NCBI GenBank assembly: GCA_963971535.1
Contig: OZ020589.1
Coordinates: 89,650,683 to 89,714,682 of the forward strand
Length of the DNA stretch: 64,000 nucleotides
Reading direction: 5' to 3'
DNA from: Notolepis coatsorum
Lineage: Eukaryota > Chordata > Actinopteri > Aulopiformes > Paralepididae
Under the pieces are notes generated by a model, which saw only the letters and a list, made by a program, of their open reading frames with translations, searched no databases and was not told the origin of the DNA. This document shows positions 1 to 64,000 of this stretch, piece after piece. Each line of letters begins with the position of its first letter. The first letter of the stretch is position 1. Made by a program: the position numbers and the translations under genes.

Positions 1-535
1 TATTCAGCACTTCTGAATGCATACAGTACATTAATTCCATCTTTTCTCTGGCTGCCGCGGCGGACATCTGTGCTCTACTGAGCGCACCTTTCTAGTCCCC
101 AGATGAATGTGCTCTCTTGACTCGGCACAGTAGACGCGCGACGTGTATGCTCGAGAATGATAATAATAATGCTCTTCAGATTATATTATCAACGACAGAC
201 AGCGTCAATGTGAGAAACACAATCCCCCCCCTCTCGGTCTGAAGAATATGCATATTAGATCACTCAGTGATTAACCGCGACGGGCATATAGTAAATAAGG
301 ATACAAAGCATGTTAAAGACACATTTATTGGACGCGTTGCGCGCAGAGTTTACATAGAAACAGCGCGACTCCCGACAGCGCGACATCATCACAACAACAC
401 GCGTTAGGTTACAGGTTGTTTCTGTTTCGGTGATATATTTTCGGTGAAAAAACTCTTTTGGCCGAAAGCCGAAAGGCCATTTCTTGCCATTTTCGGCCGA
501 AAACTTTCGGTGGCCGAAATTTCGGTGCATCCCTA
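1..535. mobile_element. hAT-type non-autonomous element, right part only
   Basis: The right terminus reads ttcggtgcatcccta and ends at 535. It resembles the ends of the elements finishing at 1256 and 56313. The left end lies before the window. The sequence from 537 on continues a different element that matches the reverse complement of 55960-56075, so this copy was inserted into that older one. Internal sequence is rich in ttcggccgaaa-like palindromic words. No coding capacity was recognised. Assignment to hAT rests on the terminus and on relatives with 8-bp duplications. Confidence 0.6.
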
Positions 536-1256
536 GTGTTACACGTTCAATAACATCAGCATATTATTTACCCGAACGTAGCAAGCATTACTCGTTCATA
601 CTAGCTCAGTTCCTTCCGTTGCTCATAGAGCCCTGAGTTTTACCCATTCTGTTAATAAAGTTTTCAATCAGACACATGTATAGAAAGGCTTTGTTTTATT
701 ATAACATTCGTTGCAGTAAAATCATTATGCCTCGTTTAGTCATCCTGCGGAGCTAAAAGCTAAACGTCGGCCGCGCCGCCGCGGGGATCTAACGTTGTTG
801 TTAATGTTGTTGTAGAGCTCAGCTCTCGTCAAAATCAATGGCGGACAAAAGCGGAAGTAAAAAATGTATACGCGCTTGCCGATTGGTGGTAACAGCAGAG
901 GCGGGTGCAAGCGGTGTGTGACGTAATTGGCAGAATCGACTGTCAATAAAAATTTCATTGGTTGAGAGCTCTGGTTGAGACAATAGTATCTAGCTGCAGC
1001 CCGGCAGACCATACTGGGAGAGAGATAGTGCTATTTCTTGATGTTTCCTTTTTTTAAGTAAGTAAAGAGGCCTATGTTCATATCGGTGAGCACAATTTCT
1101 AACACAAATATACAGTAGTTTCATTAAAAAAATAAAAATAAATACAAAAAAAAGAAAACATTACAAAAAAATGTTTGCCACAAATATCGGTATCGGCCGA
1201 ATGTGTTAGTTGAACAATCGGTATCGGTGGCAAATTTTCATATCGGTGCATCCCTA
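536..1256 (-). mobile_element. hAT-type element remnant (family of 55335-56313)
   Basis: Sequence from 540 to about 1015 is the reverse complement of 55620-56075, including the words around gcagaatgggtaaaactc and the tail of 11412-11880. The terminus at 1242-1256 reads atcggtgcatcccta. The rest of this copy is interrupted at 535/536 by the element to its left and continues outside the window. Reading frames in it are not conserved between copies, so I treat it as non-coding. Confidence 0.6.
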
Positions 1257-1471
1257 GCTAGAGCCATATGAAATCCGCTTTCACGGAATCGCGGAATTCA
1301 CCAATAAAAATGGAATCAACTGCAAAACTTGGAATATTGCAGAATTTGGCCTAATCTGGACTGAAATTCCGTTTTTGGGTGGAACGTTTGGTGCAAAGCA
1401 AACCGGGGAGGCGGGGACGCTAGAGCGGGTTACACACAACACGCAGCAGTGCTCAAGCGTCTGGCTGCTTT

Positions 1472-1756
1472 GATGTTAACATCGTCAAGAAGCTAAGAAA
1501 TTCCACAATAAGCCCTCAATTCAGAGCAGAACAGTATCCTAATGACTTTTATGCCTCCGGCGATAAAGTGTTTTGCAAATTCTGTCAACGTTCCGTGGAC
1601 TGGAACCACAAAAACACGTGCAACACTATTGTGATTAAATGGCTAACGTTACAGTACATGGGAATAGATGGAAATGATAGCGTCTTGCTAAATCTAGTGC
1701 ACCCATCCATTTGTTTAATGCAAACGATTGTCATTACACACTGTCCTTTATAAACT
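1472..1756 (+). pseudogene. BED-like zinc-finger fragment of a hAT transposase
   Basis: The open stretch encodes residues reading YASGDKVFCKFCQRSVDW followed by NHKNTC. This is the C-x2-C half of a BED-type finger, like the start of CGGBP1 and related hAT-derived proteins. The pairing histidines expected about 20 residues later are missing, because the frame runs into the minisatellite and stops at 1753. It is a leftover of the autonomous transposase gene, probably its first coding exon. No function is expected now. Confidence 0.5.
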
Positions 1757-2028
1757 AAATAAACTTAAATAGCTATGTAACGTTACAGTACAGTCATAGG
1801 ACTATAGATGGAAATGATAGCTTCTAGCTAAATCTAGTGCACCCAACTATTTGTTTAATGCAAACGATTGTCATTATACACTGCCCTTTATAAACGAAAT
1901 AAACTTAAATAGCTATGTAACGTTACAGTACAATAGATGGAAATGATAGCTTCTAGCTAAATCTAGTGCACCCATCAATTTGTTTAATGCAAACGATTGT
2001 CATTATACACTGTCCTTTATAAACTAAA
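1644..2028. repeat. Minisatellite, three units of about 134-140 bp
   Basis: Units begin with taacgttacagtac at 1644, 1778 and 1918. Each contains gatggaaatgatagc, ctagtgcaccca and caaacgattgtcatta in the same order. The units differ by scattered substitutions and a few small indels. The array lies wholly inside the element 1259-2425, so it expanded within that element. Confidence 0.85.
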
Positions 2029-2425
2029 GGTGCCTAAATTATGCATTACTATATTTCATCACAATATAATAGATATAGCTAGGCTACTGACATTGTCACT
2101 GTGATAATGTCAGTAGTAGCTAGCTGTATCTATTGTTTACACTTGAAGTGTATTTTTATTTTGTCACAATATTATTTGAAAAATATTGTGTAAAATTGAA
2201 CTGTATTTCTGAGTTGCAGCACTAAAAAACATTAAATGGACTGTTATATCTTATTCAATTGTGGACATTTATTCATTCCCACTTATTAGACACTATTTCT
2301 GATGGTAAAATGAGCATAAAAAGCAAAATACAGAATTCTGAAATATTCAAACGGAAAAAAACTGAATTTGGGGGGAAATAAAATGAAATTTGGGAAAATA
2401 ATTAAACGGATTTCATATGGCTCTA

Positions 2426-2898
2426 CGATAGGCAGCGGTATTTGCCCTTTTCGAGCTCAGACCCATTCCCAATGATAACATTAGGCTGGATGGATGGAAA
2501 ATGAATGGATATTGCCAATAAAAGAAATAACGATTAAAACCAGAGTTTTCTCTGGTTTTCTCTAGTCTTGGCACTCAACGCATGGCGAGTTAACCCGACT
2601 AATCTCATGGTTGGCACTGAATGGGTTAACCTCTTCCACCCGTGCGGTCCATCGGCGGACCGCAAATGACATCGTCATAAATCGATCCGTCTAAACTGTC
2701 TGACAAAAGTATAGTTTTATTTTTCAAACGTATTCAAGTATAAACATCATAACCATGTCACAACAGCAGTTATAATGTATATTATCATCAATACGTTAGT
2801 TTACCAATAGCAGGGCTGTATGCTAAGCTTTTTCACTAGGGGCACAGTGAAAGACTTAGGGGCACAGAATATTTTTAGGGGCACTTTTTTAAATACCA
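2426..2898. other. Non-coding spacer with piggyBac-like terminus words
   Basis: No gene is seen. Around 2575-2645 there are words such as ggcactcaacgc and ggcactgaatgggttaacc that resemble the ends of the TTAA elements found elsewhere in this window. They suggest one or two decayed piggyBac-like termini. The stretch also holds a short A/T-rich run and the word aggggcac repeated near 2837-2884. Confidence 0.3.
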
Positions 2899-3037
2899 AA
2901 ACCCAATTCAGCTTTCAACACCAGTCCCCACCAGACTGGTTGACAAGCTGATCGATCTGGGTCCGAGCTCCGCCATGAGCGCCTGGATCGTGGACTTTCT
3001 AAGTGACAGGCCCCAGCGGTCAGGGTGGGGGGTCATA

Positions 3038-4238
3038 CAGGGTTCGAAATTAACGGGGGCTTGGGGCAAAATGCCCTCGAAAATTGACCAAATGCCCTCG
3101 AACATCAGTTAAGGGGGGCAAAAAAAGCCCCCGACAGTTTACTAATTATATATATAATTATATATATGCTCTACAGTGCGAGCATTTCCCTCGTATTGCC
3201 CCTAATAATATGTGTGTGTGCAAACCGGAAAAATCATTTACTTGCAGTGTGCGAGACAGACGAGTGATTGTGAAGATTACAAAACAGCTCCGCTGTTAAT
3301 AGTTCAGATTGAAACTGGACTGAAATTCAGTTTTTGGGTGGAATGTTTGTTCCAAGGAGGAGGGAGGCGGGGCCCGCTGCGTGTTACAGGCACTTGAGAG
3401 GATGCGAACACAGAGAGAGCGCTCTGCTCTCATCAAGCATTACACTGCTATCTTAACGTTAGCAAGCTAAGCATCTGCATAGCGCGACCTGTGTTCTGTG
3501 TAACGTTAAGTAACTTGTGTTCGGCGGGGAAAGACCATTCCATTTGTAACACAACTCCAAAAGAATAACATCCAAATCCGATCCCGATGCGCATTTCCTT
3601 CATTCCACAGCGCTGAGCGCGCAACGTATTTCATTGTGTGGGGTTTTTCATCAATTTGAAACAAGCTTCTTGACTGTTGGAATTAGGGATGTTAAAAATA
3701 AAATATCTAATAATATTATTCAATATTAGACATTCATTGATCCAGAGGCAACCGGTTATTATATCAAGACAACAACACAACTTGCCCTCACTCAGGGACA
3801 ATAATATTTAATCTATTTAGATAGAGTATGTATGTATTATTTACAGATAATTGAAGGTACCTCAAAACATGAAACCAAGCCATGATGTCACACATCGTGT
3901 GTGTGTGTGTGTGTTACTTGAACAATTGTCACTGTGCTCCTAAATTTCTGTGTGCTCCTAAATTTGTATTTAGATTTTATTTATTAACATTTTATTTAGG
4001 AGCACATGTGCTCCTTGGGAAAAAGGTTAGCGTAGAGCCCTATATATGGAGACATTAACATTACGTTATCAAACATAGGGACGAAGACTGTAAAAAAAGT
4101 GTCAACAATGTTTTATAATCTTTATGTTAATTTTCATTATAAAAATGTTGTGCCCCCGAAATACAAAAAAAAGCCCCCGAAAAGCAATTAAGGGGGGCAA
4201 AAAAAGCCCTTTAATTTTTTTTTTAATTTCTAACCCTG
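3038..4238. mobile_element. hAT-type element in the LINE, 8-bp target duplication
   Basis: The ends cagggttcgaaattaa and ttaatttctaaccctg are near-perfect inverted repeats. The flanking 8-mer gggtcata occurs at 3030-3037 and 4239-4246. Both ends carry gggggcaaaaaaagcc-type subterminal words. The element at 37197-40608 has the same termini. No transposase coding region was recognised inside. Confidence 0.85.
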
Positions 4239-4356
4239 GGGTCATACATACCTCCAGAGTATCGGGTCCCCCCAGGGCTGCGTTCTGAGCCCCCTGCTGT
4301 ATTCACTGTACACACATGACTGTGTGGCCAGGTTCAGCTCCAACTCCATAGTGAAG

Positions 4357-4469
4357 TTTGCGGACGACACAGTGGTGGTGGGGCTGATCTCTAACAATGA
4401 CGAGAAGGCCTATCGGGAGGAGGTTGATGAACTGGCACGCTGGTGCCAGGATAACAGCCTACTCCTAAA
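4357..4469 (+). pseudogene. LINE reverse transcriptase, catalytic FADD piece
   Basis: This piece of the LINE ORF2 reads KFADDTVVVGLISNNDEKA and then RWCQDNSLLLN. The two aspartates at 4363-4368 are the catalytic pair of motif C. Translation resumes at 7431 with IGKTKELIVDFRR after the hAT-type element. The reading frame across this junction is good once the element and one duplication copy are removed, so the insertion came after the LINE. Confidence 0.8.
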
Positions 4470-4738
4470 TAGGGATGGGAATTGATAGGATTTTATCGAT
4501 ACGATTCCATTATCGATTCTGCTTATCGATTCGATTCTTTATCGATTCCCTTATCGATACCTGATCAATTTATAATTTAAATAAATAAATTGGAAATGCA
4601 ACAGAACTACATTTAGTCATTTAGCTGACGCTTTTATCCAAAGCGACTTACAAGTTCTGTACGACAAGCCATCAGGAAGGGCACAACTCTATCAGCTGAG
4701 CAACAATGTTCATCAAAGTGTTGAGTGCTACAGTGTAG

Positions 4739-6338
4739 CAGGGCTCCAGACTAACTTTTTTCACCACCGTCCCAGAACCGTCCCGAAATACAATTTTAAC
4801 CGTCCCAAAGTGAATGTAACCGTCCCAAAAATCAAATGTAGTTTCTTTACTTTGGTTTTGTCGTCTATAGTTGTTATTGCCATAAGAAACACCATTCAGA
4901 GAAGGGGAGAATAAATTGATTTAGTCAAAAGGCTCCCATGGTGGAAAGATTTCACAAGAATAATTATGATTAAAAATAAATGTAAAAAAAAAGTGTTTAA
5001 CAAGGTGCTAGTATAGAGATATTTGGTCACGGTGCTGTTATAGTCAACCAATTGGAGCCATCTTGATTATTCCTTCCATAGGAAAATATATTTAAATGTA
5101 TTTGTATTTTATTTCGTTTTAGTTTTTTTTGTTATTACAAATGTGTGTTTATGGTTGAAAATGTTAGAGATAAATAAAGATCAAATCAAATCTAACTGAA
5201 TAAGTTATCCCTCTTCTAACCAGAAAGAAAAACGTAGTTTAGCTTTAAACTATATAATGTCATTGCGTCCAGAGATTCCACCTTTGATAACTAAAGTAAT
5301 GACACTTGACTAGTAATGAAACATGTCCCTTAGATCGCGCTGTCCTCCTGAGTCCTGGTCGATATTGATAACTGCTGCAAAATTCCAGCGGGCCCTCCTC
5401 ACTGAATATGGATTCATTGTGTAGCTGCAGAGTGAAGTTTGCCTATAGCCTGTCGTCTATTTCTCCGCGTTCGTTTAGATAAATGTAACGTTATGCCAAT
5501 TAACTCGCAATGGTAGTAACATTACGTGTTAGTATAGAATCGAATAGAAATCCTTTAATAATCAGTGGCAGTCTGCACGTTAGTCAGTAACGTTAGCATA
5601 GCAATAAGCAGCTATAACTAGAACGCGTCGATAACTGTATACAGTTCCAATAGACTAACATTACACTTCTGTGATTTAAATGTGTCCTCACCTTAGACTC
5701 AGGGGTTGTATTGCTGGATGCAGTTCCCTGTTGGTCATTTTGGGTCTGTGTTTATCCTCTTCAAATAGCGCAGCATGTTTGCGGTGCTCTCGTCACCGAG
5801 AGGATGCCACAGTATAGCGCGCGTTTTTTTTTTTATATATAACATTCTGATCTTTCCGCGGTTCTTGTACAGTGGTCTCGTGCCGTGCGACTGTCAATTA
5901 CCAGCTGTCATTCACTGTCAACCAGGGTTAAATACCAGTGGAGAAAGCCTAGGTAAGAGAGATTTCCCTCACCTGTTAACACGTTTTTCTTTTTTGATGC
6001 GAGATTCATTTGGGGTGTGACGCTGCTGCAGCGCGAGTGGCTGAGGAGAGGTGGGTAGGAGTTTGATGCTGGATTAGTGTATCGCTGCGTTGGGAGGCGG
6101 AGATAGTCATTGGATTTGGCAAATCACGCTACGTTTAGACTTCAGTGAACTTAGTCAGCACGAGACATTCACCATTTGACAGCAATATATGCGCGCACTG
6201 ACAGTCGGCCAATTGACATTTCATGTGAAAAAAAAAATCCTCTCCGTCCCGGTTGCGTCCCAGCAAAGATTTCTGTTCGTCCCAAATCAATATTTGATCG
6301 TCCCCGGGACGACGGGACATCGTTAGTCTCGAGCCCTG
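4739..6338. mobile_element. hAT-type element nested in 4470-7422
   Basis: The ends are cagggctccagactaac and gttagtctcgagccctg, and the 8-mer cagtgtag flanks it at 4731-4738 and 6339-6346. Subterminal cgtcccaaa and cgtcccgggac words are typical of its two halves. An 87-bp relative with the same start lies at 19425-19511. Short frames inside are not similar to any transposase I know. Confidence 0.85.
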
Positions 6339-6845
6339 CAGTGTAGGTTAGTTTATTAGGACAAGTGCATGACAGTACAGTTAGTTAGGGTTAGATATAT
6401 ATTTTTTTATTCAGATAATGGTTGGAGAAGTGCGTCTTTAGTCGACGGCGAAAGATTGGATGTGATTCGGCTGTCCTAACTGGGGTGGGTAGTTAATTCC
6501 ACCATTGTGGGGCAAGGACTGAGAATAGGCGACTTCTCTTTGATGACCCTCCCGGAGCTCGGATAGGAGTAGGTCTGAGGCGGCCAGAAGATGCAGAGCG
6601 TCGGGGTCTAAGCTGGTTAGAATAACAACATGCAACTTGACATTTCTGATTGTCATTTATTGTTGAGCACCCATGTCAGAAAAATACAAAAACTGTAAAA
6701 AATAAAACATTAACTATAGCCTTCACTTAAATAAAATAATGTATTTGAGATTCTCTTAAAATGTATTTATTTTTTTTATTCTTAAACGAATTTAATCTAT
6801 TGAATAACAGGTTGTTATTCCTCTGACTTCTGTCTCTCACTCACA

Positions 6846-6854
<9 letters not shown>

Positions 6855-6891
<37 letters not shown>
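6855..6891. repeat. (AC)n/(AG)n microsatellite
   Basis: An uninterrupted AC run is followed directly by an AG run inside the element 4470-7422. Confidence 0.9.
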
Positions 6892-6892
<1 letters not shown>

Positions 6893-7430
6893 CTCCCCGG
6901 GCCCCTGTCCTTTAAAGTATTGGCTTGTGTTGCTACACGGACACATTTGTATGTTGCACCACTCTTCCTGGCTTACAGACTTGTAAACAAGCACTCACGT
7001 CTCTCATTATATGTGAACTAAAGAGTACAAGGTTTACACAACAGCCCCCACCTGCTGTTTTATTGTATTTGTACCTGTACTATCCGCTGTCGGCTGTTTA
7101 TCTCTCTTTTTGAGCTTGATAAAATAGCGTTAGCTCACGTTAGCTCCGCGGCTAATTTGAGCTCACCCTGATCTAAATCAATGACTAGGTTCTAAAGCAT
7201 TCAAGTAGTTTTCACTGCACATAGAAGTAGCCAAACAGCGGGAGCATTTCGGGAGCATATTACCAAAACCCAGGCAATTTCGAGCCCTTAAGGAATCAAA
7301 TAGAGTCTGCCATGGCTACATGCTAACGTAACGTTATTGCGCAACTGTAGGCAGCGATAAGAGAATCGAAAGTCACAGGAGCCACACGGTTCCAGGCATC
7401 GGCCAATCGATTCCCATCCCTACTCCTAAA

Positions 7431-7633
7431 CATTGGTAAAACCAAAGAGCTGATAGTGGATTTTAGGAGAATACAGCAGGGGACACACACGCCACTGTGG
7501 ATAAACGGGGCTATCGTGGACAGGGTGAGCAGTTTCAAGTACCTGGGAGTCCACAGCACAGAGGACCTGACATGGTCTACACACATAGATTCTGTGGTGA
7601 AAAAGGTGAAACAGCGCCTCTATCACCTGAGAC
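7431..7633 (+). pseudogene. LINE reverse transcriptase, thumb-side piece
   Basis: The frame reads TKELIVDFRRIQQG, then SSFKYLGVHS and VKKVKQRLYHLR, the conserved region following motif C in L2-type LINEs. It lies between two hAT-type insertions and joins at 8695 to LRKFRVSGKILHSFYSGG. Confidence 0.8.
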
Positions 7634-8694
7634 TAGAGTTGTTCCGATACCGATACCAGTATCGGAAATGTCGCCGATACTGCCTAAAATGCTGGTATCG
7701 GTATCGGCGAGTACCCTCTAATGTTGCGCTCCGATACCATATGACGTAATTTATCAACAACACAACGTTGGACTTTGTAGATATACCCTACTCGCTGAGT
7801 GAGCATTATAAAACAAACGTGTGCTTAATCGACCGTGAATTAAAGTGTCAATTGCCATTTGTCATTTTAACAGCAGAGCAGATACTTTCTTAAAATGCCA
7901 TCGTCCCGACAGCGCTGTTGACGGGGAGCTCTGATGAGTTTGCTTGGTGGCTGGTGTTATTAGCATTGAACAGCTAACCGAAAGCTAGCTTTGACGTTAC
8001 CTTGGCTAAAGTTATCCAGCAATAATGGCTGCAGATCTGCAAGCAAAGTACAGCAAGTTGGCAAAGGAGTATTCCAAGTTAAATCACAATGTCACCGGCA
8101 GTAACGTTAGTCTTTCCATATACCGGTAGCTGATGCTAGCTAACCTAGCTCACGGTAACGTTGTCATTGCACAATTGCACGTCGCGTACACAATTAATGA
8201 CATGTTGCGGACAGCCATATCGGCGACAATGTTTATCTTTGAGTGCCAAATGATAAGAGTCTGAGGCGGAGTCTCAAAAGAGAATGTTGAATATTTATTG
8301 TGCAAAAATCACAACAACAGAGCCTCTGGTACTAAACGGAGCCTTCTTGTGGAAGCAAGTGCAGCAACGAATAATGTCCGTGTGGAACTAATGTGCCAAC
8401 AACCTTTCCGTGGGTGAACTCATTGAGATAGTTTTCAATTACTGATACTAATACTAATCTATACAATCACCTGTTGTTGAATAAATACCATTACTTTATA
8501 GTTATTACTAAAAAACAGTATATATAAAACAGTAGCTGTATTAAAAAAAAAAAACGTTTTATAATTTATATAATATTTTTTTTATTTTTTTAATGTATGC
8601 ACTGGTATCGGATAAGTATCGGTATCGGCCGATACCCAAAGCTTAGGTATCGGAATCGGATCGGAAAGGAAAAAATGGTATCGGAACATCTCTA
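7634..8694. mobile_element. hAT-type element in the LINE, 8-bp target duplication
   Basis: The ends are tagagttgttccgatacc and ggtatcggaacatctcta. The 8-mer cctgagac flanks it at 7626-7633 and 8695-8702. A copy in the opposite orientation occurs at 43994-44830. Subterminal regions carry repeated gtatcgg words. No transposase frame was recognised. Confidence 0.85.
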
Positions 8695-9086
8695 CCTGAG
8701 ACAGCTAAGGAAGTTCAGAGTATCGGGGAAGATACTCCACTCCTTCTATTCCGGGGGTGTAGAGAGTATTCTGACTGGAAACATCACTGCCTGGTTTGGA
8801 AACAGCACGGCACAGGACAGGAAGGCCCTCCAGAGAGTGGTGCGCTCAGCGCACTACGGGTATTGCACTACCACCCCTGCAGGACTTATATAACAGGAGG
8901 TGCAAATCCAGACCCTGCAGAATTATGAAAGACCCCCACCACCCCAACAGCAGCCTGTTCAAGCTGCTGCGGTCAGGCAAGCGCCTACAGTCACACGCTG
9001 CAAGAACAGAGAGACTCCGGCTCAGCTTCTTCCCCCAGGCCATGAGAACAGTGAACACTGAACTCTCCACTCACAAGTACACATGA
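8695..9086 (+). pseudogene. LINE ORF2 C-terminal region
   Basis: The conserved C-terminal block of L2-type LINEs is present: FYSGGVESILTGNITAWFG, then QRVVRSA, RRCKSRPCRIMKDPHHP, SSLFKLLRSGKR and LRLSFFPQAM. A frameshift near 8870-8885 separates the first and second halves, so the copy is dead. The sequence after about 9090 is non-coding tail. Confidence 0.75.
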
Positions 9087-9208
9087 GCACACACAGACAC
9101 ACGACACTCATGCGGCAACCGCTAAAACACTCACTTTTAACAAAATGTCACTTTAAAAAATAGAAAGTCACTTTAAAGGAAGGAGGTACTGTATAGTATA
9201 GTTTAGAT

Positions 9209-9276
9209 CAGGGGTCATCAAACTTTTTTATACCACGACCCCATTTTATTGAGGAATTTTTTTGTCGACCCCACAC
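9209..9276. mobile_element. Left end of a hAT (Charlie/Tip100-like) element
   Basis: The sequence begins caggggtcatcaaac, has a T run and tataccacgacccc, the style of hAT ends that read CAGtGGTTCtCAAAC. The TTAA element 9281-10206 is inserted just inside. A candidate right end, aaaactttgggaaccatg, lies at 14184-14201. That pairing would cross the terminal-repeat pair 12023/17433, so it is not asserted. Confidence 0.45.
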
Positions 9277-9280
9277 TTAA

Positions 9281-10206
9281 CACTTTGAATGCCGACGACG
9301 ACTATTGTCGTCTTATCAGACCCCAGGTTGAGTGCCGACGACGACTATTGTCGTTTGATTTTTTTATTAGCGATCTGAATTCATATTCATCAACCGAGTC
9401 TCCCGTTGGTACAGCAGCCCCTCCAGGAGCTCCGATGGGAAAAAACCGCCCCCTATCGTCTATCCCTGTGTAACTGCAGGTCAGTCGATTATACTGGGAG
9501 ATCCCTGTGGGATCTGTAGAGGTGGAGCCAACTGGCTCCATTATGCTGGCGAGCCGTCTGATGATGAGGGATCTGATCGCGAGACGGAAAGCAGCCTGGA
9601 ATATATATTTACAGCAGCCAATAATCAATCAATAAACGCGATCGATATTTGGAATGGCGATCAGGAATTGGAATAATCTTTTTGGAGAACATCTGATCTA
9701 AGGTAAGGAGTCTACGTTACCAGTCTTGGGGTAATCGGAGCTGTATTCACTGAGATAACAGCGTGTCCCGTATGTGCCGTGTGTGTGTGATCTTGAGGAA
9801 ACAAGAGAATAGATTTTTCAGCCCGCCTCTATAGCGTGCATAAGTACACATATACTATCGATAATCTAGCGTTTATTTGAAAACGATTCATAAATAGGCC
9901 GACAAATGACAACGTGTCTAGTGTATTCGAGAATATTCCAATAAATGCGTTTATGGGGGAATATTAAACATTTCCGAAAATGTTCGAGAGAACGATAGCT
10001 TTTCGAAATGCTATAAAAAGGATATGAACCGATTAAAAAACAATCCGTTTCGACAATGTTGACTGCAAACAAGTAATTGATAAGCGACGGGCAGATTAGA
10101 CACAGCCATAATTTAAAACATAGATTATGCGTTTTTAACGCTAACATTGAAGTGGATGATGGCATTCAATGGGGTAAAAAGGTAAACAAGGTCGGCACTG
10201 ATAGTG
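9281..10206. mobile_element. piggyBac-like TTAA element (subfamily 1)
   Basis: TTAA flanks it at 9277-9280 and 10207-10210. The ends read cactttgaatgccgacg and, inverted, cactatcagtgccgacc. It contains the conserved stretch gcgatcgatatttggaat, which also occurs at 39188 and 43787. Short frames do not encode a DDE transposase, so it is non-autonomous. Confidence 0.8.
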
Positions 10207-10437
10207 TTAATGTATTGCCTGTTTTCAACGTGGAGATAAGGAATATCAAAATAAAAGCATGTTGTTTAGAAAATGAAACTACAGCACTATGTTATCAATT
10301 AAATTAATTAATATTATCAACAAAAGCAATGGAATTGTTTCTGTATACACATTTATAAAACGAGGCATATTTAGCCAGAATATGTTGCCAGAACATGAAG
10401 AAAATGCACTCACATGCGCTTTGGCAGAGATCCACTT

Positions 10438-10575
10438 CTACTCTGAAAATCCGCCCTCACAGAGGTATGTTGATGCGAAGGGGACACGCTTTATCAGCGC
10501 AGCATTACACAACACTTGGTACTCGTTCCGGACTGATATCCAGAACTTTGCGAGGGCCTGTCCAGTGAACTTGAC
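10438..10575 (-). pseudogene. hAT transposase C-terminal dimerisation fragment
   Basis: On the minus strand the frame reads FWISVRNEYQVLCNAALI followed by KRVPFASTYLCEGGFSE and a stop. This is the conserved end of ZBED5/FAM200-like hAT transposases (…FPTTYLCESGFS…), truncated right after the motif. Sequence on either side no longer reads as protein. Confidence 0.65.
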
Positions 10576-10909
10576 TTTCAGTAGCCCGTCACACAAAAGA
10601 TCATTGAGCGCCTCCTGGCTGCATTCTGTTCCTACAAAAAGCCATCAAGCTGAGTAAATACCCCCAAATCTCAGCTGATTATCCTGGAGTCCCACTAACG
10701 GAGTTTCCAGCATATTATCAGCACATTTCTCTGCAAATGTGTTGTTTTTGTCTGCAAGGAAAATCCGCGCTTCTTCTCCGAGTTAACAAAGGCGAATACT
10801 CTGCCTCGAGATCAGATCAGCAACAAAAGACTAATAATTGCCCAAAACGTAAGCTGTAAAAGATAAGCTAAAACGCATACAAAGCCACTTATTCTGAGAT
10901 GATAATTCA

Positions 10910-11038
10910 TGTATCTGGATAACCAATGCACGGATTTTGTCGAGGCAGGTAGCGTTATTCCGGGTAAATTTATATCTATAGTCTGGTGTATAACGCTACC
11001 TGCCTCGACAAAATCCGTTAATTGGTTATCCAGATACA
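10910..11038. repeat. 49-bp inverted repeat (hairpin), 31-bp loop
   Basis: Arms at 10910-10958 and 10990-11038 are reverse complements with two mismatches. They begin tgtatctggataacca and include gtcgaggcaggtagcg. Transcribed, the segment would form a long stem. No surrounding gene is evident. Confidence 0.85.
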
Positions 11039-11411
11039 GATTAATTAGCACAAATAACACGTAAAAGATGCAACATCCAATTTTTTTCTCCAGCGCGACC
11101 AGCACGTCTTTCGTTGGATTGGCATGTCTAATAATGCCGTTATTAGAAAATGTGCATGCACGGGTACAACAGAGCATGCTCAAACATATGATTTTGCGCG
11201 CAGTGCCGTGTGCACTGAGTGCCTCGGAGCGGAGGACAGCTCTCGCTCCGGAAGTCACTCTGACCCATTTTAAAACCCACTCCGCGCTCACTTCAAAATC
11301 CACCTGCTCCACTCACATGCTCCGATCTCGCTCAACCAAAGCCCCATGTTCTCCAGTGTTATCCCATAATATCCGAGTTTGCAATGCATGTCAGGTACCA
11401 CAACAGAACCA

Positions 11412-11880
11412 TTTTGATTGACAGTCGATTCTGCCAATTACGTCACACCGCTTGCACCCACCTCTGCTGTTCTTACCACCTATCGGCAAGCACTTATTCG
11501 TTTTTTTACTTCCGGAAAGTCCGCCATTAGGTTACACAAGAAATCAAAACAAAACTTCCAGAGCTCACGCTAATAACGTTAGCTCCCCGCCGCCCACAAG
11601 TACCAGCGCTCCGCAGGACCAAACTAGGTATGATGATTTTACTGCAAAGAATGTTATAATAAAAGCTTTGATTGAAAATTTTATTAACTGATTGCAGAAT
11701 GGGTACAATTCAGTACGGGCTCTCTGAGCAAAGGAACTGAGAGATATGAAGAGACTAATGATTGTTATGGTCGGGTAAATATGCTGATGTTATTGATGTA
11801 ACGTTAATGTCACACAACGAATGCCTTTGTTAATCATAATGTTGATGCAGTAGCGTGTGTGTGGGGGGGTTGTGCAGTTC
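11412..11880 (+). mobile_element. Internal part of the hAT-type family of 55335-56313
   Basis: The segment matches 55675-56160 in the same orientation, from tgattgacagtcgattct through gcagaatgggtac to gttgatgcagtag followed by a GT run. The family termini are not visible here, so this is a truncated or rearranged copy. Reading frames differ from the other copies. Confidence 0.65.
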
Positions 11881-12855
11881 GCTTGACTGAAACCCCATGG
11901 TACGCTAATGAAATGTTGTTTTCAAAGTTTGAACATGTGGACTGGACAACACGTTTAGCTTAACATTACACGTAAGTAGTAGAAACGAATAATCTAATTC
12001 AGATTCAGGGTATGGTCACCCAGGGCCCTGTTCCTCGTACCTGGCTAACTGAGTTAGCCGGACAATTTTCAGCATTGCTTGACTTAAGCCAGACCTTTCT
12101 GTTCCCCGACGTCGGATTGTCTAAATCACTATGGCAACATATCAAAAAGTTTGAACCTGCTCCAGCGCAGGGTTAAGTTCAGTTAGCTCGATAACCTGCA
12201 TGGCCACGCCCTCGCAAAGAAATGCAGCTCCCTTCCTGAAATAATTCTCACAGTCTAGATCCCATTATACCATTCTGAATAATGTTTTTGTGCTTAGTTT
12301 TTCTAGAGGAGGCTTTTGAAATGTAAAACAATACCTAAAATGCTGATAATAAATCATATTCAGCCTATAGATTTACTTTGTCCTAAATAATGCATGTCAT
12401 ATTTATACGGATACGGCGCTCGCGCGTCGCGACACACAATGTGGTTATTTTAATAACGCGGAGCATTGCAAATGTGAATCCTGTGTTTTTTTTTGATTGA
12501 TTGAATAGTTTATTGGTTTAGAATGGAAAATCACACATATACATTGGATCACAATATGAAAACAGGTATACATTTTCTCCATTTACCAATAGGATTTCAT
12601 AAAACACAATAAAGCCATAGGCTTTGTTTCCATTGTGGTCCTTCATCATTGGTGTCAGTGGATTTATGTACTGGTGTGTGGACGTGGGTGTTTGTAGTGT
12701 CTGTATGTCAGGATGTGTGGTATAAAAACAAAAAAATACATACAATAATATTCCATTTATATGGATTTATATGGGGATATTTTTAATGAATGAAACCTAT
12801 CGGGCGTTTGGCTCGGATTAGTTTCATATTCTTCGCTGTTGATGTATTTGCTTAA

Positions 12856-13772
12856 CACTTTCAGAGCCGGCCGCGTTTTCCTTTTTACCCCCTTGAATGC
12901 CCATCAACCACTTCAATGTTAGCGTTAATATCGCCTAATCTATGTTTTAAATTATGGCTATGTGTCTAATCTGCCCGTCGCTTATCAATGACTCAATTTC
13001 CAGTCAATATTGTCGAAGCGGATTGTTTTTTTATCGGTTCATTTCCGTTTTATAGCATTTTGAAAAGCCCTCGTTTTCAAGGAAAATAAAATGATTCCGT
13101 GATAAACGCCCTGTACTGGAATATTCTAGAACATTGTAATTTTTCGGCCTATTTATGAATCGTTTTCAAATAAACGCTAGATTATCGATAGTATAATTAT
13201 GTGTACGTATGCACGCTGGTGCCGCAAGCTGAAAATCGATTCTCTTAGTTCCTGATCGCTCGCACAGCCAAATCACACATAGGGGAAAAGCTTATATCTC
13301 CGTGAAAACAGATCCGATTATCCTAAGACTGGTAAAATAGATTCCTTACCCGAGATCAGATGGTATCCAAAAAGATTATTCCAATACCTGATCGCCATTC
13401 CAAAAATCGATCCTTTTATTGATCCAATGCTACGTACTGTAAAGACATATTACACGCTGTTCTGATGGTCCACAATGACTCCGAGCGGCTCGGGGTACAT
13501 GCGTGAGAAGTAAAATGTGGATTCCAGAGTTTTTTTTTCTCATCCATTTTCATTGAGTCCATTCCAAAAGGGTGCATTACCATCTGGGAGACGATAGGGG
13601 GCGCTTTTTTCACACCCGAGCGCCTGATGGGGTGTTACCCAACGGTAGACTCGGTTGATGAAATATGAATTCAGATCGCTAATTTAAAAAAAAAAATCAC
13701 GCTAATCGTCGTGCTGGGCATTCAGGGGGCGGACTGCTAACACGTGTTATGTCGTCCGTGGCATCCAAAGTG
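12856..13772. mobile_element. piggyBac-like TTAA element (subfamily 1)
   Basis: TTAA occurs at 12852-12855 and 13773-13776. The ends are cactttcagagccggcc and gtggcatccaaagtg. Internal words (gattatcgatagtat, gcgatcaggtattgg in reverse) match the other TTAA elements at 9281, 38848 and 42720 in opposite orientation. It has no transposase. Confidence 0.8.
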
Positions 13773-14431
13773 TTAACGGAGCGGCCGGATTGTGTTTCAT
13801 TCAAGCATAAATTGAAGCGTCTTTATGCGTGGACTGTGGATTATGAATTACGAGGAATCTGAATCTGTGGATTGTTGAATTGTATCACCGTCACTCACAC
13901 GTTATTGTGATATTGTAACTGGGATTAAAATGTCTGATGAGATGCGCTGTTTGACGGATTTGCGAAATTGAATGAGCCGTTGACAATGAATTTGAGAAAA
14001 TGCATTCATCTGTTCAAGCACTGTTATCTGATGATGAACATGAGGTGTCACTGGTATAAACCAAAGGTTAATCAATTCAATGCATGTATGGATGATGTCC
14101 GAAACAGATTAAAACCTGATTAATAGTGAAACTGCAAGCCTCCAACTCCCTCTCTGACACGTTATTTTGGGGGTCGCGCCTTGAAAACTTTGGGAACCAT
14201 GTATTTATATTAGTGCTGTCAAAATTAACGCGTTAACTTTGGAGATTAATTTAAATTATTACATGGCGTTTTCACATACGCCGAAATGCTTGCTTGTGAT
14301 TGGTCAACAGCCCCCCGACAGCGGTCATTATTTTTCAATAATGACCGCTGTTTTTTCAATAATGACCGCAGTGCGCAGCTGTTGGCAATCAAGCCCACAT
14401 CAGTGCAGCAAATCAGACACACCTGCCGCGC

Positions 14432-14751
14432 ACTGACAGCGGAGTGTCAGCGGAGCCAGAACAGCTGCCCGCGATAATAATAATCACTTTATTTGGGCTG
14501 ACAGAGCCACAGAACAACTGCGATTTGTCAAATGAATTAGGTATATTGTTAGTAAGTTAGCCATGTAATAAGCGGGATAATGTATAGCGCTGCACTGACA
14601 GCGGAGTGTCAGCGGAGCCAGAACAGCTGCCCGCGATAATAATAATCACTTTATTTGGGCTGACAGAGCCACAGAACAACTGCGATTTGTCAAATGAATT
14701 AGGTATATTGTTAGTAAGTTAGCCATGTAATAAGCGGGATAATGTATAGCT
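14432..14751. repeat. Tandem duplication, two units of about 163 bp
   Basis: The unit beginning actgacagcggagtgtcagc at about 14432 is repeated almost exactly at about 14595. Both units carry aataatcactttatttgg and agttagccatgtaataagcg. It lies upstream of the BED-finger frame, where a promoter would be expected. Confidence 0.85.
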
Positions 14752-14877
14752 TTACTCGGTCATTGTCGCAAAATAATTGACCTTCACTGACGTTTAAAAC
14801 ACGAAGCGGCTCGGTATTTTAAACTACGTGTCGGTCAATTATTTTGCGACAATGACCTCGTAGCTATACATTATCCC
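14736..14877. repeat. Hairpin of about 47-bp arms upstream of the BED frame
   Basis: Arms 14736-14782 and 14833-14877 pair over gggataatgtatagct and gtcattgtcgcaaaataatt with a few bulges. The loop is about 50 bp. It sits just before the start codon region of the hAT transposase fragment. Confidence 0.8.
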
Positions 14878-14957
14878 TTACTTATGTAACGTGTAGCGTG
14901 TGCAGCCAAACTAGATAGAGCGAGCCGCCTGGTTAGAGGACAGTCACTCGCGCGAAG

Positions 14958-15182
14958 ATGGGCAAACGCGGAAAACTTTTAGGTGGAAAGTTTCAGTTTA
15001 AAAAGTTGCCAGACGGCTCGTTGGATAAATCGAAAACAATTTGCGTAATTTGCAAAGCTGAATTTAACTACCATAGGAGTAGTACGTCTTTGGCGTATCA
15101 TCTAAAAGCAAAACATGCTGAAGTTCCCTCCACGGGGCATCGCCAATCTACGCTGATGGTGTGGTGCTCGTGGGCTAACTAA
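14958..15182 (+). pseudogene. BED zinc-finger start of a hAT transposase
   Basis: The frame starts MGKRGKLLGGKFQFKKL. It then has the finger pair C-x2-C (ICVICKAEF, about residues 31-34) and H-x4-H in AYHLKAKH (about residues 52-57), a complete BED-type DNA-binding finger. After residue 62 the expected transposase body is lost to a frame change. Conserved-looking words (VTDSLVMWIAKKL) can still be read downstream at about 15200-15240. In the family this domain binds the element's ends. The protein here is not functional. Confidence 0.7.
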
Positions 15183-15589
15183 ACATGCCAGTGAGAAGGT
15201 AACCGACTCCTTGGTTATGTGGATAGCAAAAAAACTGCCGGCCAATTAACGTAGTTGAAGACGACGGACTGAGCGAGGTTATTCGAGCGGCATCGGGAGA
15301 TACTTCTTAATCCACCCTCGAGAGGAACCAGTGTCGCAAGATCGTCGGGCACTTCAAACATAGTCCATCAAACGCCCAGGAATTAAAGGAGCAGCAAGTT
15401 GCACACGGACATAAGCAAGAATCACTCGCCCAGGACGTTGCAACAAGATGGAATTCCTGAACAGGAGCTTGCCAAACTGCAAAAGCTGGAGGAACTACTT
15501 GAACCGTGCAGGTAAATTGTTTTTCTTGTTTCTCCCTCCTCTATCGTGTGTGTGTGTGTTCTCTCTCTCCATGTCTGTGTCCACCTGTG

Positions 15590-16265
15590 TCCACACACAT
15601 ACTGTATAGATACAGACACACACACTGTATAGATACATACACACACTGTAGGGCTGCGCGATTAATTAGAATTAATGATTTAGGGCGATTTTGAAACATT
15701 TAAATCGATTTTCAAAAAAAAATGTCAAGGGTCACCACCTTTTATTTAACAAAAAGTGATGTTTGGTGAAAGTTAGATTTACACTTTATTAATCCCAATA
15801 GGGAAATTCATTCTTGTTTGGTGATCAAGAGGCACCTTTTATTTGTTTTAAGTGAAGTTTGGTGAAAAAGCAAGTTATTGCACTATTAATCCCAATAGGG
15901 ACATTCATTTTTGTTTGATCAAGAGTAACCTTTTATATATATATTATTATTTATTTTTAAGTGAAGATTGGTGAAAGTTAGGTTTGCACTTCAATTTGTT
16001 TGATTTTTTTGTGTCAAATAAAAATAAAGGTTATTTGAATGATTTCTAGTTCAAGAAAAAAAATCGATTAAAATCGTAAATCGGATTTAAAAAAAAATAA
16101 TCTGAGATTTTATTTTTAGGCCATATCGCCCAGCCCTAACACACTGTATAGATACACACACAGTCACACACTGTATAGATACACACACACACTGTATACA
16201 TACACACACATACTGTATAGATACACACACACATATATACTGTAGATACATACACTCACACACCT
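15590..16265. repeat. CA-rich minisatellite split by a MITE
   Basis: Units of the form cacacactgtatagataca occur before 15648 and after 16139. The array was one block before the 490-bp element landed in it. Confidence 0.8.
15649..16138. mobile_element. 490-bp hAT MITE with exact 8-bp duplication
   Basis: The ends are tagggctgcgcgatta and atatcgcccagcccta. The 8-mer acacactg flanks it at 15641-15648 and 16139-16146. Internally there are repeats of ccaatagggaaattcatt. It is related at the ends to 42851-43549. Confidence 0.9.
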
Positions 16266-17149
16266 CACCTCTATGTCAGTCTGAAAGTTGAACAAGGCCA
16301 CATCGTTCAAAAGAAGCGAGCTTCTTTGTCCCCTAATAATGTAAACAGACTGGTATGCCTCAGTAACTGGCTGAGTGTAAAGAAGGACTAAGCCAAATTG
16401 TCTCTATGGAGTGAAACATTTTCAACGTTCTGAACTCTCTTTGCAGCATCTTTGCCTGTTTTTTTGCATTGACTCATGCACCTTTTTGAAAATCATCTAA
16501 CACATTTTTGTTAATATGATTTATATTACGGTACTTGTAGTTCATACAAGACATTATCGTCCTCTAAGCCAATCTGCACTTTAAAATAGGCCTGGGTTGT
16601 TTTTATTTCAGTGATTCTTGCACATTTGTATTTCACAGGAGATAAACTGTATTCAAATATCAAAGAAAGCTATTAAAAAAGTATTTGAATATAAATATAC
16701 TTTCTTTGTGTTGATTCTACATTAATTCCATGATTTTACTCAAGTAAATATCTGTTACAAGCTTCGGTCTTCGGTCGATTTTTAATCTAGATTAATCTAG
16801 ATTAACTACAGAAAATTGTGAGATTAACTAGTTAATTTTTTTTAATCTATTGACAGCACTAATTTATATAAAAAGTACATGATACCTAAGCCGAGCACAT
16901 ACAGTACAGATATCCTCATAAGTATCTATTAATTCATATCAATTAGATACTCTTTGGGCTTGTTTGCATCTACTTATTCTGAAAGAGTTGAACTAATTAT
17001 TTTCGCTAGGAATAGATCTCATTCCATTATTCATTCCATTATGCCTACTGCTAGCAGGGACATTTAAAGAAATATAATCTGATTGATTGGGGTAATGAGG
17101 GACTTAAAATTAGCCTATAGATTATGCATTTAACTTGTCGGCGAGGCTA

Positions 17150-17213
17150 TTGAAACGTACTGTATTGTACCCATTCTGCAAACTGTTAATAAAGTTTTCA
17201 ATCAATCAATCAA
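17150..17213 (+). repeat. Short retroposon-like tail ending in (ATCA)n
   Basis: The words gtacccattctgcaaactg and taataaagttttcaatca are followed by four atca units. The same tail occurs inverted at 47848-47920 and inside the hAT family at 640-672, 11672-11712 and 55930-55985. It may be the 3' end of a SINE or LINE family, or a module of the hAT element. Confidence 0.5.
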
Positions 17214-17433
17214 TGCCGTTAGAAAATCAGGATTTCTGCGATCGACACCTGCTGTCTTTTCAGGTGAGGCGGCCACGCGTAATTATCCCGAGTATCAAGT
17301 CTGGTTCGAATGAACGAGACTGAATCAGCGTTCGAGGAACAGGGAAAGCCTGGATTCAAACATCGGGTTAATTGAATCTGGATAATGGGACTTTTGATCT
17401 ACTTAGTTGAACCAGGTACGGGGAATAGGGCCC

Positions 17434-18290
17434 AGGTTCTGAATTAATTTAGGAGTGAAATGTGAATGAAAGGGTTGAAATCGGTACTCGCAAGGGTGCC
17501 CCCAAATATTTTTCTCAATTCGCACAGGCTATATTTAAGCGCAATACGCAATGCCCTCGTCGCACTGTACAGCCCTGAATAGGTTAAAGTGTTATTAGAT
17601 AGATTTTCGTTTTGCTGTTTAGTTCGCGAAAGTCAACCATTTTGGAAAAATCGAACGTCGGGAATTGTATTTTGAAGAGGACACAGAGAGCTTTCAATGA
17701 GCGTTGGAATTTTTCCGAACGACACTTCCCAAAAGCCTCTATGGGGTTTCAAACTAATGACTTCTGTATGAATTATTTTAATATCTCTTATTACTCGGGA
17801 TAATAAACTACAAAACGTAACGTTATTGGCATATATTGAAGCGCAGTTAGTTTCTCTTCCCCATTTTTAGCATGTAGCAACAATTAGATTTGAAATTAGT
17901 TTCAAAATGGTGGCACCCTGGCAAAAATTCAAAAGCTACTGTACATACAGTAGATTTCATTATCTGTTCTCATGCACGCCTGGTGATACTAAATCCAAAT
18001 TGAACTCGGGCATTTGAAATATATAAGATTTGGCACAATCCATAAATGTGCGAATTGGCTATAATAAGGTAATTTATAAGCCTGCTATTCTATAATAATA
18101 TTTCAAATTGCATTGGTCCGGATGGGATAATTCAGTACTGTATCTACAAAACCTTATAGCACATGCATGAGTCTGGTCTCCTTTGAAAGGTAACATTCTT
18201 ACACAATAAAGAAAAATCATCATGCGATTAAATGCATAACTTTCTGTAGTTAATTAATCGAAATTAATGCGATAAAGTCCCAGCCCTGAT
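17434..18290. other. Non-coding stretch with one transposon terminus
   Basis: No gene is seen. The words gtcgcactgtacagccctg at 17559-17577 equal the end of the element 47248-48424, so a truncated relative ends here. Near 18240-18287 the words aattaatgcgataaagtccc look like the end of a decayed hAT-type element of the 38484 family. Confidence 0.4.
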
Positions 18291-18465
18291 TATAATATGT
18301 GTAATATGTGAGATTATAATATGTGTAATATGTGAGATTATAATATGTATAATATGTGAGATTATAATATGAGAGATTATAATGTGTAATATGCAAGATT
18401 ATAATATGTGTAATATGTGAGATTATAATGTGTAATATGTGAGATTATAATATGTGTAATATGTT
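18291..18465. repeat. AT-rich minisatellite, about seven to eight units
   Basis: Units of roughly 19-25 bp read gattataatatgtgtaatatgtga with length variation. The array is local and not shared with other elements in the window. Confidence 0.85.
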
Positions 18466-18519
18466 CCAATATGAAAAGAGAGCAAAGTGGCTCAAATTAA
18501 TCTCATTGTCCAAACTAAC

Positions 18520-18830
18520 TAGTTGGGTCAAGAACCAAAATTCCTTGACCATTCTCTGGCTAAGATGTTTTGATGATTGATTTGACTTCTATGGACCTTT
18601 TATAAAATATTTAGCCCCCGTGTCCCTCCGAAAAATCCCGACATTTTTTGTCAGATGGCCAAATCGAAAATACCTGCTGACGCCATCTTGAAAAATGTAC
18701 TTTTGATCCAGAGCACCTAGAATCATGTATGAATACACTTTTTTGTGTAAGTCAACCATGACGATTCCAATTCTGACATCAGTTTGACTCTATGACATAA
18801 ATTTAACCCAGAAATCCAAGATGGCCACCA
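18520..18830 (-). repeat. Repeat R, copy 1 (unclassified)
   Basis: The sequence from gttgggtcaagaacca to aaatccaagatggccacc is the reverse complement of 25619-25745 joined to 30398-30590. It contains gacgccatcttgaaaaatg and matching gatggccaccat words. No terminal inverted repeat or coding capacity was recognised. It is a dispersed repeat of unknown class. Confidence 0.75.
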
Positions 18831-19344
18831 TCCAGCACGGCACAGCGGCACGGTGGTGTAGTGGAGCGGCACGGTGGTGTAGTGGTTAACACTGTCGCCT
18901 CACAGCAAGAAGGTCCAGGGTTCGATTCCCGCTTGGGGACCAGGTTTCCATGATGCCAGGTACCCAGGTGGGGTATCTCCCAGGCCTTTCTGTGTGGAGT
19001 TTGCATGTTCTCCCCGTGCTCGCAAGGGTTTCCCCCCCGATAAGATAAACCCAATGGAAAAACATGCACAACAACAGATCGCTAACGCTGTGGCGTCCTT
19101 GACGAAGACGGACAGGAGCACTTGGATTGGTCCCCTGGCGCGGCTCACGTTGACGCCCGTCTGCTCCCGGCTGCCCTTGGGGGGGAAGGACGACGGGATG
19201 GGTTAATCGCAGAGACGAATCGCATCAGCGATCCTACAGACAATGCATGCGTGTGTGTTCCGGTGTGTGTGTGTGTGTTGAGGATAATTGCCAATGCCAA
19301 TTAAAGACCTCTGAGCAGGTCCTGCATTATATTATTATTATTAT
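18831..19344 (+). mobile_element. tRNA-derived SINE with (TTA)n tail
   Basis: The head reads gcggcacggtggtgtagtgg, occurs twice in a row, and continues with box-B-like gggttcgattcccg at about 18918-18931. The body has the fish SINE words gtggagtttgcatgttctcc. It ends with attattattattat and interrupts repeat R. In copy 2 of R, its sequence runs straight from gatggccaccatat to agtagagc, which marks the empty site. Confidence 0.75.
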
Positions 19345-19424
19345 CCAGTAGAGCAAAAATGTAGATGGAGACAGTAGAGCAAAAATTTAACTTTTGAATG
19401 GGAAGGTAAGATATGGTGTTTGGG

Positions 19425-19511
19425 CAGGGCTTCAGACTAACAACTTTCCCAATAGCTAGCTAGCTAGCTAGCAACAACAACTAGTTAGCTAATATAGTCA
19501 TTGTAGCCCTG
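19425..19511. mobile_element. 87-bp micro-MITE with exact 8-bp duplication
   Basis: It starts cagggcttcagactaac, as the 1.6-kb element at 4739 starts cagggctccagactaac, and ends gtagccctg. The 8-mer tgtttggg flanks it at 19417-19424 and 19512-19519. The middle is a run of gctagctagc and similar words. Confidence 0.85.
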
Positions 19512-19519
19512 TGTTTGGG

Positions 19520-20050
19520 GTTTGTTAACCCTTGTGTTGTGTTCGAAAGCGGTTTCTTTCAGGAGTTATTTTGATGATGTTCTGAGCTTGTGCTCAGCCT
19601 TCTGTTTCAAAAGGTATCTTGGACCACGCCATCTCGCCATTCCTTGACATGAAGAACTCCTGTTGACCTCGCTCATCCAGGCCGCCTTCTTCAACATGTG
19701 TGTGTGCGTACGTGCGTGCATGTGTGTGTGTGTGCGTGCATGTGCGTGTTTACGTTCAAGAATAATATGAGTGTCCATATTCTGTGAGAAAGGTTGAGTT
19801 CCTGTGGGGGGAGGGGTGCCAGAGGGATTGGGAGAACAGGTGCATGTTGCAAAAAGTATGTGTTCCCGTGGAGGAAAGAGGTGGGGTGTCTAAAGATCAA
19901 AGATGAATCTTGACTGACCCAAATTTGACCCAGTTACCCACAACATTTAAATGCATGCTGGGTATTTCCAGGGTTCTATGTCAGAGTATGGTTAGAGTTT
20001 GAAAGGAAGAGTAGTTGCATAGATGCACAGTGTAGATGCATAACAGCTTG
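19520..20050. other. Non-coding spacer with a TG microsatellite
   Basis: A TG/TGCG run lies at about 19696-19752. The sequence 19980-20050 is directly upstream of the Academ-like pseudogene and may be its original 5' flank. No other feature was recognised. Confidence 0.5.
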
Positions 20051-20066
20051 AAAATGGAAGAAATCA

Positions 20067-20542
20067 GGGCGGTCAGGTGGCGTAGCGGATATTGCGTTCG
20101 TCACCAACACCAGAGACGCTGGATTCGCCTGTTCGAATCCAGCTCACAGCTCCGGCGTTGTCACCAGCTTGGCTGGCCGTTCACACTACTACAATTGGCT
20201 GTATTAGAGGGTGGGAAAGCTGGCGGGGTGGGTCCGGGTCGTTGTAAACAGCGACTCCTACAGTTCGGTCGGGGCGCCTGCTCAGCGCGGATAGGATCTA
20301 AGGGGGGTAGTGTGATCCTTCCACACGTTACACCCTCTCAGTGAGAGTCCGCGCTGCCAGGTGAAAAGAAGCGGTTGATTGGCTAGACGTGTGTCGGAGG
20401 AAGCACGTGATAGCCTCCACTCTCCCAGACCGACTGTGGGGGGTAAGTGCGCAGCGACCAGGAAGGAGATTGGCATAACGACTAACATTGGGATGGGAGA
20501 AAATCGGAGGAAAAAGGAGGGGGGAAAATAATAAAAAAATAA
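20067..20542 (+). mobile_element. tRNA-derived SINE with 16-bp target duplication
   Basis: The head reads ggcggtcaggtggcgtagcg, then ctgttcgaatccagctc (box B), and the element ends in an A-rich tail at about 20520-20542. The 16-mer aaaatggaagaaatca is at 20051-20066 and again at 20543-20558. The family also occurs inverted at 41590-42031 and 54873-55319. Insertion duplicated the start codon of the downstream gene. Confidence 0.85.
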
Positions 20543-20545
20543 AAA

Positions 20546-23500
20546 ATGGAAGAAATCACTCAACTCACAGGGACGAATAGACAGTGCATAACCCATCAGA
20601 CTACATGTATCCTTCAGTGTGGCGGGCTTTGTGATGAAGCCACCGATTCCATTACTTCAATTGAGAGGTGGGAAAATATAAAGAATAAGGCACTGTTATG
20701 GAGCGGTCTTGACACGTTCGGAAACGTCCATGCAACTGTGGATTGGGATAAAGGTCCCGTCGGACAATGTATCCATAATACATGTAGGTTGACCTTATGG
20801 AATGCCAAGAAACTGGAACAGGCCAAGAAAAGACAGAAAAGACGAGAGGTTGATGAAAGCCAGTCAGTCTTCGTCTATGTCTGATGCAGCGTTTCAGTTA
20901 GCCGGTAATTACCGGTATTTGACCGTCAAAATCTGTTGAAGTCCGACATATTTAATCTCTCCGGTCATAATGTCCGGTGAAAATAATTCCCTCTAAGCAC
21001 AATTTGATTATTTGAATTGTATTAAAATAGGCTAAAATTAAATAGCCTATGCGATGAACGAAACAATCATTACATTTGTTTCATCGTTGCTTCACCAAGC
21101 AGCCGGTCTAATAATGACAACGCTGTGTCAGCGCAAGCTTGCTGCTGCTAGATTTGCGAGAAGCATGGAGCTGCAGACCCACAGAACCCGCCAGCTTTGC
21201 CGGCACAGTGCAGTACTCCAATTCAGCCATTGGCAATTCAGCTGTTGGGTGGGGGGCGCTGCTGAGCGGTCCCCAGACCGGACCAAAAAACACTGCTGCT
21301 CTGCGGGTCTGCAGCTCCATGCTTCTCGCAAATCTAGCAGCAGCAAGCTCGCGCTGACACACCGTTGTCATTATTAGACAGACCTGCTTGGTGAAGCAAC
21401 GATGAAACAAATGTAATGATTGTTTCGTTCATCGCATAGGCTATTTAATTTTAGCCTATTTTAATACAATTCAAATAATCAAATTGTGCTTAGAGGGAAT
21501 TATCTTCACCGGACATTATGACCAGCACCAAGTCGTTGGGAGGTGGAGATATACATCACGCAAACTCACGATAATGTTGCCGTCTCTCTCTGCCAAATTT
21601 CTCAGTTCTTCGCTTGATATAATTAATACAAATGTCCAATATAACGGAATTCGTTAGCTCATAAAAATTTGATTATAACAGACTGCTGTTTATTAATGTC
21701 GGGCAGACTGCCCACCGATGTGATTATAACAGACTGCTGTTTATTAATGTCGGGCAGACTGCCCACCGACACCTCAAGTCGGCAGCAGCACGAAGTCTCG
21801 AGGGACTTATTTTATTTGGAATATATTGACTGTATATAGGCAAAAGTAGCCTAGTTTTAAGTTAAAATATTATAAATGCTTTGAGGATGTCATTCTTTAT
21901 ATAGGCCTATCAATTGTTTTTAAGCTCAATAAACTCTGACCGGAATTTATCCCATTTCAGACCTGCAAAAAAAAATTCTAACGGAAACCCTGGTCTGATG
22001 TTTGTTCCCCAGCTGCGGCTCCAGCTGCCAAGCGGCTGAGACCGAGTCTTGGGCTGATACATGATAAAACCAAATGTGTCTGGTGCTGTAAGACAGAGTC
22101 GTCCAAGCACCCAGAATCAAAGCTGGTACTGATTTCGTACGATCACGCATGGGCAGCTTTCAAGAGCCACAAGGTGGCCCTGGAAGACCAGAGAATGCGA
22201 GACAGAATCAACTGTCTGATTGATTATGCAGCTGATCAGCCCTATGCACTTGAAATCAGATATCACCTCAAATGCTGGTTGAAATGTGCGTAATTACCAG
22301 AAAATGAGTGAAGATGACAAACTCCCACACATGCACAATGTCACTCTCCGTGAGGCTCAGACTATCTTCTTTGACCACATCAGAACAGTTATCTTTGAGG
22401 AACATGAGCTGAGATCACTGCAGAGTCTCCTCCGAGACTACAGCTCTATAATTTCTCTGTATGGATTCCCAACATCCGGGGTCAAGTCATCTTACATCAA
22501 AGACATCCTGACCCGGGAGTTTGAGAGCAAGATTGGCTTCCACTCCCGCCCTCAGAGGAGCCATAGCGATCTAGTCTATGACACGTCTGGGGGTGGTTCA
22601 TATGTCGAAGCAGCACTCTCCTCCATCGGTGTCAGCAGTGAGCAACTGGTACGTAATGTGGCTGACCGTCTCAGGGATGACATCAAGTCAGTCAAACTTG
22701 TCCCATGGCCACCGAGGGTCGAGGAGCTAGAAGAGGAGGAAGAACTTTCGCCTCTCATGGTGCAGCTGCTATCTGCTTTGCGGGGGAAGAAGGGGTAGAT
22801 CTGACTCCAAGCACACACTCTCTCACCTCTCTCATAACACAGTACGTCATAAAGCGACCCACCACTACCGCCATCAATGCCACTGTCACCCTTCATGGGA
22901 TGACTCGAAACAAGGAGCTTGTTGACTCTTACTACAAGCTGGGCATGGGGATAAGCTACCAGAATGTGCTTCTCCTGCGTGATGTCTGGACCATGCATGA
23001 CCTTGAGCGGTGTTCGGTGTGTCCTGGCGGGATCGCTGAGGGAGAACCAAGCATCAGTATCATTGACAATGACGACTTTCTCAATGACACCTTGACAGGA
23101 GGGGGTACTGCACACCGCTGTAACTGGATGTTTCTGCAACGTCTAGAATGTCATGTACAGGACTATGAGGCAAACATCCAGGTTGAGCATGCGTGCATAA
23201 AAGATGCCAAGATTGTGTCGCAGGCACTGACTGAGATGCAGGCAGTTATGCCGTATAGTACCATCAAGCGCGGTGAGCCTCCCATCCGCCCTAAGCCCAC
23301 TATGTTCTCATTAAGTACAGAGCCTCAGCGCAAGCGGAGTATTATTCATGCCCTTGCTCGTGCAGATACAAATGGTGATCGCCCTGCTGCACTTGAGCAG
23401 ACTATCCCTTCATACAATGGGTTTCACGCTGGCTTGAATATGGAGCAGAGGAAGAGCAAGGCTTATTTTCATACATCTTACAATAAACCGCCCAACAAGT

Positions 23501-25104
23501 CAGTTGTGAATGACATCATGGAGAAGCTGTCTACCATCATCGCCACTAAGCACATGCCCTTCGCCTTCTTAGTGGGAGATCATCCTGTGTACGTCCTCAT
23601 CACTCTGCTCAAGGCCGAGAACCCAAACAAGTTCCATGACATTGTACCCTTTCTTGGTCCCTTCCATACACAGTGTGTGATGATGAGCACTATCTACAAG
23701 CGCTACAAGGGGAGTGAGCTAGGAGATGTACTTGTGGCAAGAGGAGTTATTGCAGAGGGCTCCGTCGACCGTGCATTGAAAGGCAAGCATTACAAGAGGG
23801 GGCTGCGTTGCTTGAGGCTCATCTATGAGGCACTCATGAGTCAGCTGGTAAAGGGGAGGCTCATGCCCAACCTGGCTGATGAGACAAGGGAGAACCTTGA
23901 GATTCTGAGAGATACGAGTCTCTCCCAAGAACCCCATGCAGCTGCACATGCGGCACTGGAGGATGATACTGATCTCGAGAGCCTCATCACCAATTTATTC
24001 ACCCAGGTGGAGGCCAGTGACATGGCGGACTACTGGAGGGACTTCCTGTCTATGACAGATGCACTAATGCAGAATGTGCATGCAGTACATATCTGCAACT
24101 GGGATGAGTATGTCAGCTCTCTGCGTGCCATGCTGCCATGGATGGTAGTGTACGACAACAATAGGTATGGAAGGTGGCTGCCTGACTTCTGGGCAATGCT
24201 GACAGCTCTCCCTGCTGATCAGGTCACCTTCCTTCGTACTGACTTCACTCAGTCCATCACAGGCAACCCCTACTCCAACATGGCCTGGGACATGTGGATC
24301 GAGTGTACAATGAACAAGGGCAGCCAAATGAAGTCTGGCTGGCTCTCCATCCTCCAGAATGAGAAGCAGCTGCTGGTGCACTCCAGAAATGTGAACAATT
24401 TGGCCAAGATCCGGGTGGCTCACAATGCCCTAGCCACACACAAAAAAGCCAAGAGGAAGCACATAGAATGTGGTCCGAAAAGGATGAGAGAAGATGAGTA
24501 GCGCGTGCAGGACCTGGTCGCATGCATGCATGAGTTTGATTCCTTCCCATTTGATCCAGCCTCACCCACCCTCCGCACCCTACAGTCAGCCATGCCTGCC
24601 TCTGATGAACTCATCGCGGACTTCAACTCAGCCTATGCTGTGGGAGAGGAGAAGTTGACCAGCTTCTTGCGAGACCGAGTATTCAGTAAGAAAACCTCCC
24701 TCCATGCACCTGTCCCTCTGAGCAAACGCTTGACATTTGCCAAGCAGCCCTGCATGGAGAAGCCCGGGGAGGAACTCAAAGCAAGAGCTGCTGAGATGGA
24801 GCGGAGTGCTCTCAAGGCAGTGATCGACCTGGTTGAGGTCAGTCAACTTCTGAATCTCTCCGAGTTGCTGGAACATCGTGTTGTCGAGGAATGTGTGGCC
24901 TTATTCAACTCCAATGGCACATATAGGAAGACACAGAAGAACAAGCTCATTCAGAAGCTCTCTCTCCAATCTGTAGATCTGCAAGAACCCTACACCGCGC
25001 TTGTCGACATGGGCATGATCTGGAGGATGGCAAGATTAGTTTACCTTCAATGGAGAAGTGCATTAAATAATTGTAATGCAAAAAAGGTGTCCTCCGTTCT
25101 TTAA
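20546..25104 (+). pseudogene. Academ-like transposase gene, broken copy lacking the nuclease module
   Basis: A first exon (20546-20884) starts MEEITQLTGTNRQC and holds zinc-finger 1 (C-x3-C in LQCGGLC, H-x2-C in IHNTC). An intron with a large foldback follows, then an acceptor tttgttccccag at 22001-22012. The second exon has finger 2 (CVWCC at about 22065, YHLKCWLK at about 22258) and the transposase-like core. Motifs shared with the gene at 59.2 kb include IDNDDFLNDTL with GTAHR, LGPFHTQC, and GKHYKRGLRCLRLIYEAL. Frame changes near 22275 and 22790 cancel each other, and one in-frame TAG sits at 24499. The frame ends just after LVDMGMIWRM, which aligns with the first strand of the nuclease domain. 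The family call is inference from domain order. Confidence 0.65.
20963..21523. repeat. Large foldback: about 218-bp arms, 124-bp loop
   Basis: Arms 20963-21180 and 21305-21523 are nearly identical reverse complements, from ggtcataatgtccggtga to gagctgcagaccc. The structure lies inside the first intron of the Academ-like pseudogene. Two overlapping frames of about 100 codons on opposite strands merely reflect the palindrome. It may be a foldback element or an inverted duplication. Confidence 0.9.
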
Positions 25105-25289
25105 TTTTAGCATTGTCTATCGCAGAACACATTCCATTGTGGGCAGAGTGTATGCTTGGTTTCATTCCAGCCTTGCCTAAAAACCAGCTGATGATTTCAC
25201 TAATTGGCTCACCTCTTCAACTAACTCACCTGGTGCAATGTATAGTTAAAATGAAAACTTGGCCCAGGATGGAATGAGTTTGAAACCCC

Positions 25290-25476
25290 TGGTCTATCCC
25301 TTTCAAAAAAATATTTACTCTTACTTTTTAGTACTTAAGTACATTTAAAAGTAGGACTTTTTGACTTTTACTCAAGTGTGTTTTTAGCCAGATACTTTGA
25401 CTTTTACTTGAGTCAGATTTTGAGACAGTACCCATACTTTCACTTAAGTATAATTTCTGGGTACTTTTTACACCCC
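25290..25476 (-). mobile_element. Remnant of a hAT MITE (tactttttacacccctg end)
   Basis: The segment has repeated ttttacttgagt and acttttactcaagt words and ends gtactttttacacccctg. These are the hallmarks of a common fish hAT MITE. The other end is not clear. Confidence 0.55.
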
Positions 25477-25596
25477 TGCAATTTAGCAATACAATTTAAA
25501 AAGTTATAGCCCTGCAAAGAAGGGGAACTTCTCCATAGACAAATAGAGCTGGCAGAGGATGGTATAAGGATGTACATAAGTGTGGCAGAGAAAGGG
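25477..25596. mobile_element. 3' fragment of the piggyBac-like subfamily 2
   Basis: It matches 31868-31984 and 57640-57697, including agttatagccctgcaaag and ttctccatagacaaatag, and ends at aaaggg followed by TTAA at 25597-25600. Confidence 0.7.
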
Positions 25597-25618
25597 TTAA
25601 AAGTTACATTTTCGCTCT

Positions 25619-25745
25619 ACTATATGGTGGCCATCTTGGATTTCTGGGTCAAATTGATGTCATAGAGTCAAACTGATCGTCATGGTTGACTTACACAAAA
25701 AAAATTATTCATACATTATTCTAGGTGCTCTGGATCAAAAGTTAT
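25619..25745 (+). repeat. Repeat R, copy 2, left part
   Basis: This is the inverted partner of 18695-18830. The sequence runs from ggtggccatcttggatt to tggatcaaaagttat, where the DIRS element begins. The right part resumes at 30398. Confidence 0.75.
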
Positions 25746-27309
25746 ATTATCGTACTTGGCCATCGCGTCCCGCTCTTAAGCCTATCGAGATATACCCTAT
25801 CTCATGTACCTATTGTACTCCATCAACGAAAAAACAAGTACACCCACACCTGCCGGGTGCCGCCCCTATGGAGGCGTAGCCTATAAGACAGTAGGCATGG
25901 TCACCAAACACTCTTCCTCTATTTTCGTTTCCATCATAACGGTCGCAGTGCACCTTATGTAACTAGTAGTTATGAAAAGATCAGAGAAATTGTGTAATGT
26001 TGAATGCTTACCGGAGGTTTGCTTACCCCTGGAATCTTCGGGGCATGTTTCAGCGACACGTCGGGCCTATGTTGATGTTTCCTCGTCTGACGGCAGCAGG
26101 CCAAAGGAGCAGCGTACAAGGTTTGGCTATCGAGCCGGCTTGTACAAAGGTAGGCCCCGTGTCATCAGGAATTAATGTCTGTATTGGTAATGCTGTGGAG
26201 TATGTTGCGGCGCCAGGGCCGGGGTGGCTTGGTGAACGTTCCACTGCTGTGGAAGTTTTCCTGGCGATCCTGGAGCATGCTGCTAACGCTAATGCTGCTA
26301 ATGCTACTGCTAATGCTAATGTTGATGCTGAAATGGGTCGTTGTTCTAATATTCCCCGCCGCGGGATACCGCTTTTCCCTCTTGCCCGTTGATGAAGGTC
26401 AGTCGGTTGCTAATGTGGGGGGTTTCGCTGAGTCTTATTTACCTTTTTTACGGGTAAAAGGGCTAACAACAGGGTGCAGGCCGGGTGTACCGTGGCTACG
26501 TAGCCAGGTAGCTTTGTTCCTGTGCCCCGGCGGGGATGAACGATGTCCCACCCGGCCGATGCTTGAGAGCAAATCGGCTCGGAGGGTGGCAGTATGGACG
26601 GATGAGTGGTATACTGCTGCAGGATGGTTTGTAGCGGTGGCCAGTGTTATGGCTCAGCTGGCTAGTTTCCTATCCACATTGGCGTCGGGTAGTGGGGCTA
26701 TGGGTCCAGCCGACATTGTAAACATGTTGCATGTTTGTGGTGTTATAGAGATCTTGACTCAGTCGCAAGCTATAACTGCGGGGAGGATTAGGATGGTATC
26801 AACGTTTGTCGTTAGGCATGTTTGGTTGGAGCACTCTCCTCTTGGGGAAGAGGATAGGTTCTCTCTCCTCACGACTCCTTTTTCCACGGAAAGTCTTTTT
26901 GGTCATTCTGTGGAGGCGCAGGCGGTTGTTGATCTGGGTCCCACATCGCCTCACGCTGTGCAGCCAGAGGTGAGAGCACGGCCTCGTCAACGACTGTGGC
27001 GAGGCCCTCGACAGGCGGCCATGTTTCCCCCGCCAGTGGTGCCCTGGGCGGAGAGTCAACAGGGATCCACAAGGCCGACAGCCTTGGCGGCCGAGGGATC
27101 GGCCATTTTGGGTGTATGCGGCTTGGATAAAACAAGCCGTTGTCATTCTGCCGCGAGCAGCCCGCTCCCCGTTCAATCCTCTCTCTGTTACCCACGGAAG
27201 CGGGGCTCTGATCGTTTTCCTTTGGCTGCGGGCCGCAAACCTTCTTTGAAGCGCATGCGGCCCCATTCTTCACTTCTCATGGGGACAGGTTCTATTCTAT
27301 CTCGACGAC

Positions 27310-28558
27310 ATTCTACTCCTCAGTCGTTCGGAGGAGGTTGCCAGGTCTCATACCAGGCTGGTGGTGGAATTCCTCACCAGACTGGGTTTTGCTGTGAACT
27401 GGAAGAAGAGTACACCTCTTCCCAGTCAACAGGTGGAGTACTTGGGCTTGACGCTGAGGTCAAGGCCCATGATTGTAACCCTCTCGGAGCAGCGGAGGGT
27501 GTCTATCCTTCACGCGCTCAGGGGTTTCCGTCTGGGAGGGACGGTCACGGCGCTGCAAGAGATGCGTCTGCTCGGTATGATGGCATCTGCTCACACGGTG
27601 GTTCCTCTTGGCCTCCTCTTCATGAGGAGGATACAGAGGTGGTTTTCCTCTATGGGAATAGATCCGGTGAGGGACAAACGGAAAACGGTTGACGGTTCCT
27701 TTGTCGATATGGGGAGATCTCGCCCATTGGAGGAGGCTGGGTATCCTCACCATTGGGGTCCCCATGGGCGGCAGGCGCTCACACGTCACGGTCTTCACCG
27801 ACGCCTCTCTCACGGGTTGGGGAGGGACGTGTCGGACCCACGCAGTGGGGGGCAGCTGGACGAAGGTTCATGCTGGCCCGCCTACCCCGCACATCAATGT
27901 GTTGGAATTGAAGGCGGTCCTCCTGGTCCTCAAACGGTTCGACCACCTGGTGGTAGGCGAGCACGTTTTGGTCAGGACGGACAGTATGACGGCAGCAGCG
28001 TATATCAACAGGCAGGGTGGGACTCGTTCCATCCGCCTGCACCGGGCGGCGGTCAAACTTTGGTTATGGGCATCTCGCAGGCTGCGCAGTCTGAGGGCGG
28101 TCCACATCCCTGGTGCAGAGAATGTGGGCGCGGATATGATGTCTCTGGGTGGTCCTCGTTACGACGAGTGGGAACTCCGCCCCGACATAGTCAGACAAAG
28201 CCGACGCTCTCACAAGTGCCCCTTGTGGTTCTCGGTCAGTCGAGCAGATCATCCCCCCTTGGGGGTGGATGCCTTCTCGATCTTTCCATGGCCGCCCGGT
28301 CTTCTGTACGCCTTTCCTCCTGTACAGCTGTTGGGTCAGCTGTTGGAGCGGATACGGAGGGAGCGCAGGACGGTGGTCCTGGTCGCGCCGGACCGGGGCA
28401 CAGCAGTATGGTTCCCGGTCTTGATCCAGCTACTGGTCGCTCCACCTTGGGTTATTCCTTGGTCGGCGACGGCCCTCTCGCAGCAAAACGGGTCACTGTT
28501 CCAGTACCCGGTGTTGGGCCAACGCCTGTTGGTGTGGCTGGTGGGAGGGTGAGTCTGG
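27310..28558 (+). pseudogene. DIRS reverse transcriptase/RNase H region (fossil)
   Basis: Readable motifs include the tail of the reverse transcriptase (RLGFAVNWKKSTPLPSQQ with VEYLGL). An RNase H region follows, with FTDASLTGWGGTCRTHAVGG, INVLELKAVLLVLKRF and VRTDSMTAAAYINRQGG. This order is the DIRS order, and RNase H lies directly before the recombinase. The copy is broken. Confidence 0.8.
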
Positions 28559-28579
28559 AGAGGATGGACCCTTCTGTGG

Positions 28580-29594
28580 TTGATACCATCCGGAATGCGC
28601 ATGCTCCCTCCACTGTTGCGCTTTATGCGGGCAGATGGCGTATGTTCCAAGAGTGGTGTAAGGCGGGGGGCTGGGACCCAGTCTCCTGCCCCCTGGATGC
28701 TGTCCTTGGTTATCTCCAGTCTCTCCTTGGTAGACTGTCGGCTTCGACGGTGAGGGTATATGCGGCAGCTATATCCTCCTATCATGAGGGGTTTGAGGGA
28801 AATGTCTTGTTCAGCCACCCTCTTGTGAAGCGTTTCCTGTTTGGCGCTCGACGCGTTAAGCCGGTGCAACGCTCTTTGGCTCCGACTTGGGATCTTCAAT
28901 TGGTCCTCGTCGGTTGTCCTTGGCCCCGTTTGAGCCGCTCGAGCAGGCGCCGTTGGGACTGCTGTCTTTCAAGACCGCGTTCTTACTGGCTGTCACCTCC
29001 GCTAAACGCGTGAGTGAGCTCTGTGCTCTTTCGGTACGTCCAGAGTGCCTGTCTTTTCGTTCCGATTGCGGTGCCACTCTGCGGCCTAATCCTGCTTTCA
29101 TGCCTAAGAATATCCGGAGTTCCTTCCGCTCCAGGGATATTGTGGTTCAGGCGTTTCGTCCGCCTCCTCACACTAGTGAGCTGGATGCGGGCCTTCACCT
29201 GTCATGTCCGGTTCGTGCTTTGGGAATTTACCTCAGCCGTACTCAGGACCTCAGGGTTACCGATCAGCTTTTTGTCTGTCACGGTGGTTCTCGTGCGGGT
29301 AAGGAACTATCGAAGCAGCGCCTGTCCCATTGGTTGTGCGAGGGCATTGCCCTCTGCTACACGTTGGCTGGGCTGGTTCCCCCTGGGGGCGTCAGGGTGC
29401 ACTCCACTCGTGGGGTGGCTGCCTCTGCCGCTCTCCTGGGTGGGGCCTCGGTGGAGGACATCTGTGCTGCAGCTTCATGGTCCTCCCCGGGCCCCTTTGT
29501 AAGGTTTTACCTCATGGACATGACCAGGGGTTCTGTCTCCCAGGCGGTTCTGGGGTCTGTGGCCTTTCCTGCTTCCCGTCCTTTGGTAGGGTAG
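28580..29594 (+). pseudogene. DIRS tyrosine recombinase region (fossil)
   Basis: An N-terminal SAM-like segment (HAPSTVALYAGRWRMFQEWC) is followed by a catalytic part that includes VHSTRGVAASAALLGG and ASWSSPGPFVRFYL. These match the family's H-x-x-R and final tyrosine boxes. DIRS elements use this enzyme instead of an integrase. The region belongs to a broken element. Confidence 0.8.
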
Positions 29595-29945
29595 CAGGAG
29601 TGTGTGGGTATGGGCCACAGTGTGTTAGGTCACACGTGGTTCCGCCTGTGCTGTGTGTTCAAGGGGTTCTAGTTCCCTCTTGCTCGCACTCAGGTGGAGT
29701 TGACTGCGCCCCCCCTTCATTAGGAAGGATGGGGTGACGGGGCTCCCCAACCCCTTGATGTGGGCTTACGGGTCCTCGGGGGGTACATTTGTCGGGCCTC
29801 GCGTCCGCTCTACCCCATATCTCGATAGGCTTAAGAGCGGGACGCGATGGCCAAGTACGATAATATAACGAAAGGTTATGTATATAACCTAGTTATATGA
29901 GTATTGGCTAAGCGTCCCGTTCTTAAGCGGCCCCGAGTTCCCTTT

Positions 29946-30166
29946 TTTTTTTTTTTTTTTTTTTACTTAATTTTTTAGCGTTTATCGCTTTTCTGGTCAA
30001 GCATGACCGACAGAAACAGGTTGAAATGGGATGTAGAGCAGGGGAAGACATTCTGAGAAATGACGGCGGGTCCGGGAATCGAACTCGTGTCCCCCAGATC
30101 CGTGACGAGCAGAAATAGCGCCGAGATATGCGGTGAGCTACGGGAGCTCCCCCCCTGAGTTCCCTT
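29946..30166 (-). mobile_element. tRNA-derived SINE inside the DIRS element
   Basis: Read on the minus strand it starts ggagctcccgtagctcacc, has a box-B-like gagttcgattcccgg, and ends in a poly-A tract. Here that tract appears as the T run at 29942-29963. The word gagttccctttt occurs on both sides (about 29934 and 30167), which is the target duplication. The head differs from the other two SINE families in the window. Confidence 0.8.
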
Positions 30167-30397
30167 TTGAGGGATCTTTTACTGGAAACAAGATTTTGGC
30201 GAGGAAGAGTGTTTGGTGACCATGCCTACTGTCTTATAGGCTACGCCTCCATAGGGGCGGGACCCGGCAGGTGTGGGTGTACTTGTTTTTTCGTTGATGG
30301 AGTACAATAGGTACATGAGATAGGGTATATCTCGATAGGCTTAAGAGCGGGACGCTTAGCCAGTACTCTTATAACTAGGTTATATACATAACCTTTC

Positions 30398-30590
30398 GTT
30401 AATTTTTCAAGATGGCGTCAGCAGGTATTTTAGATTTGGCCATCCAACAAAAAATGCCGGGATTTTTGGGAGGGACACGGGGGCTAAATATTTTATAAAA
30501 AGGTCCATTGAAGTCAAATCAATCGTCAAAACATCTTAGCCAGAGAATGGTCACGGAATTTTGGTTCTTGACCCAACTAAACTAATCTAT
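30398..30590 (+). repeat. Repeat R, copy 2, right part
   Basis: This continues 25619-25745 after the DIRS insertion, from tttttcaagatggcgtcagc to ggttcttgacccaac. It is the inverse of 18520-18694. Confidence 0.75.
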
Positions 30591-31063
30591 AATGTTTAGT
30601 AAAAATAATGGCTCAGAACTCAAATCTGTTGATATTTAAAACATAGGACTTTATAACTCTAGAACTACTAGGAATGTGATCAGAGTGTGTCTGACTCTCA
30701 CCTAAACTGCAGGGACTATAACATATGACATATATCACGTCGGTTATGGTACTTTGTGTATACTGCATCTGTGTATACTGTATACTTTACTTACTCATAG
30801 TATACATTTAGATTCTAGTGTTTATTTGCATATTTATTGTAATGTATAATATAACTGATAGGGCATACTACAGACCCTCATCTGCACATTTGATCACACT
30901 GCCTACTTGCTCATATGCATATATTCAGAGTTAAAAGCGGCATGTCTTGCTATTCCTTTCACTATTTGGGCAACTTTACACAATTCCTGTGAGTCTCTGG
31001 AACACATCTGTAAAGTTGTTTTCAAAAAGATTCATTGTTCATTGATCATCATTCATTCATTAA

Positions 31064-31984
31064 CACTTTGACTGCCATGAAACGTGTTTTGACGTCATTG
31101 CTGGCCATGCTCAAGTTGCCGGGGGACGCTGTACAGCGTCCTTATATCAATATTTCAAAAATCTGCGATCGGATTCATATGTCCCCTCCGCTGGCCTGAG
31201 ATCCACCAGCAGGACCCACTGAGCTCTCTGGCGGTTCAGGAGCGCCATCTGGTGGCCGATCGGCGCAATCGTTTTAACAGGAAGTGGCATAGAGGTTGTG
31301 CTACGTCCCGCGACTCTGGCTCGTCACGCTACACAGTGATCGATTGCCAATAACTCGATAAACAACATGATTTGGACGTATATACCATTATACAAGCTGG
31401 AGATGGACCGGGTAAATTTACATCCCATAATGATAAGATTTCAACTCTACGATGATCGCCCAACGGCGCGCGGAGACTGGGGTGAGTTTCAGCGTGTAAC
31501 GTTACCGTCTTCGATACTAACTGCTATTATCAACATTTGACCCACATTAGATGATTGGTATAACGCTGCCCACGGAATTATAAACGGCCCCTAGCCCATC
31601 CGGTCAACATCAGATGACGTGTAGTAACTTCTAGAAGTACGTCTAGTTGTAATTTTTTATATCGCGCTGATTGCCATAAAACTGTATTGCATCATCAATA
31701 TAATGTATTTGGGGCTATAGATCACGTTCTGGAGAAAGCTGCAGAAAGAGATGAAAACATACTTATACATTAGACCATACTTTACTATGAATATGTGAAT
31801 GAAAAAGTTTAACGTTGCTACACAATGAACAATACATATAGGACTTTGAATGGGCCCTAATAATGGCAATGTAGCAATAGAATTTAAAAAGTTATAGCCC
31901 TGCAAAGAAGGGGACTTTCTCCATAGACAAATAGCGCTGGCAATCTATGGTATATCATGAATTTAACCTTAGGCAACCAAAGTG
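31064..31984 (+). mobile_element. piggyBac-like TTAA element (subfamily 2)
   Basis: TTAA flanks it at 31060-31063 and 31985-31988. The ends are cactttgactgccatgaa and gcaaccaaagtg. It carries a short frame starting MIWTYIPLYKLEMDR at 31369 that runs to a splice-donor-like ggtgagtttcagcg at 31480-31493. The same arrangement is seen in the copies at 46904-49048 and 56823-57698. Confidence 0.8.
31369..31481 (+). pseudogene. Conserved first-exon-like frame of the TTAA element
   Basis: The frame reads MIWTYIPLYKLEMDR, then LHPIMIRFQLYDDRPTARGD and WGEF, and meets ggtgagtttc. The copy at 57149 reads MIWTYLLYNLEMDRIFQHPI and RRGSYGEFQ before the same donor. A likely reading is the 5' exon of the parent piggyBac-type transposase gene kept in deleted copies. 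No DDE domain is present. Confidence 0.4.
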
Positions 31985-32355
31985 TTAAAGTACTCTAAAG
32001 CAGCATTTTTCCACTTCAAGATTTCAAGCTGAGCTCCGCCCATAAGCGCTTTGAGTGACAGTCACCCACAGTCTGCACTAGCAGACAGAGAGAGATATAG
32101 AGAGATTGAGGGGGATACTAATTAATTTCGCCGCGGGGGGCATAATCCCATGGAACAATGCATTGGTAACTTGTTTCAAATGACAATATATACCCCTGTG
32201 AATATTATTGCACGGATCGGAATACGGGCATGCGCATGGGTGCGTGCGCAACGATATTTTGACAGTGATATGCCACTGGAGAAGCTCCAGCCCCCCGTGC
32301 GCACACACATTTACACACTCCCGCGGTCAGGAGGTTGTGTGTAAATGCTTGTGTC

Positions 32356-32390
<35 letters not shown>

Positions 32391-32697
32391 CTCTGCTGTC
32401 TGTCGGCAGTGGCACCCGCGCACGTCAACCCGTTTGAGGAAGTAATTCCACTCACTCTGTTGTTGAGCGAGTTGTTGATTGTGGGCGGTGACTACAACCA
32501 GTGCCTTACTCACGTCAGCAAAACAGTCAAATCAGAATGGCTTAGTTGAGTGAGGGAGGATCTCGTGAACTCGAGACTAGACTGATGAGCCAAAATGAGA
32601 ATTAGAGACACAGGCCCCTTTGTTACAAACCCCCATTGCTAGAAAACAATGATAAACACTGGAAAAGGCCATTTATAAGACAGGGGACCTTTAATTA

Positions 32698-32855
32698 TAT
32701 TGTCTACACTGCCTATTTTTACTTTTCTACTGTACTATAATTTGTATTGCCTGTATTTATGTCTTTCTACTATTAGCATACCCATAACCCCCCCCTCTCC
32801 CATGCTGCCTGAATTTCCCCAAGGGGATCAATAAAGGGATATCTCATCTCATGTT
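32698..32855 (+). mobile_element. LINE 3' UTR fragment
   Basis: It ends gaatttccccaaggggatca followed by ataaagggatatctcatctc, the style of fish L2/Rex-type LINE tails. It is related to 56636-56818 in the opposite orientation. Confidence 0.55.
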
Positions 32856-33555
32856 ATTGGCAGTGGGAAAACAGCATCAGTGCATCATGAGGGTCTGAAC
32901 CTTTACTTTATACTAGGCTCATGCTCTTTGGGGTCGACAAGAGTCATGCTCTAAATTTGACCAGGCTGTCAAAGACAGTATCTTACATAGTGGGTCACGG
33001 ACTCTGCTTTAATATGGCAGGGATGGGAAAAACTCACAAAATTACTATTCAATAATCACTGGCAACTATTCAAATACTAAATTGAAAATGTGAGCTGTGG
33101 GCTAAGATCCATTTATTCATGTCCCTCCCTAGACACACCTATCCATGTCTTTCATTATCATGTCTTCATGTAAATCTCAGCCTGTGTACATCTCAGCCTG
33201 TCTGTGGCTACTGTAGTGGTCAAGATCTATTTTTGACCGGAAGACCAGTGCATCTGTTGCTAAGAGTCACTCATAGGCCCACAGACCAAGGACTGATGAG
33301 ACGGCGGTTTTGGCTGACCAGAGGAACTAATGTCAGGATCTGCAATATGTATAATATCTATGAATCAATCCATTTATCTATTGTAAGAATGTATAGACAA
33401 ATATCTACAAATGTGTGTACCATTAAAATGTGTTATTATATTGTATAAAAACAAGCAAAGGCCTATGTGTCACCATGACCCCAGCTGTCCTTCTGAACCA
33501 CCAGGAGACTGACTGTAATTCTAGATCCTTGCTATTTGAACTGTTACCTTGTTAA

Positions 33556-34207
33556 AGGGGACATGCATTATAAATGGCTTTTTTCTGTGTTTAGCATGGT
33601 TTTATAGTAATAGGAGTTAGTATCTAATTACCATATTGACTCATCAGTCTAGTCTCGAGGTCACGAGATCTTCCCTCACTCAACTAAGCTATTCTGATTT
33701 AATGGTTTTGCTGACGTGAACACACACAACCTGGGCTGGACCTCGCAAGGGGAAGCAGCAGTAGCACATACTCATTTACACACACACAACCTGGGCTGGA
33801 CCTCGTGAGGGGAAGCAGCAGTAGCACATACCGGTACTCATTTACACACAACCTGGACCTCACGGGAAGCAGTGGAGAGATAACTTTATGCTCCGTGCTC
33901 CGTGTCCCTCCCTCCCCGTCACAGACTGTGTGGATGACTCAAAGTGCTTATGGGCGGAGCCAGCCTGAAATCCAAAGGGAGAAAAATGTGGCTTTTGAGT
34001 ACTTGATTAGAAATATAAAACAATGATTTTTTTGGGGAAAAAAACGTACAGATGTGTTCAATAGAATCACAGGAATTGTGTAAAGTTGCCCAAATAGTGC
34101 AAGGAATAGCAATTAGTGATGCACGATATATCGGCCGCCGATATAATATCGGCCGATATGGCCGTTTTTTTACACATCGGTATCGGACCGATAAAGATAG
34201 GGCCGAT

Positions 34208-34238
<31 letters not shown>

Positions 34239-34517
34239 TGTTTTTTTTTTTAATGTTTTTTTTCTTCTTTTTACATGTTTTGGCCTTAAATAGTTTCAAA
34301 ATATCAGTCATTTCTGAAAATAAGTTACAAAAGTAAAAAAAAAATTGCGTTTTGGAAAATAGCTCTTTATTTGATTATCATAAAAAAGTGTTTTCTATAC
34401 AGAGATATCGACATCGGTAAATATCGGTATCGGCCAGAACAGCAATATTAATATCGGTTATCGGTATCGGCCACAATTTTCACATCGGTGCATCACTAAT
34501 AGCAATGCATGTCCACT
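33556..34517 (+). mobile_element. TTAA-bounded element, copy B
   Basis: TTAA lies at 33552-33555 and 34518-34521. It begins aggggacatgcattataaat and ends atgcatgtccact. It contains a roughly 60-bp tandem duplication at about 33720-33840 (caacctgggctggacctcg) and the MITE 34114-34498. Confidence 0.75.
34114..34498. mobile_element. 385-bp hAT MITE with exact 8-bp duplication
   Basis: It starts tagtgatgcacgatatatcg and ends atcggtgcatcacta. The 8-mer atagcaat is at 34106-34113 and 34499-34506. The ends are related to the ccgatat/tgcatccc families at 1-1256 and 55335. Confidence 0.9.
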
Positions 34518-34521
34518 TTAA

Positions 34522-36204
34522 GTCGTTTGTTAAGCCCTGAACCACACTGCTAATTTGGAAGAGACACCTCATTCGCTCAGAACACCAACGAGAAAAGTAT
34601 AAATGTCAATGTGATGGAAGAAGCGGGACGCACTCCTGCTGAGCCCAGAGCTAAGTAGAACCTGTGTCCACGCTCAGCTGTTTGTGTAAATACTCTGTAA
34701 TATTGAATATTCACTGTGTAATAAATATTTGATTGCTAAACCTTCTCCTCATCCTTCAAGGTCAATCTAAAGAATGCGACAGAGCCAAGTGAAACAACAT
34801 GGCAAACTTACAGAACTTTACTACAATGTAACATCTCCAGTCTCTCTCTCTCTCTTATATCTTTCTTTTCTGTTCTCCCAGCTGTTAACAGACCATTATG
34901 CTACCTGGCTAGCTAGCGAGCTGTACACAGCATGCCGTTCAGCGGTGTAACAGTTAATGGGGTCCCATCCATTTTTTATATATAATTTAACGACCATTAA
35001 AAAAAGATTATCAATGCTCATCCCTACTCATTAGGTACATTTTATTGGCACCACCACCCTTCTGTTTACGTGTACATTTTACAACGATTTCCCTGTAAAC
35101 ATATGCAGGAGTTTCTAAAGTGAGGCGAGGGTCAGAAGAAGTAAGTAAACACGGTTCCCCACGGCTGACATCCTGTCCGGGTAACTAACCCGAAGCCTCA
35201 TCTCCACTCTGGGTGCCAACCATGAAAAAAAAGTGGGTTATAACGAGGTGCTGTGGCCCGTTAGGTGCTTGAGTTTCAACGTATACAATAACCGGGTGTC
35301 TGGATGTGGTTGGATTGACTAGAAACCTTTCTGTCTCAGTCTCTTGCGTTGTCCTGTTGATTACAGCCAGGGCAGCGTTGCATCATGGTAGCTGTACCAC
35401 TACCTGCTTTTTCCATGATCTGTTTTCTGTTACCGAGCACAAGATTATACTGTAGCCAATCAACATCTTTTGACAAGCAATATATCAGGCAAAACAATGA
35501 GGGTAAAGCCTTTTTTCACAAACAAGGTTTTATTAGTCAAGTACAAAGTTAATCTATTTAATTTATAGGGATGTTCCAATGACAGTTCATATGTATTTAA
35601 ACAATGCAATATTGCAACCTTTGAGATGTGTTCCTTGAATAGACGTTTTGGATTATAAGAAAAGGGGAGAAATGACAGATTCAAGATGAGGCAGACTAGA
35701 CATCCGACAATACAAAATTAATCTTTCTTCATTGGACATTCTTATGTTTGCCATGGTTAACTGAAATCCAGGTTATCTGGTCCCCCGAGAACAGCTGTAG
35801 CTTATATGGAATGCAATATATTTCCAAGAGAGAAATTACAGGCAACCACTCCATATATGGACAAAGACTCAAATGTATTTTTATCAATCTCCCATGAAGC
35901 TTTTCAGATGCGTTCACACGTGCATGCATGAGCCTGGTAAGCTTGCACACAGTGATCTGACTGGGCTAAATACAATATGACATGGATGCAGATTAGAAGA
36001 TGTTCCTTACCCCAACTCTGGGGCTGGGAGGCGGGAGCTATACCGAATATGAAGGTATGTGGTATCCATTTTGCATGCAAAGGTATATACCGTCATCCAT
36101 AACATATATAGTACATATTGTAAAAGATTATATATATATATATTATATACAAACTGTATATTTTAAAGTTAATAAAAAAAAAAATTCCTTGCAGCAGTAT
36201 TGAA
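34522..36204. other. Non-coding stretch, no gene recognised
   Basis: There is an aataaa signal near 34721 and a terminus-like tgctcatcccta at 35016-35027. Short frames are not supported by any recognisable motif. This could be host intron sequence. Confidence 0.4.
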
Positions 36205-36212
36205 AAAGTAAA

Positions 36213-36837
36213 GAAAGTGTCCAAGGCATCATTAGAGATGGACAGGAACAAAGAATCTCGCTATACGCGGACGATGTACTGCTGTATATTGCGGATCCAG
36301 CGGCCTCACTTCCACATGTCCTTCACATACTGCACGAGTTTGGTGTCTTTTCTGGTTATGAATCAAATTTAAACAAGAGTGAACTTTTCCCCATAAACTC
36401 ATTGGCTAGAAATCTCACCCCCCTCTATGTTCCCCTTCAAGCTTTCCCCAAGCTGCTTCAGATACCTTGGCATAATGATGACACGCAAACACTCAAATCT
36501 CATAGCGTCCAACTTCACCCCTCTACTGGAGCGCACTAAGCAGGATTTTACCAGATGGTCGTCACTTCCCTTATCACTTGTTGGCAGAGTGAATACCGTG
36601 AAAATAAACACATTACCGAAATGTCTGTATTTATTTCAAAGTATTCCAACCTTTATTCCAAAGTAATTTTTTAAAGCCCTCGACAGAGTAATATCCGATT
36701 TTATTTGGAATAAACGTCCAGTCCGAATAAATAAAACTGCTTTCCAGAAGCCTAAATCGCAGGGAGGCTTTGCACTACCCAATTTCCTGGCCTACTATTG
36801 GGCTGCAAATATTCACAGCATTCTTTATTAGAGTCAT
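36213..36837 (+). pseudogene. L1 ORF2 reverse-transcriptase fragment
   Basis: The frame reads IIRDGQEQRISLYADDVLLY and proceeds through the thumb with TRKHSNLIASNFTPLLERTK, WSSLPLSLVGRVN and PKCLYLFQSIPTFIP. A frame change near 36450 separates the palm from the following part. After 36835 a minus-strand LINE tail interrupts it. Confidence 0.75.
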
Positions 36838-37125
36838 TCCAAGTTTCAAGTTTCTTTAATAGTTGTCATACAGAAGTACAGAATACTTTTATACAAAATG
36901 CTTCTTACTGTTACGCTCCAGAGACTGTGCTAGACAAGATAAGTATGAAATAAAATAGTATAGCATGTAAAATAGAAGTAAAAATAGAGGTCACAGTGTT
37001 CAGTATAGACATATGTACAATGTTCGATGCAGAATAGAAGTAACTGAGTTACCATACAATATACAATATACTATGCAATGTACCAATATACTAATATACA
37101 ATACAATACAATACCATTACGGACT
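36838..37125 (-). mobile_element. LINE 3' UTR fragment, minus strand
   Basis: Read on the minus strand the end is ctattaaagaaacttgaaac followed by ttgg, a typical LINE tail. The body is A/T-rich and interrupts L1 coding sequence between FIWNKR…YYWAANIHS and the VDMERASC region. Confidence 0.6.
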
Positions 37126-37831
37126 CTTGTCAGTGGGTGCCGTGCCGGCATAGGTGGACATGGAAAGGGCATCCTGTGCTCGAACATCCTTGCAGTCAGG
37201 GATAGAAATAAAAATAAAATAAATCTGGGCTTTTTTTGCCCACCTTAATTGATTTTCAGTGTATTTTTTTTTTATTTCGGGGGCACTGAACTTTTATGAT
37301 GAAAAAGTTTATTAAACATCCTTATCATTTAAAAAATACAACTCAATTAATGACCTAATTTTGTGGCTGCGGCTGTCCTGGTGGTGCAAAGAGCTGTATT
37401 TCTTTACAGTCTTCGTCCCACCGGCAAAAACATCCACGCAAACTGCTCCTTGCACACCGCCAGCCAGGCAGATTTTTTACCAGCCAAAAATTCTAAAATG
37501 AATTTGTGTCGCATATATATATATATATAAAATATTTCAGTACATTTCAGGTAGATCAGGTATTACGTTCAAGTAGATAAAGAATACACACTTAAATAAG
37601 AGGCCAGAGTAACATTTTAAGCCAATTGTTTTAATAAATTGATTGATTGATTAATCAATACAAGTCAATCTTAAGCTTAAATTGTAACCTAACCTAATCA
37701 TCAGACTCCTCACTCTAGCCTCTTTGCAGGATTTAACAGAACATAATGTGAAGGTTTTGTAAACCTAACTTAAACCTCCTCAATCATGTCCTCATCAGAG
37801 TCCACAATCTCATTGATTTACTACCGATGAC

Positions 37832-38021
37832 TGTGGTGTTATGTTAATGTGTGTGCGTTATACGACAGAGTGTACAGGCCACCGTACTCGGGGTCAAGGG
37901 GCAGGTACGGGAGGGGCGAGAGAGATACACCTGTGTGATGTTGCTACGGAGTTAAGCTAATAAAGGATACTCACAACCACAGCAGAGGACTCACGTATTT
38001 GTACTGTGAAGTAACACGACA
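37832..38021. mobile_element. Solo LTR (fossil)
   Basis: The 190-bp unit begins tgtggtgtta and ends taacacgaca, so it has the TG…CA ends and a short inverted repeat of LTRs. An aataaag signal lies at about 37959. The 5-mer atgac flanks it at 37827-37831 and 38022-38026. No internal retroelement region is present. The family cannot be assigned from the LTR alone. Confidence 0.7.
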
Positions 38022-38449
38022 ATGACAAACGTGTTGTTTCTGTTTTTCTTTTTGACATACTTGCGGCACACAGAACAAGTTAACAACTCACCACTGTCTA
38101 CAGCCCCCACATCATACTGTAGCCTAGCCAGTCTCTTGAAACTATCTTCAAACTTCCACTGCTCTGGAAACGTTCTTTTGTCAGGTGGTTCAGCTCATAC
38201 TTTTTGTCTGAGAAAGCCGCGGTGGGTTTTCTTTTTAGCGGCCGGCTTACTCCTTCCATATGGTTCCACATATTTTTAACCCATTAACGTTATTAAGCTA
38301 ACGTTAGCTAATCGGGCGTATCGTTACAGTGCAAGCAGTGTAAACAAGGAGAGATTGACGCGCGAGCAGAGATTGAGGGCTGCAAAAAAGGCGACTATTT
38401 TGTTCAAATCTGCCCGCCATTGGCGCTTTGAGGGTGCTTATTTTGTTCC

Positions 38450-38486
<37 letters not shown>

Positions 38487-38847
38487 GGCTGTCAGTTTAT
38501 CGCGTTAATTAGATTAATTAATTACACAGCAAATTATCGCGTTATGAAAATTAATTACAATTTTTTTTTTATCTCATTCATTCCATAAGAACGTAGAATA
38601 TACATTTAGACTTTTTTTAATATGTCCATTTGCATGTTCTTGGTATCTGATTCTAGGGACATCTATGGATCTCAGGGAATGTATTCCCAGTGTCAGAAAT
38701 ACTGTGTCTGTTACTAGGCTTGAGTAAATTGTAATGAACCAAATGAGAATATCAATACATTTTTTTTTATCTTTGACTGTGAATAACACCATGCTAAAAT
38801 GTTCCAGGCCTGAAAAATCTAAGCAAATGAATAAATGGAAGATGACT

Positions 38848-39715
38848 CTTTGGATGCCAGCGACGCGTTTTGTCGTTAGTTCATGCCGACCTTTGAATGA
38901 CACCAACGCTATATAGCGGTTGTCGTATTTTTTTTTATTGGCGATTTTAATTCATATTTCATCAATCGAGCCTCAGGTTAGTGCAGCAGAGTCTCTCTGA
39001 GCTCAATTGGGAAGATACCGCCCCCTATCGTCTCTCCCTGTGTAACTGCACCCTATTACTTTAGACTGATGAAGGGGGGGGGGCAGTTTCCTCATTTTAC
39101 TTTTCCGTCAAGCCAACTAAAGAGACCAAGTGATCGCCGGCCATCAGAACAGCGATGATTATGTATTTCCAGCACCCAATCAATAAACGCGATCGATATT
39201 TGGAATGGTGATCAGGAATTGGAATAATCTTTTTGGATAACATCTGATCTGAGGTAAGCAATTTATTTTACCAGTCTTGGGATAATCAGAGCTTTTTTCA
39301 CAGATATATCAACGTGTCCCATATGTGTGTGTGCCGCTGATCAGGAAATGAGAGAATCGATATTTCAGATAGCTTCTATAGCGTGCATAAGTACACATAT
39401 ACTATCGATAATCTAGAGTTTATTTGAAAACGATTCATAAATAGGCAGAAAAATTACAACGTTTGTGTATTCCAGAATATTCCAGTAAAGGGCGATTATC
39501 ACGGAATCTTTAAATTTTCCTGAAAAACGAGGGCTTTTCAAAATGCTATAAAATGGAAATGAAGCGATTAAAAAACAATCCGTTTGGACAATGTTGACTG
39601 CAAACAAGTCATTGATAAGCAACACGCAGATTAGACACAGCCATAATTTAAAACAGAGATTATGCATTCACAACGCCATCATTGAAGTGGGTGCTGGCAT
39701 GTGGCTCTGAAAGTG
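38848..39715. mobile_element. piggyBac-like TTAA element (subfamily 1), left end worn
   Basis: The right end reads ggctctgaaagtg followed by TTAA at 39716-39719. The left end, near actctttggatgcc, has lost the exact TTAA. Internal words gcgatcgatatttggaat and attggaataatctttttgg match 9281-10206. Confidence 0.7.
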
Positions 39716-39858
39716 TTAAACAGAAGATTTTGTAGATACAGTACTGAATTCTGCCATCCGGACACATGCCATTTGAAATATGATTATAGAATATAGAATA
39801 TCAGGCCTAAAATAGTTATGCAATTAAAATGCGATTAATTAGATTAATTAATTACAAA

Positions 39859-40454
39859 TAGGGATGGGAATTGATAAGAATTTATCGATACGATTCCATT
39901 ATAGATTCTGCTTATCGATCCGATTCGTTATCGATTCCTGATAAATTAATAATTTAAATACATGGGAAATGCAACAGAACTAAGCTGGTTAGAACAACAT
40001 GCAACTTGACATTTCTGATTGTCATTTATTGTTGAGCCCCCACCAAAATGGTTGCAATTTCGAGCCCTTACAAATTTAGTGACTGCTCAGTGACACTCGT
40101 TCACCTTTTCCTGAGTCAGTTTACCCCGCTGTGCTAGCGTGAAAAGATTTTCCTGGGGTGCGCGAGAACCACTAGCTGCAGCCTCAGTCTATTGTGATCA
40201 TCTAAAATGGATGAAATGGGAGAATATTTATACAGTGAAAGCATTCGTTTTCATTTAGGTTTTCCTAGTCAAGGAATCAAATAGTCTGCTATGGCTGCAT
40301 GCATAGCGCTAACGTTATTGTTTTAAAATGCGCAACCGTCAGAAAAACTTGGCATTGATAAGAGGAATCGATAGTCACGGAGGCATGCGATTCCAGGAAT
40401 CGGACAATTAGGAACCGGTTCCCAACCGGTTCCGGTTCTCGATTCCCATCCCCA
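39859..40454. mobile_element. 596-bp hAT-type element with exact 8-bp duplication
   Basis: It starts tagggatgggaattgat and ends ctcgattcccatcccca. The 8-mer attacaaa is at 39851-39858 and 40455-40462. It is a deleted relative of 4470-7422. Confidence 0.85.
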
Positions 40455-40608
40455 ATTACAAATCCTGTAATTAATTAGATAACATTTTTTAATCGCCTGA
40501 TAGCACTAATATATATATAATTGGTAAACTGTCTGGTTTTTTTTTTTGCCCCCCTTAACTGATTTTCGAGGGCATTTGGCCCCAAGCCCCGGTTAATTTC
40601 TAACCCTG

Positions 40609-41031
40609 CTTGGAGTCCTTACTTTGCTCTCCACTCCCAGTCACAACCTCCCAGTACACCAACAACCCCTTGGTACAACATTCCCTCGGGATCTGGACCC
40701 AGTTCAGAAAACACTTTGGTCTCCACGCCATGTCAGTCTTCACCTGTCCACAAAAACGTCCTTTTCCCTCCCTCTATGGTGGATGAAGCCTTCAGCAACT
40801 GGTCTAAGAATGGCATTCTGAGCATTTACGATTTGTACCAAGACAGTTCATTTATGTCCTTCACACAATTGTCCCTGAAGTTTAATTGACCAAAAACAAA
40901 TTTGTTCACATATTTTCAGATACGTGATTTCGTTAAGAATAAATTTGCTCAGTTCCCCCATATGCCTCCAAAAACTGAGATTGACCATATCTTGGAGGTG
41001 AAGGCTGCAACCAAAGGCTCGATATCTAACC
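40609..41031 (+). pseudogene. L1 ORF2 C-terminal half fragment
   Basis: Words LESLLCSPLPVTTS and NPLVQHSLGIWTQFRKHFGL continue the L1 protein after the large insertion. Later FSDT-FR and ICSVPPYASKN words are separated by stops. The piece ends where the next element begins at 41032. Confidence 0.7.
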
Positions 41032-41589
41032 CAGCGTTTCCCCTACCATTGCGTTGGCGGGGCAGCTTGACCCGCTAACGGGATCCCCCGCCCCCCCTGA
41101 AAAAATAATTTAAAGAAATTACATTTTTTTTTTATATAATTTTTTTTGTATTATTAAAGTTTGCTTTAATCACAGTAACGTTGGCGAGCTAGCAAAATTA
41201 TACATACATCGGTTGTCATATAAATCAATCTTCACTAAGACTAAAACGGTGGTGGTGCGGCACGGTCTACGGAGACGCAGAAAAAAACCTACCAAATCCA
41301 TTCCGAGACGGACTAGCATCGCGCATAACAAGTCTCAGTCTCTCTCTCTCTCTCTCTTTCAAGTAACGTTACACTATAAAAACGAACTGGATAGTTGATA
41401 TAAGTTGATATATGAACTGGATAGCTCATATAAGCCATTCTCCCTTTATATGCGTGTGTGTGTGTGTGTGTGTGTCCGTCCCAACTCTGGTCTTTGGAAA
41501 GTTTGATAGTATTTACTGAGGATGGCCAGATAATGGTGATATTTTTTATTATTTTTTTTGTATCTCTCTTTCTCCGATTTGTCTCTGTT

Positions 41590-42031
41590 TTCTCCCAGTC
41601 CCAATTTAGTCGTTGTGCCAATTCCCCCCCCCCCCCCCCCCCCCTCCCCTACCTGGTTGTTGTGCGCATGTTCTCCTACTGGTCGGTACAAGGGAACCCT
41701 GAAGTATCCGCACGCTTCCTCCGACACGTGCAGTGACAGCCAGTGGCTCTCTTCTCACCTGGCAGCGAGGGCTCTCATTGGTGAAGTGTAACGTGTGGGA
41801 GGCCACGCTGCCTTCCTCAAGTCCTGTCTCCGCTGAGCAAGCGCCCAGACCTGACCTGTAGGCCGTCTACAACACCAGTTTCCCACCCACGGCTTCCCTC
41901 CCCCTAACCCAGCCAAACGAGTTAGTATAGCGATCAGCCCAAGCCAAGGCAATGCTGACTCCCGGAAGTCGAGACCGCAGCCTCTTGCATTGGTGACGAG
42001 CGCAATCTCCGCTACGCCACCTGACCACCGA
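41590..42031 (-). mobile_element. tRNA-derived SINE, minus strand
   Basis: The minus-strand head is ggtcaggtggcgtagcggag at the right edge, as in 20067-20542. The A-rich tail lies beyond a long C run at 41627-41644. Body words gcctcccacacg and ccagtggctg fit the family. Confidence 0.75.
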
Positions 42032-42109
42032 TATTTATTTAAACTTAAAAAATAATTATACAGAGAGAAGCTTCAGCAAGTACAAAACGCTGCTGACCCG
42101 ACAAAAGAG

Positions 42110-42552
42110 AATCCCTCACTGAGGAAAACACAAAGGCCTAACCATCATGTATCACAATGGTGATGTCAGCCAGAGATGGGGAGAAGCATGAACCTTTAAA
42201 GGACATCTCTTTGAAATAAATTACATTTTACAGTTTCTTTCTTGATTTCTTTTAAACAAATTATAATTTTGTATTATTTAACTATTTAATTATTATTTAG
42301 TTATTGCACTGCACTGGCAGTTGAACTGCATTGAACTTGATTGAAAAAATAAACCTCATAACCTAACTGGCACTGAACTACACTGGCACTGTTTGCAGAT
42401 GTACTATTATTAAAGTTTGTTAAAAACATAAAATTGTATTGTTTTTTTTTGTTAAATCCAAAGGAAAAAATTTAAAACAGAGAAATCCGAAAACAGGAAA
42501 ATTCATATCCGAAAACAGGAAAAGATAAAAACGGATTTCATAGGGCCCTAGT
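42110..42552 (+). mobile_element. Remnant of the 1259-type hAT element
   Basis: The end aaaaacggatttcatagggc resembles the 2407-2425 terminus. Repeated ccgaaaacaggaaaa words precede it. The left end was not found. Confidence 0.45.
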
Positions 42553-42850
42553 TAAGGCGAGTTAATAAATTCAAATCTGCTCCGCTCTGATAAACTGACC
42601 TTTGGTCAGAGCGTCCAGTGTGCACTCAGAATTTCATAACAACTTGAGTGCGCTCGCTCTGACACTGGTTGTAAATAGGTATGAGTGTTGTATGTGCCTC
42701 CCTCAGTGTTTCCCATTAACACTTTGAGTGCCAGCCACGTGAAACTTGTTAGTTCATGCCATGCGTTGAGTGCCAATGACGAGAAATCTAATTTTTTTAA
42801 TCGTTATTGCTTTTATTAGCGATATCCATTAATTTTTCATCAATCTAGCC

Positions 42851-43549
42851 TAGGGCTGGGCGATATGGAAAAAAATCATATCGCGATAACGATATGATAA
42901 TGTTATCATATTTCTCGATATCGATAATTATCGAATTGTTATAAGTATAAAAAAAAGTTTTTTTTTATTTTATTTTTAACAACAGATGTATGTTTATTTT
43001 GCAGCAATTCTTTGTCATTGCCGCCATCTTTAGTGTTACATCCCCTCACACTCCAGTACTCAGGCTGCAGCTGGTTTAAAAGCGAAAGTAAACAGGCTTC
43101 TCTGCTGGCTGTGGCTCCAGGGGAGTTGAACAGTTCTGGCTCTGCTAGTTTATTTTCGATCTTTTGGCGCTTTTTTGGTGGACAAACCACCGCACATGTG
43201 CACCGTGACTCGTGACTGGAGTCTAGTTCTGCTAGCACACATAGCCTACTGTGTACAGACGGTTTCAAACTGTATTTTAAATTAGAAAGCAAACAAAATA
43301 CAAAAAAGAGAAAAATAAATCTCAATTTGGTCAGTATTGTCATTTGGACAAGCAAAGCCATTACTTTAAGTTGCAGGCAAGAAAGACAAGTCTGTCCACC
43401 GTCTCTGGTTTTAAAACTGCCCTGTTGCAGAAAAAAAAAAAAAAAAAAAAAAAAAAACGATTTTTCGATTTTTTTTAATTTCGATATTCGATATCGATTA
43501 TTAAAATATATCGCGATATTTATCGTTATCGTTATATCGCCCAGCCCTA
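42851..43549. mobile_element. 699-bp hAT-type MITE with exact 8-bp duplication
   Basis: It starts tagggctgggcgatatgg and ends atatcgcccagcccta. The 8-mer atctagcc is at 42843-42850 and 43550-43557. Both ends carry repeated atatcgat words. Confidence 0.9.
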
Positions 43550-43993
43550 ATCTAGCCTCACGTTACCATTGTCTCTGAGCTCGAACAGGGAAAATACCGC
43601 CCCCTATCGTCTCCCGGATGGTAATGCACCCATTGGATTGGACTCAATGAAAATGGATGAGAAAAGAAAAATCCGGAATCCACATTTTACTTCTCAGGCA
43701 TGTAACCCGAGCCTACTGCAGTCATCGCCGACCCTCAGAACAGAGTGGATTATGTGTTTCGAGTACCCAGCGTTGGATCAATAAACGCGATCGATATTTG
43801 GAATGGCGATCAGGAATTGGAATAATCTTTTTGCAGAACATCTGATGTGAGGTAAGGAATCTATTTTACCAGTCTTGGGGTAATCAGAGTTTTTTTTCAC
43901 AACGTGTCCCCTATGCGTGTATGTGTGTGCGCTGACCAGGAAATAGATTTTCAGCCCGCTTCTCTAGTGTGCATAAGTACACATAATATCGAT

Positions 43994-44830
43994 TAGAGAT
44001 GTTCCGATACCATTTTTTCCTTCCCGATCCGATTCCGATACCTAAGCTTTGGGTATCGGCCGATACCGATACTGATCCGATACCAGTGGATATATTTTAA
44101 AAAAACTATCTCAATGAGTTCACCCACGGAATGGTTGTTGGGACATTGATTCCGCACGGACGTTATATGTTGTTGCACTCCAGAAGGCTCCGGTAACTTC
44201 AGTTAGTAGTAGAGGCTCTGTTGTGATTTTTGCACAATAAATATTCAACATTCTCTTTTGAGACTCCGCCTCACTCTTATCATTTGGCACTAAAAGCTAA
44301 ACATTGTCACCGATATGGCTGTCCGCAACATGTCATTAATTGTGTGCGAGAGGTCGATCAGTGACCACGTTAGCGTGAGCTAGGTTAGCATGAGCTAACG
44401 TTAGATGGAAACAAGACAATATAACGTTACTGGTGAAAAAGTGATTTACCTTGGAATACTCCTGTGCCAACTTGCTGTATTTTGCTTGCAGGTCTGCAGC
44501 CATTATTGCTGGATTATGAATAGCCCCAACTTTAGCCAAGGTAACGTTAAAGCTAAAACTAGCTTTTCGATTAGCTCTTCAGCTAATGCTAATAACACCA
44601 GCAAGCGAACCCACCAGAGCTCCCCGTCAACACCCCTCTCTCGGGACGATGGCATTTAAGAAAGTATCTGCTGTTAAAATGACAAACAGCATTGACACTT
44701 TAATTCACGGTCGATTAAAACCATGTTTGTTTTATAATGCTCACTCAGCAGACCGCACGTGTTGTCATATGGTATCGGAGCGCAGAATTAGAGGGTACTC
44801 GCCGATACCAGCATTTTAGGTACAACTCTA
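43994..44830. mobile_element. hAT-type element (inverted relative of 7634-8694)
   Basis: It starts tagagatgttccgatacc and ends aggtacaactcta. The flanks atatcgat and ctatcgat match at seven of eight. Internal words such as gaatgttgaatatttattg (in reverse) match 8280-8300. Confidence 0.8.
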
Positions 44831-45358
44831 CTATCGATAATCTAGCGTTGATTTGAAAACGATTCATAAATAGGCCGAGAAATGACAACGTGTTGTGTAT
44901 TCCACTAAAGGGCGATTATCACAGAATCTGTTTTTTTTTCTGGAAATTTCCAAAAACGTCAGTTTTTCAAAACGGTATAAAACGGAAATGTACAGATGAA
45001 AAAACAATCAGTTTCATATATGTTGACTGCAAGCAAGTCATTGATAAGCGACAGGCGTATTAGACACATAGCCATAATATAGAATATAGAAATAGCTCCA
45101 CGAAAATCATGAAATATCGGAAAATCAGCCCAAAAAGGCTGGCATTCAAGCGCTATTTCTGGCGCCCCCTGCTGGCCCTCAAAGTGTTAATTACCTAGAC
45201 TGATACATTGCCAATAGGGATGTATCAGTAGTATTGGCCGTGGTAGTAGTCGTAATAGTAATCAAGTATATTTTTATATTTTCTAAAAAATAAACCAGTT
45301 CAACACAGGTAACCACTTTTGCTTAATTTCTTTGATGGCTCAAATGTATGCTCTAGTC

Positions 45359-45530
45359 CAGTGGTTCTCGAGGCACCCCAGCCGTTCCATGTATTTGTTA
45401 AATTCCACCACCAGCACACCTGATTCAACTAATAAAGGGCTTGTTAAGTTGAATCAGGTGTGCTGGTGGTGGAATTTAACAAATACATGGAATGGCTGGG
45501 GTGCTCCGAGGAGAGGATTGGGAAGCACTG
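45359..45530. mobile_element. Hairpin MITE (hAT-type ends)
   Basis: It begins cagtggttctcgaggcac and ends gattgggaagcactg. Arms 45374-45429 and 45448-45503 pair with one or two mismatches over 56 bp. The centre reads aataaagggcttgttaa. The target duplication is not clean. Confidence 0.8.
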
Positions 45531-46118
45531 CAATCTAGTTGATTTTGTGTTTTGAGCACAAAGTTCATCATAGATCTCTGGCCTCTTTATTTTGCTCTCA
45601 AAGTGCACCAGATTGATGCATTTAACTTTAAAATATACAAAAACAATTCCGGGGGAGCATGCCCCCAGACCCCCATAGAGGGTCAGAGGTTCACCCACCA
45701 CAGTCTCATAAAATCCTGTGGGAAACACTGTCCCTGTATTGTAAATAGTTCATATGTGTGTTGTCACTACTGTATGTAAAATTGTAAATAAGTTAATTTA
45801 TGTGTTAATTGTTGTTAATATTTATTTACCTAATTTATGTGCAATCGTTTCATTTCAGCTCAGTGTGTAGAGAAATGCACCGATAGATACTAACAACCGC
45901 CTTACTGCGCGCGTCTATGACGACACTGTTGACACCACGTATCCGTGACACATGCGACAACACTAGTAGTTTTGGGGGGCCTACCACCCCCCCTGAAAGA
46001 AATCCTAGGGGAAACACTGGAAACTATATAATATCATATCCTTATCCCTACCTTCTTCGGTATTGGCCATAGGACAGAACTGGGAGGCCGATCTAAATAA
46101 TCAATTTACAAACGAAGA

Positions 46119-46541
46119 ATGGGAAAAGGTTTTTCCTCGAATACACTCATCCTCAATATGTGCCCGGCTGCCCGCCATTCATTGATACAGTTCAAGCTCC
46201 TCCACCGTCTATATTGGTCAAAGACCAGACATGCGAAGATAAACCCTAGCATGGATCCCACATGCGACCGGTGCCACCAAGCCCCTGGTTCACTTATCCA
46301 TATGTTTTGGCATTGTCCAGCACTGGCCCCTTTCTGGAGTTCCATTTTTAAATCTTACTCAGATATTTTTGCTGTGAATGTTGACCCATGTCCTCTCATT
46401 GCATTATTTGGTCTGACACCGGAGAACGTCGCTATATCTATTGGGCAATCTAATGCTATGGCCTTTGCCGCACTTATTACCAGACGCCGCAGCCTCATCC
46501 TACTCAATTGGAAGGCAACCCTTCACATTTGCATTGGATGA
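46119..46541 (+). pseudogene. L1 ORF2 C-terminus with zinc knuckle
   Basis: The frame reads MCPAARHSLIQFKLLHRLYW, then CDRCHQAPGSLIHMFWHCP, which is the C-x2-C…H-x4-C knuckle near the end of L1 ORF2, and ends LNWKATLHICIG. Words after the stop (RKLDSQHKDTQILFPKHG) continue it in another frame, so the copy is broken. Upstream in 46030-46120 the words WEADLNNQFTNEEW belong to the same protein. Confidence 0.75.
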
Positions 46542-46903
46542 GGGATGTTATGTCTCTCATACATATACAGAAAATTAGATTCACAACACAAGGACACACA
46601 GATACTTTTTCCAAAACATGGCAGCCCTTCCTACTTAATTTCAAAACCCATATGACTTGAGTCCCTTCTCCTTCCAACCCCCTGACCCCCTTCCTTCCCC
46701 CACCTACTTTTCTGACACTGCTGGACCACGTATGGCTGGGAGATGGCATTGTGGTGGTCCTACTACCACTGAGGGTGTTAAATTCACTTTCTATTCTTAA
46801 TTTTACAACTATCTGGAAAACATGCTACCAGAATGGAGAGTACTACTTATATTATATATTATTACTACCATTTTCTTTTTTATTATCATTTCTTTTAATT
46901 TAA

Positions 46904-49048
46904 CCCTTTTCTCGCCAAGAACGTGTTACCACGTCATTGCTCGCCATGCGTAATCTGCCAATGGCGCCGTAAGGCGTCTTTGAGATCAATATTTCAAAAA
47001 TCTGTGATGGCAATCATATTTCACCCACGGAGACTTGAGACTTGCTGTTGATCTCCTCTCAACTCTCCAACGGTTCAAGACCGCCATCTGGTGGCCGATC
47101 TGCGAATCGCCAAAACCGGAAGTGACGCGCCGGAAGTGGTGCTCAACCATATTTCGTCCGGGCACTCGCTATCGTTAGCAGGACTCCAGCTCGACACACT
47201 GGACAGCGATCCGTTGCCAATAACTCGATAAACAACATGATTTGGACCAGGGCTGTACAGTGCGACATATATATCGCACGTGCTACAGCAACAGCGGTCT
47301 GTGCGATGAATGGATTTACTTCAGTAGCACTGGTGCGATAGGCATTCGGTTCATTTGATACTCTTATTTTGAAAATCCTGTCGCAGGTCTCATTTCCGCC
47401 TAAGCACAGCTCCAGTCATTAAATATCTGGGCTCCGGCAGCTAGCAACAGTCAGGTTCATATGATACTCTTATTTTGAAAAAACCCATAGCAACTCCGCA
47501 ATGTCATATCCGCCCCAGACCGTGCTTCTGCCTTCTGCTCTCAGCCACACGAGCGGCGCTGCACAGCAGCAGTGGGGCTATTTTGCAATCCGAAATAAGT
47601 CTGTGGTGTTTTTTTTCTTCTCACAACGGGTCAAATGCATCTAACACGCTTTGCATCGTCGCCATCCCTTTATGCCCACATCGCCCGAAATGAACGTTAC
47701 ATTAGCATAAGCTAACAAGCTAATCCTGATCAGAGGCAGAGCCATAGAGAACAGGGGACTGGGGAAAGGGTGTGTGTGTGTCGAGAGGAGTGGAAGTTTG
47801 AAGACAGACTAGACTACAATATGATGCGGGGGTGGTGAGTTGAAACAGTGTGAATGAATGAAAACTTTATTTAACAGATTGCAGAATGGGTACAAATACA
47901 GTACGGCTCAATACACACAATTGTTAAGGGGATGCAGACCAGAGAAAGACTTTCGTCTTGTTTACATCAGGGTCCCCCATTGTGTGTGTGTGTCCCCCAA
48001 CTGACCCCACTTCTATGTTTCAATAAATTATTTGCATTTAAAACTATTAACGCTGACTCATTCCTTCAGTCCACTAAAAGTTATGCTAATATTCCTTATG
48101 TTGTTTATGATATTAATTGAAAATAGCATATGAGAGTATTATAGTAATAATAACATATGGCGATATACTAAAAAGCAATTTATAATTTTTGGCTGGTAAA
48201 AAAATCTGCCTTTTTAAAATCTACCAGCCAAATGGCTGGTAAGTCAAAAAGTTAAGTTTGTTCCCTGACTGCAACTAAATAACACAAATACAATAGGCAC
48301 ATTTGTGACTGTTACAAATATAACACGTTTTATACTTGTGCTACAAGATTTTGGCCAGTGCTACAAAACTATCAACCTCTGTAGCACCAGTGCTATGTGC
48401 AAAAAAAGTTAACGTACAGCCCTGTTTGGACGCATATAGCATTATACAACCTGGACATGGATCGCATATATCAACATCCCATAATCGCGAACTTTCTGCT
48501 CCACGCTGACCACCCAACGGTCAGAGGAAGCTGCTGTAAGTTTCAGCGTGTTTGAATATTATGATCCATATAAACTGCTGTGATCTATGTATCGCCCATA
48601 CTACATGAATGATTTAACGTCGGCCACGGACTTATAAACACCCCCCCCCCCCCCCCCCCCCCTCCGGTCACCAGCAGATGATGAGGCATGACGTGTAGGA
48701 CCTTGTACAATTGAACATTTTAATCTGACGTCAATCGGTATCAAACTACATTTGATGATGTAATATATGTATTTATAGCTATAACTCGCGTTCTGCAGAA
48801 TGCTGCAGAAAACGATAAAAACATATTTATACTTTAGACCGTATTTTAGTATGAATATGTGAATGAAAAAGTAGAACGTTGCTACATCCTAAACGATAGA
48901 TACTTGACGTTGAATGGGCCATAGTAATGTCAATTTAGCAATATAATTTAGAAAGTTATAGCCCTGCAAAGAAGAGGAACATCTCCATAGACTTACAGTA
49001 CTGGCAGACAGTGGATTAAGATCAGAATAATCCCTGGCAGATAAAGGG
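46904..49048 (+). mobile_element. piggyBac-like TTAA element (subfamily 2) with nested element
   Basis: TTAA lies at 46900-46903 and 49049-49052. It starts cccttttctcgccaagaac and ends ggcagataaaggg. It matches 31064-31984 along its length once 47248-48424 is left out, including MDRIYQHPI and gtaagtttcagcgtg at about 48535. Confidence 0.8.
47248..48424. mobile_element. 1.2-kb element (cagggctgtac ends) inside a TTAA element
   Basis: It starts cagggctgtacagtgcgac and ends gttaacgtacagccctg. The word tttggac occurs on both sides (47241-47247 and 48425-48431), a 7-bp repeat that may be an 8-bp duplication with one change. Both ends repeat gtgctac words. It contains an inverted copy of the gcagaatgggtac tail at 47860-47920. 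Confidence 0.75.
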
Positions 49049-49052
49049 TTAA

Positions 49053-49574
49053 TTTATTTTTGCATGAGAGTATGCATGTATGTAAGTGTATACATCCGTT
49101 GTTATTATTATTGTTTCTTGTCGGGGCGGGTGGGTGTATGCTTTAAACAAACTTAACACATTAACCTTATAAGGGATAGCAAAGGGGGGGGGGAATAAAT
49201 GGGAACAGTCCAATCATGGACAACCTATTGTAGAGCGTGAGCATACCCTATAATGTCGACCCTCATACTGCAACTTGTTGTAACGTGTAATGTGATGATG
49301 ATAAAAAGATATTATAAAAATTTTAAAAAAAATAATGAAATAGGACCATGACAATTGTATTACATAAAGATAAAAAAAAAAAAAGATTAGGTAGGTATTA
49401 GCCCTACCTAACTTTAGCACATATCACCCAGCCCTACCTAATTTTACACAGGTATTCCGATTCATGTTAGGTAACGCCTGTTGTGGATAAGGCAAACCCA
49501 AGGCTCAATGGTGATTTTTTTTTTTTTATTTTCTTTAGATACAAAACATCTCTATGACCATTGACCAATGTCAT
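49053..49574. other. Non-coding spacer
   Basis: A word taggtaggtattagcccta at 49389-49407 and a related cagccctacctaatt at 49430-49444 look like decayed terminus words. No coding sequence is recognised. Confidence 0.35.
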
Positions 49575-49966
49575 TAGGGTGCTTTCACACCAGAGCCGTT
49601 TGGTCCGGACTATCGGACCAGAGTTCGTTTTCTCGGATAGTCCGCTTTTTTTGGGGTGGTGTGAATGCTCAGTCGAACTCTGGTCCGCCAGAAAACGTAG
49701 GTCTCGGTTCGCTTCATCGGACCAAACGGGGACCAAATATAGGAAGTGAGTCACGACTCTCACGAGCAGAGCGCTAAATTACTACCTAACCAATCAGATC
49801 TGCGATATGAGGTAGCGTCACGAGCAGAGCAATGTGTGTGGACAAGAGGCGGGTTGCTACATTTACTGTAGGGAGGGGCTTTTAAATTTTTTATTTTTTT
49901 TTGCTTCGAAAAGAGGGACATCCTCTCAATATGCGGGACGCGGGACATTCGGTCAAATGGTGGGAC

Positions 49967-51003
49967 TTTACTTACTTACTTTACTTAGGCCTTTTATTCC
50001 TTTCGGAACATAGGCCATTGATGAAAAGTTTCCACCCCCGTCTGTCTTGCGCCATCCTCTCCAGCTGTTTCCACGTCAGTCCCCTTTTCTTGAGTTCCTG
50101 CTCAGTGTCTCTTCTCCAGGTGTTTTTGGGTCTTCCTCTGCCTCGCTTGCCTTGTGGGTTCCAGGTTAATGCCTGTTTGGTTATTGCGGTTTTGTGTCTT
50201 CGAAGTGTGTGCCCAATCCAGCTCTATTTTCTCCTTGTCAGCTGGACCTCCACTGATTCTTGCTTGGTGCATTCCCACAGCTTGATGTTGGTGATTGTGT
50301 TTGGCCAGAAGATCCTGAGGATACGTCTCAGACAATGGTTGATGAAGGTCTGCAGTTTATTGTTGATGTTCGTGGTGGTTTTCCAGGTTTCAGAGCCATA
50401 TAGCAGAATGGATTTGACATTGGAGTTGAAGATTTTGAGCTTGGTGTTGAGTTTGATGTTTCGGGTTTTTGTTGCTCTTGCTTTTCCTATTCTTGCCCTT
50501 ACGTCTTCCTCAGTCCCGCCATCAACAGCTATAACACTACCCAAGTATGTGAATTTGTCAACCTCTTCCAGTGTCTGGCCCCCGATGGTTATGGGGTTTG
50601 TGCTTTTATTATTGACTCTGATTACTTGAGTTTTTTGTCCATTTATTTTGAGCCCAAGTCCAGCTGCAGTTGTTTCTAGCAGCTGGGTTTTGTCTTGCAT
50701 CTGTTGATGGTTGTGTGAGAGTAGTGCGATGTCATCCGCAAAGTCCAGGTCTTCGAGGTGCTCCGTTAGACTCCACTGGATGCCAGTCTTTTTATTGGTT
50801 GTGGTTTGCCTCATGATCCAGTCGATGCATAGGAGGAAGAGGAAGGGGGAAAGTAGGCAGCCCTGTTTCACGCCGGTGAGCACTTTGAAGTGTTCTTGTG
50901 CACATCCGTTATGTAACACTTGGCATTTCATGTCCTGATACATGTTCTTGATTATACTGATGTATTTTCTAGGGATTCCATAGTGTGCCATGAGTTTCCA
51001 AAT
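49967..51003 (-). mobile_element. RTE-like LINE, 5'-truncated, 14-bp target duplication
   Basis: The word tcaaatggtgggac occurs at 49953-49966 and 51004-51017. The minus-strand copy ends in an (AAGT)n-like tail at about 49967-49988. Its coding part is described at 50224-50991. The duplication lies in a hAT-like remnant with the words acctggtcaccctacc. Confidence 0.8.
50224..50991 (-). pseudogene. RTE-like LINE reverse-transcriptase C-terminal part
   Basis: The open frame of about 255 codons reads GVKQGCLLSPFLFLLCIDW and DFADDIALLSHNHQQM (FADD at 50731-50742). It continues with LGLKINGQKTQVI, FTYLGSVIAVDGGT, RARIGKARAT and SILLYGSETW. This is the C-terminal half of ORF2, from the thumb onward. 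After a stop near 50224 the family end can still be read in another frame, around GWRKTDGGGNFSSM. The N-terminal endonuclease is missing because of 5' truncation. Confidence 0.75.
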
Positions 51004-51429
51004 TCAAATGGTGGGACAGTACAACCAAAAGCGGGACACCTGGTCACCCTACCACCGACTGAAAATTGTGATGCCTCCGCTGATCTGGAGTCAGACAAGG
51101 CTCGCAGTCACTCACGCGCGCACGCACACACACACACGTTAGGGCTCGCAGTCACACACACACACATTTCCACTCTATTGTGTCCAATAGACGAGCGCCC
51201 TTTTCGACCGTGTGACATTGTTCAGAAAGTTTAGTGCTCTTGACAAATTACAATGTGAATGCAGACGAACCAAATGAAGAATGCAACAATGTTGCAACTT
51301 CACCCCCCGAACCGAGTCCGCCAAAACTATATGTGAAAGCGCCCTAACTCACTCATTCATTCACATAGCCGCTCTGCCCCCTAGTGGCGTCCCGCAAGTA
51401 TTAGGTTGACATTAAGGTCAGTTCACACC

Positions 51430-52080
51430 ATGATGAAGCCCATGTATGTCTTAGTAGTTTATCACAGTAACATTAGTACAACTACAAGACAGCACCATGA
51501 GTCCAGTTTACTTTTTGAAGCTTATCACAGTAACATTAGTACAACTACAAGACAGCACCATGAGTAGGGATGGGTACCGAATTCGGTACTTTTGAGGCAC
51601 CGAACCGAAACACGTCGGTACTACCGAGTATCGAATCAAGTGAGAAACCGGATTTTTTTTTTTTTTTTTTTTACTTTTTTCTTTTCATGTCAACGTTCAC
51701 ACGCACAATATATGCTTACCTAGGATTTGACTTGATTCAACAACAAAGCAGTCGGAGCAATGACAAGCCGAAAACTGTCGAAATTGTAGTTATTTGATGT
51801 TTGGATTTTTTTTTTTACGACTGATGTAGGTAAATTAAATTTCTTGAGACTAAAGTACCGAAAAAAGGTACCGTTGGGTACCGGTATCGATTCACAGGTA
51901 CCGGTATCGGTTCAAATGTGAAAGGTACCCATCCCTAACCATGAGTCCAGTTTACTTTTAGAAGCTTATCAATATAACATTAGTACAACTGCAAGACAGC
52001 ACCATGAGTCCAGTTAACTTTTTTTAGTATAGTAGCTTATCACAATAACATTAGTACAACTGCAAGACAGCACCATGGCT
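51430..52080. repeat. Minisatellite, units of about 70 bp, split by a MITE
   Basis: Units contain gacagcaccatgagtccagt and agcttatcacagtaacatta followed by gtacaact. Four units can be counted: two before 51564 and two after 51938. A MITE divides the array. Units differ by small changes and one insertion of ttagtatagtagc. Confidence 0.85.
51565..51937. mobile_element. 373-bp hAT MITE with exact 8-bp duplication
   Basis: It starts tagggatgggtaccgaattc and ends aaggtacccatcccta. The 8-mer accatgag is at 51557-51564 and 51938-51945. Both ends carry ggtaccg words. Confidence 0.9.
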
Positions 52081-52081
52081 C

Positions 52082-52886
52082 CATGGCTGTTTCGGACAAG
52101 TTAACTCTTTTTATTGCCATTCTCGGAGTAGTGTTGATGATCAACAAGGATTGACGATGAGCATATTACTGTAAACCCAACAGCTAGGGGGCGTCTGTGC
52201 TGTGTGGTGAAATGAGTTGTCAATTATGAGTCCCATCGTTGTGGGGCATATAGTGTTTACGTCGTAATATTCACAATCTCAGTCTGCAACAACCACTGGA
52301 TAATGTAATACAGTGGTTCCCAAAGTGTGGGTAAGAAAAAAATACTAGGGCCGGCATATTTCACACTGCTCACACCTGTCCGACTACCTCCAACAGCGAC
52401 GGGACGAGCGTGTACGTTTCTGCGCCTGCGTGAGATTAAATAACTCCACACCAGCAGGTGGCGGTAGTCTGCATCATCAAGGGGAAACGGAAGACCACAT
52501 GATGTAAACAAGCCATTGTTACCACGTTAGCCACGTTATCACCCCATGTTACGTCATATTGTATAAGTCGTTTTCTTTTCTAATTTCAATATAATTGTTT
52601 GTTACTCCATTTTGTTTGATCAATAAATGGTAGCCTCTCTGAGAACGCCTGGCACATTGCATTTGCAGCGGTCTGAGAAAGTGAAATGAACAGTGTTGTT
52701 GCCAAGCCCTGGCTGTTTGTGTTGTGACTGTTGTTGCCAAGCCCTGGCTGTTTGTGTTGGGGGTACAGCCAACCAGAGTGATCTCTCTTTTCCCACCGTT
52801 GCCCAATCGCTCCACGCCGATTCGACACGCCAAAATGTCCCGCTACAAATCCTCCGACGTTAGCCGACGTTCAGGACACACCACAC
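52082..52886. other. Non-coding spacer with a short tandem duplication
   Basis: The word ttgttgccaagccctggctg followed by tttgtgttg occurs twice at about 52692-52760. The word cagtggttcccaaagtgtgg at 52312-52331 is a hAT-type terminus without a visible partner. No gene was recognised. Confidence 0.45.
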
Positions 52887-53638
52887 TAGGGCTGCAACGA
52901 TTAGTCAACATAATCGACGACGTCAATCATAAAAACTCGTTGACGCAGAATTTTTGCGTCGATTAGTCATACAAATTTTTTTTTTTTTTTATATATTATT
53001 ATTTTTTTTTTTTTTTTCACTACCTATCTTTGTGAAAGTGGCTTCTCAGCTCTGGTCCAGCTGAAGACAAAGCAGAGGAACAGATTGGACATTGAGCATG
53101 ACCTCAGAGTTGCTTTGTCTACCATCACCCCAGACTTTGAGACTCTGTCAGGAGCAAACAACATCCCCAGTTATCCCATTAGTTCCCTGGGATGTTAAGC
53201 TAAGAAGTCTGCTATATATTTTTTTAGTTATTTAAACACTTCCACTTTAATTTGTATTATTTAATTTATTTATCTTGTTATGAGTGATTGTTGTATTGTT
53301 CAAATACATTTTGATTTAAAGTTGCTTAAGATCCAAATTCAAATGTTCCATGAGTCATTATTTTAATTTGCTATGGGATCATCATGTTATGTTAAGTTAA
53401 CTGTTAAGGCGGACAACAGGGTGACATTCACAGGTGTGCAGACTTGAGCATGTGAGGTAAAACATGCATTGGAGAAGGAGCCATGCCCACAGGAAGCAGA
53501 GATTGAGGGTGTGACAAAAATAATCGTTAGATTAGTCGACTAATCGAATGACAAAAATAATCGTTGGATTAGTCGACTAATCGAAAAAATAATCAACAGA
53601 TTAGTCGATTACCAAAATAATCGTTAGTTGCAGCCCTA
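52887..53638 (+). mobile_element. hAT element reduced to its dimerisation domain
   Basis: It starts tagggctgcaacgattagtc and ends taatcgttagttgcagcccta with clear inverted ends. The 8-mer caccacac is at 52879-52886 and 53639-53646. Both ends contain tagtcgac and taatcg words. The only remaining coding part is at 53016-53198. Confidence 0.9.
53016..53198 (+). pseudogene. hAT transposase C-terminal dimerisation domain fragment
   Basis: The frame reads TTYLCESGFSALVQLKTKQR followed by NRLDIEHDLRVALSTITPDF and ends SSLGC with a stop. YLCESGFS and the following charged helix are the conserved hAT dimerisation region. The catalytic RNase-H-like region and the BED finger are gone. This shows the MITE arose by internal deletion of an autonomous copy. 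Confidence 0.8.
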
Positions 53639-54408
53639 CACCACACCAACTCAGACCACCGACACTCCCGAGCCTAACCGACGGCCGATAATGGGCTTGG
53701 TGTGTAGTGTTCCCCCCTGAACAGTTCAGGTTCTGCATCAGTTAGTTCTCCAGCTGATGGCCGAGGAAGGATTCTACCAATCAACATCGTTGTTGGTGAG
53801 TAAGTGTAGCGGAACTGGACTCAATTATGTCGTAGACGGATCTTCATGATCGATATAGGTTTAATAGTGAAACACATAGTACAAAGTACATGTAGGTTAA
53901 ATTAGCTTTGGCTAAGAGGAGTGCTCTCATCCTGGCCAGCTAGGAGAACACAAGAGGAAGAAAAGTAGACACTGGCCTAAAAAGGATCAATAGACGGCAG
54001 ACAATATTTGGCAAAATTTTTAGATTATATCTTATTATATCATGACAGTAATCGATAATACAAAAAGAAAATAAGCCGCTCGACACCGAAATGAATGCCT
54101 TTCCGGTAAGGGGCAGGAGTTAAAACAAGGACATCCAATCAAAACGAACGACCAAGTCAAATGATTGGAACGAGCAAGCTGTCCATCAAACCCTCTAGTG
54201 ACACAAATAGTCAAAAGAGTTTGGTTCCACCATTGTGGAGCGAGGAGAGAACAGCCTGCTTTCACTTTGATGACCCCACCCAGGAGCTCGGATGTTCAAA
54301 GGCCTACATCTCAAATGGCTACATCCTCAATCCCCACCCACAAGGCCTCCTCACCCCCGAGGCCTCCTCACCGCCGAGCCCCCCCCCCCCCCCCCCCCCC
54401 CTCCTCAC
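53639..54408. other. Intronic sequence downstream of the SRF exon
   Basis: A stretch at about 54225-54300 (accattgtggagcgaggag, gatgaccc, ggagctcggatg) matches 6505-6560 inside the element 4470-7422. A run of about 20 C lies at 54380-54401, right next to the exon's splice donor. The stretch is non-coding. Confidence 0.55.
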
Positions 54409-54678
54409 CTTGCCCACCTCTGTGCAGCCGTCGGCCTCAGAGACCTGGTAGGTGAGGTCCGTCTCCTCGAAGCCTGTGGCGCTCATGCGCTGGTCGGTGG
54501 AGGGGTCGGAGCGCGGCGGCGAGTCTGGCGAGTTGAGGCAGGTCTGGATCAGGGCCTTGCCCGTCTCGCTGGTGATCATGGGCTGCAGCTTGCGGGTGGC
54601 GAAGGTGTAGACATGGCCCGTCTCGCTGGCCACCAGCAGCAGGACCTGGGTCCCTGTCAGCGTGGAGAGCTCGTAGGC
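54409..54678 (-). CDS. srf: SRF exon (serum response factor, MADS-box second half)
   Basis: Serum response factor is a nuclear transcription factor that binds CArG boxes and drives muscle and immediate-early genes. The minus strand gives 90 codons without a stop, starting AYELSTLTGTQVLLLVASET, continuing GHVYTFATRKLQPMITSETG and ending EADGCTEVGK. It matches the conserved SRF region: the end of the first MADS helix, both beta strands, the second helix and the NSPDSPPRSDPSTDQR linker. It is bounded by an acceptor (tgctccgccag) and a donor (AAG then GTGAGG), and its start at the AYEL junction fits exon 2 of vertebrate SRF genes. The first exon (N-terminus and basic MADS part) and later exons are not visible. 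Flanking introns therefore run beyond about 9 kb upstream and 54 kb downstream, unless the gene is partial. The long-conserved reading suggests it is functional. Confidence 0.9.
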
Positions 54679-54872
54679 CTGGCGGAGCAAACACACAAGC
54701 ACTGTGACTAGCCTGCATCTTATCTTCATACCAGCGCTCGTTTTCCTATGCTTTTTTGTTGTTCTTAGCTCTATTTATTTTAATTTTAAAATGTACCTTA
54801 GCTACTATTGCTACCAGTACCATGTATGTATGTGTATGTAATGTATGTATATGCGTTTCATTACATGTATAT

Positions 54873-55319
54873 ATTTTTTTTTATCCACTTTTTCTCCCAT
54901 TTTCTATATTTTCTCCCATCCCAATTACGTATCATCCAATTCAACCCTCCCCTGTCACGAACGCCGTTTCTTGCCTCCCACAAGCCGGCTGCAATGTGGA
55001 CTAAGTCATACATAGCACAAGTCCCCTCCGGTACTTGAGGTAACAGCAGTCGCATCTTTTCACCTGCGCAGCTCGATCTCTCAGTGGCGAGGAGTAACGC
55101 GTGGGAGGCTCACGCTGCCCCCGACACTTCCTGATTCTACTGCGCAGGCGCACCAACCGACCTGTAGGAGTCGCTGTCCACAACGCCCGATCCCCACCCA
55201 TCAGTTTCCCACCCCCTAATACGGCCAATGTGTATTAGTACGGACGACCAGCTAAAGTGAAAGCAAATGTCTCCAGATTTCGTGGCGAGCGCCTTGCCCA
55301 CTACGCCACGTAGCCGCCC
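54873..55319 (-). mobile_element. tRNA-derived SINE, minus strand, 15-bp target duplication
   Basis: The word tcattacatgtatat lies at 54858-54872 and 55320-55334. The minus-strand head agggcggctacgtggcgtag is at the right edge, and box-B-like words lie about 55280. It belongs with 20067-20542 and 41590-42031. The next hAT-type element starts immediately after the right duplication. Confidence 0.85.
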
Positions 55320-55334
55320 TCATTACATGTATAT

Positions 55335-56313
55335 TAGGGATGCACCGATATGAAAATTTGCCACCGATACCGATAGCTTGACAATCGGACGATACCGATA
55401 CCGATTCCGATATTTGTGGCAACACTTTTTTTTTTTTTTGTAATATTTTATTTTTGTAATATATATATATATATATTTTTTTTAATGAAACTACTGTATA
55501 TTTGTGTTACAAATTGTGCTCACCGATATGAACATAGGCCTCTTTACTTAAAAAAAGGAAACATCAAGAAATATCTCTCTCTCAGTATGTTCTGCAGGGC
55601 TGCAGCTAGATACTAGTTCTCCCAGCATGGTCTACCTGCTGGGCTGCAGCTAGATACTATTGTCTCAACCAATGAAATTTTGATTGACAGTCAATTCTGC
55701 CAATTACGTCACACACCGCTTGCACCCGCCTCTGCTGTTACCACCAATCGGCAAGCGTGTATACATTTTTTACTTCGGCTTTTGTCCGCCATTGATTTTG
55801 AGTTGACGAGAGCTTTTCTAACAACAACAACAATGGCGGCGCGGCTGACGTTTAGCTCCGCAGGATGACTTAAATGAGGCATAATGATTTTACTGCAACT
55901 AATGTTATAATAAAACAAAGCCTTTCTATACATGTGTCTGATTGAAAACGTTATTAACAGATTGCAGAATGGGTAAAACTCAGGGCTCTGTGAGCAACGG
56001 AAGGAACTGAGCTAGTATGAACGCTTGCTACGTTCGGGTAAATAATATGCTGATGTTATTGAACGTGTAACACTAACTATATAACGTTAATGCCACAAAA
56101 CGAATGCCTTGTTAATCATAAGTAGTAACTTTGATGCAGTAGCTTGTGTGTGTGTGTGTGTGTGGGGGGGAACTTTTTTTCGTCTTGATGCTACACAAAT
56201 TGATGGATATTTATCGGCTACTGCCATCTGCACATTCGAGCTTATCGGCCGATAGGCCGATTGCAGTCAACAAGGCACTTATCGGCCGATACCGATACAT
56301 CGGTGCACCCCTA
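55335..56313 (+). mobile_element. hAT-type element, about 980 bp
   Basis: It starts tagggatgcaccgatatgaa and ends atacatcggtgcaccccta. The flanks atgtatat (55327-55334) and atgtacat (56314-56321) match at seven of eight. Interior words gaccaatgaaatttt… and gcagaatgggtaaaactc appear also at 540-1015 and 11412-11880. The frames here are not shared by the other copies, so they are not treated as genes. Confidence 0.8.
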
Positions 56314-56635
56314 ATGTACATACATTCATACCAATTATTCGCCTGTTCTATTCTCTATCCATCTATAGCAACACTATATTATCACCGACATCCTGTTGGG
56401 GGATCCATTTTGAACAGCCCTCTGAGGTTTCTCTCCTCCACGCCGCCTGTGGTGCTTTTTTCCCTATTGCTAGGTTTTAGTGAGTCGTTCCTCATCTTCA
56501 TTGGGGAAAGTCTGAGTGTTGTATATATGGAAGTCAAACATTTGTATATTTTTCCAAAATGAAAAGTATATATTATTTAGTATTGAAAGTATATTTCCAC
56601 CTACTTTTCTGAGAGTGTAATTGCGATGTATTTTT

Positions 56636-56818
56636 AAGATAAGATAATATATTCCTTTATTGGTGCCCTTGGGGAAATTCTGACATCATAGCAGCATGGT
56701 GGAGGGGGGGTACAGGTATGGGCAGGGTAATAGTAGAAAGACATAAATATAGGCAATAAAATGTCATCTAAATATAAATATACAAGAAAGATAAACAAGT
56801 GTAAACAAAACAATATAA
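56636..56818 (-). mobile_element. LINE 3' UTR fragment, minus strand
   Basis: Read on the minus strand it ends gaatttccccaagggcaccaa followed by taaaggaatat, the same style as 32698-32855. It is bounded on the right by the TTAA element at 56823. Confidence 0.55.
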
Positions 56819-56822
56819 TTAA

Positions 56823-57698
56823 CACTTTCTCTGCCAGAGACGCCTAAACTCGTCATTCCCCGCCATGCTAATTCTGCCAATGATGCCGTAACACGTCATT
56901 GAGATCAATATTTCAAAAATCTGTGATCGCAATCATATTTCTCCCCCGGAGACTTGAGATCTACTGTTGATCCCCTCTCAACTCTCCAACGGTTCAAGAG
57001 CGCCATCTGGTGGCCGATCTGCGGATTACCCAAACCGGAAACGGAAGCTGGTGCTCATTCCAATTCGGTCCGATCACTCGCTAATAGTCCCGGGACTCGA
57101 GCTAGACACAATGGATAGCAATCCGTTACCAATAACTCGATAAACAACATGATTTGGACGTATTTATTATACAACCTGGAGATGGATCGCATATTTCAAC
57201 ATCCCATAATAGGAATATTTTTGCTCCACGCTCATCGCCCAACGCGACGAGGAAGCTACGGTGAGTTTCAGCGTTTTTTTTTTACCGTGTTCGATATAAA
57301 CTGCTCTAATGATCATATCACCCACACTAGATGAATCATCTAACGTTGGCCACGGAATTATAAACGACCCCCCCCCCATCCGGTCAACATCAGATGATAA
57401 GTAGTAACTTCCATTTGATTTTTTTTATCTTGCGCAGATCGCTATCAAACTGTATTTGATCATCAATATAATGCATTTAGGGCTATAAATCACGTTCTGG
57501 AGAAAGCTGCAGAAAACGATAAAAACATATTTATACTTTAGACCGTATTTTAGTATGAATATGTGAAAGAAAAAGTATAACGTTCCTACGTCCTGAACGA
57601 TAGATAATTGACGTTGAATGGGCCATAGTAATGTCAATTTAGCAATACAATTTAAAAAGTTATAGCCCTGCAAAGAAGGGGAACTTCTCCATAGACAA
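56823..57698 (+). mobile_element. piggyBac-like TTAA element (subfamily 2), 3' end lost
   Basis: TTAA at 56819-56822 precedes cactttctctgccagagacg. The copy follows 31064-31984, including MIWTYLLYNLEMDR at 57149 and tacggtgagtttcagcg at 57257. It breaks off after ttctccatagaca near 57698, before the expected right end. Confidence 0.75.
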
Positions 57699-59225
57699 TT
57701 TCTTACCTTAAAAAAAACATTAAAATTCATAAAAAGATTACATGTATCTCTAATACCTTCCCCATATAGACTAGGCAGAATTTCAGAAAATGTGCTTGTA
57801 TAAAGTGCTGAAGGCATTTCGTGTTTATTTTAGGTACACACCATTTCTAGGAGTATTAAGGGGTGCTGAATCCAAATCTGCTGTATACCAAGCTCAAAAA
57901 TGTCAAACAAGGCCTGAAAATTGAGAAATCCAACATGGCCGCCAGCACCAGGCCCTCTCTCCACAAAAACAGGTGCTAAACCCACATTTCTTATTCTACT
58001 GACATGAAACTTTGCACAGAACATCTGCACCTATGGAGGAAGAAGGTAGGAATATAGCTGTGGTGCAACCATGAGAGTAACAGGGTGTTTTTGACTGTCT
58101 AACTGTAATCTTTGTATAGGCGAGGATACAAAAATGACATTTCTTCAGTGTTTGCAGGAATACTGCAGCAATTTGGTAATAACTATACAGTGTGGGACAC
58201 CAGCATTGGAATCCCCCAAGTCTTAGCTTTCTTCAGGTACCAAGTTTATGCAAGTAGCTCTTATAAATCTGGATATATAAGCATTTTAATGTAAGCATGC
58301 TGTTTTAGGCGAATTTTCAAAAAATAAATGGTGGGGCTTAGTTAAGTGTGACTACACAAGGTACAAACCTGAATTAAATGTGCTTTTGTAAGTTTTCTTA
58401 CATGGGGGATCCGATGCCATATTCAGATTTATATCTCATTATGATATAGATAGTGAAAAAATAATTGTAACTATGAATAATTTCTCAGCTATTGTTATTA
58501 TTTCCAAAAGAATTTGGCAGATGTGCTGTGATGGAACCTTTGCATCCCCACTATCAACCCCTGCCCCCTTCTCCATCCACATGTCCCTCCCAACATGCAC
58601 TTCACCTTCACCTCTCAAAGAATGGCTGCTCTGCTATGGGACAGATAACAGCTGTTACCTAGGTAAAGTCATGGCTATTGTTTTGATGTGATAATTTGAC
58701 ATTTTATGTTAAGTGATTGTAGTGTCTGATGTGTAAATAATTGTAGCTTTTTATCATATTTAGATCTCAGAAAGAAGCCTAGCCTTACACTTCTCACAGA
58801 AGAGGCTGAGGCTGGCTGACTTTACCTGTTAGCTGCTAACATTAGTCAGCAAGTTTTTAGCTGGGATTAGCTAGTCACTAGCTAATGTTACTGTGATCTC
58901 ACAAGGCCAGTAAGGCTGTCCCCGAACCCTGTTTTTGGGATTCGAACTTCGTCAGGGTTTTTCAAACAAATGTTTGAACCTTCGTTTCTAATAATAATAA
59001 AAAAAAAAATAAAGGAAAAAAACATTTAATTTTTTTTTTTTTTTTTTAATATGTTCGGACGTTCGAACATTCGGGCTCAGCCTTAGAGGCCAGACTACGA
59101 CAGGCTAACGTTTCTGTCTTAATGAGCAAGCTAAATCAATACATATGTCTTACAGTTTGCATTCTTATCCTAAGATTGTTCAAATCTTCTTATAGGTTTG
59201 AATTAGTCAATTGGTGACTGAAACC
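57699..59225. other. Upstream region of the Academ-like gene
   Basis: No second gene was recognised. The sequence is low in known repeats, apart from a polypurine/T run at 58998-59050. A possible 5' exon or promoter would be here. An acceptor-like ttcttatag lies at about 59187-59195 just before the frame. The left boundary of the element may coincide with the break at 57698, but no inverted repeat was found. Confidence 0.4.
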
Positions 59226-62200
59226 ATGGCTGAAGCGACAGAAAGTGTAGTGTCAATGGAGCTGCAGTTGTGCATCATCTGTCAGAAAGACAAAAAGCAA
59301 AAGCTCATGGAAGTTAGTAAGGATGGCCTCCAGTCAGCAAACACTATCAGAGAACTCCGGTCAAAATTACATAATGACAATTTTCTAGATGCACCTAGTC
59401 GACTTACAGAGATATTTCAAGGAGACTTGCCTCACCATTTCTTATGGCATAGGGATTGCCGAGCGCCATACATGGATAAAGGTAAAATTGAAAGGTTGAA
59501 GGCTGGATCGAAGAAAATTGCCAAAGAAATGCCATGTGCATCCACAGCAACTATGCAAAATGTTAGGCTACGCAGCAAAATCCCTCCAATGGATTGGAAG
59601 CAATGTATCTTTTGCCAAGAAGTTCGTAAAGAAGCACTACATGACATACAAGATTTGAGAGTCAGTAGCAGAATACTACAAGCAGCAAAGTATGACTCAT
59701 TCTTAATAGTGCGACTAGCTTGTGTAAATGATCTTACTGCTGCAGAAGGGAGCTATCACCAGACTTGCAAGACCAAGTTCGAACGTAGGACCAAACGCCT
59801 GGAAGAAATGTCACTAACGAGCACAGACATGCCATTGGAGTGGCTTTGCCAAGAACTTGAACAATCAGCAAAGCAAGAGGATATTCTGGATCTTGTACAT
59901 GTGTGGGACCGGTACTATACACTCGCTAATGAGGCTCAACTGGATATACCATCTAGATTTCTGAGCAGAAGGAACACATTCAAGGAACAAATAGCTGATC
60001 GTCTTGAGGGCATATACGACTTTGTTGTACTGCATGATCAGCCCCGAAATGAACCTCGTACTGTCTTGGTTCCATCCAAATACCGGCATATTCCAGTATC
60101 AGCAATGGTGAAAAACGACTCTGCAGACATTGAGAGAGTCATTCCTACATTCCAACATGAGGATCAAGATATGTTCCTAAACATGGTGCATGTAGCATTG
60201 CAGATCCGAAGGGACATGCTCTCTCATCCCAAACAAGAAGGGATAGACATCAGTGAAAACAGAGCAATAGACAGCATACCCAACAGCCTTTACATGTTCC
60301 TCAACTTGTTACTAGGTGGTCAGCACCTTCTGGAGGATGACAATATTGATGATGATAAGAACACAGCCAAACGACAGCTTAGAGTCCGCAGCATTGCACA
60401 GGATCTTATGTACACAGCCAGTGGAGACAAGTTCCTCACTCCGAAGCACATAGGACTGGCCAGTACCCTTCATCAAGCCACACGTTCGAAAGAGTTGGTA
60501 AACATGTTTCACCAGGCAGGTCATGTTATGAGTTACCGTGAGGTACTCAAACTTGATACTGCATTGGCTAAGAAGACCTTGGAGACCATGGATGATGACG
60601 GTGCTGTTGTTCCACTAAATCTAGTAAGGGGGCACTTTGTTCATTTCTCAACAGACAATGTCGACATCAACGAGTACACTCTGGATGGAAAAGGGACATT
60701 CCATGCCACTCAAGTGGCTGCCTGGCAACGTGGTTCTCCTGTAGGTGATCTCCTGGAAGGGATTTATCTTCATTCCAAGTCAGAAACCCTCAACATTCCC
60801 CAGGCAATGACTGATATCATACCTGCACCAAAAAGAGGAATCACAGAGCGCCCATTCAGTGGTGTAATAGCAGCAGACTGTTTCACACAGTCATCTGAGC
60901 AATGTCCCGCAGCACAGAAAGCACAAGGTACTGATATGGCTTTCCACATGTCCAGGACATCTCAGAAACCAATGCCTTCCTGGACATTGTTCAATGAAAA
61001 GGCAAGCACAGTCAACCCAGAGAAAACTACAGTAGGGTACCTACCTATCATCCAGGCTCCTGCATCGGAACTCGATACACTGAACACAGTCGTCAAGCGA
61101 GTGCTCCATGTCGCCAAATCAATGGAACAACAACATGTCATTCTCACAGTGGACGAGGCACTTTATCCGAAGTTATTGGAACTGAAGTGGTCAGTAGAAG
61201 AATACAAGGATGTGCTTATCCCTTGCCTCGGAGGCCTTCACATTTCCATGAACTTCCTGGGTGTGATCGGACAACACATGGCTGATTCTGGCCTGAGCGA
61301 GCTATGGGTCAAGTGTGATCTTCTGGGAGCAAATGCTGCTCAGCATGTCATGGCAGGAAAGGGGTATGCACGTGCCATGAGGACCCACAAACTTACCCTG
61401 CAGGCTCTTTGGCAGCTACTACTCCCACGGCTTTATGCATATCTGGATGGAGTTGATGTCACCCTGAGAGCTGAGCTCACAGATCTCTGCCAATCAACAG
61501 TTGCTGATGACATCGCACAGATGGTCGACTTACTTTCTACAGACAGATTCCAGCAGCCCATGAAGGAGTTTGCTGCATTGCTTGTAGTTGATGACCCGAA
61601 CGCTGCATTCTGGTGGGACTACATGACTATGGTCAGCATCCTACTCTACTTTACACGAGCACAACGTGATGGATTGTGGGATCTCCACCTGTATGCTTTC
61701 AAACGTATGCTGCCCTTCTTCTTCAGGTACAATCATATCAACTACGCCCGGTGGGGTACTGTGTACCTGGCTGAGATGTCTGCTCTCCCACCAGAAATCC
61801 TCCTCGAGTTTCAGAGAGGCAACTTCGTTGTAAAACGCAGTGATCGACACTTCAATCAGGTTTCAGCGGATCAAAGTACAGAGTGGCTCAATGCTACAGG
61901 AAAAAAGAGTGGAGGCTTGGTAGGAATCACCAGAATAGAAACATCCCTCAGGAGATGGAGACTGTCATATAATCTGAGAACAGTCATAGCTTCTCAGACA
62001 ACAACAATGCTGAGACTGACAACAGACGAAGAAGACGATGTGTACACACACACCGAGTGCACAAAGAGTAGAATGGAGAGAGACGACACTGATGAAAGCA
62101 GACTCTGTGTGTCATTGAAAGAGCACGGAGTGTTTCAAGATGGGGGTGACACACTGAGAAACATAATCAACAAGGACGTAGTCACACCGGAGATTCAAGA

Positions 62201-63758
62201 ATCCCTACTTGGCGCAGAACACCTTGGACAGGCACAACTGAACATGTTTGTGGACAAACGTTTGTGTGAACCTCCAGATAGTGACCAGCACCTGAACCTG
62301 AAATCACCCATTCGAAAGAACAAAGCCAAGACATTTGCCTCTTTGTATGAAGTTGTGCAACTTTCTAAGAACAAGCAAAACACCATCAAAGTGGACAGGC
62401 AGATTCTACAAAGGCTCATCACAGCTTACAGAGCAGGTCGTAAGGTAGACCTTGACAATATTCTCCAGCATGAGCTCATGCCCATCCCGCCATCTCTGGC
62501 CACAACTAATGGGAGTCTACATTCCACCAACAAGTCTGTGTTAGCAAATATACTGACGAAACAAGTTAAAATCCCTGCAGATCTTACCCTTCAGGGACCC
62601 AGCTGCCTGGTCATTGATGGCCAAGCTCTGGTAATGGCACTCGGAAAGCCACCTGACACTACAACATTTGGTGACTATGCCAACAAGTTCACTGACACCG
62701 TGTTGAAGATGGGAGCAAAATACCAGAGGGTAGATGTCGTCTTTGACAGATACCATGACCAATCCATCAAAACAGGCACAAGGGTGAAACGCAAACAGCG
62801 CCACAGACCAGTACGTCGTGAAATCAAAAACAAGTCTGTTCCACTTCCTGCCGATTGGTCGAGCTTCATGGCCCTTGAAGACAACAAATCAGATCTCGCT
62901 CAACTACTCTCAAACCACCTGATAGAACACAGCCCGGATGATGAACCTGTAGTTGTAGTATCAGGGGGGTTTGCTGAAGCGACAACCGTCAAGTCAACAG
63001 ATCCAGATCTTGAAGTCTCCTCTCTGAGTGCTGACCATGAGGAAGCTGATACACAACTGATTTTACACTGCATCCAGGCTCCAATGGAAACAATCGTCGT
63101 GTCAGCGCGTGACACAGATGTGCTGCTTCTACTCTTGGCTCACTATGACAGGATCCGATGTACGCATCTCTACATGAAAGCTGGGACATCAAAGGATCCA
63201 AAATATTTTCCAGTACATGACATTAGAAAGCTACTATCTGATGATCAACTGGACACAATCCTTGCCTTCCATGCCCTCACCGGATGTGACAGTGTGTCCC
63301 AGTTCAGTGGTCATGGAAAGAAAACAGCCTGGCAGGTGTTCGAGCACCATCACACTGATCTTGCTGGCCTTGGGATGGGCCCTTTCACAGAAGATCTTGT
63401 GACATCAACAGAGAGATTCATCTGCAAGATCTATGGTGTGCCTGAGGTGGATACGTGCAACAAAGCAAGAGTCAAGTTATTCTGCAAAGGCCGTCCACAA
63501 GAGACTCTGCCACCAACCTCGGATGCAGTGAAGTTCCACATCATGCGCTCACACTATCAAGCAAGCATCTGGAACCAAGCTCACCTGCCACACCCTGATC
63601 TTCCTCCTGTTGATGAAATGGGGTGGATACACAAGGAAGGACAGCTAGTGCCACAGCTACTCTTTCTGCCACCCATGCCTAAAGCCTGCAGGGAGTTCAC
63701 TTCATGTGGGTGTACCAAGGAGTGCCTCAGCCAACGCTGCAGCTGCAGGTATGTATGA
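59226..63758 (+). CDS. Academ-like transposase with zinc fingers and XPG/FEN-like nuclease
   Basis: The frame is open for about 1,510 codons from an ATG in good Kozak context (gaaaccATGGct). Two C2HC-like fingers come first: CIIC with HRDC (residues about 16-78) and CIFC with HQTC (127-181). The core has FSTDNVDINEYTLDGKGT (D477, D480), ILTVDEA (D643), LGGLHISMNFLGVIGQHM (about 668-685) and NHINYARWG, then SADQSTEWLN (E886). The C-terminal part shows LVIDGQALVM (1128-1137), HEEADTQLILH (1271-1281), SARDTDVLLLLL (1293-1304) and ALTGCDSVSQFSGHGKKTA (1350-1368), the acidic boxes and helix-hairpin-helix-like turn of FEN1/XPG nucleases. The last residues, CGCTKECLSQRCSC, start a cysteine-rich tail. 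At 63749 a gtatgt donor precedes the stop, so the real end is likely in a further exon. Zinc finger, DDE/D core and XPG nuclease are known together in the XPG-bearing lineage of Academ transposons; this assignment is from domain order, not a search. Confidence 0.7.
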   Translation: MAEATESVVSMELQLCIICQKDKKQKLMEVSKDGLQSANTIRELRSKLHNDNFLDAPSRLTEIFQGDLPHHFLWHRDCRAPYMDKGKIERLKAGSKKIAKEMPCASTATMQNVRLRSKIPPMDWKQCIFCQEVRKEALHDIQDLRVSSRILQAAKYDSFLIVRLACVNDLTAAEGSYHQTCKTKFERRTKRLEEMSLTSTDMPLEWLCQELEQSAKQEDILDLVHVWDRYYTLANEAQLDIPSRFLSRRNTFKEQIADRLEGIYDFVVLHDQPRNEPRTVLVPSKYRHIPVSAMVKNDSADIERVIPTFQHEDQDMFLNMVHVALQIRRDMLSHPKQEGIDISENRAIDSIPNSLYMFLNLLLGGQHLLEDDNIDDDKNTAKRQLRVRSIAQDLMYTASGDKFLTPKHIGLASTLHQATRSKELVNMFHQAGHVMSYREVLKLDTALAKKTLETMDDDGAVVPLNLVRGHFVHFSTDNVDINEYTLDGKGTFHATQVAAWQRGSPVGDLLEGIYLHSKSETLNIPQAMTDIIPAPKRGITERPFSGVIAADCFTQSSEQCPAAQKAQGTDMAFHMSRTSQKPMPSWTLFNEKASTVNPEKTTVGYLPIIQAPASELDTLNTVVKRVLHVAKSMEQQHVILTVDEALYPKLLELKWSVEEYKDVLIPCLGGLHISMNFLGVIGQHMADSGLSELWVKCDLLGANAAQHVMAGKGYARAMRTHKLTLQALWQLLLPRLYAYLDGVDVTLRAELTDLCQSTVADDIAQMVDLLSTDRFQQPMKEFAALLVVDDPNAAFWWDYMTMVSILLYFTRAQRDGLWDLHLYAFKRMLPFFFRYNHINYARWGTVYLAEMSALPPEILLEFQRGNFVVKRSDRHFNQVSADQSTEWLNATGKKSGGLVGITRIETSLRRWRLSYNLRTVIASQTTTMLRLTTDEEDDVYTHTECTKSRMERDDTDESRLCVSLKEHGVFQDGGDTLRNIINKDVVTPEIQESLLGAEHLGQAQLNMFVDKRLCEPPDSDQHLNLKSPIRKNKAKTFASLYEVVQLSKNKQNTIKVDRQILQRLITAYRAGRKVDLDNILQHELMPIPPSLATTNGSLHSTNKSVLANILTKQVKIPADLTLQGPSCLVIDGQALVMALGKPPDTTTFGDYANKFTDTVLKMGAKYQRVDVVFDRYHDQSIKTGTRVKRKQRHRPVRREIKNKSVPLPADWSSFMALEDNKSDLAQLLSNHLIEHSPDDEPVVVVSGGFAEATTVKSTDPDLEVSSLSADHEEADTQLILHCIQAPMETIVVSARDTDVLLLLLAHYDRIRCTHLYMKAGTSKDPKYFPVHDIRKLLSDDQLDTILAFHALTGCDSVSQFSGHGKKTAWQVFEHHHTDLAGLGMGPFTEDLVTSTERFICKIYGVPEVDTCNKARVKLFCKGRPQETLPPTSDAVKFHIMRSHYQASIWNQAHLPHPDLPPVDEMGWIHKEGQLVPQLLFLPPMPKACREFTSCGCTKECLSQRCSCRYV

Positions 63759-64000
63759 AGGATTAGCTGATAGTGATCAATGTTATTAGATTGTAAAACT
63801 ATGATGTGGTAGAGCATATCCACCTGCAAGACTGTATACTCTAGACTGTAACAGAATTGTGAACATATGCCTATAACAGAGAGAAAAAAAGGAATGAAGG
63901 AACAGAATAAATCACTGTAAGGACAATTGTATCATGTGTTCGAATATACTTGTACGAGAGATGGCTATAATCTTTCAATTCTCTTCTACTCTATTCTATT
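63749..64000 (+). other. Probable intron of the Academ-like gene
   Basis: The donor cag|gtatgt at 63746-63754 is followed by A/T-rich sequence with no further frame. The next coding exon, with the rest of the cysteine-rich tail, is expected outside the window. Confidence 0.5.

Follow-up and report, generated by a model that had tools for sequence, protein, structure and literature searches.

An apparently recently active AcademX-type transposon of Notolepis coatsorum with a putative DDE transposase joined to a FEN/XPG-like nuclease region

In Tn7, strand cutting is divided between TnsB, a DDE transposase, and TnsA, a restriction-type nuclease that is a separate protein. The nuclease of AcademX transposons is of the XPG type. 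Excerpts of one published account (PMC10045372) describe, among Academ lineages, AcademX, which has a nuclease and makes target duplications of 3 or 4 bp, and AcademH, which has a helicase and makes duplications of 9-10 bp; duplication length differs among the named lineages alongside the accessory enzyme. Within the open-licence literature, outside of which the main AcademH paper lies, we found no paper establishing a function for the nuclease in AcademX transposition, and we found none linking Academ with XPG or DUF6589 with transposons.

We analyzed 64,000 nt of Notolepis coatsorum DNA (GCA_963971535.1, contig OZ020589.1, positions 89,650,683-89,714,682, forward strand; hereafter the window) containing an element that fits a new family of this known kind, AcademX, as assigned from published description. 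Like AcademX, the element has a DDE transposase, a nuclease, and 3-bp target duplications (3-4 bp in AcademX), and in this comparison by description nothing decisive differs. AcademH probably has a related core, as DUF6589 matches both the window protein and the helicase-bearing stretch L029, but it carries a helicase and makes 9-10 bp duplications where the window element has a nuclease and 3 bp. An earlier sequence-only reading had picked the locus as the best candidate in the window for something little described, and had called the role of its nuclease in transposition not established. The second point agrees with our search of the open-licence literature. The first holds less well than hoped, since the excerpts cited above already name AcademX with its nuclease and 3-4 bp duplications (PMC10045372). 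We consider it very likely that the locus is a recently active AcademX-type cut-and-paste transposon whose long frame is the main exon, and we put the probability of the whole explanation, an AcademX element whose nuclease has a role at the 5′ strand, at roughly 0.75. Set against AcademX as described, the features to note in the window element are its Tesmin-like CXC tail, its 634-bp subterminal repeats, and its near-identical intact copies.

The element and its gene

Copy alignment and the ends place the transposon at 57767-65331 (7565 bp, + strand), of which 57767..64000 lies in the window. It is flanked by the 3-bp target-site duplication ATA (57764..57766; right copy at 65332-65334, beyond the window) and begins with a 25-bp terminal inverted repeat (57767..57791, + strand) identical to the 3′ end at 19/25 positions. 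The 5′ arm of a subterminal inverted repeat of about 634 bp (57808..58437, + strand) has its 3′ counterpart at 64668-65299, with 98% identity between the two. In the window copy, a private variant is common to both arms and hints at exchange between them.

Among 17 loci examined, all 11 copies with both ends visible show 3-bp target duplications. Joined flanks match uninterrupted insertion sites at 40/40 scored places (235 candidates), with 99-100% identity across the junction, and near-identical copies sit at unrelated flanks. The shared ends, the duplications, and the uninterrupted sites identify a mobile element. Five rearranged copies (L022, L023, L024, L026, and L028) have lost all but about 140 bp of the 3′ arm and still have 3-bp duplications; we therefore rejected the idea that the long inverted repeats must be complete to serve as substrate.

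The frame is open from stop to stop at 59202..63758 on the + strand (1518 aa), and an ATG at 59226 in good Kozak context (aaaccATGg) gives a 1510-aa protein. The uninterrupted 4.5-kb frame reported earlier, 59226..63758, is thus confirmed as open, although we assign its last 10 bases (63749-63758) to an intron, and it covers only part of the true element. In our splice reading, exon 1 spans 59226..63748 (+ strand; codons 1-1507 plus two bases), a 255-bp intron follows at 63749-64003 (63749..64000 within the window), and exon 2, beyond the window edge at 64004-64085, finishes the CXC tail. The donor at 63748/63749 and the acceptor at 64003/64004, just past the window edge, would rejoin the cysteine-rich tail that had been suspected of being cut by a splice donor, for a predicted spliced protein of 1534 aa in all. 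The tails of three other families carry the same cysteine motif without a break at the splice point, which supports this junction.

All five parts that the sequence-only reading listed are present in the frame and in the order given. The two C2HC fingers comprise C16-C19-H75-C78 (59271..59459, + strand) and C127-C130-H178-C181 (59604..59768, + strand), the latter found in 4/4 families examined. At the other end, the first half of the Tesmin/TSO1-like CXC tail (63705..63748, + strand) receives its remainder from exon 2; the spliced tail gives a weak, sub-threshold match to the Pfam Tesmin/TSO1 CXC model that covers nearly the whole model. The fingers and the tail may serve in DNA binding.

Candidate catalytic sites

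The DDE transposase core occupies about residues 440-960 (60543..62105, + strand), as supported by conserved acidic residues and a DUF6589 match. Its putative catalytic codons are D477 (60654-60656), D643 (61152-61154), and E886 (61881-61883), all on the + strand. In the sequence alignment these residues, and also H672, are retained in every family covering those positions, consistent with the RNase-H-like core proposed earlier. A Pfam scan of the window protein yielded DUF6589 at residues 593-890 (E 3.8e-5, under the Pfam cut-off) and no helicase domain. DUF6589 is of unknown function according to Pfam. It covers the D643-E886 half of the core and also adjoins a DEAD helicase in another stretch of the same genome (L029), an arrangement to be expected of AcademH; DUF6589 therefore probably represents the Academ transposase.

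The FEN/XPG-like nuclease region spans about residues 1125-1400 (62598..63425, + strand). All seven acidic residues of the FEN/XPG family are present at sequence positions in family order (D1131, D1174, E1273, D1275, D1296, D1298, and D1355), accompanied by K1182, R1189, and a GxGK motif. Among the 39 acidic residues of the region, nine positions are invariant and follow the FEN order, alongside K1182/R1189 and GxGK. The motif template, which was composed after the sequence had been seen, is matched by 2/20000 shuffles of the segment's own letters. When residues 1240-1400 of the families were compared by hhalign with human FEN1 and the host XPG and GEN1 exons, the score was 21.2 (E 0.009, probability 4.5%), a value reached by 0/150 column shuffles, and the alignment placed DTD opposite D179/D181 and GCD opposite D233. 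Against FEN1 alone, the probability was 0.6% (E 0.09).

Profile searches did not recognize the region. Pfam, PDB-sequence, and XPG_I searches returned no recognition of it, and the window protein had no match to XPG_N or XPG_I. The six places found by a genome-wide XPG_I search include none of those listed for the window element. PDB sequence searches with the whole protein and three profiles gave no relevant match (one chance match was to Amphiphysin), and a genome-contig scan for prokaryotic FEN1 relatives as comparators found none. The FEN/XPG label proposed by the sequence-only reading is therefore retained as a candidate assignment from motif order, invariant residues, and the register of the profile comparison, whereas the HMM searches used here, a check that it had suggested, did not find the nuclease. 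The region resembles FEN1, XPG, EXO1, and GEN1 in the order of the seven acidic residues, in similar spacing, in the K-x6-R pair, and in a GxG after the last acidic residue; it differs from them in being fused to a transposase and in being too distant for the HMM searches used. One diverged family, L033, gives a weak PIN_4 score (E 0.12).

Copies and diverged families

A genome-wide count of the exact 26-bp 5′ terminus gave 361 occurrences (control, 0), and DNA matches to the element number 462 candidates, of which 40 were scored. An unbroken full frame is present in 2/20 copies fetched, the window copy being one. The two full-frame copies differ by 0.11% (L009 and L010 differ at 7/6531 sites), which indicates that the element moved recently. 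Among copies of the window family, dN/dS is 0.90-1.24 in 10/12 comparisons with a value; the exceptions, 0.34 and 0.49, come from the partial copies L020 and L028. These young copies show no clear selection signal; of the earlier suggestion of recent activity or selection, it is the recent movement that has support.

The genome contains four further families with 20-45% identity to the window protein, all keeping both catalytic sites, so that across five diverged families the acidic residues of the transposase site and those of the nuclease site are each retained as a set. Identities to the window protein in transposase and nuclease, respectively, are 41/45, 28/28.5, 29/28-30, and 20/26.5%. 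Relative to the window family, the nuclease is thus about as conserved as the transposase, which argues that it matters to the element; between fam4 and fam5 it is less conserved (45.5-49.2% vs 56.7%). Synonymous change between families is saturated and non-synonymous change is not. In fam1, fam4, and fam5, the families whose junction can be followed within a single frame, transposase and nuclease are fused in-frame. Stretches L029 and L031, to which the window protein gave no match by tblastn, are outside all family counts. Scans of viral contigs and of genome contigs revealed no relatives outside the N. coatsorum genome.

Possible roles of the second nuclease

We propose that the DDE core would generate the 3′-OH ends of the transferred strand and then insert these ends at target positions staggered by 3 bp, and that the FEN-like domain would act on the other strand, cutting at the 5′ ends of the element or trimming their flap to leave a sealable joint. 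Such a split by strand would resemble TnsB with TnsA of Tn7, although in a single polypeptide; the parallel is one of possible division of labor, and no homology is claimed. That the nuclease is needed for the spread of the element we regard as likely. Cutting or trimming the 5′ ends or strands is the most likely way in which it acts, although we judge the odds of this role to be about even. More tentative is the full scheme of a one-polypeptide, two-nuclease transposase, in which cutting and joining of the transferred strand would fall to the DDE site and cutting of the opposite strand to the FEN-like site, for hairpin-free excision. If true, it would provide a eukaryotic counterpart of TnsA/TnsB in which an accessory enzyme sets the length of the target duplication. 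Because the frame of the window copy is unbroken, its relatives are very young, its ends are defined, and it is clear which residues to mutate in either active site, the nuclease question becomes directly testable.

The nuclease could instead lie outside the cutting reaction and, much as GEN1 does with Holliday junctions, resolve branched DNA such as cruciforms of the 634-bp repeats or replication intermediates. The very long inverted repeats of the window family would suit this role, as would the possible inter-arm exchange in the window copy and the K-x6-R spacing of K1182/R1189, which equals that of the host GEN1 exon (GEN1 residues from an excerpt of PMC5039027). Yet the rearranged copies have 3-bp duplications despite lacking most of the 3′ arm, and no long inverted repeats were seen in two other families with the nuclease (L033-L036) over 7-kb stretches, the ends of which could not be fixed from two copies each (L033/L036 and L034/L035); we consider this role unlikely. 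FEN and PIN folds have many roles, and a passenger or regulator dispensable for transposition, for example one degrading host or rival nucleic acid, would accord with that variety, with the PIN_4 score in L033, and with the greater nuclease divergence between fam4 and fam5. We hold it to be just as doubtful, given the same-frame fusions, the putative active site kept in 5/5 families, and conservation equal to that of the transposase relative to the window family. A direct role in transposition is further argued by the variation of Academ duplication length with the accessory enzyme, as described in excerpts of PMC10045372.

The preferred reading of an AcademX element must also be weighed against a DDE transposon of another superfamily (e.g., Kolobok, KDZ-type) that separately gained a FEN-like nuclease. 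The AcademX match is by description, and Kolobok lineages too carry accessory nucleases, according to part of PMC9587614; however, the 3-bp duplications and the nuclease agree with AcademX as excerpted from PMC10045372, and the DUF6589 core elsewhere adjoins a DEAD helicase as AcademH would, leaving this origin improbable. A domesticated host gene, which the 4.5-kb unbroken frame might suggest and for which the sequence-only reading had named a single-copy ortholog as the mark, is the least probable. Termini of the element number in the hundreds, the ends are shared and bordered by 3-bp duplications, insertion sites occur uninterrupted, and copies that are nearly identical have unrelated flanks; domestication is refuted at this copy by its multi-copy ends, duplications, and uninterrupted sites.

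Element ends, copies and insertion site

We searched the 3.42-Gb assembly for copies and took 20 stretches of 10 kb around them. By copy alignment, the element spans 57767-65331 (7565 bp); its termini, TAGACTAGG.../...CCCTGTCTA, agree at 19 of their 25 outermost bases. Both ends were visible at 11 of the 17 loci checked, in six full-size copies of 7.5-7.6 kb and five copies of 3.4-5.6 kb with internal rearrangements. A 3-bp target duplication flanks all 11, one being also compatible with 4 bp, and the genome contains 361 exact instances of the 26-bp 5′ terminus (control, 0). The check proposed in the sequence-only reading, for further copies and shared ends with 3-4-bp duplications, thus finds such copies, with duplications of 3 bp.

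A search with the window copy's flanks joined by a single ATA (junction after base 115) gave 235 candidates, and all 40 places scored match at 99-100% identity across bases 46-233. As these matches span the junction, the element evidently inserted into another interspersed repeat (57697-57766 and 65335 onward), which has at least 40 near-identical copies in the genome and persists there uninterrupted. Upstream, a 23-bp inverted pair ~950 bp apart (55327-55349 and 56299-56321) resembles the termini of a small, non-autonomous DNA transposon.

Subterminal inverted repeat arms of ~634 bp (57808-58437 and 64668-65299, 98% identical) lie 41 bp from the 5′ end and 32 bp from the 3′ end. Across six full-size copies, the 5′ and 3′ arms within a copy differ at 4-6 sites, about equal to the difference between copies (1-5 sites when 5′ arms are compared, 0-7 with 3′ arms). 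Four columns set 5′ arms apart from 3′ arms in the other five, and one variant private to the window copy sits on both its arms, hinting at arm-to-arm exchange (conversion) in that copy. The rearranged copies retain most of the 5′ arm and only ~140 bp of the 3′ arm and still duplicated their target, so mobility does not require the arms to be complete.

Transposase gene and related families

A genome search with Pfam DUF6589 (nine matches) led to two further nuclease-bearing families, fam2 (L030) and the decayed fam3 (L032), and querying the genome with the fam3 protein (135 matches) added fam4 (L033/L036) and fam5 (L034/L035). Their identity to the window protein is ~20-45%, and the nuclease lies downstream of the transposase in each.

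The long uninterrupted frame first reported for 59226..63758 is real, being open from stop to stop at 59202..63758, with 1510 aa counted from ATG 59226 in good Kozak context; its end, however, we read as intron past the donor. Consensus sites and CxC...CxC tails uninterrupted in three other families (L032, L033 and L034) suggest that donor 63748/63749 joins acceptor 64003/64004 (splice 63748/64004) across a 255-bp intron. Exon 2 would end at 64085, outside the window, completing a 1534-aa protein. The spliced tail is a near whole-model match to Pfam TCR (Tesmin/TSO1 CXC) that falls below the cut-off (E 0.037), and the tails of L033 and L032 give E 0.022 and 0.72, with no match for L034. The proposed cysteine-rich tail cut by a splice donor thus holds at the sequence level, with a sub-threshold domain match, and of the two proposed C2HC-like fingers the second is kept in 4/4 families examined (all but fam3). 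By eye, the exon-2 segment is repeated in decayed form, together with an acceptor-like site, downstream of the real exon 2 at ~64147-64252 (6830-6935 of L009, the window copy's stretch).

In the core, the candidate acidic residues D477, D643 and E886 are retained, with H672, in the families covering them (the fam3 piece reaches E886 only); H837 is not, being K in fam4 and fam5. Residues 593-890 match DUF6589 under its cut-off (E 3.8e-5), fam2 scoring just over it. In L029 (G000:C7:101758000-101766000), an AcademH-like stretch, DUF6589 (- strand 3758-4999, E 3.8e-29) neighbors a DEAD-box helicase on the opposite strand (+ strand 101-721), as would be expected of AcademH if the two share one element. 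This pairing suggests that DUF6589 is probably the Academ transposase core.

Identity, conservation and possible role of the nuclease

Nine acidic positions of the nuclease are invariant where present in the five families: D1131, D1170, D1174, E1272, E1273, D1275, D1296, D1298 and D1355. D1131 and D1355 are each supported by four families; the fetched fam2 copy stops inside the nuclease, its last motif and tail falling outside, and its row at D1355 is a misplaced end. Within this set, D34, D86, E158, E160, D179, D181 and D233 of FEN1 (positions taken from sequence), which we take to be its catalytic residues, are paralleled in order. In FEN1 and the host GEN1 exon, a K and an R after the second acidic residue are seven apart, like K1182 and R1189 of the element, and FEN1 has GxGPK after D233 where the element has GxGK after D1355. 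The corresponding GEN1 set is given as D30, E75, E134, E136, D155, D157 and D208 in PMC5039027. A spacing template, drawn up after the sequence was seen, fits the invariant residues and was fitted by 0/200000 random placements and 2/20000 segment shuffles.

Aligning the families with human FEN1 alone in hhalign gave E 0.09 and a probability of 0.6%. Against FEN1 plus the XPG and GEN1 exons of the host, residues 1240-1400 aligned in the expected register at E 0.009 and a probability of 4.5%, and their score of 21.2 exceeded the highest value among 150 column shuffles (19.0). Searches against Pfam and PDB sequences did not recognize the nuclease, and none of the six places from a genome-wide XPG_I search is among those listed for the element. 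The FEN/XPG nuclease of the sequence-only reading is thus backed by residue order, spacing and register and not by these searches. We consider membership of FEN/XPG very likely, a little short of what we would otherwise have assigned because the hhalign probabilities are low.

Core/nuclease identity to the window protein is 40.6/44.9% for fam3 (core over 175 positions only), 28.1/28.5% for fam4, 28.8/28.3-30.0% for fam5 and 20.0/26.5% for fam2. Between families, pS is saturated (about 0.73-0.85) and pN unsaturated (0.31-0.59), core and nuclease alike. On the whole, the nuclease is conserved about as tightly as the transposase. We put the probability that it is needed for the element's spread at roughly 0.8, slightly lowered because in the closest pair, fam4 and fam5, the nuclease is less alike (45.5-49.2%) than the core (56.7%); a passenger role is an unlikely rival.

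The element inserts with a 3-bp duplication, and its one protein combines two sets of conserved residues, both putatively catalytic. The DDE site would make the 3′ ends and join them, and the FEN-like site would work on the 5′ strand, either by a cut at the end or by removal of a flap once strand transfer has taken place; resolving DNA junctions would be a rival task for it. Tn7 TnsA/TnsB is a precedent for a DDE enzyme with a second nuclease. The 5′-strand role is indirectly supported because, in PMC10045372, Academ duplications are 9-10 bp long where the accessory enzyme is a helicase and 3-4 bp where it is a nuclease. AcademX is a lineage already known, and Academ elements are on record in zebrafish, medaka and stickleback (PMC4746887). 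To our knowledge, the element is a new family with young intact copies, and it brings the nuclease question within reach of testing.

Age and rearranged derivatives

Only two of the 20 stretches, the window copy and L010, have an unbroken frame of full length, and they show 7 differences over 6531 sites; in L016 the frame is open, but 29 residues, D477 among them, are missing. Another young subfamily comprises L011-L015, which diverge by 0.06-0.3% and have in common a 7-bp deletion near codon 99, between the two fingers. Because they multiplied despite it, they were probably either moved in trans by the protein of intact copies or translated from a later start. Within the window family, 12 comparisons yielded a dN/dS value. 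Ten of these fall at 0.90-1.24, and the other two, for the partial copies L020 and L028, at 0.34 and 0.49, mostly as expected of copies drifting after insertion. L022-L026 and L028 are internally rearranged around a common join of L009 1086 to 4844 (e.g., L023, 3442 bp) and include ~1.6 to 3.4 kb to which no part of the full-size element corresponds among the matches listed; five of them show both ends and 3-bp duplications.
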